Below, piece after piece: positions 1-47,201 of a stretch of DNA of 47,201 nt. Below the pieces are notes generated by a model. The model ran no database searches, was not told where the DNA came from, and saw nothing but the letters and a program-made list of their open reading frames with translations. Location of the stretch: positions 1 to 47,201 of IMG/VR virus record IMGVR_UViG_3300033571_002502. One strand, written 5' to 3'. Within the stretch, counting starts at the first letter, position 1. The number at the start of each line of letters is the position of its first letter. This stretch comes from a virus. The position numbers were made by a program, and so were the translations under genes.

Positions 1-690
1 ACCATTGCTCTGGGTTTCTCGCTGACCGAAGAGGCCATCGAGGACAACCTGTACGACAGCCTGTCTGCTCGTTACACCAAAGCTCTGGCTCGCGGTATGG
101 CCTACACCAAGCAGGTGAAAGCCGCTTCGACGCTGAACAACGGCTTCAGCCAGAACTTCCTCGGCGGTGACAACGTCTCGCTGTTTGGTACCAACTCTGG
201 TGGCTCGGTGGTCAACCACCCGCTGGTTAACGGCAGCACCAACAGCAACCGTCCTTCGGTTGGCGTTGACCTGAACGAGACCGCGCTGGAAGCCGCTGTG
301 ATCCAGATCGCTGCTTGGACTGATGAGCGTGGTCTGCTGATTGCCGCCAAACCCCGCAAACTGATCATCCCGCCGTCGCTGATGTTTGTTGCTAAGCGCC
401 TGCTGGAGACGGAACTGCGTGTTGGCACGACCGACAACGACATCAACGCTCTGAAGGCGATGGGGTCGATTCCTGAAGGTCACGCTGTCAACCACTTCCT
501 GACCGATCCGAATGCTTGGTTCCTGCTGACCGACGTTCCCAACGGCCTGAAGCACTTTGTTCGTACCCCGATGTCTACCGGAATGGACGGTGATTTCGAC
601 ACGGGCAACGTCCGCTACAAGGCTCGCGAGCGTTATTCGTTCGGCTGGAGTGATCCGCTCGGTATCTTCGGTTCGCCCGGTTCGACCTAA
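1..690 (+). CDS. Major capsid protein, C-terminal part (5' end outside window)
   Basis: The frame is open from base 1 to the TAA at 688-690, so this is the last 229 residues of a longer protein. It would form the capsid shell. The C-terminal half, with an AKPRKLIIPPSLMF stretch followed by DPNAWFLLTDVP and then DGDFDTGNVRYKARERYSFGWSD, matches the pattern I know from HK97-fold major capsid proteins of environmental tailed phages, where the last motif is the most conserved. An internal ATG at 97 is not the start, because conserved-looking sequence continues upstream of it. A strong terminator follows directly, as is common after a highly expressed capsid gene. Family assignment rests on motif memory. 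Confidence 0.85.
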   Translation, partial: TIALGFSLTEEAIEDNLYDSLSARYTKALARGMAYTKQVKAASTLNNGFSQNFLGGDNVSLFGTNSGGSVVNHPLVNGSTNSNRPSVGVDLNETALEAAVIQIAAWTDERGLLIAAKPRKLIIPPSLMFVAKRLLETELRVGTTDNDINALKAMGSIPEGHAVNHFLTDPNAWFLLTDVPNGLKHFVRTPMSTGMDGDFDTGNVRYKARERYSFGWSDPLGIFGSPGST

Positions 691-715
691 GAAACCTAGT
701 ATCCATGTGGGTTTC

Positions 716-743
716 GGGGGGCTTCGGCCCCCTTTTTGTTTTT
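716..743 (+). terminator. Intrinsic terminator after the capsid gene
   Basis: A GGGGGC stem (717-722), TTCG tetraloop (723-726) and GCCCCC stem (727-732) are followed by TTTTTGTTTTT. This is a textbook rho-independent terminator about 25 bases after the capsid stop codon. It separates capsid transcription from the minor virion genes that follow. Confidence 0.93.
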
Positions 744-827
744 AGTTGTGGTGTAAAGCTCGATTGCCTTACAGTTTAAGCTTCCTTAACTTGATTACCT
801 GTTACTAAGTCCACGGGTAAAAGCCTG

Positions 828-855
828 TTGCACCCTGACCCGCTTTTGTGATAGT
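828..855 (+). promoter_or_regulatory. Possible weak sigma70-like promoter
   Basis: TTGCAC (828-833), a 16-base spacer and GATAGT (850-855) lie in the 246-base gap between the capsid terminator and the next gene. The match is 3/6 and 4/6, so it is weak. It is proposed because genes after a strong terminator need a promoter or read-through. The rest of the gap (744-935) shows nothing else I can support. Confidence 0.25.
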
Positions 856-935
856 TTCTAAAAGCCCAAGATCACTTTCTACCGACTGGCTTGGCAGATT
901 TCCCTCAAACGGTAGACGCAAGAGAGGTATATAAA

Positions 936-1415
936 ATGGGTTTCGCTACTTTCTCCGGTCCTATTCGTTCTGGTACCGTTCGTTACGGCGCTGGTGTTAA
1001 CACGGGTCTCGCGACTCTCACCCAGTCTTATGACACGGGCGACTTGACTGGCGCCGTTGTTGGTAACGTGGACGGTGCGCGTTTCACGCTGCCCCAAGGC
1101 GCTCAGATCGTTGATATCGTGGTCGATCAAGTCGTTGCCGCCACCGCTGGCACGACGACGATTTCCGTGGGAACTGCCTCTGGCGGCGCTCAATTGATGG
1201 CTGCTGTTGCTACCACCGCTGGTGGCCGCTTCCGTGGTACTGCTACCGCTACCACGCAGCTTGCTTGGCAGACCTCGACTAGTGCTGATACCACGGTGTA
1301 TGTGCGTGTGGCTGTTGGCACCGCCACCCTGACTGCTGGTCGCGCGATTGTCAGCATCGTCTATGTCCAGCGCAACTCCGATGGCGCTCAGGTCCCGTCC
1401 ACCACCCAGAACTGA
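936..1415 (+). CDS. Small virion protein, possibly head decoration
   Basis: 159 residues, rich in Ala, Thr, Gly and Val, with no charged core and no predicted membrane segment, as in beta-rich decoration or fibre-base proteins. ATG at 936 is chosen over an upstream TTG at 891 because AGAGAGG lies at good distance before it. It is the first gene after the capsid terminator, the usual place for a capsid cement or decoration protein. I do not recognise a family, so the role is inferred from position and composition only. Confidence 0.6.
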   Translation: MGFATFSGPIRSGTVRYGAGVNTGLATLTQSYDTGDLTGAVVGNVDGARFTLPQGAQIVDIVVDQVVAATAGTTTISVGTASGGAQLMAAVATTAGGRFRGTATATTQLAWQTSTSADTTVYVRVAVGTATLTAGRAIVSIVYVQRNSDGAQVPSTTQN

Positions 1416-1428
1416 TTGAGAGGATAAT

Positions 1429-1764
1429 ATGCGCCCAGTACGTGTGACGGTTGGGGCGCTTGGGGTTTCTAACCCCATTATCCTCGACCACTACCAAAGA
1501 CCGTTCTCGGTTGGGATCGGCGCGGCACTGTCTGCCGGTGCTTCGCTGACCTTCTCGATTGAGCACACGTTTGACGACGTCTTTGCTGCTAACTTCAACC
1601 CGTCTACTGCTGTTTGGTATTCGGATACGAGTCTCTCAAGCAAGACGGCGTCGACGACCGGTAACTACGCTTATCCGGTGATGGCAATTCGAATCAACGT
1701 GACGGCGTACACCAGCGGTAGCGTGACGATGACTGTTATTCAAGCTGGTATCCCGGGAGGCTAA
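1429..1764 (+). CDS. Small conserved phage virion protein
   Basis: 111 residues starting MRPVRVTVGALG, with GAGAGGA as ribosome binding site. The pattern (V-x-V opening, ISLDHYQ-like segment, FSIEHTFDD, then alternating hydrophobic beta-type stretches to VIQAGIPGG) is one I have seen in many small phage proteins lying just after capsid genes. No enzymatic motif is visible. It probably belongs to the capsid surface or connector. Gap to the next gene is three bases, so the two are likely co-translated. Confidence 0.6.
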   Translation: MRPVRVTVGALGVSNPIILDHYQRPFSVGIGAALSAGASLTFSIEHTFDDVFAANFNPSTAVWYSDTSLSSKTASTTGNYAYPVMAIRINVTAYTSGSVTMTVIQAGIPGG

Positions 1765-1767
1765 TAA

Positions 1768-2286
1768 ATGGCTATCGATGTTAATGCTCTGCGGCTTTTC
1801 CAAGCGACTTGGAAACCCGTAATCGATGCCATTCCGTCTCTGATGGATATGGCCGACAAAATGGCAGACCTTGACCGGACGATGGCTACGCGCAATCGTG
1901 AGATTGAAGCGGCTGTTAAACAGGTTGAGGACACCTTCGCGGAAGGTAATCGCCGTTTGACCGAACTGAACCGGCAGATGGAACTTGCCATGAGTCAGCG
2001 GGAAGACGCGGTTGCCGAAACCAACAAGATCGTTGCCAATCGTGAACGTGAGTTGGCTGAAGCCGGGACGGCCCGCAAGAAGACTCTGGCTGCTACGGAA
2101 GCAAAACTTGCTGCTGCCGAAGGCAAACTGGCTGAGGTCGAAGCTGAGATTGCGACTAAAACCGCCGCATGCGACGCCGAGATCAAGGCCAAACAGGCTG
2201 CTGCTGAAGCTGCCCTTGCTGAAGTTGAAGCCAAGCGTCAGGCTGCTGAGACCGCTCTGGAATCCATCCGGGCTAAACTGGGGTAA
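1768..2286 (+). CDS. Coiled-coil protein of the capsid region
   Basis: 172 residues. After a short N-terminal segment, residues about 35-170 are almost continuous Ala/Glu/Lys/Arg heptads (for example repeated AAAEGKLAEVEAEIA-type sequence), so a long alpha-helical coiled coil is expected. It might be a fibre stalk, an oligomerising head protein or a scaffold-like factor. The latter is less likely because it lies after the capsid gene. No known family recognised. Confidence 0.6.
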   Translation: MAIDVNALRLFQATWKPVIDAIPSLMDMADKMADLDRTMATRNREIEAAVKQVEDTFAEGNRRLTELNRQMELAMSQREDAVAETNKIVANRERELAEAGTARKKTLAATEAKLAAAEGKLAEVEAEIATKTAACDAEIKAKQAAAEAALAEVEAKRQAAETALESIRAKLG

Positions 2287-2289
2287 ACA

Positions 2290-2622
2290 GTGGCAGTCAG
2301 CGGCGTAAATTACGTCCAAGGGCTGGATAGCGGTGAATACGACTTTACCCACGTGGTATCGACGGTCACCGCTTCCGGCTCTACGACTCTTTACTCGTGT
2401 CCCACGGGGCGCAGACTGCGCCTGCGGTGGATTTACGCACTGAACGACCCGGGTTCTACTGCTACGCCGCTGATTAAGGTTTTCCTTGGCGCAGAAGAGA
2501 AGTTTCGGGTGTACGCCGTAAGCAAGCGTCAGTTTGTCACGGGTCCGGTTAACGGTGATCTGATTATCGATCTGAGCGAAGCGGCATCTGTCGCCGTTAC
2601 CGCACTTTTGGAAGAGGTTTGA
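2290..2622 (+). CDS. Small beta-rich virion protein
   Basis: 110 residues, starting with GTG three bases after the previous stop. The sequence alternates short polar and hydrophobic segments (TASGSTTLYSCPTGRRLRLRW, KVFLGAEEKFRVYAVSKRQF), consistent with a beta-sandwich. A similar plan (TPSA-TTIYTVPAA, then V-x-N) occurs in the protein at 19960-20292, so the two may be distant relatives. A capsid-surface or connector role is inferred from context. Confidence 0.5.
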   Translation: MAVSGVNYVQGLDSGEYDFTHVVSTVTASGSTTLYSCPTGRRLRLRWIYALNDPGSTATPLIKVFLGAEEKFRVYAVSKRQFVTGPVNGDLIIDLSEAASVAVTALLEEV

Positions 2623-2623
2623 G

Positions 2624-3043
2624 ATGGCAGCTTATAATAAGTTTCAAGATTTCTCCGAGCAGTTGGTCAGGGGGACGCACAACTTCGCGTCCAACGTGTT
2701 CAAGGTTTATCTGACCAACGACACTCCTTCTGCGTCCGCTGATGCTGTGAAGGCCGACCTCGCGGAGATCTCCGCTGGAAACGGATATCCGGGTACGAAT
2801 ACAACCACAATCACGATCTCGGAAACCACGGGTACGACCACGGTCTCGGGTACTCAGGTCTCTTGGAACGCAACGGGTTCCGTCGGACCCTTCCGCTACG
2901 CCGTCCTCTACAACGACACCTCTGCGTCTGATAATCTGGTCGCGTGGTGGGACTACGGCAGTTCGGTCACTCTGGCTAACGGCGAGTCGTTCACGGTTAA
3001 ATTCTCTGGTACTGACCCGGGCGCGATCTTCACTCTGGCCTAA
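2624..3043 (+). CDS. Virion protein, copy 1 of a three-member paralogous family
   Basis: 139 residues, start one base after the previous stop, with GAGGTTTG upstream. It shares layout with 9479-9901 and 10784-11239: an N-terminal F-x-x-x-L-x-x-GTHNF motif, then F-K-V-Y-L, a V-S-W/G-Y-T middle, an A-V-L-Y-N-D/S-T segment and a C-terminal F-T-V-K/T-M/F strand. This type of protein is common in phages of aquatic bacteria. A virion surface or tail role is likely. No catalytic motif. Confidence 0.6.
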   Translation: MAAYNKFQDFSEQLVRGTHNFASNVFKVYLTNDTPSASADAVKADLAEISAGNGYPGTNTTTITISETTGTTTVSGTQVSWNATGSVGPFRYAVLYNDTSASDNLVAWWDYGSSVTLANGESFTVKFSGTDPGAIFTLA

Positions 3044-3055
3044 TCGAGGTGTTTT

Positions 3056-3535
3056 ATGGCGCTCACGCCAGAGCAGTATGTAATCCTTGGCGATTACATC
3101 GCGGCCACGCCCGCACTCAATAACATCCCCAATACTCCCGAAGGTGCGTATCAGATCGCTGAAATTCTGAACACGCCCAGTAATCCGGGGTGGAAAGCTA
3201 TTAGTGTCGGTTCCGCGATGTTGTGGGCTGCAAATGGGCCCCGGGTTCGTATCGGCCAAGCGGCTAATAATCCACAAGAACCAGAAGAAGTCCGAGCCTC
3301 CTGCCAGATCTTTCTCGACCTGATTGTCTCCGGTACTGAATCTCTGCTACATACTGAAGAACCCGGCATTAAAGACCTGTTTGACGACTGGCTGGCGGCA
3401 AGTGTTATTACACAAGCTGAATACGCGCAGGTCTATAGCGCTAATGGACTTGCCATGACGCTGATTCCGCAGTCAATTGAGTTGGTCGATCAGACGGTTG
3501 ATTGGCAGGAAGTGTATGACTCAAGGAATATGTGA
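3056..3535 (+). CDS. Conserved phage protein of unknown function
   Basis: 159 residues, ATG at 3056 after GAGGTG. It is mostly helical in character and acidic, with TPEQYVILGDYIAATPAL at the N-terminus and several conserved-looking Trp and Pro residues. Similar proteins are frequent between small capsid-region genes in environmental phages, without known function. Its stop TGA overlaps the next gene's ATG (TGATG), implying coupling. Confidence 0.55.
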   Translation: MALTPEQYVILGDYIAATPALNNIPNTPEGAYQIAEILNTPSNPGWKAISVGSAMLWAANGPRVRIGQAANNPQEPEEVRASCQIFLDLIVSGTESLLHTEEPGIKDLFDDWLAASVITQAEYAQVYSANGLAMTLIPQSIELVDQTVDWQEVYDSRNM

Positions 3536-4053
3536 TGGCTACAGCAACCGTCAATTACAGTAGCAATACCACCATCACGATGGATTTGGCGAACCTCGCC
3601 GTTTCAAGTCCAGCAAGCTCATTCCTTACTGGAAGAGAATCAAGCCAGATCGACAACACCTCCAACAAGTACATGGACTGTACTGTGAGTGGTGTCATAT
3701 CTGTTGGCACTGGTCCGACGGCTAATACAGTGATCGCCGTTTATGTCTATGGTGCCGATATTTCTCTGGCAACCACGGCGCTTAACGGATTGGACGGTAC
3801 GGACAGTACAGCTACGCTTAGCAACAGCGGCATTTTGAACGCACTGCGGCTTGGGGCGACTATAGCCGTCCCATCGACAACTAGCGACCAGCAGTATCTT
3901 GTGCTACCGTTTTCCGTCGCCTCTTTGTTTGGCGGCGTGATGCCTAAGTTTTGGGGTTTGTACGTCTCGCATAACACCGGGCAACCACTGAGAAACAACG
4001 CGGTTAATACAAACTCGTTTGAGTACGTCGGTATCAAGTACGACGTTGCATAA
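3535..4053 (+). CDS. Small beta-rich virion protein
   Basis: 172 residues from the ATG at 3535 that overlaps the previous stop; a GTG at 3532 is the alternative. The sequence is Ser/Thr/Asn-rich without membrane segments and reads like a jelly-roll or beta-sandwich virion component (FWGLYVSHNTGQPL near the C-terminus). It directly precedes a LamG-type protein, so a fibre or capsid-surface role is plausible. Family not recognised. Confidence 0.5.
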   Translation: MATATVNYSSNTTITMDLANLAVSSPASSFLTGRESSQIDNTSNKYMDCTVSGVISVGTGPTANTVIAVYVYGADISLATTALNGLDGTDSTATLSNSGILNALRLGATIAVPSTTSDQQYLVLPFSVASLFGGVMPKFWGLYVSHNTGQPLRNNAVNTNSFEYVGIKYDVA

Positions 4054-4062
4054 GGCAGCGCA

Positions 4063-5703
4063 ATGATCCTGCTGCCACGTTATCGCACCAAGCAACCGGT
4101 TGGTCCGGTTGAGATTGATCGTGGCAATCCGATCACTCGTGGTCTTGCGACCGTCTATCTTCCGACGGTTCGTTACCCCGGTATTGACCTTATCACTAGG
4201 GTCTTTGACACCGCAACCACACGCGGTGTCCTCCTGCCGAGCACAAACGGTGTCGTTTACTCGACCACCACCTCATCCAACTGGTCGCTCAACTTTGCTC
4301 CCGTAGGCATTACGGCGAGCTACCCGGCACTGTCGGTATTCACGCTCTTTGAGCAGTACGACACTACCTCTACAGGAGCCATTTTTGGCGGCGGCAATAG
4401 CGCCACAAACTACGCTCGGTTCGTAAAAAACAACGACGGTTCAATCCTATTTGGTCCGAACACAAACACGGGTGGCGCAAACATAACCGGCCCGGTCTTA
4501 AACGCAAATCAGGTCTACGCACTTGCGGCTGTTAATGAAGGCAACTTGCGCGAACTGTTTTACGACGGGGTTAGTGTCGCAAGTAGCAGCAGCGCGATTA
4601 CGTTTCTGAACGCAGCGTATGGCTACGCTGGATCGTCATTTCTCTCGGGAAACCAACGCAGGATTGGTATTTACTGCGGCTACGTATGGACACGCCGTCT
4701 TACCGTATCCGAGATCAAGAGTCTCACGGACAACCCGTGGCAGATCTTCCGCCCGCAGCGACTGTTTGTCCCCGTTCAAGCCGGAGGCGCAGCCCTAACG
4801 CTTACCGCCGATTCGGGTACATATTCAATCACCGGTCAGACGGCGGACCTCTACTACAACCGTGCGATTAGCGCCGATGCTGGCGCATATAGTCTTGACG
4901 GTCAGGCGGCGCAGACGCTTCGTGATGCGCTCCTCTCGCTTGACGCAGGTTCGTATGCGATCACGGGACAAGACGCTTCGTTCGTATATGGACAGGCGAT
5001 CAGCGCAGACGCTGGCGATTACAGTATCACCGGTCAGATCGCTGACCTCACCCGGACCCTAGTTCTCAGCGCAGACTCCGGTGCCTACTCTATCGCGGGC
5101 CAAGACGCGAACCTGTCTCGCTCGTTGTACCTGAACGCTGTACTTGGCTCCTATAACATCACAGGCGAGAATGCAACACTTGTATACGAGCAGGCCCGTG
5201 TAATCAACGGAGACGCCGGTAGTTATGCCATCACCGGTCAAGCAGCGGATCTGACCCGGACGTACGTATTCAGTGCCGATGCGGGTTCGTACAGTATCTC
5301 GGGGCAGAACGCTGATTTCGCTCTGTTCAGAGCGCTTTCGCTTGATGCCGGGTCTTACGACATCCTCGGTCAAGACGCAGATCTGCTTCTCTCCCGGTCT
5401 ATCGACGCCGATTTTGGCGTCTACAATATCTCCGGTCAAAACGCTGATCTGCTGAGTAACAGAATACTCTACGCAGACGCTGGTAGTTATGGTATAAGCG
5501 GTCAGGACGCCTTGTTAGCGCAGGGCCGCTACCTGCTCGCCGAATCTGGCTCGTACGCCATAACCGGTCAGCCAGCCACGCTAAACAGTATCGTTTTGTT
5601 CCCGAACCCCGCAGATGTTCGCGCAGGAGTTGTTTACGGACCTGACGGGATTTATACTGGGACATTGGTTGCAACCAGCCCGATCTACCTCTTTGACGAC
5701 TAA
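4063..5703 (+). CDS. LamG-like virion protein with twelve C-terminal repeats
   Basis: 546 residues. Residues about 1-235 form a concanavalin/LamG-type lectin-like domain, recognised from the plan LxFARVD, the W-TRRLTVSEI segment and the closing NPWQIFRP, which typically ends LamG domains in phage and bacterial proteins. Residues 250-505 carry twelve copies of a roughly 23-residue unit with core DAGSYxITGQDAD, a repeat found at the C-terminus of many phage surface proteins. The last 30 residues (FPNPADVRAGVVYG) resemble a common fibre tip. Likely role: carbohydrate binding on the virion surface. LamG family members are established glycan or protein binders; the receptor here is unknown. Confidence 0.75.
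   Translation: MILLPRYRTKQPVGPVEIDRGNPITRGLATVYLPTVRYPGIDLITRVFDTATTRGVLLPSTNGVVYSTTTSSNWSLNFAPVGITASYPALSVFTLFEQYDTTSTGAIFGGGNSATNYARFVKNNDGSILFGPNTNTGGANITGPVLNANQVYALAAVNEGNLRELFYDGVSVASSSSAITFLNAAYGYAGSSFLSGNQRRIGIYCGYVWTRRLTVSEIKSLTDNPWQIFRPQRLFVPVQAGGAALTLTADSGTYSITGQTADLYYNRAISADAGAYSLDGQAAQTLRDALLSLDAGSYAITGQDASFVYGQAISADAGDYSITGQIADLTRTLVLSADSGAYSIAGQDANLSRSLYLNAVLGSYNITGENATLVYEQARVINGDAGSYAITGQAADLTRTYVFSADAGSYSISGQNADFALFRALSLDAGSYDILGQDADLLLSRSIDADFGVYNISGQNADLLSNRILYADAGSYGISGQDALLAQGRYLLAESGSYAITGQPATLNSIVLFPNPADVRAGVVYGPDGIYTGTLVATSPIYLFDD
4810..5580 (+). repeat. Twelve tandem coding repeats of about 69 bases
   Basis: Twelve in-frame units encode D-[AS]-G-[SAT]-Y-x-[IL]-[TSA]-G-Q-x-A followed by a variable 10-12 residue linker. 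Units differ at the DNA level, so the array is old rather than a recent slippage product. Unit 6 is the most divergent (VLGSYNITGENAT). Confidence 0.85.
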
Positions 5704-5705
5704 TC

Positions 5706-5966
5706 ATGGCAAAGACCCCTGCATGGACTCGCAAAGAGGGAAAAAACCCAAAAGGTGGCCTCAACGCCAAGGGACGCGCGTCTTATAACGCTGCCAATCC
5801 CGGCAAACCCGGACTCAAACCGCCCGCTCCGAACCCGAAAACGGAGAAGGATGCTGCTCGCCGCAAGTCATTTTGCGCCAGAATGGGCGGGATGCCCGGA
5901 CCGATGAAAGACGAAAAAGGACGACCGACCCGGAAGGCTCTGTCGCTGAAGGCATGGAACTGCTAA
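5706..5966 (+). CDS. DUF6321-like small basic protein
   Basis: 86 residues beginning MAKTPAWTRKEGKNPKGGLNAKGR, a signature I associate with DUF6321 proteins of phages. It is strongly basic, with a C-terminal RRKSFCARMGGM...LKAWNC pattern holding two cysteines. Function is unknown; nucleic acid binding is an inference from charge. It overlaps the following endonuclease VII gene by 13 bases, and a similar pairing of small basic protein and endonuclease VII occurs again at 36215-37071. Confidence 0.75.
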   Translation: MAKTPAWTRKEGKNPKGGLNAKGRASYNAANPGKPGLKPPAPNPKTEKDAARRKSFCARMGGMPGPMKDEKGRPTRKALSLKAWNC

Positions 5967-6367
5967 CCTGTACTCGTTGTAAAGCGGAGAAGCCGGGTAC
6001 GAAAGAATTTTTCCCGCCGCACAATAAGAAACACAATGGCTTCGACAGTTGGTGTCGAGCGTGTCGAGCGACATACCGCAATGAGATTTGCAGGGGTAAA
6101 TTTCGACACGACCTTAGTGATGAGCAGCTTAAGACCATTAAACGCGAGATCACTGAGTGCGTCATTTGCGGCGATTCCGGCCCTCTGGTCGTAGACCACG
6201 ACCACAAGACAGGTGCGGTTCGCGGGATGTTGTGCAATCATTGCAACCGAGGATTAGGTCACTTCCGCGATAGCCCTATGCTGCTTGAGTTTGCCGCCCA
6301 ATACTTGTTCGCATCTGCGGACGCTCCCGAATGGGAAGAATATTTGGCTGCGCACGGGAATTGCTGA
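5954..6367 (+). CDS. Recombination endonuclease VII-like nuclease (HNH/His-Me finger)
   Basis: 137 residues from the ATG at 5954, inside the previous gene; the upstream in-frame extension is ignored because the zinc motif starts here. Two zinc pairs, C6-C9 and C34-C37, precede C69-C72, then VVDHDHKTGAVRGMLCNHCN with D81, H82, D83, H84, C94, C97 and N98. This is the endonuclease VII family pattern: zinc-bound, resolving branched DNA in T4. In phages like this one, stand-alone copies may be resolvases or homing enzymes. The family is clear; the biological role is inferred. Confidence 0.88.
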   Translation: MELLTCTRCKAEKPGTKEFFPPHNKKHNGFDSWCRACRATYRNEICRGKFRHDLSDEQLKTIKREITECVICGDSGPLVVDHDHKTGAVRGMLCNHCNRGLGHFRDSPMLLEFAAQYLFASADAPEWEEYLAAHGNC

Positions 6368-6368
6368 C

Positions 6369-6617
6369 ATGGATCTTAGTATTTGGAACACCGTACTCTC
6401 GGTGCTAATCGGGTTGTTGTCGTGGGTTTTGAAAGAAAAGTCGATGGAACTCAAGCGAGTCGAGATCCTTCTCAACAAAACCCGGGAAGAAGTCGCTAAA
6501 GAGTATGTGACCAAGGTTGAGGTCCATACTGACATTAACCGGGTTCTGGACCGATTGGATCGTCTGGAATCTAAGCTGGACGCCGTTATCAAAGGTAGGC
6601 AAAATGCCGACCACTGA
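6369..6617 (+). CDS. Small membrane-anchored coiled-coil protein
   Basis: 82 residues. Residues about 5-22 (IWNTVLSVLIGLLSWVLK) form one membrane span, followed by a Lys/Glu/Arg coiled coil to the C-terminus. The ATG overlaps the end of the nuclease gene by the pattern TGACATGG. Holin accessory proteins (XhlA type) and spanin-like proteins share the combination of one span and a coiled coil, but XhlA has the span at the other end. I call it only a membrane protein, perhaps involved in lysis or virion assembly. Confidence 0.6.
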   Translation: MDLSIWNTVLSVLIGLLSWVLKEKSMELKRVEILLNKTREEVAKEYVTKVEVHTDINRVLDRLDRLESKLDAVIKGRQNADH

Positions 6618-6646
6618 CCAAAATCAAGTCATAGAGAAGGCCTGAA

Positions 6647-7714
6647 ATGAAAAAGCTCCCTCGTAAGTTCTCCGAAGGCGGCAAGGCCGCTCCCGCTCCC
6701 CAGCCTAAGCCTCAGGATAAGAAAGATTCGATGCCTGATTGGGCTAAGAAAGCCCGTGAAGAGCAGAAGCAGGACATGGCTACGCAGAAGGGTTACGAGA
6801 AAGCCACTGCCCCTGACCGCCTGAAATACAAAGCTGGTGGCAAGATTAGGAAATTCGCCGAAGGCGACGAAGTCAAAGGTGTGTTTAGCGAGTCCGACCC
6901 GGGTATCTATGAGCGGGCCCGCTCCTACGTAGCCCGTAAGAACGCTGAAGAAGCTGGCGAAGCTGGTTCTATTAAAGAGCCCCCCGGTGCTGCGAAGCCT
7001 AAGTCCACCGCTAAGTCCACCGCTAAGCCCGCTGCTAAGCCCGCTGCTAAGCCCGCTGCTAAGCCTGTGGCGATGAAGGACGAGAACTACAGCAACGAAG
7101 GGCGTAATGCCGCTCGTAAAACTGAAGAATCTCCCGCTCCGTTCAAGTCTGTCAGTGAGCGGATGAAAGAAGCTCGTGAATCTACTCGGCGTGGTGAGGG
7201 CAGTACGACTGACACGCGCAGCGTGAGTGAGCGTGTGAAACAGGCCGTTGAAGAGAATCCGAAAACCGCCGCCGCTTTGGGTCTCGGTGCCTCGATGACC
7301 CCGCTTGCTGGGCCCGCTGTGCGGGGTATCCAAGCCCTTCGTGCCATGCGTCAGGCGAGTGGGGTCATGTCTAGCGGTGCGTCTAGAGCGGCAGCAAATC
7401 GTGTTGCAGAAGCCGAACGTGCGGGAGAAGCCGCCGCGAGCCGTGATCTCATTAAACGCAGCGCTGCAAAACAGCGGGCTGAAAAAGAAGCCGCGTCAAC
7501 TAACCGCAAAACTCCGCGCGATCTCGACGAGAACCAGATGATGGGCCCGGGACAAGGGCTCGACTTCAAGCGCGGCGGCATGGCTAAGTACGCCAAAGGC
7601 GGCGGTGTTGAGTCCAAAGGCAAGACCAAGGGCACCGTGGTCAAGATGGCGTCTGGCGGTTCGGTCAAGGGCTGGGGTATCGCTCGCGGCAGCAAAGCCT
7701 GCAAGATGCGCTGA
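6647..7714 (+). CDS. Large basic Lys/Ala/Gly-rich virion protein
   Basis: 355 residues, very rich in Ala, Lys, Arg, Gly and Glu. The N-terminus has KFSEGGK, KYKAGGKIRKFAEGD motifs; residues about 118-140 are STAK/PAAK repeats; the C-terminus has FKRGGMAKYAKGGGVESKGKTKG and ends GWGIARGSKACKMR. These Gly-Gly motifs and the terminal CKM tail are common in late-region proteins of aquatic podoviruses. I expect a DNA-associated or internal virion protein, but no function is established. Start is ATG with AAGGCC upstream. Confidence 0.6.
   Translation: MKKLPRKFSEGGKAAPAPQPKPQDKKDSMPDWAKKAREEQKQDMATQKGYEKATAPDRLKYKAGGKIRKFAEGDEVKGVFSESDPGIYERARSYVARKNAEEAGEAGSIKEPPGAAKPKSTAKSTAKPAAKPAAKPAAKPVAMKDENYSNEGRNAARKTEESPAPFKSVSERMKEARESTRRGEGSTTDTRSVSERVKQAVEENPKTAAALGLGASMTPLAGPAVRGIQALRAMRQASGVMSSGASRAAANRVAEAERAGEAAASRDLIKRSAAKQRAEKEAASTNRKTPRDLDENQMMGPGQGLDFKRGGMAKYAKGGGVESKGKTKGTVVKMASGGSVKGWGIARGSKACKMR
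7001..7064 (+). repeat. Short in-frame tandem repeats (STAK / PAAK)
   Basis: Two AAGTCCACCGCT units followed by about four AAGCCCGCTGCT units encode KSTA-KSTA-KPAA repeats, a flexible basic linker resembling histone-H1-like tails. The PAAK units are nearly identical in DNA, so copy number probably varies between related phages. Confidence 0.8.
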
Positions 7715-7716
7715 CC

Positions 7717-8064
7717 ATGCCTTCGACTTCTAAAAAGCAGCATCGGTTCATGGCGGCGGTTGCCAACAACCCCGCCTTTGCCAAAAAAGCTGGGGTCCCC
7801 CAGTCCGTCGGTGAGAAGTTTCTCAGTGCCGATAAGGGTCGCAAGTTCTCAAAAGGTGGTGAAATGAAGAAGATGCCGCCCTTCATGGGTAAAGAAACCA
7901 AGGCTGAAGAAGCCAAAGAGATGAAGATCAAGAAGCTCTCTCCGGGGATGTACAAAGCCGGTGAGAAAGCCGAAGGTGTTCATGGCAAGGGCGGTAAGCC
8001 CATGAAGTATGCTCGTGGTGGCGGCATTGAGCTTCGCGGCAAGACTCGCGGTAAGATGTGCTAA
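7717..8064 (+). CDS. Small basic protein, DUF3008-like N-terminus
   Basis: 115 residues, ATG one codon after the previous stop. The N-terminus MPSTSKKQHRFMAAVANNP, then KAGVPQSVGEKFLSAD, resembles DUF3008-type proteins that are widespread in phages. The middle is Lys/Met/Glu-rich, and the end KYARGGGIELRGKTRGKMC closely mirrors the C-terminus of the preceding gene (KYAKGGGVESKGKTKG). The shared tail suggests both are handled alike during virion assembly. Function unknown. Confidence 0.65.
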   Translation: MPSTSKKQHRFMAAVANNPAFAKKAGVPQSVGEKFLSADKGRKFSKGGEMKKMPPFMGKETKAEEAKEMKIKKLSPGMYKAGEKAEGVHGKGGKPMKYARGGGIELRGKTRGKMC

Positions 8065-8778
8065 ATGACTACCTCCGGGACAACCGCATTCTCACCTGAC
8101 CTGACTGAGCTTTTCGAAGAGGCTTACGAACGGGTTGGGCTGGAGATCCGTAGTGGCTACGACTTTCGTACCGCTCAGCGCAGCTTTAATCTGCTGACTA
8201 CGGAGTGGGCGAACCGGGGGGTCAATCTTTGGCTCATCCAAGAGGGCTCTATCGCCCTCACCACGGGGACTTCCACGTACAACCTACCCGCAGATACAAT
8301 CGACCTGCTTGACCATGTCGTCAGACAGAACCCCGGCAACATTGCCACGCAGGTTGACATCAACATTTCGCGTATCTCCGGCTCCACGTACAGCACGATT
8401 CCGAACAAACTTTCACGTGGCAGACCCATTCAGGTCTACGTCAATCGCCAATCCGGAGCTTCTACTCCTACTGGGATTCAGTACCCGACGATTACCGTCT
8501 GGCCTGTCCCTCCTGACAACACGTACACCTTCGTGTACTGGCGGCTTCGCCGCATTCAGGATGCTGGTACTGGTGTGAACACTTCGGACATCCCGTTCCG
8601 TTTTCTCCCGGCACTGGTTTCAGGTCTCGCGTTCTATATCGCCATGAAGAAACCCGAGTCTGCGGCGATGCTGCCCATGCTCCGCGATGAGTACGAGCGT
8701 CAGTGGCAGTTGGCTTCGGAAGAGGATCGCGAGAAAGCACCCGTGCGGTTCGTGCCGAGGAACCTGTTTTACCGTTAA
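8065..8778 (+). CDS. Head-tail connector, P22 gp4-like tail accessory factor
   Basis: 237 residues. The N-terminal half (LTELFEEAYERVGLEIRSGYD, then a TEWANRGVNLW segment) followed by SYNLP-like TYNLPADTIDLLDHVVR is the pattern I know from phage proteins assigned to the P22 gp4 tail accessory family, which attach below the portal and seal packaged DNA. The C-terminal helix DEYERQW...EDREKAPVRFVPR matches the family's conserved end. Start ATG lies directly after the previous stop. Together with the adaptor at 9902 and nozzle at 17361 it would build the podovirus neck. Confidence 0.8.
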   Translation: MTTSGTTAFSPDLTELFEEAYERVGLEIRSGYDFRTAQRSFNLLTTEWANRGVNLWLIQEGSIALTTGTSTYNLPADTIDLLDHVVRQNPGNIATQVDINISRISGSTYSTIPNKLSRGRPIQVYVNRQSGASTPTGIQYPTITVWPVPPDNTYTFVYWRLRRIQDAGTGVNTSDIPFRFLPALVSGLAFYIAMKKPESAAMLPMLRDEYERQWQLASEEDREKAPVRFVPRNLFYR

Positions 8779-8788
8779 GGACTGAGCC

Positions 8789-9112
8789 ATGCCCAATAGG
8801 TTCAGTTCAGCCAAATTTAGTATCGCGCAGTGTGATCGCTGCGGGTTCAGGACTAAGCTGAAAGATCTTAGAAGCCTGACAATCAAGACGAAGCAGGTTA
8901 ATATTCTGGTATGTAGCGAGTGCTGGGAGCAGGATCATCCGCAGCTTCAGCTTGGTATGTACCCGGTTAACGATCCCCAAGCAGTAATGAACCCTCGCTC
9001 TGACGTGATTAACAACCCACAGAGCCGCAGTTACACCGAGGTCTTCCGTCTTGGAGCAGCGTCTCCTCTCGGTGTTGGTGAACTCACGATACTTACTCAG
9101 GATCCATCATGA
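8789..9112 (+). CDS. Conserved small zinc-finger-like phage protein
   Basis: 107 residues. C15-D-R-C18 and C42-S-E-C45, 24 residues apart, suggest one zinc site; QLQLGMYPVNDPQAV and NPRSD follow. This combination recurs in late regions of aquatic phages, always next to gp4-like and adaptor genes, without known function. The stop overlaps the next ATG (ATGA). Confidence 0.65.
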   Translation: MPNRFSSAKFSIAQCDRCGFRTKLKDLRSLTIKTKQVNILVCSECWEQDHPQLQLGMYPVNDPQAVMNPRSDVINNPQSRSYTEVFRLGAASPLGVGELTILTQDPS

Positions 9113-9288
9113 TCTCCGTAAAGAAAGCTCTCGCTGCTCACATGGCTCGTGGTGCCAAGTCCGCTCATCCCGACGTCTCGCTGAAGAAAACCAAGGGTTT
9201 CAAGGCTGGTGGTGTCACCTCCCTCGAAGCCAAGACCTACGGTCGTAACATGGCCCGTGTCATGAATCAGCGGAGCAAAACCAAATGA
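9109..9288 (+). CDS. Very small basic protein with a Phe-Lys-Ala-Gly-Gly motif
   Basis: 59 residues, found by reading the gap between 9112 and 9285. The ATG overlaps the previous stop by four bases and its own TGA overlaps the next ATG, so the gene fills the space exactly. The sequence MISVKKALAAHMARGAK... is basic and contains GFKAGGVTSLEAKTYGRN. The coupling on both sides supports a real gene. Function unknown. Confidence 0.75.
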   Translation: MISVKKALAAHMARGAKSAHPDVSLKKTKGFKAGGVTSLEAKTYGRNMARVMNQRSKTK

Positions 9289-9473
9289 AGAAGGTTCCAG
9301 TACCTAATGTTGCAGGCTATCCGCAAACTGACATCGACCGCCGTGGAACTTTTGTCAAAGGTGAGTTCCGCCCCGGGGTTGAAAACCCGCCTTATGGACA
9401 CGGTCAGAAAGAACGGATGAAGATCCGTGGCACGGGTGCCGCGACCAAAGGAACCAAGTTCCTGAAGCCCTGA
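9285..9473 (+). CDS. Very small basic protein
   Basis: 62 residues, ATGA overlap with the previous gene. Contains NVAGYPQTDIDRRGTFVKGEFRPG and a basic end (MKIRGTGAATKGTKFLKP). Similar short proteins with RGTGAATKG ends are frequent beside connector genes in aquatic phages; no function is known. Confidence 0.65.
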   Translation: MKKVPVPNVAGYPQTDIDRRGTFVKGEFRPGVENPPYGHGQKERMKIRGTGAATKGTKFLKP

Positions 9474-9478
9474 TCTAA

Positions 9479-9901
9479 ATGGCTACTCAGATCCTCTGTG
9501 ATTCGTTCAAAGTGGAGCTTTTCGGAGCTATCCACGACTTCACCACGGGCACGGGGGATACGTTCAAGATGGCGTTCTATACGGCTGCTACTCTTGACGC
9601 CTCTACGACGGCCTACACGTCTACGGGCGAATCTGTCGGTGCAGGATATACCCCGGGTGGGGTAGAGTTGACTTCTATCTCTCCTGTGCTTGATGGTTCT
9701 ACCGCTGTTACCAGCTTCGAAAATTCGTTCTACGGGCCCGTGAGCATCAGCTACATTCAGGCTCTGATCTATAACTCCAGTAAAGACAACCGCGCTGTTG
9801 CGGTGTTTACTTTCGATGAAGAGCGAGTTATCAGCGGCGGCTATCTGTCTATTTCGATGCCCCCCGCTACGGCAACCAACGGGATTCTGAGGGCGGCGTA
9901 A
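9479..9901 (+). CDS. Virion protein, copy 2 of the paralogous family
   Basis: 140 residues. It matches the layout of 2624-3043 and 10784-11239: CDSFKVELFGAIHDF at the start, FKMAFYTAATLDASTTAY, then EYTPGGVEL-type turn, a YIQALIYNSSKDNRAVAVFTF strand pair and SGGYLSISMP near the end. Most similar to copy 3 by eye. Probably a virion surface, neck or tail component. Start ATG at 9479. Confidence 0.65.
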   Translation: MATQILCDSFKVELFGAIHDFTTGTGDTFKMAFYTAATLDASTTAYTSTGESVGAGYTPGGVELTSISPVLDGSTAVTSFENSFYGPVSISYIQALIYNSSKDNRAVAVFTFDEERVISGGYLSISMPPATATNGILRAA

Positions 9902-10567
9902 GTGAACTACACCGAACTTTACAACGCGATCCAAGACTACACGGAGAACCGTGAGACGAGCTTTCTCGCGAGTATCCCCACGTTTGTAGAGCAGGCCGAG
10001 CAGCGTATCTATAACTCGGTGCAGTTCCCGTCGCTCAAGAAAAACGTCACAGGCGTTATCACTGCCAATAACCGGTACCTCTCCTGCCCGGATGACTTTC
10101 TCGCGGTTTATTCGATGGCTGTGATTGATGCCACGGGGACGTACATCTACCTGATGAACAAGGATGTGAACTACATCCGTCAGGCGTATCCGATTCCGGT
10201 TAGTACTGGTGTGCCTAAGTATTACTCGCTGTTTGGCCCTACGACTTCTGGCGCGACCATTACTAACGAACTTTCGTTCCTGCTTGGTCCGACGCCTAAT
10301 AACAACTACAACGTAGAACTTCACTACTTCTACTATCCGACTTCGATTGTTACTGCGTCGACCACTTGGCTTGGTGATAACTTCGATTCGGTGCTTCTGT
10401 ATGGCTCGTTGGTTGAAGCCTACACGTACATGAAAGGCGATAAAGACTTGCTCGCCGTGTACGAAACGAAGTATAAAGAAGCGCTGGCTCTGGCTAAACG
10501 TCTGGGCGATGGTATGGAACGTCAGGATGCCTACCGGTCTGGACAGTATCGACAACCCGTAACCTAA
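9902..10567 (+). CDS. Head-tail adaptor, SU10-type
   Basis: 221 residues, GTG start directly after the preceding stop. The pattern TELYNAIQDYTENRET...FVEQAEQRIYNSVQ, followed by PDDFLAVYSMAV, VNYIRQAYP, ELHYFYYPTSI and the end ALAKRLGDGMERQDAYRSGQ, is a well-populated phage family annotated as adaptor protein after phage SU10. Adaptors attach below the portal and connect it to the nozzle. Gene order (gp4-like, small proteins, adaptor) agrees. Confidence 0.82.
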   Translation: MNYTELYNAIQDYTENRETSFLASIPTFVEQAEQRIYNSVQFPSLKKNVTGVITANNRYLSCPDDFLAVYSMAVIDATGTYIYLMNKDVNYIRQAYPIPVSTGVPKYYSLFGPTTSGATITNELSFLLGPTPNNNYNVELHYFYYPTSIVTASTTWLGDNFDSVLLYGSLVEAYTYMKGDKDLLAVYETKYKEALALAKRLGDGMERQDAYRSGQYRQPVT

Positions 10568-10577
10568 TGAGATTTAG

Positions 10578-10772
10578 ATGGCACTTGTGAACACCACCAA
10601 GGGTGAAATGGATGAGTCGCTGCTGGAGAAGCGCGAACACAGCCACGAGAATGACGATGAGATTGTCCGTGCTGTTGAGTATTGGCTCGACGGCGAACTC
10701 GTTCACCGGTCTGTTCATGTCCATCTGAAGAAGAACGTCTTTGCTGACGCTCTTGCTGCTGACTTCCAGTAA
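10578..10772 (+). CDS. Small conserved phage protein
   Basis: 64 residues: MALVNTTKGEMDESLLEKRE, then DDEIVRAVEYWLDGELVHRSVHVHLKK. This short protein is a frequent companion of the adaptor gene in aquatic phages. Charged, no membrane segment, no catalytic motif. Function unknown. Confidence 0.65.
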   Translation: MALVNTTKGEMDESLLEKREHSHENDDEIVRAVEYWLDGELVHRSVHVHLKKNVFADALAADFQ

Positions 10773-10783
10773 AGGAATAGAAA

Positions 10784-11239
10784 ATGCCTAATACCCAAGC
10801 GATGTGCACCTCGTTCAAGGGCGAACTGCTGACCGGAACTCATAACTTCGGTACGGCTCCCGTCCGTGCATCAGGTTCTGCGGATGCGTTTAAGGCGGCG
10901 CTTTACCTCGCCTCCGCGACGATCAACGCCAGCACTACTGTGTATACCACGACCGGTGAAGTTTCCGGTACCAACTACACTGCTGGTGGTGTTAACGTAC
11001 CCAACACAACTGCCCCCACCACTGCGGGTACTACGGCGTACTGGACACCATCTAACTCGTTTGTCTTTAACAACGTCACGCTTTCAACTGCTTTTGACTG
11101 TGTTCTGGTCTACAATTCAACGCAGAGCAATCGTGCAGTCAGCGTGCATACGTTCGGTTCTCAGACGGTTACGGCGGGTACGTTTACTCTGACCATGCCT
11201 ACTAACGGCGCTGGCACTGCTCTGATCAATATCGCCTAA
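10784..11239 (+). CDS. Virion protein, copy 3 of the paralogous family
   Basis: 151 residues, AAGGAATAG upstream of ATG. Shares with the other two copies the CTSFKGELLTGTHNF opening, FKAALYLASATINASTTVY, NYTAGGVNV, a CVLVYNSTQSNRAVSVHTF segment and the GTFTLTMP end. The VYNSTQSNRAVSV block aligns with IYNSSKDNRAVAV of copy 2. Located just before the long Trp-rich fibre gene, so a fibre-base or tail role is possible. Confidence 0.65.
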   Translation: MPNTQAMCTSFKGELLTGTHNFGTAPVRASGSADAFKAALYLASATINASTTVYTTTGEVSGTNYTAGGVNVPNTTAPTTAGTTAYWTPSNSFVFNNVTLSTAFDCVLVYNSTQSNRAVSVHTFGSQTVTAGTFTLTMPTNGAGTALINIA

Positions 11240-11262
11240 TCTTCTTCTCATGGGTGGTATGA

Positions 11263-14200
11263 ATGGCTACCACCGCATGGGGCGCAGGTCTCTGGGGGTA
11301 CAACAACTGGGGTGGCGGCGACACAACCGTCGCTATCTCGTCCGTCTCTGCAACAGGGTCGGTTGGTAGCCCAACTAAGGCTACAGACGTACAGCCCACG
11401 GCTACCTCTGCAACGGGGGTAGTTAACGAACCGGGTAAGACAAGCACCACGAGCGTCAGCGCTAATAGCGCGACTGGCTCGACAGGTCTTGTCACGTTCT
11501 CTCCTCATATCTCCGGCGTTCTCTCGAACAACGCTTGGGGTGGCTTTACGTGGGGCACAACCACGTGGGGCCTGAACGTCGGTCAGGTATTCCCTAGCGC
11601 AGCTTTTACGCTCTCTTCAGTCACCGCTTCCGGTGCAGTTAACGATGTCGGCGTAAGTACATCTAAACAAATCTCCGGGGTCAGTGCTACCACCTCAGTT
11701 GGGTCGGTCGAAGCGACACGTAGTGACGATATCACTGCTGTCAGTGCAACGGGTTCGGTCAACGCTCCGTCCGCTACAAATACCACCGCGATAACCGGTA
11801 ATACGGCGACGGCGACAGCCGGAATCGTTTACATCTTCGATGCCTCGTTATCCCCCGTAACTGCTACGGCTGGGGTAGCTTCGGTTCTTCCTAGAACGAC
11901 AAAAGACATCTCCGGCGTTACTTCCGGCGCATCTACAGTCGGAATCCTTACCCCCAGTCGTACCGTCGCACTTAACGGAAACAGCGCCTCCGGCACCGCC
12001 GGGATCATCACGTTCTCTCCTCATATCTCCGGCGTTCTCTCGAACAACGCTTGGGGTGGTTTCTCGTGGGGCGAATCTGCGTGGGGTGTAAACGTCGGTC
12101 AGGTGTTCCCCAGCGCCAATGTGACTCTGGCGGGTGTCAGTGCGTCGGCGACCGTTGAAAGCGTAGCAGCGACTATTCCCCGTGCCCTGACCGCAGTGTC
12201 GGCTACGGGCTCTGTTGGTAGCGTCGATCCCGGGTATTCGAAGGACGTTACTGGCGTTTCCGCCACTGCGGACATCACTTCGGTCGGCGTTGACCTTCTT
12301 GTAGAACCCACCCCGGTCGAAGCGTCGACCGCTGTAGGCGACGTCTCCTTCACCCGCCCGATCAGTGGCGTATCTGCCACCGGGTCTGTGGGTGTCGTAT
12401 CAGTTGAACGCGAATTTAGTCTTAGCGGAAATAGCGCATCCGTAACAACTAATAATCTTGGCGTAATCCCCGCGCTGTCCTTCGTATCTGCCACGGGCTC
12501 GGTCGGAACGGTCACGTTCAACCAGATTCTTTACACGGTCGAATTGACCGGTGTAACCGGCGGCGGTGGCTATGGTAACGGGCCGTGGGGTCAGTTTGAT
12601 TGGGGCTTCCCGGTCGGGATCGTCTCTGCTGCGATCTCTAAACAACTTGACGGTGTATCTGCATCTACTGCTGTAAGCAGCCCGGGTGTCTCCTCTACTA
12701 CGGCTCTCTCCGCTGTCTCGGCTTCGGGAAGTGTCGGAAGCCCTGTTCCCGCCCAATCCGTTGAAGTTTCTTCTGTCTCTGCCAGCGGCTCTGTCAGGTC
12801 TGTTGACGAAGTTACTTCCGTCACCTCCTCCGCTGTATCCGCTACTGGTTCTGTTGGTTCCGTAACATTTGCTCGCCCGATTGAAGGCGTCACCACGCTT
12901 CAGGCTTGGAATGCAGACGATTGGGGTTCTTACGCTTGGGGTGGTGGCTCCGGCAACGGTGTCGTTTACCCGACTCACACGAAGGCCATCTCCGGCACCA
13001 CTGCTACAACCTCGATCAACAGTCTCACGGCGATCCCCGTCATCTCCCGGGTCACTGCCACGGGCTCGGTCGGCATAATCTCTTTCGTCCAGACCTTCTA
13101 CAGCGCAGAGATAACCGGCGTCACGTCGAGTGATGCTTGGGGCGGAAGTGATTGGGGACAGCTTAACTGGGGTACATCGACCGGCTACACCACCCCGAGC
13201 GTCTTTGTCTCCATCACCGGGGTCAGCGCCACTACTTCGGTGCGGTCTGTCACTGCACTGCCCGTCCTCTCGTCCGTTACCTCTACCGGCAGTGTTGGAA
13301 CCGTTGGCGTAGCCCAGATCAACTACGAGCGGCTGATCACCGCCGTTAGTACTTCGTCTCCGTGGGGAACTCCTGAGTGGGGCTACGGCGCTTGGAACGG
13401 TTCGGCTGGTGTTGGTAACCCGTTTGCAAATACAACGAAGGCAATCTCTGGCGTTTCCGCCACTACCACTGCTGGCGATATCCGTGCGAATCCTGTCCTG
13501 CCGGGGGTGTCTGCTACGGGCTCTGCCGGTACGGTCGATGTCGGGACAATCATCTACTTCCGTCCGATCACGGGGGTTACTTCCGGATATGGATGGGGCG
13601 CGGAGAACTGGGGTTCTGTTGAGTGGAGCGGCGTCTCTCCGGTAGGCACCACCTCGCCCGTTACGTCCGTCGCGATCAGCGGCGTTTCTGCATCGGGTGA
13701 AGTTGGCTCAGTCGAGTTCAAACTCGTCCTCGCGGGTAATACCGCTACGGGTTCGGTAGGCAATGTCTTTGCTTCTGGTGAAACTTACGTATTCCTTACA
13801 GGCGTAAGTTCTGGCGCGGTCTGGGGCGGCTTCGAATGGGGTGGCTTTGCTTGGAGTGGCGTAAGTCCTGTTGGAAACGTCTCTGCCAATAACTCCGTTG
13901 CCATCAGCAACCTCAATATCCCGGGAGAGAACTGGGGCGTCGACGGCTGGGGTGAAAACGTCTGGGCTGGTGAAGCGACGATTGATGCCTTTGGTGTGGT
14001 GGGAGAAGTCATTGCCAACCCGGTACTTGCCGCAGTCTCCGCGACTGGCTCTGTTGGTTCTCTCACCGCCGCTGTCTTCTATGAAGCCGCCATCACCGGC
14101 GTCTCTTCGGGCTATGGATGGGGTGTAAGTAACTGGGGTCAGGCAGAGTGGAGCGGGATGTCTCCCATTGGCTCGGTCGCGGTCTCTACAAACGTCGCGC

Positions 14201-14805
14201 TTGTCGGTGTCACTGCGACTGGGACTGTCTCTGGGGTCTCGCCGTTTATCCGCCTTTCGGGGGTTACCGGGACGGGTGGGGTAGGTGTTGTAACCGCAGC
14301 AATCACTGCGGCTGTCGGGGCGGTAGAGGCCCAAGGTACTGCGAACGGCTTCCCCAAATCCTTGCCAATTACAAGTGTTTATGCTAATACTACCGCTGGA
14401 AACGTAACGGTCGCGCCTTGGAATGTTATCGATGATTCTCAGGTGCCGGTATGGGCCAACGTAAGCAATACGCAGTCCGCAAACTGGTCCTCGTTTAGTT
14501 CTGAATCTTCCTCGGCTTGGCAGGTTACGCAGAACCCCCAGACAGCATCTTGGTCGGGATTTGGTACAAGTAACACCCCCGGATGGACCGTCATAAACGA
14601 CGCACAAACTTCCAACTGGTCTAGTGTGAGTAACGAAGTTTCCGGCCTCTGGCAAGTGATTGACGACTCCCAAACCGCTAATTGGACTCAGTCCACAAAC
14701 CCGAACCCGCAGAACTGGCAAAACACCACTTCTTCTCAGTCCCCTGACTGGAGTAATATTGAAACAGAGGACGATCCCAACTGGGAAGAAGTTGAGACGG
14801 CTTAA
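11263..14805 (+). CDS. Long Trp-rich repetitive fibre-like protein
   Basis: 1180 residues, made almost wholly of repeats. Residues 1-1040 mix many VSATGSVGSV-type beta repeats with about eleven clusters of Trp-Gly (for example SNNAWGGFTWG, YGWGAENWGSVEW), spaced irregularly. Residues 1053-1174 switch to a strict array with one Trp every 11 residues, and the protein ends in an acidic tail. No enzyme domain, signal peptide or membrane span is visible. Position between adaptor and Gly-rich fibre suggests a tail or head fibre. Ala/Gly/Ser/Val/Thr dominance points to beta-solenoid or beta-sheet structure. No family name can be given. Confidence 0.7.
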   Translation: MATTAWGAGLWGYNNWGGGDTTVAISSVSATGSVGSPTKATDVQPTATSATGVVNEPGKTSTTSVSANSATGSTGLVTFSPHISGVLSNNAWGGFTWGTTTWGLNVGQVFPSAAFTLSSVTASGAVNDVGVSTSKQISGVSATTSVGSVEATRSDDITAVSATGSVNAPSATNTTAITGNTATATAGIVYIFDASLSPVTATAGVASVLPRTTKDISGVTSGASTVGILTPSRTVALNGNSASGTAGIITFSPHISGVLSNNAWGGFSWGESAWGVNVGQVFPSANVTLAGVSASATVESVAATIPRALTAVSATGSVGSVDPGYSKDVTGVSATADITSVGVDLLVEPTPVEASTAVGDVSFTRPISGVSATGSVGVVSVEREFSLSGNSASVTTNNLGVIPALSFVSATGSVGTVTFNQILYTVELTGVTGGGGYGNGPWGQFDWGFPVGIVSAAISKQLDGVSASTAVSSPGVSSTTALSAVSASGSVGSPVPAQSVEVSSVSASGSVRSVDEVTSVTSSAVSATGSVGSVTFARPIEGVTTLQAWNADDWGSYAWGGGSGNGVVYPTHTKAISGTTATTSINSLTAIPVISRVTATGSVGIISFVQTFYSAEITGVTSSDAWGGSDWGQLNWGTSTGYTTPSVFVSITGVSATTSVRSVTALPVLSSVTSTGSVGTVGVAQINYERLITAVSTSSPWGTPEWGYGAWNGSAGVGNPFANTTKAISGVSATTTAGDIRANPVLPGVSATGSAGTVDVGTIIYFRPITGVTSGYGWGAENWGSVEWSGVSPVGTTSPVTSVAISGVSASGEVGSVEFKLVLAGNTATGSVGNVFASGETYVFLTGVSSGAVWGGFEWGGFAWSGVSPVGNVSANNSVAISNLNIPGENWGVDGWGENVWAGEATIDAFGVVGEVIANPVLAAVSATGSVGSLTAAVFYEAAITGVSSGYGWGVSNWGQAEWSGMSPIGSVAVSTNVALVGVTATGTVSGVSPFIRLSGVTGTGGVGVVTAAITAAVGAVEAQGTANGFPKSLPITSVYANTTAGNVTVAPWNVIDDSQVPVWANVSNTQSANWSSFSSESSSAWQVTQNPQTASWSGFGTSNTPGWTVINDAQTSNWSSVSNEVSGLWQVIDDSQTANWTQSTNPNPQNWQNTTSSQSPDWSNIETEDDPNWEEVETA
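11492..11543 (+). repeat. Perfect 52-base direct repeat, copy A
   Basis: Identical to 12008-12059. Encodes part of the FSPHISGVLSNNAWGG segment. The identity continues, imperfectly, into the following NVGQVFPSA segment, showing a recent internal duplication of about 516 bases. Confidence 0.9.
12008..12059 (+). repeat. Perfect 52-base direct repeat, copy B
   Basis: Second copy of the 52-base element at 11492-11543, in the same frame of the same fibre gene, 516 bases downstream. Confidence 0.9.
14419..14784 (+). repeat. Eleven-residue (33-base) Trp repeat array
   Basis: Twelve Trp codons (residues 1053, 1064 ... 1174) lie exactly 33 bases apart. Typical unit: W-x-V-I-D-D-S-Q-T-x-N. DNA sequences of the units differ, so the period is held by selection on the protein. 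Confidence 0.95.
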
Positions 14806-14819
14806 CAAAGGATGCAGCA

Positions 14820-15971
14820 ATGACTGTTAATTACACGACCCTCCTTCGTCTGGTTCAGCCGGTTACCGGAACTGAATCCGGAACTTGGGGTGACTACGTT
14901 AATAATGCCTTCTCGGCGTATGCTGATGCGGCTATTTCCGGTACGCAGACGCTCAGCAGCGATGCCAACGCCACGCTCACCCTGACTGAAGGCACGAACT
15001 CCGCTACTAACCTCGGCAGTACCTCGGCCCAGTACGCGATCCTTAACCTGACCGGGTCTAGAAGCACCACTAGAACGGTTACGCTGCCCACGTCGAGCCG
15101 CAGCTATATCGTCCACAACAACACTACTGGTAGCGCGACAACCGTCGGTGGTGTGAGCGTAGCTGTTGGCGAGCGTTGTATTCTCACGTACGACACTAAC
15201 ACTTCGGCTTACGTCAAGACGGCTTCGTCGATCTCAGATGTTGGGTCAGTAACGGGTACTCTTGGCGTTGCCAATGGCGGTACTGGCGCGGCCTCTCTGA
15301 CGGCCAATAACGTCATTCTCGGTAACGGCACTTCCGCCGTTCAAGTTGTCGCTCCCAGCACTACCGGTAATGTCCTGACCTCAAACGGAACAACTTGGAC
15401 GAGCGCTGCTCCTGCCAGCCCCGGTATTGGAGCGGATGTATTTACCACGGGAACCAGCGCGTCTTACACGATTCCTGCTGGAATCACCAAAATCAAAGTC
15501 ACAGTTATCGGTGGGGGTGGTGGCGGTGCCGGTACTCAAAGTGGTTGCCCTGGTTCCAACGGTGGTGGCGGTGGCGGTGGTGGCTCTTCTATTGTGTATC
15601 TCACCGGATTGACACCCGGGGGCACGATTACTTATACGGTCGGTACTGGCGGTACTGCTGGCGCTATAGATGCTAATGGTGGTAGCGGCGGGACATCTTC
15701 GATCACAGTGAGCGCTACCACGTATAGCGCCACTGGCGGTTCTGGTGGTACTTTCATCGGTGGCGGTGGGGCAGGGGGCAATTCAAGTGGTACTGCTGGC
15801 GCGGTAACGTCTAAGGGTGGAGGCGGCGGTTCTGCTTTTGTTGGCGGTTCTGGTGGCGGAACCATTTTGTCCCCGACCGGAGATGCAGCAGGTCGTGGTG
15901 GTGGCGGGAGAGGTAGCACAGGCACTGGTAGTACCGCTGGCGTGGCTGGTGTAATTATTTTTGAATACTGA
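14820..15971 (+). CDS. Tail-fibre-like protein with Gly-rich C-terminal domain
   Basis: 383 residues, AAAGGA before ATG. Residues 1-135 open with LVQPVTGTESGTWGDYVN, common at the N-terminus of phage fibre proteins. Residues 140-200 hold GVANGGTGAASLTANNV and GNVLTSNGTTW, a motif that repeats in many tail fibres. Residues 215-383 are a Gly-rich domain with long runs (GGGGGGAGT, GGGGGGGSS, GGGGRGS), as in polyglycine-sandwich adhesins of T4-like and S16-like phages. Likely the receptor-binding fibre or its tip. The receptor is unknown. Confidence 0.8.
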   Translation: MTVNYTTLLRLVQPVTGTESGTWGDYVNNAFSAYADAAISGTQTLSSDANATLTLTEGTNSATNLGSTSAQYAILNLTGSRSTTRTVTLPTSSRSYIVHNNTTGSATTVGGVSVAVGERCILTYDTNTSAYVKTASSISDVGSVTGTLGVANGGTGAASLTANNVILGNGTSAVQVVAPSTTGNVLTSNGTTWTSAAPASPGIGADVFTTGTSASYTIPAGITKIKVTVIGGGGGGAGTQSGCPGSNGGGGGGGGSSIVYLTGLTPGGTITYTVGTGGTAGAIDANGGSGGTSSITVSATTYSATGGSGGTFIGGGGAGGNSSGTAGAVTSKGGGGGSAFVGGSGGGTILSPTGDAAGRGGGGRGSTGTGSTAGVAGVIIFEY

Positions 15972-15979
15972 GGTCACTG

Positions 15980-16201
15980 ATGCAAGCACTTATTTCTACT
16001 ATTGAGCCCAGAGAAACCGGGTACCGCGTAGCGCAGGTCGTCGAAGACGACGCGACGTTTCAGGTTGCGGATTGGCTGTTTTGGACGCCGTGCCCGGATG
16101 GAACTGTGGCCGATCAAGTTTGGTACGACCCGTCAGATCAGTCGTTCAAACCCTTCCCGCCGCCCCCGTCGCCTGTTGTTGAAGGCGCACAAACCCTGTG
16201 A
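15980..16201 (+). CDS. Small protein after the fibre gene
   Basis: 73 residues with MQALISTIEPRETGYRVAQVV, WLFWTPCPDGTVADQVWYDP and a Pro-rich tail. Proteins like this follow fibre genes in many phages; a fibre-assembly helper is possible but not shown. Overlaps the next gene by GTGA. Confidence 0.6.
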   Translation: MQALISTIEPRETGYRVAQVVEDDATFQVADWLFWTPCPDGTVADQVWYDPSDQSFKPFPPPPSPVVEGAQTL

Positions 16202-16479
16202 TCGAGAGTATCTTCCCTCGGTTTAGTGTTACTCAAAACAACACTACGCTGAATATCTACCACGCCGATAAGGGTCAGGGTTTACCGAAGCACGAGCATC
16301 TTTATTCACATCTGACGATCTGCACTGCGGGCAGTTGTATCGTTCGCAAAGAAAACAAATCGTTGGTTATGACCAAAGATACTCAGCCGGTAAACCTTGT
16401 CGGAAACGAGTGGCACGAAATCGAAGCGCTTGAGGACGGTACGGTATTCATTAACGTGTTTGCCAAAGACGCCTACTGA
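16198..16479 (+). CDS. Cupin-like small protein
   Basis: 93 residues, GTG start overlapping the previous stop. The order G-x-LPKHEHLYSHLTICTAGSCIV, a variable stretch, then NEWHEIEALEDGTVFINVF matches a single cupin barrel, with H-x-H followed by a second His. The metal site looks plausible. In this location (between fibre and endolysin genes) such proteins are known in aquatic phages, with no assigned reaction. Confidence 0.6.
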   Translation: MIESIFPRFSVTQNNTTLNIYHADKGQGLPKHEHLYSHLTICTAGSCIVRKENKSLVMTKDTQPVNLVGNEWHEIEALEDGTVFINVFAKDAY

Positions 16480-16480
16480 G

Positions 16481-16960
16481 ATGGATTTCGATGCCGCCTT
16501 CCGAACCCTGCTTGGGCACGAGGGCGATTATTCTGACCATTGGGATGATCCCGGGGGTAAGACCCGTTTCGGAATAACTGAGGCGGTTGCTAGGGAGGCT
16601 GGTTATCGAGGTGATATGCGTGAACTGCCGCTGGATTTGGCAAAGCGCATTTACCTCGAACGCTACTGGAACCCGATCTCCGCAGAAAAACTGCCTCTGG
16701 CTGTGCGATACGTGGTGTTTGATGGGGCGGTAAATTCAGGCCCTACCCAATCGGTGATTTGGCTTCAGCGGGCTTTGGGTGTTAAGGCGGACGGGGTTAT
16801 CGGGCCAGTTACGATTGGTGCTGCGTATACGGTCAATGCCAACACGCTGCGTAACAGGATCATTGCCCAGCGCCTGCGGTTCATGACGAAACTGAAGAAC
16901 TGGCCGAGTTTCAGCGCCGGATGGGCTAATCGAATTGCTGACCTGATTGAGATGCCATGA
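16481..16960 (+). CDS. Endolysin, glycoside hydrolase family 108 with C-terminal binding region
   Basis: 159 residues, ATG at 16481 two bases after the previous stop; the longer in-frame extension is not used. Residues 10-32 (TLLGHEGDYSDHWDDPGGKTRFG, read in pieces) carry the family's catalytic Glu at position 14 and the DPGG-x-T-x-x-GIT motif. Residues about 85-159 (VNSGPTQSVIWLQRALGV...DGVIGPVT) match the PG_binding_3 region. GH108 muramidases cleave peptidoglycan at lysis. The holin follows with a 4-base overlap. No signal peptide is seen, so export would rely on the holin. Confidence 0.93.
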   Translation: MDFDAAFRTLLGHEGDYSDHWDDPGGKTRFGITEAVAREAGYRGDMRELPLDLAKRIYLERYWNPISAEKLPLAVRYVVFDGAVNSGPTQSVIWLQRALGVKADGVIGPVTIGAAYTVNANTLRNRIIAQRLRFMTKLKNWPSFSAGWANRIADLIEMP

Positions 16961-17358
16961 ACCCGTTGATCCTCGGCCCAATCCTTGAAGTCGGCAAAAC
17001 CCTGCTGGATCGGTTTGTTCCCGATCCTGAGAAGAAGCGCGAAGCGGAAATGGAAATGATCCGCATGGCCGCTGAGGGTGAACTGAAGCAGACCATTGCC
17101 CAACTTGAAATCAATGCGCGTGAGGCAACTCACGCCAGTATCTTTGTGGCCGGTTGGCGTCCCGCGTTCGGTTGGTGTGGCGCTGCGGGCTTTCTCTACG
17201 CTACTATTGGTCAGCCGATGCTGGCTTGGGTCGGTGCTATTCGTGGCTGGCCTGCCCCGCCTGAATTGAATCTGGATCTGCTCTGGGTGGTCGTAACCGG
17301 GTTATTGGGCATCGGTGGTCTCAGAACAGTCGAGAAACTGAAAGCGGTCACAAAGTAA
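16957..17358 (+). CDS. Holin, 3-TM family
   Basis: 133 residues. Residues 1-60 include DRFVPDPEKKREAEMEM and a charged helix; residues 60-125 hold WRPAFGWCGAAGFLYATIG, VGAIRGWPAPPEL and LLWVVVTGLLGIGGLRTVEKL. This is the pattern of the 3-TM holin family (GTA holin type): an amphipathic N-terminal helix and hydrophobic segments with conserved RP-x-F/W. It would open the inner membrane to the GH108 endolysin encoded just upstream. Confidence 0.9.
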   Translation: MNPLILGPILEVGKTLLDRFVPDPEKKREAEMEMIRMAAEGELKQTIAQLEINAREATHASIFVAGWRPAFGWCGAAGFLYATIGQPMLAWVGAIRGWPAPPELNLDLLWVVVTGLLGIGGLRTVEKLKAVTK

Positions 17359-17360
17359 TC

Positions 17361-19259
17361 ATGCCGTTCAGAAAAATTCCGTTCAAACCGGGGGTCAACC
17401 GAGAGCTAACCTCGTATGCCGGTGAAGGTGGCTGGTACGAGAGCGATAAGGTTCGCTTCCGTTACGGCCTGCCTGAGAAGATCGGCGGCTGGGTCTCGTT
17501 CTCTAATTACCTCGGGGTCACCGGAAGTTTTCTTGGCACTGCCCGTTCGATGTGGAACTGGGCTAACGTCGCGGGTTATAACCTGCTCGGGATCGGCACC
17601 AATCTCAAATACTATGTTGAGAATGGCGGAACCTATTACGACATCACCCCGCTTCGCGCCACGGTAACGCTGGGTACAGATCCGTTCACCGCTGTTTCTG
17701 GCAGTACCACGCTTACTGTCTCGCATACCGCGCACGGGGGGACGACGGGCGATTACGTCACTTTCTCCGGTGCGACTACTTTTGGCGGGATTCCCGCTGC
17801 GAGTATTAACTCGCCCCAGACGTTCTATATCACCGTTATCAATGCAAACTCGTACTCTATTGTCGTCAATACTCCTGCTACTAGCTCTACTTCTGGTGGT
17901 GGCAGTGCTGTTGTCGCCAAGTACGATGTCCCGACGGGCCCTAATTACACTTACAGCGCCGGTGGATGGGGTCGAGGTAACTGGGGTGATACTGGCTGGG
18001 GTATCTCAAGCGACGTCTATACCGGTGTCACAAGCACCCTGCGGATCTGGGACGCGCACAACTACGGCCAGAACTTACTATTCGGCATTCGTAGCGGCGA
18101 CATCTACTACTGGGACGCGAGTAACCTGCCCGCGAATTTCGCCAATCGTGGTGTTCGCCTGACCGATTACGTCCAGTCCATTAACCCGTCTGAGCTTAAC
18201 GCGCCGATCAAGCAGGCAGAACTTCTCGTTTCTGACACTACGCGGTTCATCCTCGTTTTCGGTGCTAACCCGATTGGGTCGATGACGGCAGATCCCCTGC
18301 TTATTCGCTGGTCTGACCAAGAACGGCTTGATGTCTGGACTCCTGCTATCACGAATCAGGCTGGAAGTATTCGCCTTTCGTCGGGAACTAAAATTATCGG
18401 GGCGATATCGACCAAGCAGGAAGTCAACGTCTGGACCGACTCGGCTCTGTATTCCATGCAGTACGTTGGGCCCCCCTACGTCTGGAGTCTGACCCTCGCC
18501 GCCGAGAACATCTCGATTGCGTCTCCCCAGTGCATGACGACAGTCAACAACGTCACTTACTGGATGGGCCGGGACAAGTTCTACATTTACTCTGGTAAGG
18601 CCGACACCCTCGCCTGCACGGTTCGTAAGTATGTCTTCGACGACATCGACCGGCTTCAGTTCGAAAAGGTGATCTGCGGCACCAACGAGGGCTTCAGCGA
18701 GATCTGGTGGTTCTACTGCTCTGCCAACGCTGCGGAGATCGACCGGTACGTGGTCTACAACCACCTCGACCAAGTGTGGACTTACGGCAACATGAGCCGT
18801 ACTGCTTGGCTTGATAGCGGGATTCGCGACTACCCGATGGCCGTTGAGACCAACCAAGTCCTCTACCACGAGTACGGTTCGGACGATCAGTCCGGTGCGA
18901 GCCCGGTTGCAATTAGCGCTCACATCGAGTCTTCTGACTTCGATATCGCCGACGGCGATGACTTCTCGTTTGTCAGCAGGATCATCCCGGACTTGACGTT
19001 CTCGGGCTCCACGGCGGCTTCGCCTTCAGTCACGCTGGTGCTCAAGCCCCGCTCTGAGTCGGGTGCGGCGTATATCTCGGAGACTCCTCAGTCCGTTCAG
19101 CGGTCTGCGGCTTACCCCGTCGAGCAGTACACCAAGCTGCTTTATGTCCGGGCCCGTGGGCGTCAGATGGCCTTCAGGATCGAGAGCACCACCGTCGGCA
19201 CCGCTTGGCAACTGGGTGTCCCCCGTATCGATATCCGTGCGGACGGTAAGAAGGTATGA
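17361..19259 (+). CDS. Tail nozzle-like protein (P22 gp10-type stabilisation protein)
   Basis: 632 residues, ATG two bases after the holin stop. The opening FKPGVNRELTSYAGEGGWYESDKVRFR, and the downstream VNPSELNAPIKQAEL-type, SIRLSSGTKIIGA and WTYGNMSRTAWLDSG segments are characteristic of the large nozzle or DNA-stabilisation proteins of podoviruses. Residues about 100-180 insert a small beta domain (VSHTAHGGTTGDYVTFSGA) that many homologues carry. It should form the tube end below the adaptor. The stop overlaps the next gene's ATG. Confidence 0.78.
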   Translation: MPFRKIPFKPGVNRELTSYAGEGGWYESDKVRFRYGLPEKIGGWVSFSNYLGVTGSFLGTARSMWNWANVAGYNLLGIGTNLKYYVENGGTYYDITPLRATVTLGTDPFTAVSGSTTLTVSHTAHGGTTGDYVTFSGATTFGGIPAASINSPQTFYITVINANSYSIVVNTPATSSTSGGGSAVVAKYDVPTGPNYTYSAGGWGRGNWGDTGWGISSDVYTGVTSTLRIWDAHNYGQNLLFGIRSGDIYYWDASNLPANFANRGVRLTDYVQSINPSELNAPIKQAELLVSDTTRFILVFGANPIGSMTADPLLIRWSDQERLDVWTPAITNQAGSIRLSSGTKIIGAISTKQEVNVWTDSALYSMQYVGPPYVWSLTLAAENISIASPQCMTTVNNVTYWMGRDKFYIYSGKADTLACTVRKYVFDDIDRLQFEKVICGTNEGFSEIWWFYCSANAAEIDRYVVYNHLDQVWTYGNMSRTAWLDSGIRDYPMAVETNQVLYHEYGSDDQSGASPVAISAHIESSDFDIADGDDFSFVSRIIPDLTFSGSTAASPSVTLVLKPRSESGAAYISETPQSVQRSAAYPVEQYTKLLYVRARGRQMAFRIESTTVGTAWQLGVPRIDIRADGKKV

Positions 19260-19957
19260 CCCGAACTAGCGTCCCGTTTTTCCCGACACCGCCCGCCAAC
19301 TATGACCGTGCGTACTTCAACCAGCTTATCCAAACCCTTGCTAACCACCTGAATCTCGTTAACAGCCCTAACCCTGTAGAGAACCAACTTGCATCAGCGC
19401 AGTGGATGGCTGCGGTCAGCGGTGCGGGGGGTGGGTTTGCAGGCGGGCTTCGGGGGTTCCAGAACAGTAACGGTATTATTCTCCCTAACGGGATGTTGAT
19501 GTCTGATGTGGATCAGGCTAATGCGAGCATCACCGGGGAAAACCTCCTGACGTACAACAGCGCTCCGATATCCTACGGTATTACCTTCGAGAGCGGCAGT
19601 CGAATCAAGGTTCCTTGCGCAGGTCAGTATCTGATTACCTTCACCCTACAGGTGACTAACCGGGGTAATACCGCCGCTGAATTCGAGGTTTGGGCCAAAA
19701 GCAACGGATCAAACATCAACCCCAGCAACACTAGGTTTGACATCCCTGCGCGTAAAACTTCGACGAACTGGGCACATATCGTCCCGGCGGTTACCGGAAT
19801 CTTTACGGTGAACGACCCGTTCACGGACTATCTTGAGATTGCGTGGTGGTCTGACAGTCTGGATGTTTACCTTGAGCACTACGATTCAAACACCTCGCCC
19901 ACGCGACCGGCTATCCCGTCAGTGATCCTTACCGCTAACTTTGTCTCGGCGAACTGA
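19256..19957 (+). CDS. Head/tail fibre-like protein with C1q/TNF-type domain
   Basis: 233 residues. The N-terminus TSVPFFPTPPANYDRAYFNQLIQTL anchors many related proteins, including head fibres. Residues about 100-233 (ISYGITFESGSRIKVPCAGQYLITFTLQV... WWSDSLDVYLEHY) have the alternating strands typical of C1q/TNF-like trimeric jelly rolls. Likely a trimeric virion surface protein. Overlaps the nozzle stop (ATGA). Confidence 0.65.
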   Translation: MTRTSVPFFPTPPANYDRAYFNQLIQTLANHLNLVNSPNPVENQLASAQWMAAVSGAGGGFAGGLRGFQNSNGIILPNGMLMSDVDQANASITGENLLTYNSAPISYGITFESGSRIKVPCAGQYLITFTLQVTNRGNTAAEFEVWAKSNGSNINPSNTRFDIPARKTSTNWAHIVPAVTGIFTVNDPFTDYLEIAWWSDSLDVYLEHYDSNTSPTRPAIPSVILTANFVSAN

Positions 19958-19959
19958 TC

Positions 19960-20292
19960 GTGGCTAACAAGTATCTACGCAAGTATCTGACTCCGTCCGC
20001 CGCGACTGAGACGACGATCTACACGGTGCCTGCGGCTAACACCACCATCGTGTCTTCTCTGCGGGTGACGAACCGCAGTGCCTCTGCTACCTCGCTGGCT
20101 GTCACTGCGTACCCGGGGGGTGGAGCGACCGGATACGCGGCCTTGCGTAATTACTCTCTGCCTCCGAATCAAACGATGGATATCTTCAGTGGCGTGCCGT
20201 TCGTTATGGAGACCGCTGACGTGTTGAAAGTTAGCAGCAGTCAGGCTACTGTTGACTTCTATATGTCCTACATCGAGATGGACCGGAACTAA
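19960..20292 (+). CDS. Small beta-rich virion protein
   Basis: 110 residues, GTG start. SAATETTIYTVPAANTTIVSSLRVTNRS and MDIFSGVPFVMETADVL are patterns seen in many small phage virion proteins, likely a compact beta-sandwich. Its arrangement recalls the gene at 2290-2622. Precise role unknown. Confidence 0.6.
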   Translation: MANKYLRKYLTPSAATETTIYTVPAANTTIVSSLRVTNRSASATSLAVTAYPGGGATGYAALRNYSLPPNQTMDIFSGVPFVMETADVLKVSSSQATVDFYMSYIEMDRN

Positions 20293-20293
20293 T

Positions 20294-20752
20294 ATGGATT
20301 CTTACGAAGGGATCATGGGCTTGAATGGGTCTGACCCGCTTGCTATGGCTCGCGGGATTCTCGGTATTGGCGAGGATGAGTATGACCCCCGTCTGGAAGG
20401 ACTTGTTGCGTTGTTATCTTCGCAGGGTCAGCCAGAAGCTCAGGAATTTGCTGCCGGTGGTGGCATTTCGGGTCTTGGCCCCCGGGAGTACCGTGCGGGT
20501 GGTCAATATTTGAGTGGCCCCGGGGACGGCATGAGTGATAACATCAAGGCCAATATCGATGGGATGCAGGAAGCCCGGTTGGCTGACGGTGAGTTTGTAA
20601 TCCCGGCGGACGTTGTGAGCCACATTGGTAATGGTTCTTCCAACGCAGGTGCCAAAAAGCTCCACGCCATGATGGACCGTATCCGTAAAGCTCGGACAGG
20701 TAACCACAAGCAGGGCAAGCAGATCAAAGCCGAGAAGTTTCTTCCGGCGTAA
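20294..20752 (+). CDS. Conserved phage protein with GPGDGMSD motif
   Basis: 152 residues from the ATG at 20294; the in-frame extension upstream lies inside the previous gene and is not used. The core YLSGPGDGMSDNIKANIDG, ARLADGEFVIPADVVSHIGNGS and GAKKLHAMMDRIRKARTG is a well-conserved phage family, always near internal virion proteins. An AGGGI motif sits before it. Function unknown; a role in virion assembly or maturation is possible. Confidence 0.72.
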   Translation: MDSYEGIMGLNGSDPLAMARGILGIGEDEYDPRLEGLVALLSSQGQPEAQEFAAGGGISGLGPREYRAGGQYLSGPGDGMSDNIKANIDGMQEARLADGEFVIPADVVSHIGNGSSNAGAKKLHAMMDRIRKARTGNHKQGKQIKAEKFLPA

Positions 20753-20761
20753 GGAAATAAT

Positions 20762-21655
20762 ATGTATCAGATGCTTCTTCCGGCTGCTGGGCAGATTATC
20801 GGTGGTCTTTTCGGTCGTAAGAGTAAAGCCGCTCAAGATCCGTACGCTAACCAACGTATGGACATCCTGAATCGCGGCAAAGCGGTTTCAGAGCGCGGTG
20901 TTGACGAAGCTATCGCGGGTTTTACCCCCCTCCAGCAGAGGGCCTTCGAAGGCATCGGCTCGCTGGCTTACACCCCTGCGGAATACACGAGGCAGTCTTT
21001 CACCGACCCCGGCGTGATGGAGCAGTTCATGTCCCCGTACCAGCGGGGAGTGACCGATATCGCGAAGCGTGAGTTCGGTAGGCAGGCTGATATCGCCGCG
21101 CAGGGACAAGCGGCAAAAGCCGTAAGTCAGGGTGCCTTTGGTGGTTCCCGGCAGGGGTTGGTTGAAGCCGAGATGGAAAGGAATCGTCAGCAAGGGCTGG
21201 GCGATATCGAAGCAAAAGGTCTTCAGTCCGCGTTTGACGCTGCGCAGAAGCAGTTCGGGTTTGAGGCGGGTCAGGAGCAGCAGCGCCAGTACCTGCAAGA
21301 TCTCTCGGATCGGTTCGGGTTTAGCGCAGAGCGGAACATCCTTGGTGACTTGCTTAAAGCTGGTGGGATGCAACAGGAGCTTGAACAAAGAAGGCTCTCC
21401 TACCCGCAGCAGGCGCTTGAAGACTATGCGAAGCTTTTCGGTAGAGTCGCTCCTTCAGGCCAGCCGACTGCTCCTAACTATGGCTCTATCGGTGCGGGTA
21501 TCGGCGGATTACTGGGTAAGGCGTTTGGCGGCGGTGGGATCGGCAGTTTGTTTGGCGACGGTATGGCTTCTGGCAGCGAACTTTCTGGGCTGCAAACTGA
21601 CGCTCTGAATAATATCTTCGCCGGTAATATCATGCCCGGCTCTATGCCCTTCTGA
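20762..21655 (+). CDS. Internal virion protein 1 (putative ejection protein)
   Basis: 297 residues, AAGGAAATAAT before ATG. The N-terminus is hydrophobic (LLPAAGQIIGGLFG). Residues 85-170 (YMSPYQRGVTDI-like, AREADIAAQGQAAKAVSQGAFGGSRQGLVEAEMERN) form an Ala/Gln/Glu-rich helical region that recurs in internal proteins of aquatic podoviruses. The C-terminus is Gly-rich (GIGGLLGKAFGGGGIGSLFG). Ejection proteins enter the host envelope with the DNA; that role is inferred from position before the giant protein and composition. Confidence 0.6.
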   Translation: MYQMLLPAAGQIIGGLFGRKSKAAQDPYANQRMDILNRGKAVSERGVDEAIAGFTPLQQRAFEGIGSLAYTPAEYTRQSFTDPGVMEQFMSPYQRGVTDIAKREFGRQADIAAQGQAAKAVSQGAFGGSRQGLVEAEMERNRQQGLGDIEAKGLQSAFDAAQKQFGFEAGQEQQRQYLQDLSDRFGFSAERNILGDLLKAGGMQQELEQRRLSYPQQALEDYAKLFGRVAPSGQPTAPNYGSIGAGIGGLLGKAFGGGGIGSLFGDGMASGSELSGLQTDALNNIFAGNIMPGSMPF

Positions 21656-21665
21656 CGGGGTTTGT

Positions 21666-23153
21666 ATGATCACCAGCGCATTCGATAACGTAAAAAGTCT
21701 GTCCGACGATCAGCTTCAGAATCTGGTCGAGTCTGCACGTCGGGGGGATATGTCGGCGATCAGCGCTTTGAATCTGACTTCTGCTACGCCTGCTCTTTAC
21801 GAGATGATGCGTAGGCAGCAAATCCGGGACGTGTTCCAGAAGAACATGATGGCGGGCCAGCCCGACTCGCAGAAGCAGCCGACGGTTGCTGAACAGATCC
21901 TCGACGCAAACAATAGCGGTATCGGTGAACTCCAAGTCCCCGGCATGATGGAAGAAGAGTCCTACGCTGGTGGCGGGATTGTTTCGTTCGCTGGTGGCGG
22001 GTCGACGGGTGGCGCTGGTTTTATTTCTGTTCCACCCGGAGCGGAATACGAAGGCGAAGAGGACGTGCCGATTGAAAGACGGCTGGCTTTTACCCCGGAA
22101 CAAGAAAGGGTCTTTAGGGAGGCCCAGATCAAAAGAGATTACGAAAGGGAGCGAGCAGCGCTGGGCGAAGCCCCAAGTGAGCTTTCCCCGGAAGAAGCTC
22201 GGCAACTGCGTGAGGATTACCTCAAACAAGCCCGTGCAATCACTGATCCCTACAATAAGCGTCTCCAAGAGTTGATCGCGCGGTCCCGCCCCGATGTTGC
22301 AGGCGAAACTAAGAGGGCTAGAGATCAGGCTGAGATCGCTTCGTATCTTGAGATGCTTACCAAGAGGCAACCTATTGGCTCTGGATTTGCCGGAAGTCTT
22401 GCGGGTACTGCCGAAGCGATCATTGGCGGGATGAGCAAGTACGAGAAAGGTATCGCGGGATTGAAGTTGGCGGAGCAGAAACACGCCGAAGCCGAGATGG
22501 AAGGTATCAAGGCCGAGTCCTCCCGCGAAGCTGGCAATCTCAGAGACGCGCTCAGGCATGAAGAGAGCCAACGTCAGGCACGTAAAGATGCAAGCCGCCT
22601 CTATACCCAAGCTGGACGTGATCTCACCCGTCGAGAAAAAGAAGATATCCGAGCCAATATCGATAGTTTCGTCGCTAGGAAACGCGCTGAACAAGCCGCT
22701 GCTGAAACGGCCCGGAAAGAAGAAGCTGATAGAAATCGGTACGAGGCTGCTATTAAAGCAGCACAAATTCGAGCCGATGCTCGTGGTGGCGGCGGTGGCG
22801 GTGGCGGTGCCAATACTATTAAATCCGCCCAGTACGCGTCGCTCGTCCAGCGTGAATCCGCTAAACTTTTTGATAGTCGCAAAGATGTAAGAGCCGCCGA
22901 AAAGCTGGCTGTGGAAAACAAGCAGGTAACTCCTGATGGTAAACCCGATCCTAAGGCGGTGCGAGAAATCCTCCGCGCACAGGCGCGGTCGCTTGTGGAT
23001 GCGGATCTGGCGGCTAGGGGTGTTGCTGTTCTCGAAGAAAAATCCGGTGCCGGTAAAGGCACTCCCGAGCCTAATAGGGGCGGCGCTTCGCCGCCTCCGG
23101 GTGGTGCTGTGGCTAAAATCGGTGCCGACGGTATACTTACCCCACTTCGGTGA
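21666..23153 (+). CDS. Internal virion protein 2 (putative ejection protein)
   Basis: 495 residues. A helical N-terminus (SLSDDQLQNLVESARRG...ISALNLTSATPALYEMMRR) leads to YAGGGIVSFAGGGSTGG, then a long Glu/Arg/Ala coiled-coil region (about 150-360), an eight-Gly run near residue 375, and a Pro/Gly-rich tail. The YAGGGIVSFAGGG motif is shared in form with neighbouring virion genes. I infer an internal, ejected protein because it sits between two other internal-type genes. Confidence 0.6.
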   Translation: MITSAFDNVKSLSDDQLQNLVESARRGDMSAISALNLTSATPALYEMMRRQQIRDVFQKNMMAGQPDSQKQPTVAEQILDANNSGIGELQVPGMMEEESYAGGGIVSFAGGGSTGGAGFISVPPGAEYEGEEDVPIERRLAFTPEQERVFREAQIKRDYERERAALGEAPSELSPEEARQLREDYLKQARAITDPYNKRLQELIARSRPDVAGETKRARDQAEIASYLEMLTKRQPIGSGFAGSLAGTAEAIIGGMSKYEKGIAGLKLAEQKHAEAEMEGIKAESSREAGNLRDALRHEESQRQARKDASRLYTQAGRDLTRREKEDIRANIDSFVARKRAEQAAAETARKEEADRNRYEAAIKAAQIRADARGGGGGGGGANTIKSAQYASLVQRESAKLFDSRKDVRAAEKLAVENKQVTPDGKPDPKAVREILRAQARSLVDADLAARGVAVLEEKSGAGKGTPEPNRGGASPPPGGAVAKIGADGILTPLR

Positions 23154-23161
23154 GGTAAAAA

Positions 23162-26100
23162 ATGCCTTTCTTCCAGCTTCCTGACGGTAATTATGTTGAG
23201 TTTCCCGAGGGGATGGACCCCGAGGTTGCTCGTCGACTAACTATTGCGCAGCTTGCTGGCAAGCACGGTATCAAGAAGGAAGCGGCGACCAAGGGCTCCA
23301 ACATCCTGTCTGCGGGTATCGCGGGGGTTGCAAACACTCTTGGGATCGTTCCCGGTCTTACCGGTGCCGTTACGGGTGACTACGAAAACGCTCCCCTGTC
23401 CGGGGTGGTCAAGCGCATGCGGGAGTACGCCCGCGAGCAAGAGACGCCGGAAGTCACGTACAAGAAGTACCTGATCGATCAAGCGATCTCTAAGGCAAGC
23501 AAGGAAGGCGGCGTCAGTGGCGAAGCTGTTGAGACGCTGAAGCAGCTTGCGATCAACCCGTCGGTTACGGCGCTCAAACTCGTCGAACTGATCCCCGACA
23601 TCGTCGCTGCGGTTGGTACGGGCGGTATTGGTGCTCTTGCTGGTAAGGCTGCGGTCAAGACGCTTGCCAAGGGGGCAGGCGAAGAGGCTCTTAAGAAAGG
23701 CGCAGTGCGAGGCGCAGCAGTCGGTGCAGTCGGCACAAGCGCACTTCAAGAAGGTACATCTACTGGACAGGAAGTCTACGAAGAAGTACTGCGCCTCGAA
23801 CTCGCCCGCAAGACCCCTCCTGAAGAAGCCAAACGCCGCGCCGTCTCCGCTGCACGCGCCGCCACTGCCAAACAGGCTGCTACTACCGCTGCACTTGGCG
23901 CAATTCTGCCGGGTGCTGAAAAGAGTCTTCTGGGTGTTGGTAAAGGTGGTATTCGCCGCACTGCTCTGGGTGAAGCCGCCGAGGAAGGTGGCACGGGCAT
24001 AGCCGGTCAGCTTTACCAGAATATCGCTGCCGGTGAGGTTGACCCGAGTATCGCGCTGTCTCGTGGCGTCGGTCGTGCTGGCGCTGAAGGTGCCGTGCTT
24101 GGTGGTCTGGCTGGTGCTGGCTCTGGTGCGGTTAGTCGTGCTTTCCGTACGCCTGAGACTGCCCCTACTCCTGAGGCGGACCCCGCCAAGGAAGTTACTG
24201 ACACCGCGATTCAAACCGCGCAAGACCAAGGTGACGTAACACCTGAAGAAGTAGATCAGGCCGACGCCACCGCCCGGATCGCAGACATTGCGGCCAAAGC
24301 GAGGACTGCAAAAGAAGAGGCTGACAAAGCCACTGCCGAAGTCGCCGAGGCTGAAAAGAAGGCTGTCGAAGAAGGCAAACTCCCTGACGAGATTACGGCT
24401 GAAGCGCCTACTACTGAAACATCCACTGCTGAAACCCCCGCTACAGATGTCGCTCAAACCACTCAAGCCCAGCAAGCAGAAGAAAAAGGACCGGAAACAC
24501 CTTCCGCCGATGCCGCAGCAACAGCACCCGGTACTACCCCAACCGAGGTAATTGAAAATGCCCCAACTGGAACTGTCGCTGAAGGAAGTGGAGTTGGCGT
24601 TTCAGTGGCTGGAGAGCCCGGTGGGGGTACCGGTGCCGGAAGAGTTGAAACATCTGCGACCGAAGGACTGGGTGAAGCTGGCGTCGGCACTGGAGAACCT
24701 ACTGGAGGAGAAGGAGGAGAGCCTCCTTCACTGACTGCTACGGGCGAAGGTTGGGTTGTTACCGGCGAGCAGGGGCAAAGAGCCCCGCAGGGCAAGCCGA
24801 AGAGAGGTTCCGCCCGAAAAGTGCAGGGTGAGGCTGGTAAGTATCGGGGCATGGACGACTCTGAAACCGTCCCGACTAAATCTCTTGAAGAGCTTGAAGC
24901 TCTGCCTACGTATTCAGTGCCCGAACGCGGAGAGAAAAGCAAGGAGCCTACGCAGTATAAAAATGACAGAGGTCAGCTCGACACTAGTAGATTAAATACT
25001 CTGTATAAAGATACCGTAGGGCCCGTCGAGTTCGAATACGATACGAATAAGCTCGCGTCCAAGATCGAGAAGCTTCAAAAGCTCCCTGTCGCATCACTTA
25101 CTGAACCCCAACGCGCGATTCGTTGGTACGCTGCGCTTGCCAATTCTCAGATGGGAATGGGTACGGATAACATCATCCGTGCTATGGCATTTGATCTTGC
25201 CGATCCGGAAGCGTTGACGGGTGCTGCTAGTAAGAATATCGCTCCGGCAGTGACGTGGGTGCGGAGTAATCTCGGGGCTAAAACCGCTAACGATATTAAC
25301 CTCACCGCTAAAAAAGTTCAGACCCGATTGGAAAAGATCGAGTCTCAGCGTAGAGAATCTGATACGGGTAAGGCTAAACGAACCGGCGGACGTAAAAAAG
25401 TTGTTGAGTCGGACGAAGGAGTTGGAACTAAAAAAATCCGCGCTGAAAATGTTGATCAGCTTATAAAGCGCATATTTACCAGTAGCAAACCTGATTTTGC
25501 GGAAAAGATTAAACGCACGAGGGAAACCAAGGATCCTGCTGGAAAGATCGCAGAATCACAGGCGCTGGATGAACTTATACAGAGTAAAAACAAATCTACG
25601 GTAGAGGCGTTGATTCTCAGCCGTATCAGCGATCTCGGACTTAAGACTTCTATCGTTTTTGACGGAGAGGTTGAAAATGGACGTCCCGCTAAATTTGACC
25701 CCAACGCTGGCGAGGATGGAACTATTACTTTTGCTAAGGACGGTTTTAGTAACGCTGTCGCCATACATGAGCTTATTCATGCCGCACTCGACCACATAAT
25801 CGACAACCCGAAAAAACTTTCAGAAGAGAAAAAAGTAGCTCTGGCTAAACTCAAAAATCTACACGAGATTGCCAAAAGTAAACTGGGTTCTGAGTTCGAT
25901 ATTGAAAGTCTAAAAGAGTTCGCGGCAGAGGCGATGAGTAATCCTGAGTTTCAGGCTCGCTTGCGCGTCATTAGTGTTCCGGTCAGACCTTTCCAATTTG
26001 TAAGAGATCTTGCCCAATCGATAGCTAAACTTCTCGGTATTCCATCTGATACTAGCCTTTTTCCGCAGGTTGTCGATTCCATCGATAACCTTATCTCTGC

Positions 26101-29100
26101 GCCGACTAAATCAATGCGGGGCAAAGAAGTCTCCTATGCACCTGCCGAAGCCAAGAAGATCAAGATCGGTGGTAAAGAGATAGAGATCGAGGCGAAAGTT
26201 ACTGAGCCTGCGGTTGGCACGAAGAAAGAGAAGAGCGAGAAGCAAAAGGCTCGGGAAGCGGTTGAGGCTGAGCGGATCAAGAACACCATCGACATCTCGA
26301 TGGGTAAGAAGGACAAGCTGATCCGTTTCGCACAGAACGCCCAGCGCCCGATCCTCCTCCTGCAAGAGGCTCTCCGTAAGAAGGGAGTGCTTAGCCCGGA
26401 ATACGCCCTGAACGATGCGGTCACTCTGCAAGGGTCTGCCTCTGACGCGCTAGCAAGACAAACCGTGGATCCGATCATCCACGAGTACCAGAACGTGCTG
26501 GAAGACATTGCCAAGAAGTCAGGCGTTGATCTGGACGAAGTTCTGGCTCAGATGGATCGGTACTACGCCGCAATGACTTCTGTCGAGCGTCGCCTTTCCA
26601 AGTTCTTCGAGCGGGCAAAACTCTCTGACGCTGGCACCCGTCGTCGTGAGGTGCTGTTCCGTGCTATCGCTGCGGACAAGGCCGAACTCGCTAAGATCAA
26701 GAAAGATGTGGTCGCTGCTGATGCCGACCTGCTTGGTCTCATCCCGGACGAAATGACTCCGGCTAAAGCCCGTGCGTTGTACAAGAAGATCGAAGAAGTT
26801 GTCCTCACGGACGATGTTGGAAGACTTCAGGACATCAACTCTTCCCAGTTTCAGGTTGCCGCTATTCGTACGGACGATGGGTCCGAGATTGACCTTGACG
26901 TGGATCTCGCGAATAAGATCATCTCTGAGATGGATGCCTATCTCGGCAAGAACCCCGAGATCAAGAAGCTGTACGGGGAGGCGCGAAGACTTCAGAAGGA
27001 TCTGGAAACGACCACGATCAAGCTGAACCGCGAAGCCAACTACGGGTCACCTCAACTTGACATGCTCATGCAGGCCCGGGGCTGGCGGAACTACGTCCCT
27101 CTGCGCGGAGCACCGACCAAGTATCAGCCGGAAGATACCTTCGAGAAGTACGAGGCCGAGCCCCCTGTGACGGGTGCGCTGGTGCAGGCTGAAACCAAGA
27201 CGAAGGGCCGTACTACCGCTGCTGAGAATGCGGTCTTCCGTTCGTTTGCTGAAGCGACCCGTGCGGCAACCCGTCCGTCGCGGACGGAAGTGACCCAGAT
27301 CATCAAGAACCTTGTCGAGAAAGGCTACGTGGCTGGCTCCATCAACAAGCCTGAGAACGCGAGGAAAGAGAAGGGGCCGTCGACGTTCTTGGAGCGGTTC
27401 ATCGAGAACAAAAAGCTGCCGCGCGAAGACAATGTTGTGTACCACTACGGGCCCGACGGGAAAGTGGACGTCATCCGGATCGACAACAAAGATCTGGCAC
27501 GTGCCATCCGTGAGGTTTACCAGAACTCCAACCCGCTGATTGACAGACTCAACTCGGTCACAAGTTTCGTTGGTCGCGGATTCACTCGCTACAACCCGTC
27601 GTTCTGGACTAAGAACTTCGTCGTTGACATCTTGACCAACAGCTTCGTGTTTGCTGCTGAGCACGGAAAAGCAAGCAAGTATCTTTGGCAGGTTGCCAGC
27701 GATCTCGTAGATAACAAGGCTACGGCGAAGGCAATGAACTTCATCCGTATCTACGAGAAAGGCGACAAGGCTTCAATCGAGGCGCTGAATAAACTTGCCG
27801 AGAAAGACAGTTGGTACAAAGACGCGCTTGAGTACGTCAACATCGGTGGCAAGGTCTCGTATATGTCGGGGCTGTCTACCAAGAAGCAGGAAGAGGCGAC
27901 GTATAACCGGCTGGGCCCCAACCGCGTCGTCCGCACGTTGAAGCAATTCGACAGCCTCATCACTCCCATCACCGACGGCCTTGAGTTGGCTGCGCGGGTA
28001 TCTGCCTTCCGTACAGCGCGGACTATCCCTGAGTTTAAGAACGACAAGCGCGGTGCCATTGCCTACGCCAAAAACCTTGCTAACTTCGAGAACATTGGAC
28101 TGCAAGGTAAAACACTCGGCGCGTTGTTCATGTTCTTCCGCCCGTCTGCCACCGGCGCTGTCCGGGCCCTCGACGCTCTGATGAAGGGTAAGCACGGGAA
28201 ACGGACTGCGATCTTAGCTCTCGGCATGGGCTACACCATCGCTGCGCTGTCGCATCTGCTCTCGGGTGATGACGAAGAAGGCCGCAACCGGACGGAGACT
28301 GATGATCCGGATCGGTGGGTGCGTAATTGGCGGATTCATCTCCCCGGTATGGAGAACCCGATTCAGGTTCCTTGGGGCTTCGGCATCGGGACGATTGCTT
28401 CTGTCGGGGCACAGGTCTGGATGCTGCTCCACGGTCGCAACGGCATGGGTGACTTCCTTTCGAACTCATCGTCGGCACTGCGTGAGGGCTTCCTCCCACT
28501 TCCGTTCTCGCAGATCAACTTCTTCGAAAAACCTGTGCAGGCAGTGGTGGACTCCTTCGCGCCGTCGGTTGCTCGTCCCCTGCTCCAGTATGCGTTTAAT
28601 CGGGACTCGCTTGACCGGGAGATCTTCAACTCCACGTTTAGCCGCTACTCGCCCGCGTACCTGTCGAAAGAGAACGTGCCGGAATCAATCAATCAGTTCA
28701 GCCGCGCTCTCTATGACGCATACACGCTGGGTACTGGTTCGCCGCCCAACGAAGAAGTCGAGAAGATTCTGAGCCCGACAGGTATTGGTTTCTTCATGAA
28801 TAACTATCTGTCTGCGATCTACAAGGTCGGCACGGCCATTGACGATACGGTGCGGTATGCCATGTTCGACGGACAGAAGACCCCTGATGCTGTCAAGGCG
28901 TCAATGATCTTTGCCGGGTTCAAAGGCACCTCGGCGAACTACGACTACCAGCAGTTTGACGAAGTCCGTAAACAGGTCAAAGGCTACGAGAGTGCCATCA
29001 AGACCTATGAGCGGAATGGACGCGAGGAGCAGATGGATGCGTACTTGGACAAATACCCGGAGCGCGAGGACGCGGTAAAGATCCTGAACAAGTTTGAAGG

Positions 29101-29260
29101 CGGTGAGCTTAAAAAACTCCGAGCAGAAGCTAACAAAATCCGCACGGAGTTGGCGGACAGCCCTGCCGAACGTCAGGAGGCGTTGAAGCAGAACCGCAAA
29201 GAGCAGAATGAAGCCATGCGTGAGATGACGCTGGAGCTTAAAGAGATCCTCGCAAGGTAG
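23162..29260 (+). CDS. Giant polyvalent internal virion protein with HExxH metallopeptidase-like region and LPD38-like C-terminus
   Basis: 2032 residues, ATG after GAGGTAAAAA. Residues 1-35 hold FQLPDGNYVEFPEGMDPEVA. Residues about 140-330 contain Ala/Gly-rich hydrophobic stretches; 330-580 are Ala/Glu/Thr/Pro low-complexity linker. H869-E-L-I-H873 with a downstream E-F-A-A-E (Glu919 or Glu923) gives a zincin-like active-site pattern. Residues about 1470-1830 (RGFTRYNPSFWTKNF, LAARVSAFRTAR, GALFMFFRPSATGAVRALDAL) match the Large polyvalent protein associated domain 38. A hydrophobic helix (AILALGMGYTIAALSHLL) lies near 1683. Polyvalent proteins are carried in virions or mobile elements and delivered to the host. 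Likely injected with the DNA, with proteolytic or membrane-crossing activity. Last gene of the late block. Confidence 0.78.
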   Translation: MPFFQLPDGNYVEFPEGMDPEVARRLTIAQLAGKHGIKKEAATKGSNILSAGIAGVANTLGIVPGLTGAVTGDYENAPLSGVVKRMREYAREQETPEVTYKKYLIDQAISKASKEGGVSGEAVETLKQLAINPSVTALKLVELIPDIVAAVGTGGIGALAGKAAVKTLAKGAGEEALKKGAVRGAAVGAVGTSALQEGTSTGQEVYEEVLRLELARKTPPEEAKRRAVSAARAATAKQAATTAALGAILPGAEKSLLGVGKGGIRRTALGEAAEEGGTGIAGQLYQNIAAGEVDPSIALSRGVGRAGAEGAVLGGLAGAGSGAVSRAFRTPETAPTPEADPAKEVTDTAIQTAQDQGDVTPEEVDQADATARIADIAAKARTAKEEADKATAEVAEAEKKAVEEGKLPDEITAEAPTTETSTAETPATDVAQTTQAQQAEEKGPETPSADAAATAPGTTPTEVIENAPTGTVAEGSGVGVSVAGEPGGGTGAGRVETSATEGLGEAGVGTGEPTGGEGGEPPSLTATGEGWVVTGEQGQRAPQGKPKRGSARKVQGEAGKYRGMDDSETVPTKSLEELEALPTYSVPERGEKSKEPTQYKNDRGQLDTSRLNTLYKDTVGPVEFEYDTNKLASKIEKLQKLPVASLTEPQRAIRWYAALANSQMGMGTDNIIRAMAFDLADPEALTGAASKNIAPAVTWVRSNLGAKTANDINLTAKKVQTRLEKIESQRRESDTGKAKRTGGRKKVVESDEGVGTKKIRAENVDQLIKRIFTSSKPDFAEKIKRTRETKDPAGKIAESQALDELIQSKNKSTVEALILSRISDLGLKTSIVFDGEVENGRPAKFDPNAGEDGTITFAKDGFSNAVAIHELIHAALDHIIDNPKKLSEEKKVALAKLKNLHEIAKSKLGSEFDIESLKEFAAEAMSNPEFQARLRVISVPVRPFQFVRDLAQSIAKLLGIPSDTSLFPQVVDSIDNLISAPTKSMRGKEVSYAPAEAKKIKIGGKEIEIEAKVTEPAVGTKKEKSEKQKAREAVEAERIKNTIDISMGKKDKLIRFAQNAQRPILLLQEALRKKGVLSPEYALNDAVTLQGSASDALARQTVDPIIHEYQNVLEDIAKKSGVDLDEVLAQMDRYYAAMTSVERRLSKFFERAKLSDAGTRRREVLFRAIAADKAELAKIKKDVVAADADLLGLIPDEMTPAKARALYKKIEEVVLTDDVGRLQDINSSQFQVAAIRTDDGSEIDLDVDLANKIISEMDAYLGKNPEIKKLYGEARRLQKDLETTTIKLNREANYGSPQLDMLMQARGWRNYVPLRGAPTKYQPEDTFEKYEAEPPVTGALVQAETKTKGRTTAAENAVFRSFAEATRAATRPSRTEVTQIIKNLVEKGYVAGSINKPENARKEKGPSTFLERFIENKKLPREDNVVYHYGPDGKVDVIRIDNKDLARAIREVYQNSNPLIDRLNSVTSFVGRGFTRYNPSFWTKNFVVDILTNSFVFAAEHGKASKYLWQVASDLVDNKATAKAMNFIRIYEKGDKASIEALNKLAEKDSWYKDALEYVNIGGKVSYMSGLSTKKQEEATYNRLGPNRVVRTLKQFDSLITPITDGLELAARVSAFRTARTIPEFKNDKRGAIAYAKNLANFENIGLQGKTLGALFMFFRPSATGAVRALDALMKGKHGKRTAILALGMGYTIAALSHLLSGDDEEGRNRTETDDPDRWVRNWRIHLPGMENPIQVPWGFGIGTIASVGAQVWMLLHGRNGMGDFLSNSSSALREGFLPLPFSQINFFEKPVQAVVDSFAPSVARPLLQYAFNRDSLDREIFNSTFSRYSPAYLSKENVPESINQFSRALYDAYTLGTGSPPNEEVEKILSPTGIGFFMNNYLSAIYKVGTAIDDTVRYAMFDGQKTPDAVKASMIFAGFKGTSANYDYQQFDEVRKQVKGYESAIKTYERNGREEQMDAYLDKYPEREDAVKILNKFEGGELKKLRAEANKIRTELADSPAERQEALKQNRKEQNEAMREMTLELKEILAR

Positions 29261-29453
29261 TCATCCGCTTGCGGTGCTCCCAGTCGGAGTTGCAGTCGGC
29301 ATCACAGAAGAGCTTCGCGCCATCCAAGGGCTCACTACAGTTGTGGCAGTAACCTACTGCCGGGAGTCTTGGCGCGTTGCGAATGTTTGAGATGCTGGCG
29401 TCCAACGCACGGCGAACATTCTCCTCTGCCTGTTCAATAAACTTCTCGTCCAT
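29238..29453 (-). CDS. Small zinc-ribbon-like protein
   Basis: 71 residues from the ATG at 29453, which overlaps the previous stop; a TTG at 29456 is the alternative. C36-H-N-C39 and C50-D-A-D-C54 followed by a basic W-E-H-R-K-R suggest one small zinc site. Such proteins resemble DUF2116-type ribbons. It is the last gene of the minus-strand block, and its 3' end overlaps the end of the giant late gene by 23 bases. Confidence 0.65.
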   Translation of the reverse strand: MDEKFIEQAEENVRRALDASISNIRNAPRLPAVGYCHNCSEPLDGAKLFCDADCNSDWEHRKRMTTLRGSL

Positions 29454-29662
29454 CAATCCATTCTCCAGACACGTATTCCGAGGATATCTTCCTCGACTCG
29501 TGTTCTTATAACAACCTTTATCCCGAATTCTTTCGCGGCGGTCCTGACTTTATACGTCAGGAACTCCGTGCTGTTGGTAGGGATGAAGAAGCTCTCTCCG
29601 ACACCCATACCAATAAACGGAAACCGCCAGACCGGTTCTTCAACACGGGTCTTACTCATCAT
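29453..29662 (-). CDS. Small conserved phage protein
   Basis: 69 residues from ATG at 29662, or 68 from the second ATG at 29659, which has better spacing to AAGAGAG. The start lies inside the primase 3' end. FPFIGMGVGESFFIPT, VRTAAKEFGIKVVIRT and GIRVWR form a pattern that I recall in small proteins of many phage replication regions. No function is known. Longer start codons further upstream would run deep into the primase gene and are not used. Confidence 0.65.
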   Translation of the reverse strand: MMSKTRVEEPVWRFPFIGMGVGESFFIPTNSTEFLTYKVRTAAKEFGIKVVIRTRVEEDILGIRVWRMD

Positions 29663-32471
29663 CTCTCTTAGGCAGAACGAACTTGTAGGTCGGTTGCACG
29701 GAAGACTCGACAGCACCTTCCCAACCACCTGCCATCCGCTTCGAGAAGCGAGTCTTCACGAGAATACCCTTGGTGGTGAGTTCTTCCTCGAACGCCCTCC
29801 GACTGAACTGGATATCCGTCAGATAGTTCGAGAGAACCTTCTGCATGACGTAGGTGGTGTTGGTATCCGGCTCGTAGCGGACAGTCAGACCTTCGTAGGA
29901 AGTAGGCGTCTTGATCGGAAGCGAGATCTTTCCACGCTCGCTGTTGATCACCAGCGTGTTGCTGGTGTGCTGCATCAAGAACTCGTTCAGTACGTCGAAG
30001 GCCGTGCCCATGATGTCCGAAGTAGCCTTGGCGGTCTTGGTGAGTTCTTCGAGGAGCTTCTCGTAAATCCGCTCGATGTCGATGTCGTGCAAGCCGAGAT
30101 CTCTGGCAATGTGAGCGCCTGCCATCGTGACGCCAACACCGTTCGACCAGAACCGATCCTTCGACTCAGACTTAAAGTCCTTGCGGAAACGCATCGTGTA
30201 GTGGTTGATCAACTCTTCGGTCTTCTCCTTGTTCGCAAGCACCCAGCGGATAAACACCGGACCAGCGTGCCCGTAGTTTTCCGTCAGCGGCTTGAAGAAC
30301 TCCGCGCCGACTGCGTCGTTGGTAAGGATGCTCGGCTTGAAGACTTGGAACTCCATCAGACGTGCCGTCTCTCCGTCCGTCTGCGATTTGAACTTAGCCA
30401 GCTTGTCGTAGATCGATGCGTTCCCGCTGAGCAGGGCCATGCTCGACCAGTCTTCGAAGTGCTCACGCTCGATATTTGCCGAGGACTGCATCCGGCCTTT
30501 GGTCTTACCCGAAGAGAAATGATAGATGAACTCAGACAGTTCATGACCCTTCTTGTTCGTCGCCTCGTCGATGCCGAGGGGGGTGTTCTTCAGCACAGCA
30601 GCACGTTGCCGAGCAGCAATCAGCGTAGTGTCAGCGAGCATCGCCTTGTCCGAGCCCCAGATACTGATCGCTGCGCGGATCGCCGAGGTCTTGCCGGAAC
30701 CTGCCTTACCGAACAGATTAACCGCGATACCATTCAGGCCGGTGAAGGGCATCAGCACGGAGCCAAAGCCAGCCAGCGCAGCGAAGGCGTGCAGTTCGAA
30801 ACCGGGAAGATTGAATCGGTTGAACGACTTTTTCCATGCTTCGAACGACCCCTGCGGCTTCTGGAATGCCGCCAGCATACGGCTCGTGGGCGAGGCGGGG
30901 CAACGCAAGCTAGAACCATCCGGAAAGATTTCTTCCTCGCCCCAGATGTAGGACTCCATATTGTCCGTCCATCCAAGTTGGTCGCGCATCTTCGTAGCGG
31001 CCTTCTGTTTCTGCAAGAAGCCGGTCCATTTAGTGGTGTATTCCATAAGTTTCTCCATCTGTTTGGGAAGTGCGGCTACGCCATTCTTTGCGTAGATCTC
31101 GCGAAGCTCAGTAATTGATACAACGTCCTTGAGCGGGACGTAAAACTCGTTCACCCCATCCATAGGAAGGTGCAGGCGTACAAGCAGGCACTCTCCGTCT
31201 TTGGCGCTCACCGACCGATCAACAATCTCGATGTCGTGTTCATAGACAAGTACGGGGTCCTGCTCGATCTTCTTCTTGGTCTTCTTGTCGTATTCCACGG
31301 GAGGCATCCAGTAGATGCCGCCATTCGCACCCCGAACAAACGGGAACAGGTCAGGCGGAAACTCTTTAGACCTCCGGTGGACTACGGGTGCTTCTCCCTC
31401 TTCTCCTTCTTCGATCTCGACTACGGGTTCAGGCTTCTTGAACGTACGACCTAACTGGATGGGCGAAGTGATTTGACCCCGGTGCTGGCATCCATCGCAT
31501 CCTCCGGGACTGCTCTCTTCAAAGCTCTCACACCGGTAGGGCCCTGCGGTATCTGCGGCCTTGCGCTCGGTTTCCTCGAAGGAGTATTCGGGGTGCCCCT
31601 CCGAAAGTCTGTGTATGGCTGTAGCGCCATCAGAACAGCGGACGGCGACAGATAAACAAGCTCGCCACAGTGGATAGTCGCAAGTAGTCGGGGACTCGAC
31701 GGCTTTCTTGATTTGTGCACAACCCTCATCCTTGATGCTTTTGATGACGATCTTGGAAAACTTGCTCTCAAAATTACTGGCGTTCAGGAACGCACGGCTG
31801 TTCTCGTCCAAGCCTTTGTGGGCCTTCGCGAGGATGGGGTCGGGCCCCATACCGATACCTGCGGATTCGCACTCGGCGTTGATGATGCCGCTGAGTCTCT
31901 CGAAGTCATAACTTACAACTTCGGTCAGTAATTCTGCGGGCTTGGGCTCGTCTGAGTTGTAGTTCAGGGTACCCGGTGCACGAAGGATCCGCGCGGCGTC
32001 AGCAGTGACGCTCCGGTCGATCATGAACTTATGGTGACTGCACAGCATCTTCAGCTTGTTCGCAGCCTGCACCCAATCCTTGGTGTCGATCTCCGCGTCG
32101 AAAGGCCAGTACGCATGCACCCCGTTGCCCGAGTCGACGACCATCGGGCGGGGGAACTTCACCTTCTTGCAAAAACCAATCAGGGACTCTAAGGCTGCTT
32201 CTTTGGACTCGTAGGTATCACCGCCCTTGCAATCAAGGTCTACGAAGAAACTGCGCATCGAGTGGCAGTTAGCGGCACTACGTTTGCTATCGTCAAAGAA
32301 AGAGCCAAGCGCGAAATAAACATTCCGCCCCTGATTACCGATCTCTTCTACCTTCTCGCCAACCTCCTTCGCACTCTGCAACCAGTAGTGCTTTACGATA
32401 CCTTTTTTATCAATTGCCGCTACGCAATGCACTCCCCGTGCTGGTAGCACTGTCTCGTAGAAGTTCATCAT
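29652..32471 (-). CDS. Primase-helicase: AEP/PrimPol-type primase fused to DUF927-like ATPase
   Basis: 939 residues from the ATG at 32471. Residues 70-90 hold SFFVDLDCKGG, with the D-x-D metal pair (Asp78 and Asp80) of archaeo-eukaryotic primases; ILRAPGTLNYN near 163-173 and a GNGVHAYWPF segment fit the same fold. The central region has zinc-type Cys residues (GGCDGCQHRG). GKAGSGKT (588-595) is Walker A of a DUF927-type helicase domain, followed by GIDEAT, a plausible Walker B. The C-terminus has a winged-helix-like end. It would both prime and unwind DNA at the phage replication fork. A GTG at 32498 sits inside a terminator hairpin and is unlikely as start. The ribosome binding site is weak. 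Confidence 0.87.
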   Translation of the reverse strand: MMNFYETVLPARGVHCVAAIDKKGIVKHYWLQSAKEVGEKVEEIGNQGRNVYFALGSFFDDSKRSAANCHSMRSFFVDLDCKGGDTYESKEAALESLIGFCKKVKFPRPMVVDSGNGVHAYWPFDAEIDTKDWVQAANKLKMLCSHHKFMIDRSVTADAARILRAPGTLNYNSDEPKPAELLTEVVSYDFERLSGIINAECESAGIGMGPDPILAKAHKGLDENSRAFLNASNFESKFSKIVIKSIKDEGCAQIKKAVESPTTCDYPLWRACLSVAVRCSDGATAIHRLSEGHPEYSFEETERKAADTAGPYRCESFEESSPGGCDGCQHRGQITSPIQLGRTFKKPEPVVEIEEGEEGEAPVVHRRSKEFPPDLFPFVRGANGGIYWMPPVEYDKKTKKKIEQDPVLVYEHDIEIVDRSVSAKDGECLLVRLHLPMDGVNEFYVPLKDVVSITELREIYAKNGVAALPKQMEKLMEYTTKWTGFLQKQKAATKMRDQLGWTDNMESYIWGEEEIFPDGSSLRCPASPTSRMLAAFQKPQGSFEAWKKSFNRFNLPGFELHAFAALAGFGSVLMPFTGLNGIAVNLFGKAGSGKTSAIRAAISIWGSDKAMLADTTLIAARQRAAVLKNTPLGIDEATNKKGHELSEFIYHFSSGKTKGRMQSSANIEREHFEDWSSMALLSGNASIYDKLAKFKSQTDGETARLMEFQVFKPSILTNDAVGAEFFKPLTENYGHAGPVFIRWVLANKEKTEELINHYTMRFRKDFKSESKDRFWSNGVGVTMAGAHIARDLGLHDIDIERIYEKLLEELTKTAKATSDIMGTAFDVLNEFLMQHTSNTLVINSERGKISLPIKTPTSYEGLTVRYEPDTNTTYVMQKVLSNYLTDIQFSRRAFEEELTTKGILVKTRFSKRMAGGWEGAVESSVQPTYKFVLPKRDDE

Positions 32472-32484
32472 TGGCTCAGGGCGA

Positions 32485-32509
32485 GAAAAGGCCAGCACGG
32501 GGCTGGCCT
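32485..32509 (-). terminator. Intrinsic terminator or attenuator before the primase gene
   Basis: On the minus strand, an 8-bp stem (AGGCCAGC with GCTGGCCT), 5-base loop CCCGT and TTTTC lie between the HTH gene (ends 32530) and the primase start (32471). The T tract is short, so read-through is likely. It may lower primase expression relative to SSB. Confidence 0.7.
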
Positions 32510-32529
32510 GTGGGGGGCGGGAAAATCCC

Positions 32530-32853
32530 TTACGAAATTCTCAAACTACGGAGGTAGTCGATCCCCGTTTCTCGATCCTTAGCCGGAAGAACTCCAGACT
32601 CCAAGTCCCGGATAATAATCTCCGTCAACTTGTGCGCTGCACCAGCCTTCTCCGTGCGGATCACCGTGCCTTTGAACCAAGAATTCAGGGAGGCCCTCGT
32701 GACGTTGAGGTGCTCCGCGATCTCGCTGCTAGGCAGGTTCGCCCGGATACAAGCTTTGGCAAGACGCATGCTGATCGAGTCCTCAGTGGACTCCATGACC
32801 CGTGCAATCGTAGCCTTGGAATATCCCCGGGCTTTGTTCTTAGTGACGTTCAT
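32530..32853 (-). CDS. Helix-turn-helix protein, putative regulator
   Basis: 107 residues. Residues 32-64 (AKACIRANLPSSEIAEHLNVTRASLNSWFKG, read in pieces) form a clear helix-turn-helix, with recognition helix TRASLNSWF. The rest is charged and helical. ATGA overlap with the SSB-like gene. Between SSB and primase, with a terminator right after it, an autoregulatory or replication-timing role is plausible. The family is not named. Confidence 0.75.
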   Translation of the reverse strand: MNVTKNKARGYSKATIARVMESTEDSISMRLAKACIRANLPSSEIAEHLNVTRASLNSWFKGTVIRTEKAGAAHKLTEIIIRDLESGVLPAKDRETGIDYLRSLRIS

Positions 32854-33725
32854 TCGTCATCCTCGTCGCTGGCCCACTTGGACAGTGCGGACTTGAGCTT
32901 GTCATCCTTATTGATGACGGGCTCTTCGCGGGGCTTAGCCTGACGGCGGACGGGTGCCTCGTCCTCGTCTTCTTCGACCACAACTGCCTTGGCCTTGGGC
33001 GGCAAAGCCTTAACTTTATCGGTCTGAGCCACGGTCAAACGAATAGCTGCGAGAGCGGCGGGACGCTCACCGAGTTCGCGAACAGCCTCGTAATCCTCCT
33101 GCTCCAACGGACGGGTCGGACGGAAGGTCAACTTGGGAACAGGCGACTTGGTGTCGAACTTCATCTCAGTAACGACTGCACCGACCGGCACGTTGTGCCC
33201 AGCGAGGTACTGCACGTACTGCTTGAACGGCCACTTGTTCTGCTCACCCTTGCCGAAGTAAGAGGTCGCAGGCAGCACCATCTGGTACACGTCGCCATTC
33301 AGATCATCGGCCAGAGCAACCGCAAGGCGGTGACTATAACGGCAAGCACGGGACTCTCCTTCTCCAGAACCTTTGATGTTCTGCGGGCAGTTAGCGCAGG
33401 AAGAGGCCTGCGGATCTTCCACGGCGGGATCAGGCTTCTCGCTGTCCGACGACCAGCAGATGGGGCGCACGGTCTCGCCCTCTTTGTAAGAGCCCTCGTA
33501 GTAGGTGCGCGAGGTTTTGTGTGCCATCCGAACGACCACCACATCCATAGCGCGGTCTTCATTAACGGCGATCTCTTTGCCGTCGACGATCATGCGGAAC
33601 ACGTTGCCCTTGATCGAGATACGCTTGGCACCGGCATTACCGGCAACAGCTTTGGTGTCTTCGTCGAGGGTGACGTTCTTGAGGTAGGCGGGCAGGCCAC
33701 CTTTGAAAATAGCGAGGTCGGTCAC
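32850..33725 (-). CDS. Putative single-stranded DNA-binding protein
   Basis: 291 residues. The N-terminal region is beta-rich; CWSSDSEKPDPAVEDP followed by SSCANCPQN and CRYSHRLAV gives four Cys/His ligands of a possible zinc site (about residues 88-131). The tail is disordered, Lys/Pro-rich and ends acidic (KWASDEDDE), as in gp2.5-type SSBs that recruit polymerase and helicase. Neighbours are helicase, primase and polymerase. I infer SSB function from tail, context and abundance of this family in phages; an OB-fold is not proven. Confidence 0.65.
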   Translation of the reverse strand: MTDLAIFKGGLPAYLKNVTLDEDTKAVAGNAGAKRISIKGNVFRMIVDGKEIAVNEDRAMDVVVVRMAHKTSRTYYEGSYKEGETVRPICWSSDSEKPDPAVEDPQASSCANCPQNIKGSGEGESRACRYSHRLAVALADDLNGDVYQMVLPATSYFGKGEQNKWPFKQYVQYLAGHNVPVGAVVTEMKFDTKSPVPKLTFRPTRPLEQEDYEAVRELGERPAALAAIRLTVAQTDKVKALPPKAKAVVVEEDEDEAPVRRQAKPREEPVINKDDKLKSALSKWASDEDDE

Positions 33726-34135
33726 TTGGATTTCCTTTTGGTCACAACAATTGAAAATTCCCGATTGATGTTCATGCCCGGGGGGCGAAGCTCGGGATTG
33801 GTCTCCAGAAACTGCTTCATGTTGGTCTGATGCAGACGTTTCTCGAACAACTCCAGTGCGTCATTCTCCTTGACGAAAGTCTTGAACGAATCCCAGTCGC
33901 TGCACTCGAACCGTTCTTTGATGACACGGGACACCGTGCCGTACTTGGTCTTCACGCTATCGACCGACGCGCTTTTGCAGAAGCCAAGGAGCGCGGACTT
34001 TATCATGTCCAACTGCCCCGCGAGCCCTGCGTCTTCCGCTTCGTACTCCCGGAGCAGCTTCGCCCGAGCCTCACGAATCTTGATGTACGCCTTGGTCAGA
34101 TCTTCAAGAGAGAAGTCCGTTGTTGCCTCTGACAT
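33722..34135 (-). CDS. Conserved phage protein, possibly Gam-like
   Basis: 137 residues, strong ribosome binding site TAAGGAG. The N-terminus is a helical hairpin (LTKAYIKIREARAKLLREYEAEDAGL), followed by SVKTKYGTVSRV, FKTFVKENDALELFEKRLHQ and LRPPGMNINREFSIVV. The helical start and KTKYGTVS turn recall Mu-Gam-type end-binding proteins, but the similarity is only at the level of layout. First gene after a consensus promoter and just before SSB, so an early DNA-associated role is likely. Confidence 0.55.
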   Translation of the reverse strand: MSEATTDFSLEDLTKAYIKIREARAKLLREYEAEDAGLAGQLDMIKSALLGFCKSASVDSVKTKYGTVSRVIKERFECSDWDSFKTFVKENDALELFEKRLHQTNMKQFLETNPELRPPGMNINREFSIVVTKRKSK

Positions 34136-34161
34136 TGTGCACTCCTTACAAAGGGATCTCT

Positions 34162-34189
34162 ATTTTATAGACTATGGGGCCTTTGTCAA
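34162..34189 (-). promoter_or_regulatory. Strong sigma70-like promoter for the SSB-primase operon
   Basis: On the minus strand, TTGACA (34189-34184), 16-base spacer, TAAAAT (34167-34162), the best promoter match in the window (6/6 and 5/6). It overlaps the last codons of the helicase gene and drives the genes from 34135 leftwards. Confidence 0.85.
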
Positions 34190-35739
34190 CCGGAGATGAG
34201 GGCTTTGTACAGTCCGACCGTTTCAGAATGTAGGTTTTTGCGCTCCCGCAGGATCGCGTACATCCGACGCTCAACCTCACTGCCCTGCAAGTGCACAACG
34301 GTCATCTTGTTCTTCTGCCCCACGCGGTCGATGCGGGCGATACATTGCAGGTAAGTCTCCACCGAGTTGACCGGAGACCAGAAGACCACGTTGTCCGCTG
34401 CCGTGAGGGTGACCCCGTGCGACGCAGCCTGAGGCTGGATGACCAGAACTTTAGGATCGACTTGGTTCTGGAATCTCTTGAAGATGTCTCCCCGGGCGGA
34501 GGCGGACACCGCACCGTTGATGATCTCTGCCGAGAACCCTTGCTTGTTCAGGAAATCGGTGACCACCTGAATGGTGTGCGTGAACGGAACGAAAACCAGA
34601 ACTTTGTTATTTGTCTCGGATACGACTTCTTTCAGAACACTCAACCTCGGTGAGACGTCGAACTCCAGCACATCCTTCTCATCGGAGTAGACCGCACCGC
34701 CAGAGATCTGGAGAAGCTTGTTAATACTTGTTGCCGCATTGATCGCAGTCACCTCCACACCGGACGCCTCGAACAGCATCTGCGACTTCAGTGCTTGGTA
34801 GTACTTCTTCTGCTGCAAGGTGAGTTCGATGTTGCGGGTCACGTACATCACATCCGGCAGGTCGAGGCACTCGGCCTTGGTGAACCGGATCGCAGGCTGA
34901 AGTGCTTGGAAGACGATCTCCTTGGCACGGGGCTTCGGGATCCATTTGAATTGCGTGACTTTAGTCATCACAAGATCTTTCCACGCGCCGGAAGTACGCG
35001 GAACCCGCTCGGGGGAGACAAGCTTTGCCATCCCGTAGGCATCGAGAGGAGACTGTGCAGCAGGGGTGCCGGTCATCAGCCAAAGCCACGTGTCCGGTCG
35101 GAGCAGTCCGTGGATTCTTTTCCAGCGTTGGGTGGAGACGTTCTTAACGGCAGAGGCTTCGTCGCAGACAATCAAGTCGAACCCGCCGTTGTAGATTTCT
35201 TTATCGACCACAGCGACGCCATCGTAGTTAATGATGACGAACTCGTAATCCCCAGAGATCACCGCCTTGCGCTTGACCTCAGACCCGTAGGCAATAGCTG
35301 CCGTGCGGTGCATGGCGATCCGGAACAGGTCATTGAGCCACGCAGACTCCATGATCGACAGCGGGCAGATAATCAGTGCACGCCGGATCTTCTTCTTTTT
35401 CATCAAATAGTCCGCTGCCCAGATTGTGGCTGCGGTCTTGCCCGTCCCGGCCTCGTTGAACACGAAGCACCGTTTATTCAGGGTGAGGAACTCGGCGGTC
35501 TTCTCTTGGTGCTTGAACGGCTTGTACAGACCTTCCCACTTGTACCGCTTTGTGATCGGAGAAGGTACGTTCCTGTAGCGCAGGTTATTCAGCACCCGTG
35601 CTTCATCGATATCCCAATTGACAAGAACTTCGTACAGTCCGTCCTGCGAACCAACGATCTCGCTCTTGGGGATAACTTCTGTGATCTTGGCCGGGTTCCT
35701 AGTTCGTACTAGGAGGGCTTTGTCGTCTACGATTTCCAA
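34186..35739 (-). CDS. SNF2-type DEAD-like helicase / DNA translocase
   Basis: 517 residues from a TTG at 35739; an in-frame TGA lies five codons upstream, so no longer start exists. Walker A NEAGTGKT at 95-102, Walker B DEAS at 193-196, LMTGTP motif III and QCIARIDRVGQ motif VI at 465-475 define a superfamily 2 SNF2-type ATPase. Phages use such helicases in DNA replication or recombination-dependent repair. A GAGG is about 10 bases before the TTG. A short ATG frame (35755-35699) overlaps the start and might couple translation. The gene has its own likely promoter and structured leader. Confidence 0.9.
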   Translation of the reverse strand: MEIVDDKALLVRTRNPAKITEVIPKSEIVGSQDGLYEVLVNWDIDEARVLNNLRYRNVPSPITKRYKWEGLYKPFKHQEKTAEFLTLNKRCFVFNEAGTGKTAATIWAADYLMKKKKIRRALIICPLSIMESAWLNDLFRIAMHRTAAIAYGSEVKRKAVISGDYEFVIINYDGVAVVDKEIYNGGFDLIVCDEASAVKNVSTQRWKRIHGLLRPDTWLWLMTGTPAAQSPLDAYGMAKLVSPERVPRTSGAWKDLVMTKVTQFKWIPKPRAKEIVFQALQPAIRFTKAECLDLPDVMYVTRNIELTLQQKKYYQALKSQMLFEASGVEVTAINAATSINKLLQISGGAVYSDEKDVLEFDVSPRLSVLKEVVSETNNKVLVFVPFTHTIQVVTDFLNKQGFSAEIINGAVSASARGDIFKRFQNQVDPKVLVIQPQAASHGVTLTAADNVVFWSPVNSVETYLQCIARIDRVGQKNKMTVVHLQGSEVERRMYAILRERKNLHSETVGLYKALISG

Positions 35740-35765
35740 TGTCTCGTCGCCTCATAAAATGACGA

Positions 35766-35795
35766 ATAGGGTAGAACACGAATGTTCTACCCTAT
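35766..35795 (-). promoter_or_regulatory. Perfect 13-bp hairpin just before the helicase start
   Basis: ATAGGGTAGAACA and TGTTCTACCCTAT are perfect complements around a 4-base loop that reads TTCG on the minus strand. It lies 26 bases before the TTG start. There is no T tract after it, so it is not a standard terminator; an operator or an RNA structure that affects translation or mRNA stability fits better. Confidence 0.75.
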
Positions 35796-35932
35796 CCCTG
35801 CTAGCTCCCGGCTCTAGGAGTGCCTTTAAGCGAGAGCCGTACTAGCTGGTGCGGTTTTTGATGAGGGTGTTGGACGAGCCCCCTGCTCCCCCCACTCACA
35901 CCTTACGGGGGCCGCACATGAGATACACCTCG

Positions 35933-35961
35933 AATCTACATCCGGCAGACTGCGACGTCAA
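35933..35961 (-). promoter_or_regulatory. Sigma70-like promoter for the helicase with long leader
   Basis: On the minus strand TTGACG (35961-35956), 17-base spacer, TAGATT (35938-35933). It overlaps the stop of the HNH gene and gives a leader of about 190 nt. The leader (35740-35925) has the 13-bp hairpin, a GGCTCT/AGAGCC stem around 35809-35842 and a GCCCCC/GGGGGC pairing, and no gene that I can support except a possible 18-codon frame. Confidence 0.6.
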
Positions 35962-36215
35962 CCGTTACGCTTCATCGAACTGTCCTTGTTGCGTGCAAAA
36001 GATCGATTCTTGGAAGGCTTGACCAGCCGCAGGTTGGATGGCGCGTTGGTACCACCCTTGGACAGTGCGACGACATGGTCGATGTCCTTACCCTTGCGGT
36101 CAACACCCTTCTTGTCCATCTCGCGACGGGCACGTTGCCGTTCCATACGGTTCTCATGCTCACCACGGGCGACCTGCTGTTGGTACTCTTTCTTGTACGG
36201 TCTGGGCTTAGCCAT
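35958..36215 (-). CDS. HNH endonuclease, small
   Basis: 85 residues from the ATG at 36215 overlapping the previous stop (TGATG). A basic helical N-terminus precedes DIDHVVALSKGGTNAPSNLRLV with D46-H47, N57 and N61, and N70, the HNH active-site order. No zinc Cys pairs. Possible homing enzyme or packaging-associated nuclease; the terminase is not in the window, so the latter cannot be judged. It sits in a cluster with an endonuclease VII and two small basic proteins. Confidence 0.85.
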   Translation of the reverse strand: MAKPRPYKKEYQQQVARGEHENRMERQRARREMDKKGVDRKGKDIDHVVALSKGGTNAPSNLRLVKPSKNRSFARNKDSSMKRNG

Positions 36216-36451
36216 CACCGGAACCCCGCTGTCTTCTTGGCAATACCTTTGGGTTGTGCGACGAACTGTTTGCCCTTGCGGTTACCCGCAGCCTTGGCAC
36301 GATTCGTTGCTGCTTTCTCTGCGGGACTCAGGGAGTTCCATGCGGCCTCAGGCAGGTAGCGTTTCTTGCCCTTGGACGGAGTACCGTCAGAAGTTTTCCA
36401 TTTCTGCGCAGTCCAATCTTTCAGCGACTGCTGCGGGTTCTTAGTCACCAT
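36215..36451 (-). CDS. DUF5872-like small basic protein
   Basis: 78 residues from the ATG at 36451, which has GGAG at eight bases; an ATG at 36457 is possible. The run LKDWTAQKWKTSDGTPSKG, KRYLPEAAWNSLSPAEKAATNRAK and KQFVAQPKGIAKKT is the pattern I know as DUF5872, found in phages and algal viruses. Strongly basic. Function unknown, perhaps DNA binding. It overlaps endonuclease VII upstream and HNH downstream. Confidence 0.75.
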   Translation of the reverse strand: MVTKNPQQSLKDWTAQKWKTSDGTPSKGKKRYLPEAAWNSLSPAEKAATNRAKAAGNRKGKQFVAQPKGIAKKTAGFR

Positions 36452-36899
36452 CGCCATAACTCCCAAACGCTTCAAGATATTCTATAGCGTTGCGTAGAAC
36501 GGTGGGACTATCGCTGAACATCCCGAGCGCACGGTTGCATTTCTTGCACAAAACGCCGCGAAATTCACCGGTGTTGTGGTTGTGGTCAATTGCGCTGTCC
36601 ATCAGGGGGATCTTAATCTTGCAGATCGCGCAACAACCTTTCTGCGTTTCATACCGGCTTACAAGCTGTTCGGGTGTGATGCCGTATCGTGCGCACCGCT
36701 TTGCCATTGTCCACGGATTTCTCGTCCGGTATTCGGCTATCCTGCTCGGATTACCCTCGACCCAGTCCCTGTGTTTTTTGTAGAGACAGGCCTTGCAGTA
36801 ACTTCTGTATAGATGCGGTGATGTACTGCCTCGCCTGCGGAATTTTGTTATAGGTTTTGTTTCACCGCAGCCGATACAAGTCTTTACAGACTCAGTCAC
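36441..36899 (-). CDS. Recombination endonuclease VII-like nuclease, second copy
   Basis: 152 residues from a GTG at 36899, chosen because the zinc motif starts eight residues later, as in the copy at 5954; an ATG at 36974 would lie deep inside the upstream gene. C8-I-G-C11 and C35-K-A-C38 bind zinc; C90-A-I-C93, D105-H-N-H108, C118-K-K-C121 and N122 form the catalytic region. Homology to 5954-6367 is clear only in the motifs, so the two were acquired separately. Likely a resolvase or homing nuclease. Confidence 0.85.
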   Translation of the reverse strand: MTESVKTCIGCGETKPITKFRRRGSTSPHLYRSYCKACLYKKHRDWVEGNPSRIAEYRTRNPWTMAKRCARYGITPEQLVSRYETQKGCCAICKIKIPLMDSAIDHNHNTGEFRGVLCKKCNRALGMFSDSPTVLRNAIEYLEAFGSYGDGD

Positions 36900-37071
36900 G
36901 ATACCCGCCGCCCTTGGCCTTGTACTGCTTGGCAAGAAGCTGCGCTTTGCGGGCCGACCACTCATTAGGGTCACCGCCCTTGGTGCCAGCCTTGATCTTG
37001 TTGAACAGTGCTTTGCGCATGCTGGGTTTCGTATAGTTACCCGCTGCGTTGACCTTAGATTTAGTCGCCAT
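36892..37071 (-). CDS. Small basic conserved phage protein
   Basis: 59 residues from ATG at 37071 (a second ATG at 37074 is the alternative). KSKVNAAGNYTKPSMRKALFNKIKAGTKGG and EWSARKAQLLAKQYKAKGGGYRD recur in small phage proteins next to nuclease genes. Nearly a third of the residues are Lys/Arg. Probably binds nucleic acid; no function is known. Confidence 0.7.
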   Translation of the reverse strand: MATKSKVNAAGNYTKPSMRKALFNKIKAGTKGGDPNEWSARKAQLLAKQYKAKGGGYRD

Positions 37072-37754
37072 CATCGACGTCCGTTATAGGAACACTCAAG
37101 GATAGAACAGTGTGCGCGGCACAGCCCGGAGGGTTTCGGGTTGAACACGCCGGTTTCCATCGACTTGCGGAGTCGGGCCAGTGTGTCAGAGAACTTCTCG
37201 GTGAAGCCAGTGAGTTCCCGACGATCATAATAAGACTGAACGAACGCTTTTGCAATGGTGAAGATCAGTCCTGCGCGAACGTGCTCGATCTCCGGAAACT
37301 TCTTGAACACGGCCAGAGCCATCAGTTCAAGCTGCCCAGTGTCCGCATACTTCGCGCTTTTACCGGTCTTATAGTCTATGACAAACGCCCGCTTACGTTC
37401 CCGGTCTAAGATGATCAGGTCAGCGATACCCCTGAAGTAGACGTTCGGATCGTTGAACTCGCAGGGGGAGAGATCTTCTTTGAGTCCGAGTTTGAACTCG
37501 CACAGCTTCTCGCCGGGGACTTCGCGCAGAATGTCGAGCACATCCTGCATATAAACAAACCCCTTGGGTAAAGGGGTGCCATCGCGGACATAGTTCTCTG
37601 CCGCCTCGTGGGCGGCAGTACCGTAAAGCATCGCCTCGGTTTCAGGCTCGGTGGTGTCTTTGAGAATGCGGAGGTGGTAATACTTCTTCGGGCAGTTCTC
37701 GTAAAGCTTAAGACTGCTGAAGCTCCACGTCAGTTTGGTAGGGGAGTCCGCCAT
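37071..37754 (-). CDS. PD-(D/E)XK nuclease, Cas4/RecB-like, likely with Fe-S cluster
   Basis: 227 residues. SFSSLKLYENCPKKYYH opens the domain with C21; H49 lies in YGTAAHEAAENYV; D112 in GIADLIILD; D127-Y-K129 in VIDYKTGK; Q141 in DTGQLELMAL. C212, C216 and C221 at the C-terminus pair with C21 as the four ligands of a Cas4/AddB-type iron-sulfur cluster. These are single-strand exonucleases or end-processing enzymes; in phages they take part in recombination-linked replication. It lies just after the polymerase and a small gene. Confidence 0.88.
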   Translation of the reverse strand: MADSPTKLTWSFSSLKLYENCPKKYYHLRILKDTTEPETEAMLYGTAAHEAAENYVRDGTPLPKGFVYMQDVLDILREVPGEKLCEFKLGLKEDLSPCEFNDPNVYFRGIADLIILDRERKRAFVIDYKTGKSAKYADTGQLELMALAVFKKFPEIEHVRAGLIFTIAKAFVQSYYDRRELTGFTEKFSDTLARLRKSMETGVFNPKPSGLCRAHCSILECSYNGRR

Positions 37755-37932
37755 TCTCTTTCACCAGTTCTACGTTCGCTTTCAGGAGTCTGATTTCTAC
37801 CACAGATTCAAGAAGGTTCCTACTCGCGGTATCCCAATCCCCTTCCAACATAGCCTGCTCGGTTCCGTGAACCAACTTCTTCAGCTTGAGGATTCCCTCG
37901 GCGTAATCTACAACCATCTCAACACTCTCCAT
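37708..37932 (-). CDS. Small helical protein between polymerase and nuclease
   Basis: 74 residues from ATG at 37932; a longer frame upstream is only the polymerase shadow. MESVEMVVDYAEGILKLKKLVHG and DWDTASRNLLESVVEIRLLKANVELVK form two amphipathic helices. It overlaps the polymerase end by 14 bases and the nuclease start by 47 bases. Accessory function to replication is possible. Confidence 0.6.
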   Translation of the reverse strand: MESVEMVVDYAEGILKLKKLVHGTEQAMLEGDWDTASRNLLESVVEIRLLKANVELVKENGGLPYQTDVELQQS

Positions 37933-40645
37933 AAGAGTAACCGACACCTGACTCGCAGGAGATCGGACAGCCTTCGGCCCACCTCGGGACGTGGCGCATT
38001 GTTTCTTCGACGAATGCCACCGCCTCATCTTTCTCTTCTTCAGGAACCACAACGGCAATAGCGTCGTGAACCGTCAGCACGGGTCGGTAGCGTTTGGATA
38101 TTAGCAGCATCTGATCCGAGATCACGCAACGGGCCAAACCCTGAACCGCGTTCTCCACAACTGTGCCATACCAGATCGGGGTCAGACCCTTGCGTCCCTT
38201 ATAGAAATACTGAATCTCTTCGCCCTTGCGTTGGAAATGCAGTCCGGGGTAGCGGATCTTGTACCCGTTGGGGAGGTAGAACCCGTCGGTGTCGTAAACG
38301 AAGCAGTCCCTCGTCCCAAAGTTGTACTCCCTCCCTGCGACCATCCGCTTGATAGCGGAGTCGACCTCATACCAAAGCTCGACGATCCGGTTGTTCTTGC
38401 GGCGGTAGACGTTGATAGTCTGCTTGCACTCATCCTCGGGAAGTTTCACTCCGCTCGCGTTCAGTTCGAACTGAAGCTTCTTCCACCCCGTGCCGTACCC
38501 GCAGTTGTGGACTACGATAGGCCCCGCGTCAGACAGGATCGTGAACCGATTCTTGGGTCCGGAGAAGGCTAGATCGTAAGTCGGCAAGTTCCTTCTCAAG
38601 TCTTTGAATCTTTGATTGTAGGTCAGAAACTTTTCGACGGTTTCGGACGTTATCGGCACGGGAGACAAATCGGATATTCCCGGGGAAGTACCCCTTGTCG
38701 TTGTCAATCCGGTCCATCTCATACTCAGCCCGATCCCACCCATCGAGGGTTTGGACATGCCGCAAAAACTCTCGCCGATCATTTTGCCAAGCTTCGCAAA
38801 CGTGTAGCCCCCGTCCACCGTAAGAGCGGTATGCGCGGTTCTTGGGGTTGTGGCAACGTGAAATGGCTGACGAAAGGCGGTTGAGAAGGCGTTCCCTGTG
38901 TGCATCGTCGGCCAAACTGTCGGCATAAACCCAATAGCTTTTTCTGTAAGTTTCATGAGACTTCGATAGAGCGCAAGGGTTGCACCTTGTACTTTTGAAA
39001 TCCTTGAAGTTGTGCTGGTCGACGGTATATTCGGGTCTACCGCAATCGCACTGTACGATGATTGCTCGAACCCCTCGGTTTTGCCCCGCGACATAGCCAG
39101 TGACGACCAGCTTTCCGCTCCGGTAGCCAATGTCTGGTAGAGGGTGTTTCCGTCGAGGTGCACTGATTGCGCGTCCTTCCATTCGTTCCCGCACAATACT
39201 TTGTGATCCGGAGTCAACCAAACACCGCAAAGATTCAGCGTTTCTTTGAAACCTTTCTTCAACAGACCCTGATGTTCTACCCAATTTTGGCCGTCCCATA
39301 CCTTGTCCTCCAGAGTAACGGTCTCTATGGGTTTCCAACCACTCTCACAGAGTACAAGAGTTCCTTCGGCTAAACAACCGAGAACTACTGTTTTTGACAG
39401 GGAACGCTCCGGCCCCGTGATGTCTTCAGGAGCCTTGTTGTAGATGGCCGCACCCATCAGCCGGTACACGTCCTGCTTGTTGGCAAAGGCTTCAATCACA
39501 TCCTCCTGACCAGCCAGCCACGCAAGGATCCGCGCTTCGATCTGCGAAGAGTCGCAGTCAATGATGACGTGTCCGGGCGGTGCCGTGATGGAGTTCTTCA
39601 GCGCCTTCTTCTTGGGGTTCCGGCTCGGTAAGTTTTGCAGGTTGATGGAATCTTTACCTCCCCACCGACCAGTATGGGCACCGCAATAGTTCAGGGGGAC
39701 GGGAAGCTTGAAGTCGTTACGTTCGGCAACGCCAAGGAACCGGTCGATCCTGCTCTCCTCGATGGTCGACTTGGTATCCAGACGTACTGAGCAGATCGTT
39801 GAGACGAAGTCATCTTCGCTCTCCGCGAGGTCGATGAACCCGGGATCCTTCTTTGCCAAAGCGTAAGTGTCTTTGCCAGTCGTCGCCGATACTTTCATCG
39901 GAACATTGACACCCCGACTCTCCAGTAATCCGGCGAACTTCTTGTTCGAGGCAAGGACGGCCCTGACTTCCTCGGTGCTCTCCACGCCAAACTCCTGCAT
40001 CAGACTTGAGAGGAGCCGATCCTTCTCTTCCACAACCTCCTGCTTACGCGCAGTCAGCACACCGCAGTCGATGTTCAGCGTGGGTTGTATATACATCCGC
40101 AGGGTCAGGTCGATGATGCGCAACTCTTTCGTAGGAAATCCGTTGGCGATCATGGCGCTGTAGATAGCGTAAGTAAGATCCACGTCGTTGACGCAGTACT
40201 CCGCGTACTTAGCGAGTTCCAATTTATTGAAGTCTCCGCGCCTTTTACCCATCGCGTTGACTACTTCATCGCCCTTCTCGCCCACCCCATACCGCTGCGC
40301 CATCGCAGCCAGACTCACCGAGTCGTGCACCCCGTGCATGAACCGCGCCATGCTCATCGTGTCCAGCCAACGCTTGGGGTTGATGCCGTAGCGCCACTGA
40401 AGGATCGCCCCATCGAACATGGTGTTGTGGCACAGGATGGCGGCACCGGAGAAATCGAATCCAGAAAGAAAGGACGCGACCTCTGCATCATCCCCGCTAA
40501 ACCACTCGGTCGGCTCGTCGTTCTTCTTGATTGCCAGACCGATCACCTCGAACTGTCCGTCGTTGACGTACTCCTCGGTCGTGGACTTAGTCAGGGAGTA
40601 GCCGGGGGCGTAGTAAGTCTCGAAATCGATTGCGTAGACATCCAT
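37919..40645 (-). CDS. Family A DNA polymerase with 3'-5' exonuclease, interrupted by an intein
   Basis: 908-residue precursor; 617 residues after splicing. Exonuclease: D7-F-E9, CHNTMFD and YCVNDVDLTY. Polymerase motif A IIDCDSSQIEARI; motif B R414-x3-K418-x3-L422, continuing after the intein as CGYG; motif C TVHDAIAVV. Residues 424-714 are the intein. Leu422 equals E. coli Phe762, and motif C has HDA instead of HDE. Known work on virioplankton links Leu762 polymerases to slower or temperate-like lifestyles. The first 55 bases overlap VRR-NUC. It is the replicative polymerase of the phage; the N-terminal 5'-nuclease domain of bacterial PolA is absent. Confidence 0.93.
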   Translation of the reverse strand: MDVYAIDFETYYAPGYSLTKSTTEEYVNDGQFEVIGLAIKKNDEPTEWFSGDDAEVASFLSGFDFSGAAILCHNTMFDGAILQWRYGINPKRWLDTMSMARFMHGVHDSVSLAAMAQRYGVGEKGDEVVNAMGKRRGDFNKLELAKYAEYCVNDVDLTYAIYSAMIANGFPTKELRIIDLTLRMYIQPTLNIDCGVLTARKQEVVEEKDRLLSSLMQEFGVESTEEVRAVLASNKKFAGLLESRGVNVPMKVSATTGKDTYALAKKDPGFIDLAESEDDFVSTICSVRLDTKSTIEESRIDRFLGVAERNDFKLPVPLNYCGAHTGRWGGKDSINLQNLPSRNPKKKALKNSITAPPGHVIIDCDSSQIEARILAWLAGQEDVIEAFANKQDVYRLMGAAIYNKAPEDITGPERSLSKTVVLGCLAEGTLVLCESGWKPIETVTLEDKVWDGQNWVEHQGLLKKGFKETLNLCGVWLTPDHKVLCGNEWKDAQSVHLDGNTLYQTLATGAESWSSLAMSRGKTEGFEQSSYSAIAVDPNIPSTSTTSRISKVQGATLALYRSLMKLTEKAIGFMPTVWPTMHTGNAFSTAFRQPFHVATTPRTAHTALTVDGGYTFAKLGKMIGESFCGMSKPSMGGIGLSMRWTGLTTTRGTSPGISDLSPVPITSETVEKFLTYNQRFKDLRRNLPTYDLAFSGPKNRFTILSDAGPIVVHNCGYGTGWKKLQFELNASGVKLPEDECKQTINVYRRKNNRIVELWYEVDSAIKRMVAGREYNFGTRDCFVYDTDGFYLPNGYKIRYPGLHFQRKGEEIQYFYKGRKGLTPIWYGTVVENAVQGLARCVISDQMLLISKRYRPVLTVHDAIAVVVPEEEKDEAVAFVEETMRHVPRWAEGCPISCESGVGYSYGEC
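38504..39376 (-). other. Intein in polymerase motif B
   Basis: 291 codons. Block A CLAEGTLVLCESG starts with the nucleophile Cys1; block B GVWLTPDHKVLC has T55-x-x-H58; block F/G YDLAFSGPKNRFTI...VVHN ends with His290-Asn291, and the downstream extein residue is Cys. All splicing residues are present, so it should splice itself out to restore L-G-C-G-Y-G. The middle (about residues 78-262) is Ser/Thr-rich with no endonuclease motifs in this frame; the endonuclease lies in the -1 frame. Confidence 0.92.
38529..39182 (-). CDS. Homing-type endonuclease nested out of frame inside the intein
   Basis: 217 residues from ATG at 39182, in the -1 frame of the polymerase-intein. C45-D-C47 and C67-N-P-C70 form a zinc-type N-terminal unit after KLVVTGYVAG. 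The catalytic region reads SAISRCHNPKNRAYRSYGGRGLHVCEAW, WDRAEYEMDRIDNDKGYFPGNIRFV and NRR, a widespread phage and bacterial homing-endonuclease family with DRIDN and NxR motifs (HNH-like). The C-terminus is a coiled-coil tail overlapping the intein's C-terminal splicing block. A weak GGGA lies before the ATG; GTG at 39194 is an alternative. The gene lies wholly within the intein. Confidence 0.85.
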   Translation of the reverse strand: MEGRAISAPRRKHPLPDIGYRSGKLVVTGYVAGQNRGVRAIIVQCDCGRPEYTVDQHNFKDFKSTRCNPCALSKSHETYRKSYWVYADSLADDAHRERLLNRLSSAISRCHNPKNRAYRSYGGRGLHVCEAWQNDRREFLRHVQTLDGWDRAEYEMDRIDNDKGYFPGNIRFVSRADNVRNRRKVSDLQSKIQRLEKELADLRSSLLRTQESVHDPV

Positions 40646-40911
40646 GTGCGCACATCCTCAATGTTGTGTTCGTTGATGACCAGCGCGGTGCCACCGCACT
40701 CCCTGATCTGCCGGATGTTCTTGTCTTGCAGTGCGGTCGTCGTGTTGCCACCGGCTTTGCATTCCACTGCGAAGAACCGACCATTGTAGCAGCAGACGAT
40801 GTCGGGGATCCCCGACATCCCGTACCCGCCCGTCACCGGATAGAAGTAGTACGCCCCGTACTCCTTGAGGATCTCCGTAACTTTCTTCTTTACTTTGGCC
40901 TCGGGGGTCAC
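40591..40911 (-). CDS. VRR-NUC domain nuclease
   Basis: 106 residues from GTG at 40911, overlapping the previous stop (GTGA). GIPDIVCCYNGRFFAVECKAGG carries P35-D36 type and E50-C-K52 active-site residues of the VRR-NUC branch of the PD-(D/E)XK superfamily. Such stand-alone nucleases in phages act on branched or Holliday-type DNA. The last 18 codons overlap the polymerase start in another frame. Confidence 0.9.
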   Translation of the reverse strand: MTPEAKVKKKVTEILKEYGAYYFYPVTGGYGMSGIPDIVCCYNGRFFAVECKAGGNTTTALQDKNIRQIRECGGTALVINEHNIEDVRTWMSTQSISRLTTPPATP

Positions 40912-41195
40912 TTCTTCTCCAGTTCCGAGATCAGCCGGTTGATGTACCACTGCGCCTTACGAACATCTTCCAGCCCGTTCTTGGACTCGTAGCGCCAGAG
41001 ATACTTAATAGCGTTCGCGGTGCAGACCGCCTCGATCCCGGTCTTGTTGATGGTCGCCGCCTTCAGTGCGTCGATGCACTCGATCTCGCCTTGGCGGTAG
41101 TGCCCGGGGTTGGTGGGCGAGACGGGCACATCGCTCTGACGGTTAAACTGGGACTCGATGATGTCCTTGAGCGTCGTTTCTTTCATGGTAGTCAT
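40908..41195 (-). CDS. DUF3310 protein
   Basis: 95 residues. HYRQGEIECIDALKAA, then ANAIKYLWRYESKNGLEDVRKAQWYINRL, is the DUF3310 signature found in many phages, often near polymerase and nucleotide-metabolism genes. Function is not established. ATG overlaps the previous stop. Confidence 0.9.
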   Translation of the reverse strand: MTTMKETTLKDIIESQFNRQSDVPVSPTNPGHYRQGEIECIDALKAATINKTGIEAVCTANAIKYLWRYESKNGLEDVRKAQWYINRLISELEKK

Positions 41196-41821
41196 CCCTG
41201 CAAGTCCTTGAAGATTTCCTGAAGCTTCTTGAGTCGAATGCTGTCCTTGTTGATCTTCTCGATCTGCTCCTCGACCTCGATGGCCGCTGCGTCGATGTCC
41301 GCCGCCAGCTTGTGCAGGCTCTGGATGATGGTGATCACCTGAGAAGAAAGCTCCCCAATCCGGTCGAGCGCGGTTTCGGTAGTTTTCTCGGTGACGGCGT
41401 CTGTCTTCTTCGTATCGCTAGTCGGCATGGTGATTTCCTCGGCTTTGGTTTCTACATCTTCAATGGATTCAGCGGGCTCACAAACTTTAGCCCGGACAGT
41501 TACCCTAGACCACATTCCCGTACTTGACTCTTTGATGAGACCAGCGTTCTTGAGAGCGTTCAGGCAAAACAGAACCGAGCGGTGATCATTCTTACTCGGA
41601 CTAACACGAACGATCTCCGCAATGATCTGCGACACACTCCACTTCGCTTGGATCGGTACGGCTTGGTAAACCCTCTTCGATTGGTCGTTGAGTCCCTTGT
41701 ACAGGGAATTAAATCGTGCCTCATTCATCGGCTGCTCCTGCTCCTTTTGGGTTGCTTTCATCCCGTCATAGAAACCTTTCCCATAGACTCGATTAAGTTT
41801 CTGTCTGATCGATTCATCCAT
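41192..41821 (-). CDS. Winged-helix protein with C-terminal coiled coil
   Basis: 209 residues from ATG at 41821, chosen for AGGAAAG at six bases. Residues about 50-105 (VYQAVPIQAKWSVSQIIAEIV, DHRSVLFCLNALKNAGLIKE) look like a winged helix; residues 130-209 are a coiled coil (LSSQVITIIQSLHKLAADIDAAAIEVEEQIEKI). Possible DNA-binding regulator or replication accessory. Not assigned to a named family. Confidence 0.65.
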   Translation of the reverse strand: MDESIRQKLNRVYGKGFYDGMKATQKEQEQPMNEARFNSLYKGLNDQSKRVYQAVPIQAKWSVSQIIAEIVRVSPSKNDHRSVLFCLNALKNAGLIKESSTGMWSRVTVRAKVCEPAESIEDVETKAEEITMPTSDTKKTDAVTEKTTETALDRIGELSSQVITIIQSLHKLAADIDAAAIEVEEQIEKINKDSIRLKKLQEIFKDLQG

Positions 41822-41837
41822 GACGGCTTTCCTGTCC

Positions 41838-42203
41838 TCAAAACCAAGATGCGGCAATGTCTCGCCGGGGTTTGAATTTGAATCCCTCCTTCAGTCTTTC
41901 TTCTTCCTCTCGTGCTTCTCGCCTCCTCGCACGGTCTCGCGCATTTTTCTTGGCACTGCGCTGCGCTACCGTTTGCGGTTTGGGTCGAGGTGCATCGACA
42001 GTTCCGATCCCCCAGTACGTTACGGGCTTCACCCCCGTTTGCTCATACCTGCTCACACAAATCTTCTTGTCTTGCTTCAGGTCTTTGAGGGCATTAACAA
42101 CTGTTGACCGCGCTGCTGCTAACTCTTTTGCCAGTTGATCCGTCGTCATCGCCTTATCCCTCAGACAAAACAGAACTCTCCGACGCATACTCAATTCACT
42201 CAT
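41838..42203 (-). CDS. Winged-helix DNA-binding protein
   Basis: 121 residues. MRRRVLFCLRDKAMTTDQLAKELAAARSTVVNALKDLKQDKKI is a clear winged-helix with recognition helix ARSTVVNALKDL, MarR-like in size. The C-terminal 45 residues are Arg/Lys/Glu-rich. Probably a regulator of early genes. ATG at 42203 overlaps the previous stop. Confidence 0.75.
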   Translation of the reverse strand: MSELSMRRRVLFCLRDKAMTTDQLAKELAAARSTVVNALKDLKQDKKICVSRYEQTGVKPVTYWGIGTVDAPRPKPQTVAQRSAKKNARDRARRREAREEEERLKEGFKFKPRRDIAASWF

Positions 42204-42478
42204 TTCACTAACATCCGAGCAAACTTAAAGGGTTGTTGACCGGATTGGTGCCAGAGGTCGCTGATCTGTTCGTCAGTCAGGCTCCTGTACTGCGCCGGTC
42301 GTTTCTTGGGCAGAGGACTCCACGCCACGAAGTTACTGTCGTCCATCCACTCGCCGAAAACGGCGACCCCGCCTGAGGTCAGAATCAGAAGTTTGTTACC
42401 CCGTGGCGGCGGTTCTTGCTCGGGATCACGCCAATAAACCTCGCCGCTAGCGGCAGGCATGTTCCGGTTCTCACTCAC
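42200..42478 (-). CDS. DUF551-like small protein
   Basis: 92 residues, GTG start (GTGA overlap). WRDPEQEPPPRGNKLLILTSGGVAVFGEW, then NFVAWSPLPKKR, follows the layout of DUF551 proteins (W...P..G..VL....G....W....F..W.PLP), common in phage early regions with no known function. The C-terminal part (SLTDEQISDLWHQSG) is a motif also seen in 42475-42843. Confidence 0.6.
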   Translation of the reverse strand: MSENRNMPAASGEVYWRDPEQEPPPRGNKLLILTSGGVAVFGEWMDDSNFVAWSPLPKKRPAQYRSLTDEQISDLWHQSGQQPFKFARMLVK

Positions 42479-42843
42479 TTGTTCTTCTCCTTCAGCGCGG
42501 CCTCGATGGCGCGGGCAAAGTCAGCCATGCTGACCCCCGGTGTTGCGTCCCACTCAACGTACAGCATTCCAATCTCTGTATCCGTCAGCCCCTGCCACTC
42601 GCGGCGGGGTGGGTGGGTAAAAAGGGGCAGGGCCTTGTGTTGATCGCTGAAGTCCGCAGGGTTATCAGTAACGAACGCCGACTTACCATCGAGCGTGTAA
42701 ACCATCCACGCCACCGGCTCCTGCTCCGGCTGCTCCAGCGCGGCGCGGAGGGCGGCGACGGTTTCGGGCGCACCATCCCCGCGTTTCGCTCTAGCAAGCA
42801 ACGACTTTAGCGCCTGCTGGGCGGCGGTTCTCAGGTCACTCAT
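42475..42843 (-). CDS. Small phage early protein
   Basis: 122 residues. PVAWMVYTLDGKSAFVTDNPADFSD and ALPLFTHPP, then WQGLTDTEIGMLYVEW, are modules that recur in many proteobacterial phage proteins as shuffled short domains. The LTD-E-I-x-x-L motif matches the neighbour at 42200. Function unknown. Confidence 0.6.
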   Translation of the reverse strand: MSDLRTAAQQALKSLLARAKRGDGAPETVAALRAALEQPEQEPVAWMVYTLDGKSAFVTDNPADFSDQHKALPLFTHPPRREWQGLTDTEIGMLYVEWDATPGVSMADFARAIEAALKEKNK

Positions 42844-43067
42844 TTCTTCTCCTTCAGTTTCGCAAGGACCTCTCTGCCCTTGTCCGTCAAACGATCAACA
42901 GCAACCAAGTTTCCTGCTCGGTGAACCGTCGGGCCGTTGCCGATCAACCCTCGGGTGCGCAGCGACCAGTACGTCATCCAACTGCCTCGCTTGCTGTTGT
43001 ACATCTTGAATCCCCAGCCTTTCTCAAACATCTTCAGCATGAAGATCTGATGCGGAGAGAGCTTCAT
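42840..43067 (-). CDS. Small winged-helix-like protein
   Basis: 75 residues. MKLSPHQIFMLKMFEKGWGF, WMTYWSLRTRGLIG and VDRLTDKGREVLAKLKE have the helix and turn pattern of a winged helix with a C-terminal helix (T-D-K-G-R-E-V-L). Likely DNA-binding. Overlaps its neighbours by four bases. Confidence 0.6.
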   Translation of the reverse strand: MKLSPHQIFMLKMFEKGWGFKMYNSKRGSWMTYWSLRTRGLIGNGPTVHRAGNLVAVDRLTDKGREVLAKLKEKK

Positions 43068-43228
43068 CCTTCCCTCACGATTAAGTTGTCTTCAGGAATC
43101 TCAGTTGTCCACCAGATGTGCCCGCAAGAACAACACTGCCTGCGCCTGCGGAGCCACACCGTGTTCTCATGAATCCTCGTCTCAAGAACCTTCGACTTGC
43201 CGTCGCATCTCAACAGGACGCAGATCAT
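43064..43228 (-). CDS. Small Cys-rich zinc-ribbon-like protein
   Basis: 54 residues from ATG at 43228, which overlaps the stop of the next small gene (ATGA). KVLETRIHEN, WLRRRRQCCSCGHIWWTTE resembles the NrdR-type ribbon (R-R-R-x-C-x-x-C-G). C3 and C8 would be the first pair, which is not the canonical spacing. Nucleic acid binding is possible. Confidence 0.6.
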   Translation of the reverse strand: MICVLLRCDGKSKVLETRIHENTVWLRRRRQCCSCGHIWWTTEIPEDNLIVREG

Positions 43229-43368
43229 ACGAACAGCATCAGAAGAATAACTACGAACGACACGGCGCAGATACCCAGTGCGAACCCATCGAACCAATCA
43301 GGATTCACGGGCATACGCTTCGGGCAGTTCCTCCCCTGATCGCACTCCTCATCGCAGCAGAACCTCAT
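43225..43368 (-). CDS. Very small membrane protein
   Basis: 47 residues, found by reading the gap between 43228 and 43365. It is ATGA-coupled at both ends. MRFCCDEECDQGRNCPKR is a Cys-rich cytoplasmic start; FALGICAVSFVVILLMLFV is one membrane span. Similar short Cys-plus-span proteins occur in other phages. Function unknown. Confidence 0.75.
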   Translation of the reverse strand: MRFCCDEECDQGRNCPKRMPVNPDWFDGFALGICAVSFVVILLMLFV

Positions 43369-43619
43369 TCGATCACCTCCCTGCCGCTGATCCTTGCGGA
43401 GATTTCTTCCGCCATCGCGGCATCGCGGATCTTGCTGGGGTTGGTCTTACGCAGCACCCGAAGGGAGATTGCGCAAAAGGTCTCAATGTGGACCATGTGC
43501 TCCTCGGTGCGAGGATCGACCACACGGCTACCAATACCAATCTCATCCCGGATCCAGCCGATAGACGTCATCAGATCGGCGGTAATCATGTCAAGTTCTG
43601 CTCTGGCTCTCGCGCTCAA
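43365..43619 (-). CDS. Small helical protein
   Basis: 84 residues from TTG at 43619. GAGGAGG lies seven bases before it and it overlaps the previous stop (TTGA), so the TTG start is preferred over ATG at residue 11. Helical, with MSARARAELDMITADLMTSIGWIRDE. No family recognised. Confidence 0.55.
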   Translation of the reverse strand: MSARARAELDMITADLMTSIGWIRDEIGIGSRVVDPRTEEHMVHIETFCAISLRVLRKTNPSKIRDAAMAEEISARISGREVIE

Positions 43620-43831
43620 AACGGTGCCTCCTCGAACTCGGGTTCATCCTGCACAACTTTCGTTGTGTCTCTCTTCAGTTCAGCTACGCGAACGACACGC
43701 CGGTCAGGGAAAGGCCACCCGTCGGTGCGGGGGAGGACAACGCAGGCATACACCCCGTCATCTCCCACCGTCTCGACTACCCCCCGGTGTCCGTAGTGCA
43801 TAACTCTCTGGCCTACGGATACGCGCTTCAT
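43616..43831 (-). CDS. Small beta-barrel-like protein
   Basis: 71 residues. VGQRVMHYGHRGVVETVGDDGVYACVVL resembles small SH3-like barrels, followed by charged RRVVRVAELKRD and an acidic tail. ATG overlaps the previous stop by four bases. Function unknown. Confidence 0.55.
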   Translation of the reverse strand: MKRVSVGQRVMHYGHRGVVETVGDDGVYACVVLPRTDGWPFPDRRVVRVAELKRDTTKVVQDEPEFEEAPF

Positions 43832-44226
43832 TCGAGGGGGGTAACTTTCACGGGCTGGCCCGCAAAGAGGTTCACGAAGAACTGACGGATCCCGGAGAGC
43901 TTAACCTCTTCCGCGACAGACATACGCTCCACGCTGTTCCACAAATTGTCGTATTCGCGGTGAACCCGAGCATCGATCACAATCAATTCAGCAATGGCTT
44001 CCGACTCTGTCGGAAATTTCAGGCCCATCGTCTGACTCAGGTATGCACGGGCCGTGCGTGGCATGCCACCGTTCTTCTGTCCCGGCTTGCGACCACCCTT
44101 GTTCACGGGCTTGGCCTTGACCTTGGGTTTGTTCTTGCTGCCCACCGGGCGACCGCGCTTGGCCGGGACGATGGTGAAGGCGGGCGCGGGTGCGGCGGCG
44201 GTCACGGTTGCTTGTTGGTCACTCAT
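43828..44226 (-). CDS. AT-hook-like DNA-binding protein
   Basis: 132 residues from ATG at 44226 with GGAGAAG upstream. Residues 22-48 contain AKRGRPVGSKNKPK and KGGRKPGQKN, two Arg-Gly-Arg-Pro-like AT-hook motifs, then a helical C-terminal half (AYLSQTMGLKFPTESEAIAEL). AT-hooks bind the minor groove of A/T-rich DNA. Start overlaps the preceding small membrane protein's stop by eight bases. Confidence 0.65.
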   Translation of the reverse strand: MSDQQATVTAAAPAPAFTIVPAKRGRPVGSKNKPKVKAKPVNKGGRKPGQKNGGMPRTARAYLSQTMGLKFPTESEAIAELIVIDARVHREYDNLWNSVERMSVAEEVKLSGIRQFFVNLFAGQPVKVTPLE

Positions 44227-44335
44227 TTTCTTCTCCATTAAAGTGGCTGATGAAATACCCGATGAAACAGATCCCAAGGAAATACAGCAGAGGCGAGATC
44301 GCCCAGAGTACGAGTTTGAATTCTTCGAGCGTCAT
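44219..44335 (-). CDS. Very small membrane protein
   Basis: 38 residues, found in the gap between 44226 and 44337. MTLEEFKLVLWAISPLLYFLGICFIGYFISHF: one strong membrane span with a charged start and acidic end (NGEENE). It begins two bases after the preceding stop. Role unknown. Confidence 0.7.
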   Translation of the reverse strand: MTLEEFKLVLWAISPLLYFLGICFIGYFISHFNGEENE

Positions 44336-44336
44336 G

Positions 44337-45512
44337 TCAGAAGTCCAGTGTGGGGATGGCTGAGGCGACGTCGGTGGAGGCAGGTGCGGTGGCCTTGGCG
44401 ACGGCTTTCTCGATGTGCATCTTCTCGGGGAAGATCACTGCCGGGGTCTTGAACAGTGGCTCTTCCTTGGAACGTCTGTTGCCCACCGAGTAGAAGTGGA
44501 GTCCGATACATCCGTAGGCCTCCGAGTACCCACCCTCGAAGCGGAACGGATGGCCGGTCTCGATGCGACGAAGATGAAATGCGGAAGTGATATGCGGATA
44601 ATCTTTCTCGATCTCTGAGATGTCGTCGATGTAGCGACGCGAGACAACCTTCCTGATACCGAACTCGTCCGTGCGCAGCACCAGCACACAGTAACGTCGA
44701 CCGGTAAATCCGTAGAAACTAGAGTCTGCGTACTTCGAATAGTTCTGCGGGTGGAAGTTCATGCTGATCACGCACACCGAGCCGAGACCCATGTTCTTCT
44801 TGATATCGATGCTTACGGAACGATTCTCATCGTTGACGCCACGTTTCTGCTTGATCTTGTTGAACCATGCGGTAATCGACTCCACACTGCTCACATCGAC
44901 GATGCCAGTGGTTGACTCATCCATCAGGTCGAACAACTTCTCAGAAGACTCGCCGTCCAGCGTGTAATCAATGGACGATACTTTGCGGAAAGAAGAACTG
45001 GAGATCTGAGAACTAGCAATCACGCTGACGAAATCATCCTCGTGGAAGGTGTACTTAGCGGGATTGAATACCTCCGGGTCGGTACGCTTGAGGATGCTGG
45101 TGATGCTGTCCCCCACTACGATGTTCTTGATCGTGCCACGGGAGCGGGAGATAAAGTCGCTGAGCAGCATGAGACTTTCCCGGGGATTATTGTCGCCCCA
45201 GTAGGTAGTACCCACAACCATCATTGGCACATTGTTCTTGCCAAGGATCAGACCGCCACGGTGCTCCATGCTGAAGCCGAGCAGTTCGAGATTCTTCTCC
45301 GTCATGACGTAGGCCGCTGCCTCGACCACAGTCTGGACACGCTCGCTGCGATCAGACGTCTCGATGATGTTGTTGATGAAGTAATTACCACCAACACTAC
45401 TAATGCCCTCGTCCTTGAGGCGGCGACCAAGCTGAATGACGTGGTTGATGACGTGCCCGTACTCGTGACGGACCTGCTTGAACGCACGGGTGGAAAGTCG
45501 TTTGATATCCAT
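44337..45512 (-). CDS. Large conserved protein of unknown function, linked to the VWA-ATPase pair
   Basis: 391 residues, GGAGTGCATC before ATG. No motif I recognise. The N-terminus is helical (IKRLSTRAFKQVRHEYGHVINHV), the middle and C-terminus are mixed alpha/beta (NNVPMMVVGTTYWGDN, CVISMNFHPQNYSKYADSSFYG). The EYGHVINHV at residues 17-25 has two His but not HExxH. It lies between the AT-hook gene and the VWA protein, and the shared ribosome binding site motif ties it to the same operon as the ATPase pair. Confidence 0.65.
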   Translation of the reverse strand: MDIKRLSTRAFKQVRHEYGHVINHVIQLGRRLKDEGISSVGGNYFINNIIETSDRSERVQTVVEAAAYVMTEKNLELLGFSMEHRGGLILGKNNVPMMVVGTTYWGDNNPRESLMLLSDFISRSRGTIKNIVVGDSITSILKRTDPEVFNPAKYTFHEDDFVSVIASSQISSSSFRKVSSIDYTLDGESSEKLFDLMDESTTGIVDVSSVESITAWFNKIKQKRGVNDENRSVSIDIKKNMGLGSVCVISMNFHPQNYSKYADSSFYGFTGRRYCVLVLRTDEFGIRKVVSRRYIDDISEIEKDYPHITSAFHLRRIETGHPFRFEGGYSEAYGCIGLHFYSVGNRRSKEEPLFKTPAVIFPEKMHIEKAVAKATAPASTDVASAIPTLDF

Positions 45513-45535
45513 GATGCACTCCGTTGGGGTTGGGG

Positions 45536-46747
45536 TTACTTGTTGATGACCCGGCCATTGCCCGGGGCTTTGAAATCTTCTCTACCGTCGATGACCCACA
45601 GTGTGGGGGTGCTGACTTGCCAGCGAATGTCACGCTCCACATAGCCATCAGTGAACATGATCAGCGCGTCGAACCTGTAGCCCTTGTCCTTGATGTAGTC
45701 CGACACACAGCCAGCCCGGGTACCGCCACCACCAGCGACTTTGAACGTGTCGGATATGCGGGACATATCACCTTCGATCACTTGCTCACGCTCCACGTCG
45801 GTGTCCCAGAACATTATGCGAACGCGAGAGGGGGACACAGATTTACACATCGCGATAGTTTCTGCAAGGAACTCACTGAGCATCGTTTCAGAAACTGAAG
45901 CAGATGTATCAATCCCGATGCCGATCTCTCCAGCAGACTCGTCCTCGGTGGTGGGCAGGTAAACCCCAAGGTCGACGTAGCGTCGGTTGTACATACGCCA
46001 CGAGGAATCATCCTTGCCTGAGGTCTGCTCGATCAGGTAGTCACGCATCACGTCGCGCCAGTCGATCTTGGGATACAGCGCAGCGGTGATCTGCTCACTA
46101 AGTTTGCCCTTGGCCTTACCCACCATAATGCTGCCCTCACGCAGGGCTTGATCAATCTGCTCGGACAGAGCCTTGTCCTCCTCGGGGGTGCGGTCACCTG
46201 CACCGGAGTGGTCATGGTCATCCAGTGTGCCGCCGTCGCCGTCGTCTCCTCCGTTGCCGTTGCCCTCCTCGTCCTCTTCTTCGAGAAGTTTGTACACGGC
46301 GAGCACGTCGAGCTTTGCCCACTCCTTCTTGTACAGGCCACCCTCGGGCATACGGGCAAACGCACCCGTCGGATCAGTGTCGATGATCCAGCCGTTAACG
46401 ACATAGTCCATTGCCCGGTTTGCGCGTCGAGGATTCTTCTCGACCAACTGCTTCCACATAGACAGATGAGAGAACGCCTTGTGTCCGTTCTCGTGCAGCA
46501 CCAAGAAGTTGACCTCCTGCTCGGTGAGGGGCTGCACAAACTTCTTGCCATACCACACCGACTCGCCGTCGGTGCAGGCCGTGCGGGTGCTGTCGTCGCA
46601 GATCACCTTGCCGATCATGACGATGCCAGCCAGCAGACAGAAGTCGGGGTGACGCATGACCTGAGCATGGGACCGAGTGACACGGTCATTGACCGACAGA
46701 CCGACGTAGGTGGAGGTGGGCAGGGTGGTGGGGATGTTGGTAGTCAT
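45536..46747 (-). CDS. HExxH/VWA-like protein (DUF2201/CobT-type), partner of MoxR ATPase
   Basis: 403 residues. H85-E-N-G-H89 in a DUF2201-type metallopeptidase-like N-terminal domain; an acidic low-complexity linker (about 155-192, EEEDEEGNGNGGDDGDGG); then a VWA-like C-terminal domain with MIDAS motif D280-T-S-A-S284. In bacteria such proteins work with MoxR-type ATPases that use ATP to assemble or load metal or cofactors, or to remodel partners. The C-terminal half of such an ATPase is encoded immediately upstream. Phage examples exist but substrates are unknown. AAGGAGTGCACC is the ribosome binding site. Confidence 0.87.
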   Translation of the reverse strand: MTTNIPTTLPTSTYVGLSVNDRVTRSHAQVMRHPDFCLLAGIVMIGKVICDDSTRTACTDGESVWYGKKFVQPLTEQEVNFLVLHENGHKAFSHLSMWKQLVEKNPRRANRAMDYVVNGWIIDTDPTGAFARMPEGGLYKKEWAKLDVLAVYKLLEEEDEEGNGNGGDDGDGGTLDDHDHSGAGDRTPEEDKALSEQIDQALREGSIMVGKAKGKLSEQITAALYPKIDWRDVMRDYLIEQTSGKDDSSWRMYNRRYVDLGVYLPTTEDESAGEIGIGIDTSASVSETMLSEFLAETIAMCKSVSPSRVRIMFWDTDVEREQVIEGDMSRISDTFKVAGGGGTRAGCVSDYIKDKGYRFDALIMFTDGYVERDIRWQVSTPTLWVIDGREDFKAPGNGRVINK

Positions 46748-46757
46748 GGTGCACTCC

Positions 46758-47201
46758 TTAGATCATGTTCTGGATGCGGAGCATCAGGTTGCGGACACGC
46801 TCGGAACGAGGGGCCAGATCAGGCTTAATCTTCTGGATCTTGTCGATGAACAACATCTTGGGCTCGTCGCGCTCCAGACGCAGCAGGAAGGTCATGAACT
46901 GCTCAAGCTCGTGGACACTCTTGATACGCGCCACTGCGTTAAGTACTTGGATGATCGGCACCGCACCCTCAGAGACCACAGGCACACCCGCCGGGTCAGC
47001 CACGATGCGATCAAACGACACCACCTTCGCCATGAGGTTGAAGAACCCAACCATCGACAGGGCAGCGGCCATGCCCACCGTGCCACCGAGCAGCGCGAGC
47101 ATCTCCTCCCGGCTGTAGCCAGACATCTTGTCTACGAAGGGACTGCAATGTGCGACAGAACGAGGCGAAGCAAACGACTGGCCCGGAGCGTTGGGGTTGA
47201 A
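46758..47201 (-). CDS. MoxR-type AAA ATPase, C-terminal part (5' end outside window)
   Basis: 148 codons open to the right edge. An internal ATG at 47126 is not the start: upstream in the same frame reads FNPNAPGQSFASPRSV, a motif that typically precedes the lid region of MoxR/CbbQ ATPases (…SPRSW/V…). The Walker motifs are outside the window. Downstream the helical C-terminus (SVHELEQFMTFLLRLERDE) ends ten bases before the VWA gene. Assignment rests on the SPR motif and the adjacent VWA protein. Confidence 0.78.
   Translation of the reverse strand, partial: FNPNAPGQSFASPRSVAHCSPFVDKMSGYSREEMLALLGGTVGMAAALSMVGFFNLMAKVVSFDRIVADPAGVPVVSEGAVPIIQVLNAVARIKSVHELEQFMTFLLRLERDEPKMLFIDKIQKIKPDLAPRSERVRNLMLRIQNMI

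Follow-up and report, generated by a model that had tools for sequence, protein, structure and literature searches.

A phage DNA polymerase intein with a putative homing endonuclease gene nested in another reading frame

In the textbook intein, the endonuclease is read in the frame of the host gene and forms a domain of the protein that is spliced. The DNA polymerase gene studied here raises the question of whether a single stretch of phage DNA can encode an intein in the frame of its host gene and a separate HNH homing endonuclease in another frame. The gene is located in a window of 47,201 nucleotides (the whole stretch of DNA analysed; IMG/VR virus record IMGVR_UViG_3300033571_002502). A previous sequence-only reading of this window had proposed an HNH gene with its own start, nested in a mini-intein capable of splicing. 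The proposal is supported by the codon-position switch, the ATG enrichment, the structure models and the fixed frame relation reported below. We consider it very likely that the element is a mobile intein and that its homing endonuclease is encoded separately, by a gene overlapping it in another frame, the activities of both being inferred.

The intein and the gene nested in it

The annotation of the locus is provided in Table 1. The intein had been placed at 38504-39376 in the polymerase frame, with C1, T55-x-x-H58, H290-N291 and a +1 Cys, and both the coordinates and the residues were confirmed. It interrupts a motif conserved among polymerases, KTVVLG^CGYG. C1, T55, H58, H290 and N291 were invariant in an alignment of 61 rows, and the +1 residue was C or S at every insertion site listed for the intein homologues; it must be noted that the search pattern itself demanded H[NQ] followed by C/S/T. 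The sequence criteria for an intein were fulfilled (C1, TxxH block B, terminal His-Asn, +1 Cys, a site in a conserved motif of an essential protein and the existence of intein-free alleles). The AlphaFold model of the intein reached pLDDT values of 96-98 up to residue 90 and of 91-98 for residues 261-291, and Foldseek matched it to mini-inteins with a probability of 1.00. The two terminal parts are predicted by the model to build a HINT fold together, around a disordered loop which corresponds to the passenger stretch, whose richness in Ser and Thr had already been described and was confirmed. That the intein is able to splice as a mini-intein is inferred from sequence alone, in the absence of splicing data.

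Table 1. Features of the intein-interrupted polymerase locus (positions in the window).
Feature	Position	Strand	Remarks
Family A DNA polymerase CDS, intein-interrupted precursor, 908 aa	37919..40645	-	Pfam DNA_pol_A 3.4e-29; phrog_17 DNA polymerase 5.2e-87
N-extein of DNA polymerase	39377..40645	-	
Intein, polymerase frame, 291 aa	38504..39376	-	C1, T55-x-x-H58, H290-N291, +1 Cys
N-terminal splicing half, intein codons 1-92	39101..39376	-	confident HINT fold; polymerase-frame selection
Intein-frame passenger stretch, codons about 93-250	38627..39100	-	disordered, Ser/Thr-rich; pLDDT mostly <50
C-terminal splicing half, intein codons 261-291	38504..38596	-	pLDDT 91-98; fastest codon position host 3
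C-extein of DNA polymerase	37922..38503	-	
Shine-Dalgarno GGAGG, within intein coding sequence	39307..39311	-	7 nt before nested start
Nested HNH homing-endonuclease gene, 256 aa	38529..39299	-	host +2 (= -1) frame; ATG 39299; TGA 38531-38529
Zinc-binding-like unit, C84-x-C86 ... C106-x-x-C109 of HNH protein	38973..39050	-	invariant, 61 homologues
YGGRG motif, HNH protein residues 160-164	38808..38822	-	
DRIDN motif, HNH protein residues 196-200	38700..38714	-	D196, R197 invariant

In the -1 frame, no stop codon was found from 39344 down to 38531-38529 (minus strand), while the third reading frame across the element was full of stops. The YGGRG, DRIDN, GNIRF and NRR motifs previously assigned to this frame were confirmed, together with a CxC...CxxC unit. 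The 217-codon gene proposed at 38529-39182 held only in part, given that it covers just the conserved portion and a better start exists upstream. This start, ATG 39299-39297, is situated 7 nt 3' of GGAGG (39307-39311), whose anti-Shine-Dalgarno (anti-SD) dG of -9.3 kcal/mol was the strongest among the candidate starts examined. It is likely the true start of the HNH gene; internal initiation is inferred, no expression data being available.

Across homologous loci, ATG exceeded the number expected from host codon usage at positions +77 (24 vs 6.7), +92 (40 vs 18.0) and +98 (16 vs 3.7), without correction for phylogeny. Position +194 was also considered as the HNH start and rejected: NTG was present in 62 of 81 loci owing to a conserved Trp codon, and ATG itself was barely enriched (15 vs 11.8 expected). 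An overall gain in SD strength was sought and not found, and SD strength ahead of +92 and +98 was no better than that predicted by the intein's own codons.

The HNH protein matched phrog_374 (HNH endonuclease, 4.6e-33), as well as phrog_2081 and phrog_3377, and its structure matches in BFVD were HNH endonucleases. PHROGs was the sole source of profile matches, with no HNH family match in Pfam or NCBIfam; against the PDB, the sequence search gave nothing useful and Foldseek no confident match. The AlphaFold models of the two products, obtained from alignments that left out GenBank-derived rows, were complementary, a HINT fold with a disordered loop in one frame and a confident HNH protein (pLDDT 88.1) in the other. 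The HNH core carries DR where many HNH enzymes carry DH, and therefore its catalytic competence is unproven.

Coding and selection in the two frames

Synonymous codons of the nested locus were redrawn from the polymerase's own codon usage. With the HNH protein fixed, the intein frame remained open in 0.85% of the window trials and in a median of 0.05% across 65 loci. In the converse test on the window, which kept the intein protein constant, none of 2,000 trials left the HNH frame open. Since redraws of either protein's codons rarely or never keep both frames open, the second open frame is beyond chance, and the stretch is dual-coding.

The two frames are also under different selection regimes. 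In the splicing blocks, the fastest-evolving codon position was host position 3, in the N-terminal half up to about codon 75. Over approximately codons 61-255 it shifted to host position 2, the wobble position of the HNH frame, and then reverted. In the two families with the HNH gene in the +1 frame, the shift was to host position 1, there too the HNH wobble. This codon-position pattern fulfils the criterion for purifying selection on the HNH protein, and amino-acid selection in the HNH frame was kept across close and distant pairs. In the same homologues, conservation was 47% in the HNH frame vs 30% in the intein frame. Over-conserved host columns were located around intein codons 78-92. In the passenger stretch, host identity was 0.258, against the 0.245 predicted from the constraint of the HNH frame; the surplus conservation of the intein frame in the core was slight, and greater only between close pairs, maybe reflecting shared ancestry. 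Thus, conservation of the passenger stretch is explained almost wholly by the HNH frame, and the intein frame need only avoid stops there.

Distribution, mobility and origin of the nested inteins

In all 80 IMG/VR relatives, the HNH gene was out of frame and the polymerase frame open. About 113 of 114 distinct cores likewise had an out-of-frame HNH with an open polymerase frame and none had the HNH in frame, two having lost the frame relation solely at contig edges. The nested arrangement is conserved in more than 100 phages, well-known Salmonella phages among them, and constitutes a conserved class of element. Its carriers include Dhillonviruses of the EP23/SO-1 group. The sequence-only reading had proposed comparing homologous polymerases and stated that an HNH always in frame would refute it; this was looked for and not seen, and both the same nested frame and uninterrupted alleles were found.

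Occupancy of the site is sporadic. Among the nearest polymerases, 79 of 80 lacked the intein, including by eye L192, the closest homologue found (63% identity), which is uninterrupted at the intein site; exact intein-minus alleles were present in the cultured Jerseyviruses S103 and TUMS_E4. Allele replacement was observed between the phages L013 and L075: their flanks are identical but the nested inteins differ, and the upstream extein is converted over about 130 nt. Patchy occupancy together with allele replacement indicates that the intein is mobile; homing and DNA cleavage are inferred, without cleavage data.

With respect to fractured genes, the window does not fulfil the criterion, its polymerase frame being continuous. 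In L345, which like L013/L075 is known from metagenome assemblies, the host gene is broken in two, each ORF carrying one half of the intein, as in a fractured gene, and its HNH belongs to the same clade as those of nested elements. L345 was apparently derived from the nested state through in-frame stops and a new start for the C-half. A scan with the L345 HNH returned L345 and L364 (type unassigned), and no second fractured copy was found. The sequence-only reading had suggested a possible intermediate between a mobile intein and a fractured gene. The link to fractured genes was borne out, with the direction in the data going from nested to fractured; a rare transitional stage was not, given that the architecture is stable and widespread.

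Families II and III carry the HNH gene in the +1 frame, the displacement opposite to that of type I, to which the window belongs. Overall, the nested architecture occurs in no fewer than three HNH groups, in two frames and at two main sites of the polymerase. A single nested clade was rejected in the HNH tree, built on 125 columns only (p-AU 0.0014); therefore, nesting likely arose at least twice. None of the 71 free-standing HNH relatives had a second open frame. Since these relatives fall between the nested groups, the origin already put forward, in which free-standing HNH genes invaded inteins, fits the tree and remains possible, its direction being unproven. At a few loci the HNH frame was interrupted while the intein frame stayed intact, and therefore not all copies are active.

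According to the mechanism we propose, ribosomes would translate the polymerase frame across the whole element, and the first ~92 and last ~31 intein residues would fold as a HINT domain and excise it, the middle ~160 residues being a disordered passenger loop; the expected products are a polymerase of ~617 aa and the free 291-aa intein. An internal ATG arising from the conserved W-D-G-x-x-W-V codons of the intein (ATG 39299 in the window) would start a free HNH endonuclease, which would cleave polymerase alleles lacking the intein, close to where it inserts, repair then copying the intein in. The architecture would be old, HNH genes having entered polymerase inteins at least twice and in two different frames, and the nested element could decay to a split, fractured gene.

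Alternative explanations and significance

The alternative that survives best, although unlikely, is that the HNH protein is translated and no longer homing (domesticated or dying), so that the locus consists of a splicing intein and a leftover overlapping gene. Homing cycles include inactive stages and the several broken HNH frames mentioned above fit this; the amino-acid selection maintained in close and distant pairs, the patchy occupancy and the recent allele replacement argue against it. Very unlikely is production of the HNH without its own start, as a fusion to the N-part of the polymerase through programmed ribosomal frameshifting. Type I sits in the -1 frame, where viral frameshifting is common. 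Arguing against it are the scarcity of -1 slippery heptamers, found at only 2 of 65 loci and not in the window, the +1 shifts that families II and III would require, the enrichment of ATG at particular positions and the strong SD of the window.

The remaining three explanations can practically be discarded. The GenBank entry of Sodalis phage SO-1 ('type I self-splicing intron') suggests a group I intron carrying the HNH ORF, and such ORFs are common in phage introns; however, Rfam gave no match at E<=5 across 37000-41200, the frame is open across the element in more than 100 homologues, and the invariant C1, TxxH, HN and +1 C/S and the HINT fold are those of an intein. An HNH truly in frame, as in canonical inteins, and shifted by compensating sequencing indels, the other refutation contemplated beforehand, is ruled out by the displacement shared by more than 100 independent sequences (80 of 80 homologues from independent assemblies and cultured phages, none in frame) and by the opposite displacement in two other families. 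Finally, a chance or annotation-only ORF over an ordinary intein would agree with the occurrence of long overlapping ORFs and with the lack of an HNH match in Pfam and NCBIfam, but is contradicted by the PHROG match, the higher conservation of the HNH frame, the codon-position switch and the absence of open HNH frames among 2,000 redraws.

The closest published precedent of the nested intein is the ShiLan domain of actinobacteriophage methylases (Arsenault, Gosselin, Gogarten 2025, PMC11855218). Both have an out-of-frame HNH in an insertion read through in the frame of the host gene, a patchy homing-like distribution and zinc-finger-like units. Unlike the complete intein of the window, ShiLan lacks both the splicing motifs and the HINT fold of an intein and is presumed to be retained in the protein; in addition, its host gene differs and its start is a GTG at 18 bp, instead of an ATG in the W-D-G motif. 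Canonical inteins (such as PI-SceI and PI-MtuI) share the splicing blocks, the HINT fold, an endonuclease between the blocks and sporadic occupancy, but their endonuclease is an in-frame domain of the precursor, whereas here it lies in another frame and a separate protein is expected. Fractured genes (Dassa et al. 2009, cited in PMC10448857) combine a split intein with an endonuclease gene of its own; they likewise have this gene between two intein halves, which in the window still form one continuous ORF.

In GenBank, the HNH CDS overlaps the polymerase CDS in Sodalis phage SO-1 (gp38/gp39, type I, described as a group I intron) and in Hamiltonella phage APSE-1 (P45/P46, type II). No text recognising dual coding was found in the literature searched, which missed some relevant work, and an earlier report of nested inteins is not excluded. 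The nested gene is easily overlooked in annotation: it was missed in many Jerseyvirus records and in that of Ent1, in which the intein is annotated and the endonuclease is not.

A bolder reading, towards which we lean, is that dual-coded inteins form a general class among the mobile elements of phage polymerases, entered by HNH genes at least twice (two frames, two main sites), with the W-D-G-x-x-W-V codons giving the start, selection split cleanly by codon position, and split inteins and fractured genes such as L345 arising from them.

In these elements, unlike in textbook inteins, splicing and mobility each have a gene, the two genes overlapping on a single stretch of DNA, and the dose of endonuclease could depend on its own start and not on the polymerase. 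They also illustrate gene overlap cleanly, the two frames alternating and selection being readable from the codon positions. Cultured phages that are closely related and differ in carrying the intein allow homing to be tested directly; the flanks of Ent1-like and S103-like relatives, for instance, are 94% identical. Moreover, the passenger stretch of the polymerase frame is constrained by little beyond stop avoidance, and therefore the gene can split once the C-half gains a start. Nested inteins thus offer a concrete route to split inteins and fractured genes, as in L345.

The nested element and its relatives

The window is an IMG/VR virus record of 47,201 bases, and its polymerase is interrupted at the conserved motif KTVVLG^CGYG (see table). 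The sequence-only reading had proposed a full intein in the polymerase frame, hereafter the host frame, with an HNH homing endonuclease gene nested in its −1 frame (host +2), and both proposals held. The splicing residues were seen again in the window sequence, and the host +2 frame proved open and matched phage HNH endonuclease families (phrog_374, 4.6e-33). Stop codons occur throughout the third frame. Three further nuclease-like genes listed in the table are separate from the nested HNH.

Coordinates of features in the window and in the homologous loci L345 and L013
Locus	Feature	Coordinates	Strand	Remarks
Window	Small HNH-like protein gene	35958-36218	minus	86 aa
Window	Endonuclease VII-like gene	36441-36974	minus	phrog_2633, 1.1e-35
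Window	Family A DNA polymerase	37919-40645	minus	908 aa
Window	Complete intein	38504-39376	minus	C1, T55xxH58, H290-N291, +1 Cys
Window	HNH open stretch, host +2 (−1) frame	39344 to stop 38531-38529	minus
Window	HNH family protein gene	45536-46747	minus	phrog_1314, 2e-74
L345	Polymerase N-part ORF	1206-2831		terminates in N-intein
L345	HNH ORF	2678-3451		intact
L345	C-ORF	from ATG 3354		behind AAAGGA; bears C-intein
L013	Polymerase gene	1531-5243
L013	N-intein ORF, HTGR^ site	1531-2844
L013	HNH ORF, HTGR^ site	2531-3478		overlaps both halves
L013	C-intein ORF, HTGR^ site	from 3258

AlphaFold models were built from 61-row alignments. In the intein frame, residues 1-90 and 261-291 were modelled with a pLDDT of about 91-98, while most of residues about 110-250 scored <50; this model matched mini-inteins with a Foldseek probability of 1.00. 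The HNH-frame model (mean pLDDT 88.1) matched phage HNH endonucleases in BFVD, and no confident match to it was found in PDB. The CxC...CxxC and DR of the HNH protein are invariant in the alignment. With no wet-laboratory data behind them, enzyme activity, splicing and homing are inferences.

The intein frame matched 192 phage records by tblastn, 164 of them with ≥80% cover, and shared about 27-35% identity with them along the whole intein. Most were Jerseyvirus-like Salmonella phages, joined by Sodalis SO-1, Shigella EP23, Pseudomonas MR14, Vibrio 97.13 and EBPR siphovirus 2; HNH-frame matches fell at the same places, at about 45-48% identity. In all 80 IMG/VR relatives (L014 and L085 being scored as nested) the HNH lay in host +2, the host frame ran through it without a stop, and the third frame was closed. 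Homologues with the HNH always in frame would have refuted the reading; among the 114 distinct HNH cores from all loci fetched none was in frame, 111 having the host +2 frame open, while two lay at contig edges and one was fractured. Eight more +2 cases were found in contigs of bacterial assemblies. The insertion points of these window-like inteins (type I) occupy three closely adjacent positions in one polymerase motif (GKx^C, GKVA^C and GKxxxLG/A^C), thus varying by a few codons.

Two further families carry the HNH in host +1: type II (APSE-1, Shewanella SFCi1, Caulobacter RW and relatives), whose intein occupies a second polymerase site, and type III (Streptococcus phages), whose intein occupies the first. 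Comparable +1 arrangements are present in assemblies from Bacillota, a spirochaete and an actinomycete.

An overlapping HNH CDS already appears in the GenBank records of APSE-1 and SO-1, the latter describing the element as a group I intron, while that of Ent1 lists the intein alone. No Rfam match to an intron was obtained in the window polymerase region. Regarding endonucleases nested out of frame in inteins, only the work on ShiLan, an out-of-frame HNH in an actinobacteriophage methylase without any splicing domain (PMC11855218), was found in the accessible literature; key papers were not covered and earlier notice is possible. The endonuclease side of the window element is inferred to work in the same way as ShiLan, but in the host frame the window element is a genuine intein.

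Selection and initiation in the two frames

Type I inteins were compared in 120 ungapped pairs. Host 3 was the fastest-evolving codon position in windows as far as codon 75; in windows spanning codons 61-255 it was host 2, which is the wobble position of the HNH, and from there to the intein end it was once more host 3. In types II and III the fastest position in the middle was host 1, the wobble position of an HNH in +1; it must be noted that the last type III windows are affected by three rows with wrongly cut ends. Core host-frame conservation (0.258) barely exceeded that forced by the HNH frame (0.245), except around codons 78-92, a part of the splicing domain where conservation is far in excess. 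Given this switch and the near absence of excess conservation elsewhere in the core, the sequences show the frames alternating in selection, the splicing domain being maintained at both ends and the endonuclease in the middle.

Neither open frame was readily reproduced by redrawing codons. With the HNH proteins fixed and codons drawn from polymerase usage, an open host frame was obtained in a median of 0.05% of trials; the converse test, holding the host protein constant, gave an open HNH frame in a median of 0%. In addition, a second open frame was absent from all 71 free-standing relatives of the nested HNHs, and codon use in the HNH family therefore does not account for the open host frame.

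The start proposed for the HNH at 39182 did not hold, being too far downstream. ATG 39299 is preferred on anti-SD energy (−9.3 kcal/mol, the best among candidate starts); it lies 7 nt behind GGAGG (39307-39311) and gives a protein of 256 aa. Among the relatives, the Trp codons in the intein's W-D-G-x-x-W-V motif give rise to NTG triplets at +77 and +92 of the HNH frame, and ATG was over-represented at both with respect to host codon usage (24 observed against 6.7 expected, and 40 against 18.0). The same was true of +98 in close relatives of the window (16 against 3.7) and hardly so of +194 (15 against 11.8); these statistics carry no phylogenetic correction. Slippery −1 heptamers were present in only 2 of 65 loci and absent from the window. 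Both observations favour internal initiation, which we infer to be the likely route, although the SD before +92/+98 is strong yet no stronger than the intein's own codons impose.

Mobility

The uninterrupted alleles that the sequence-only reading had suggested looking for were found. Among the 80 polymerases nearest by C-extein, 79 were uninterrupted (L192 judged by eye) and one carried a nested intein. In S103 and TUMS_E4, both cultured Jerseyviruses, the 897-nt insert is precisely missing, and identity over 1,600 nt is 94.1 and 88.2%, respectively; in the Jerseyvirus plus/minus comparison, the 50 nt immediately upstream of the insertion site show a dip in identity to 0.72. Two metagenomic loci, L013 and L075, are identical in the compared 600 nt on each side save between about −130 and +760 of the intein, where they carry different nested inteins (48% HNH identity). 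A recent allele replacement, in which the upstream flank was converted and both frames were exchanged together, is the likely explanation, as far as metagenomic assemblies allow.

Fractured and decayed forms and origin

At another site, HTGR^, the L013 polymerase gene also has a split intein of the fractured type, and nested and fractured inteins therefore coexist in one gene. At a similar site in L053:1061-5495, the ORF between the split intein halves (2332-3249) is GIY-YIG nuclease-like by eye. In L026:4888-6944 and L027 a neighbouring gene, probably that of the helicase, holds another intein (about 309 aa; VQMGKLLQIS^C...HN^CGSVY). In L190:1723-5145 (Escherichia phage PGN829.1), polymerase I is in two CDSs split by a non-nested HNH-like ORF, possibly a group I intron. 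For L010 and L071 (Salmonella phage SS3e), the annotation divides the polymerase into two genes on either side of the HNH; a true fractured gene is disfavoured, as the N-ORF stops very early in the intein and has the look of an indel or sequencing error.

The HNH tree places the metagenomic locus L345 inside the type I clade. Its passenger stretch, the intein-frame middle between the splicing blocks, has seven in-frame stops, and as assembled the locus is a fractured gene, seemingly derived from the nested state. The reverse decay, an interrupted HNH with the intein frame intact, was seen in L025 and a few other loci. In the same tree types I, II and III each form their own group, and a single clade of all nested HNHs was rejected (p-AU 0.0014). 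Therefore, nesting is likely to have arisen at least twice.
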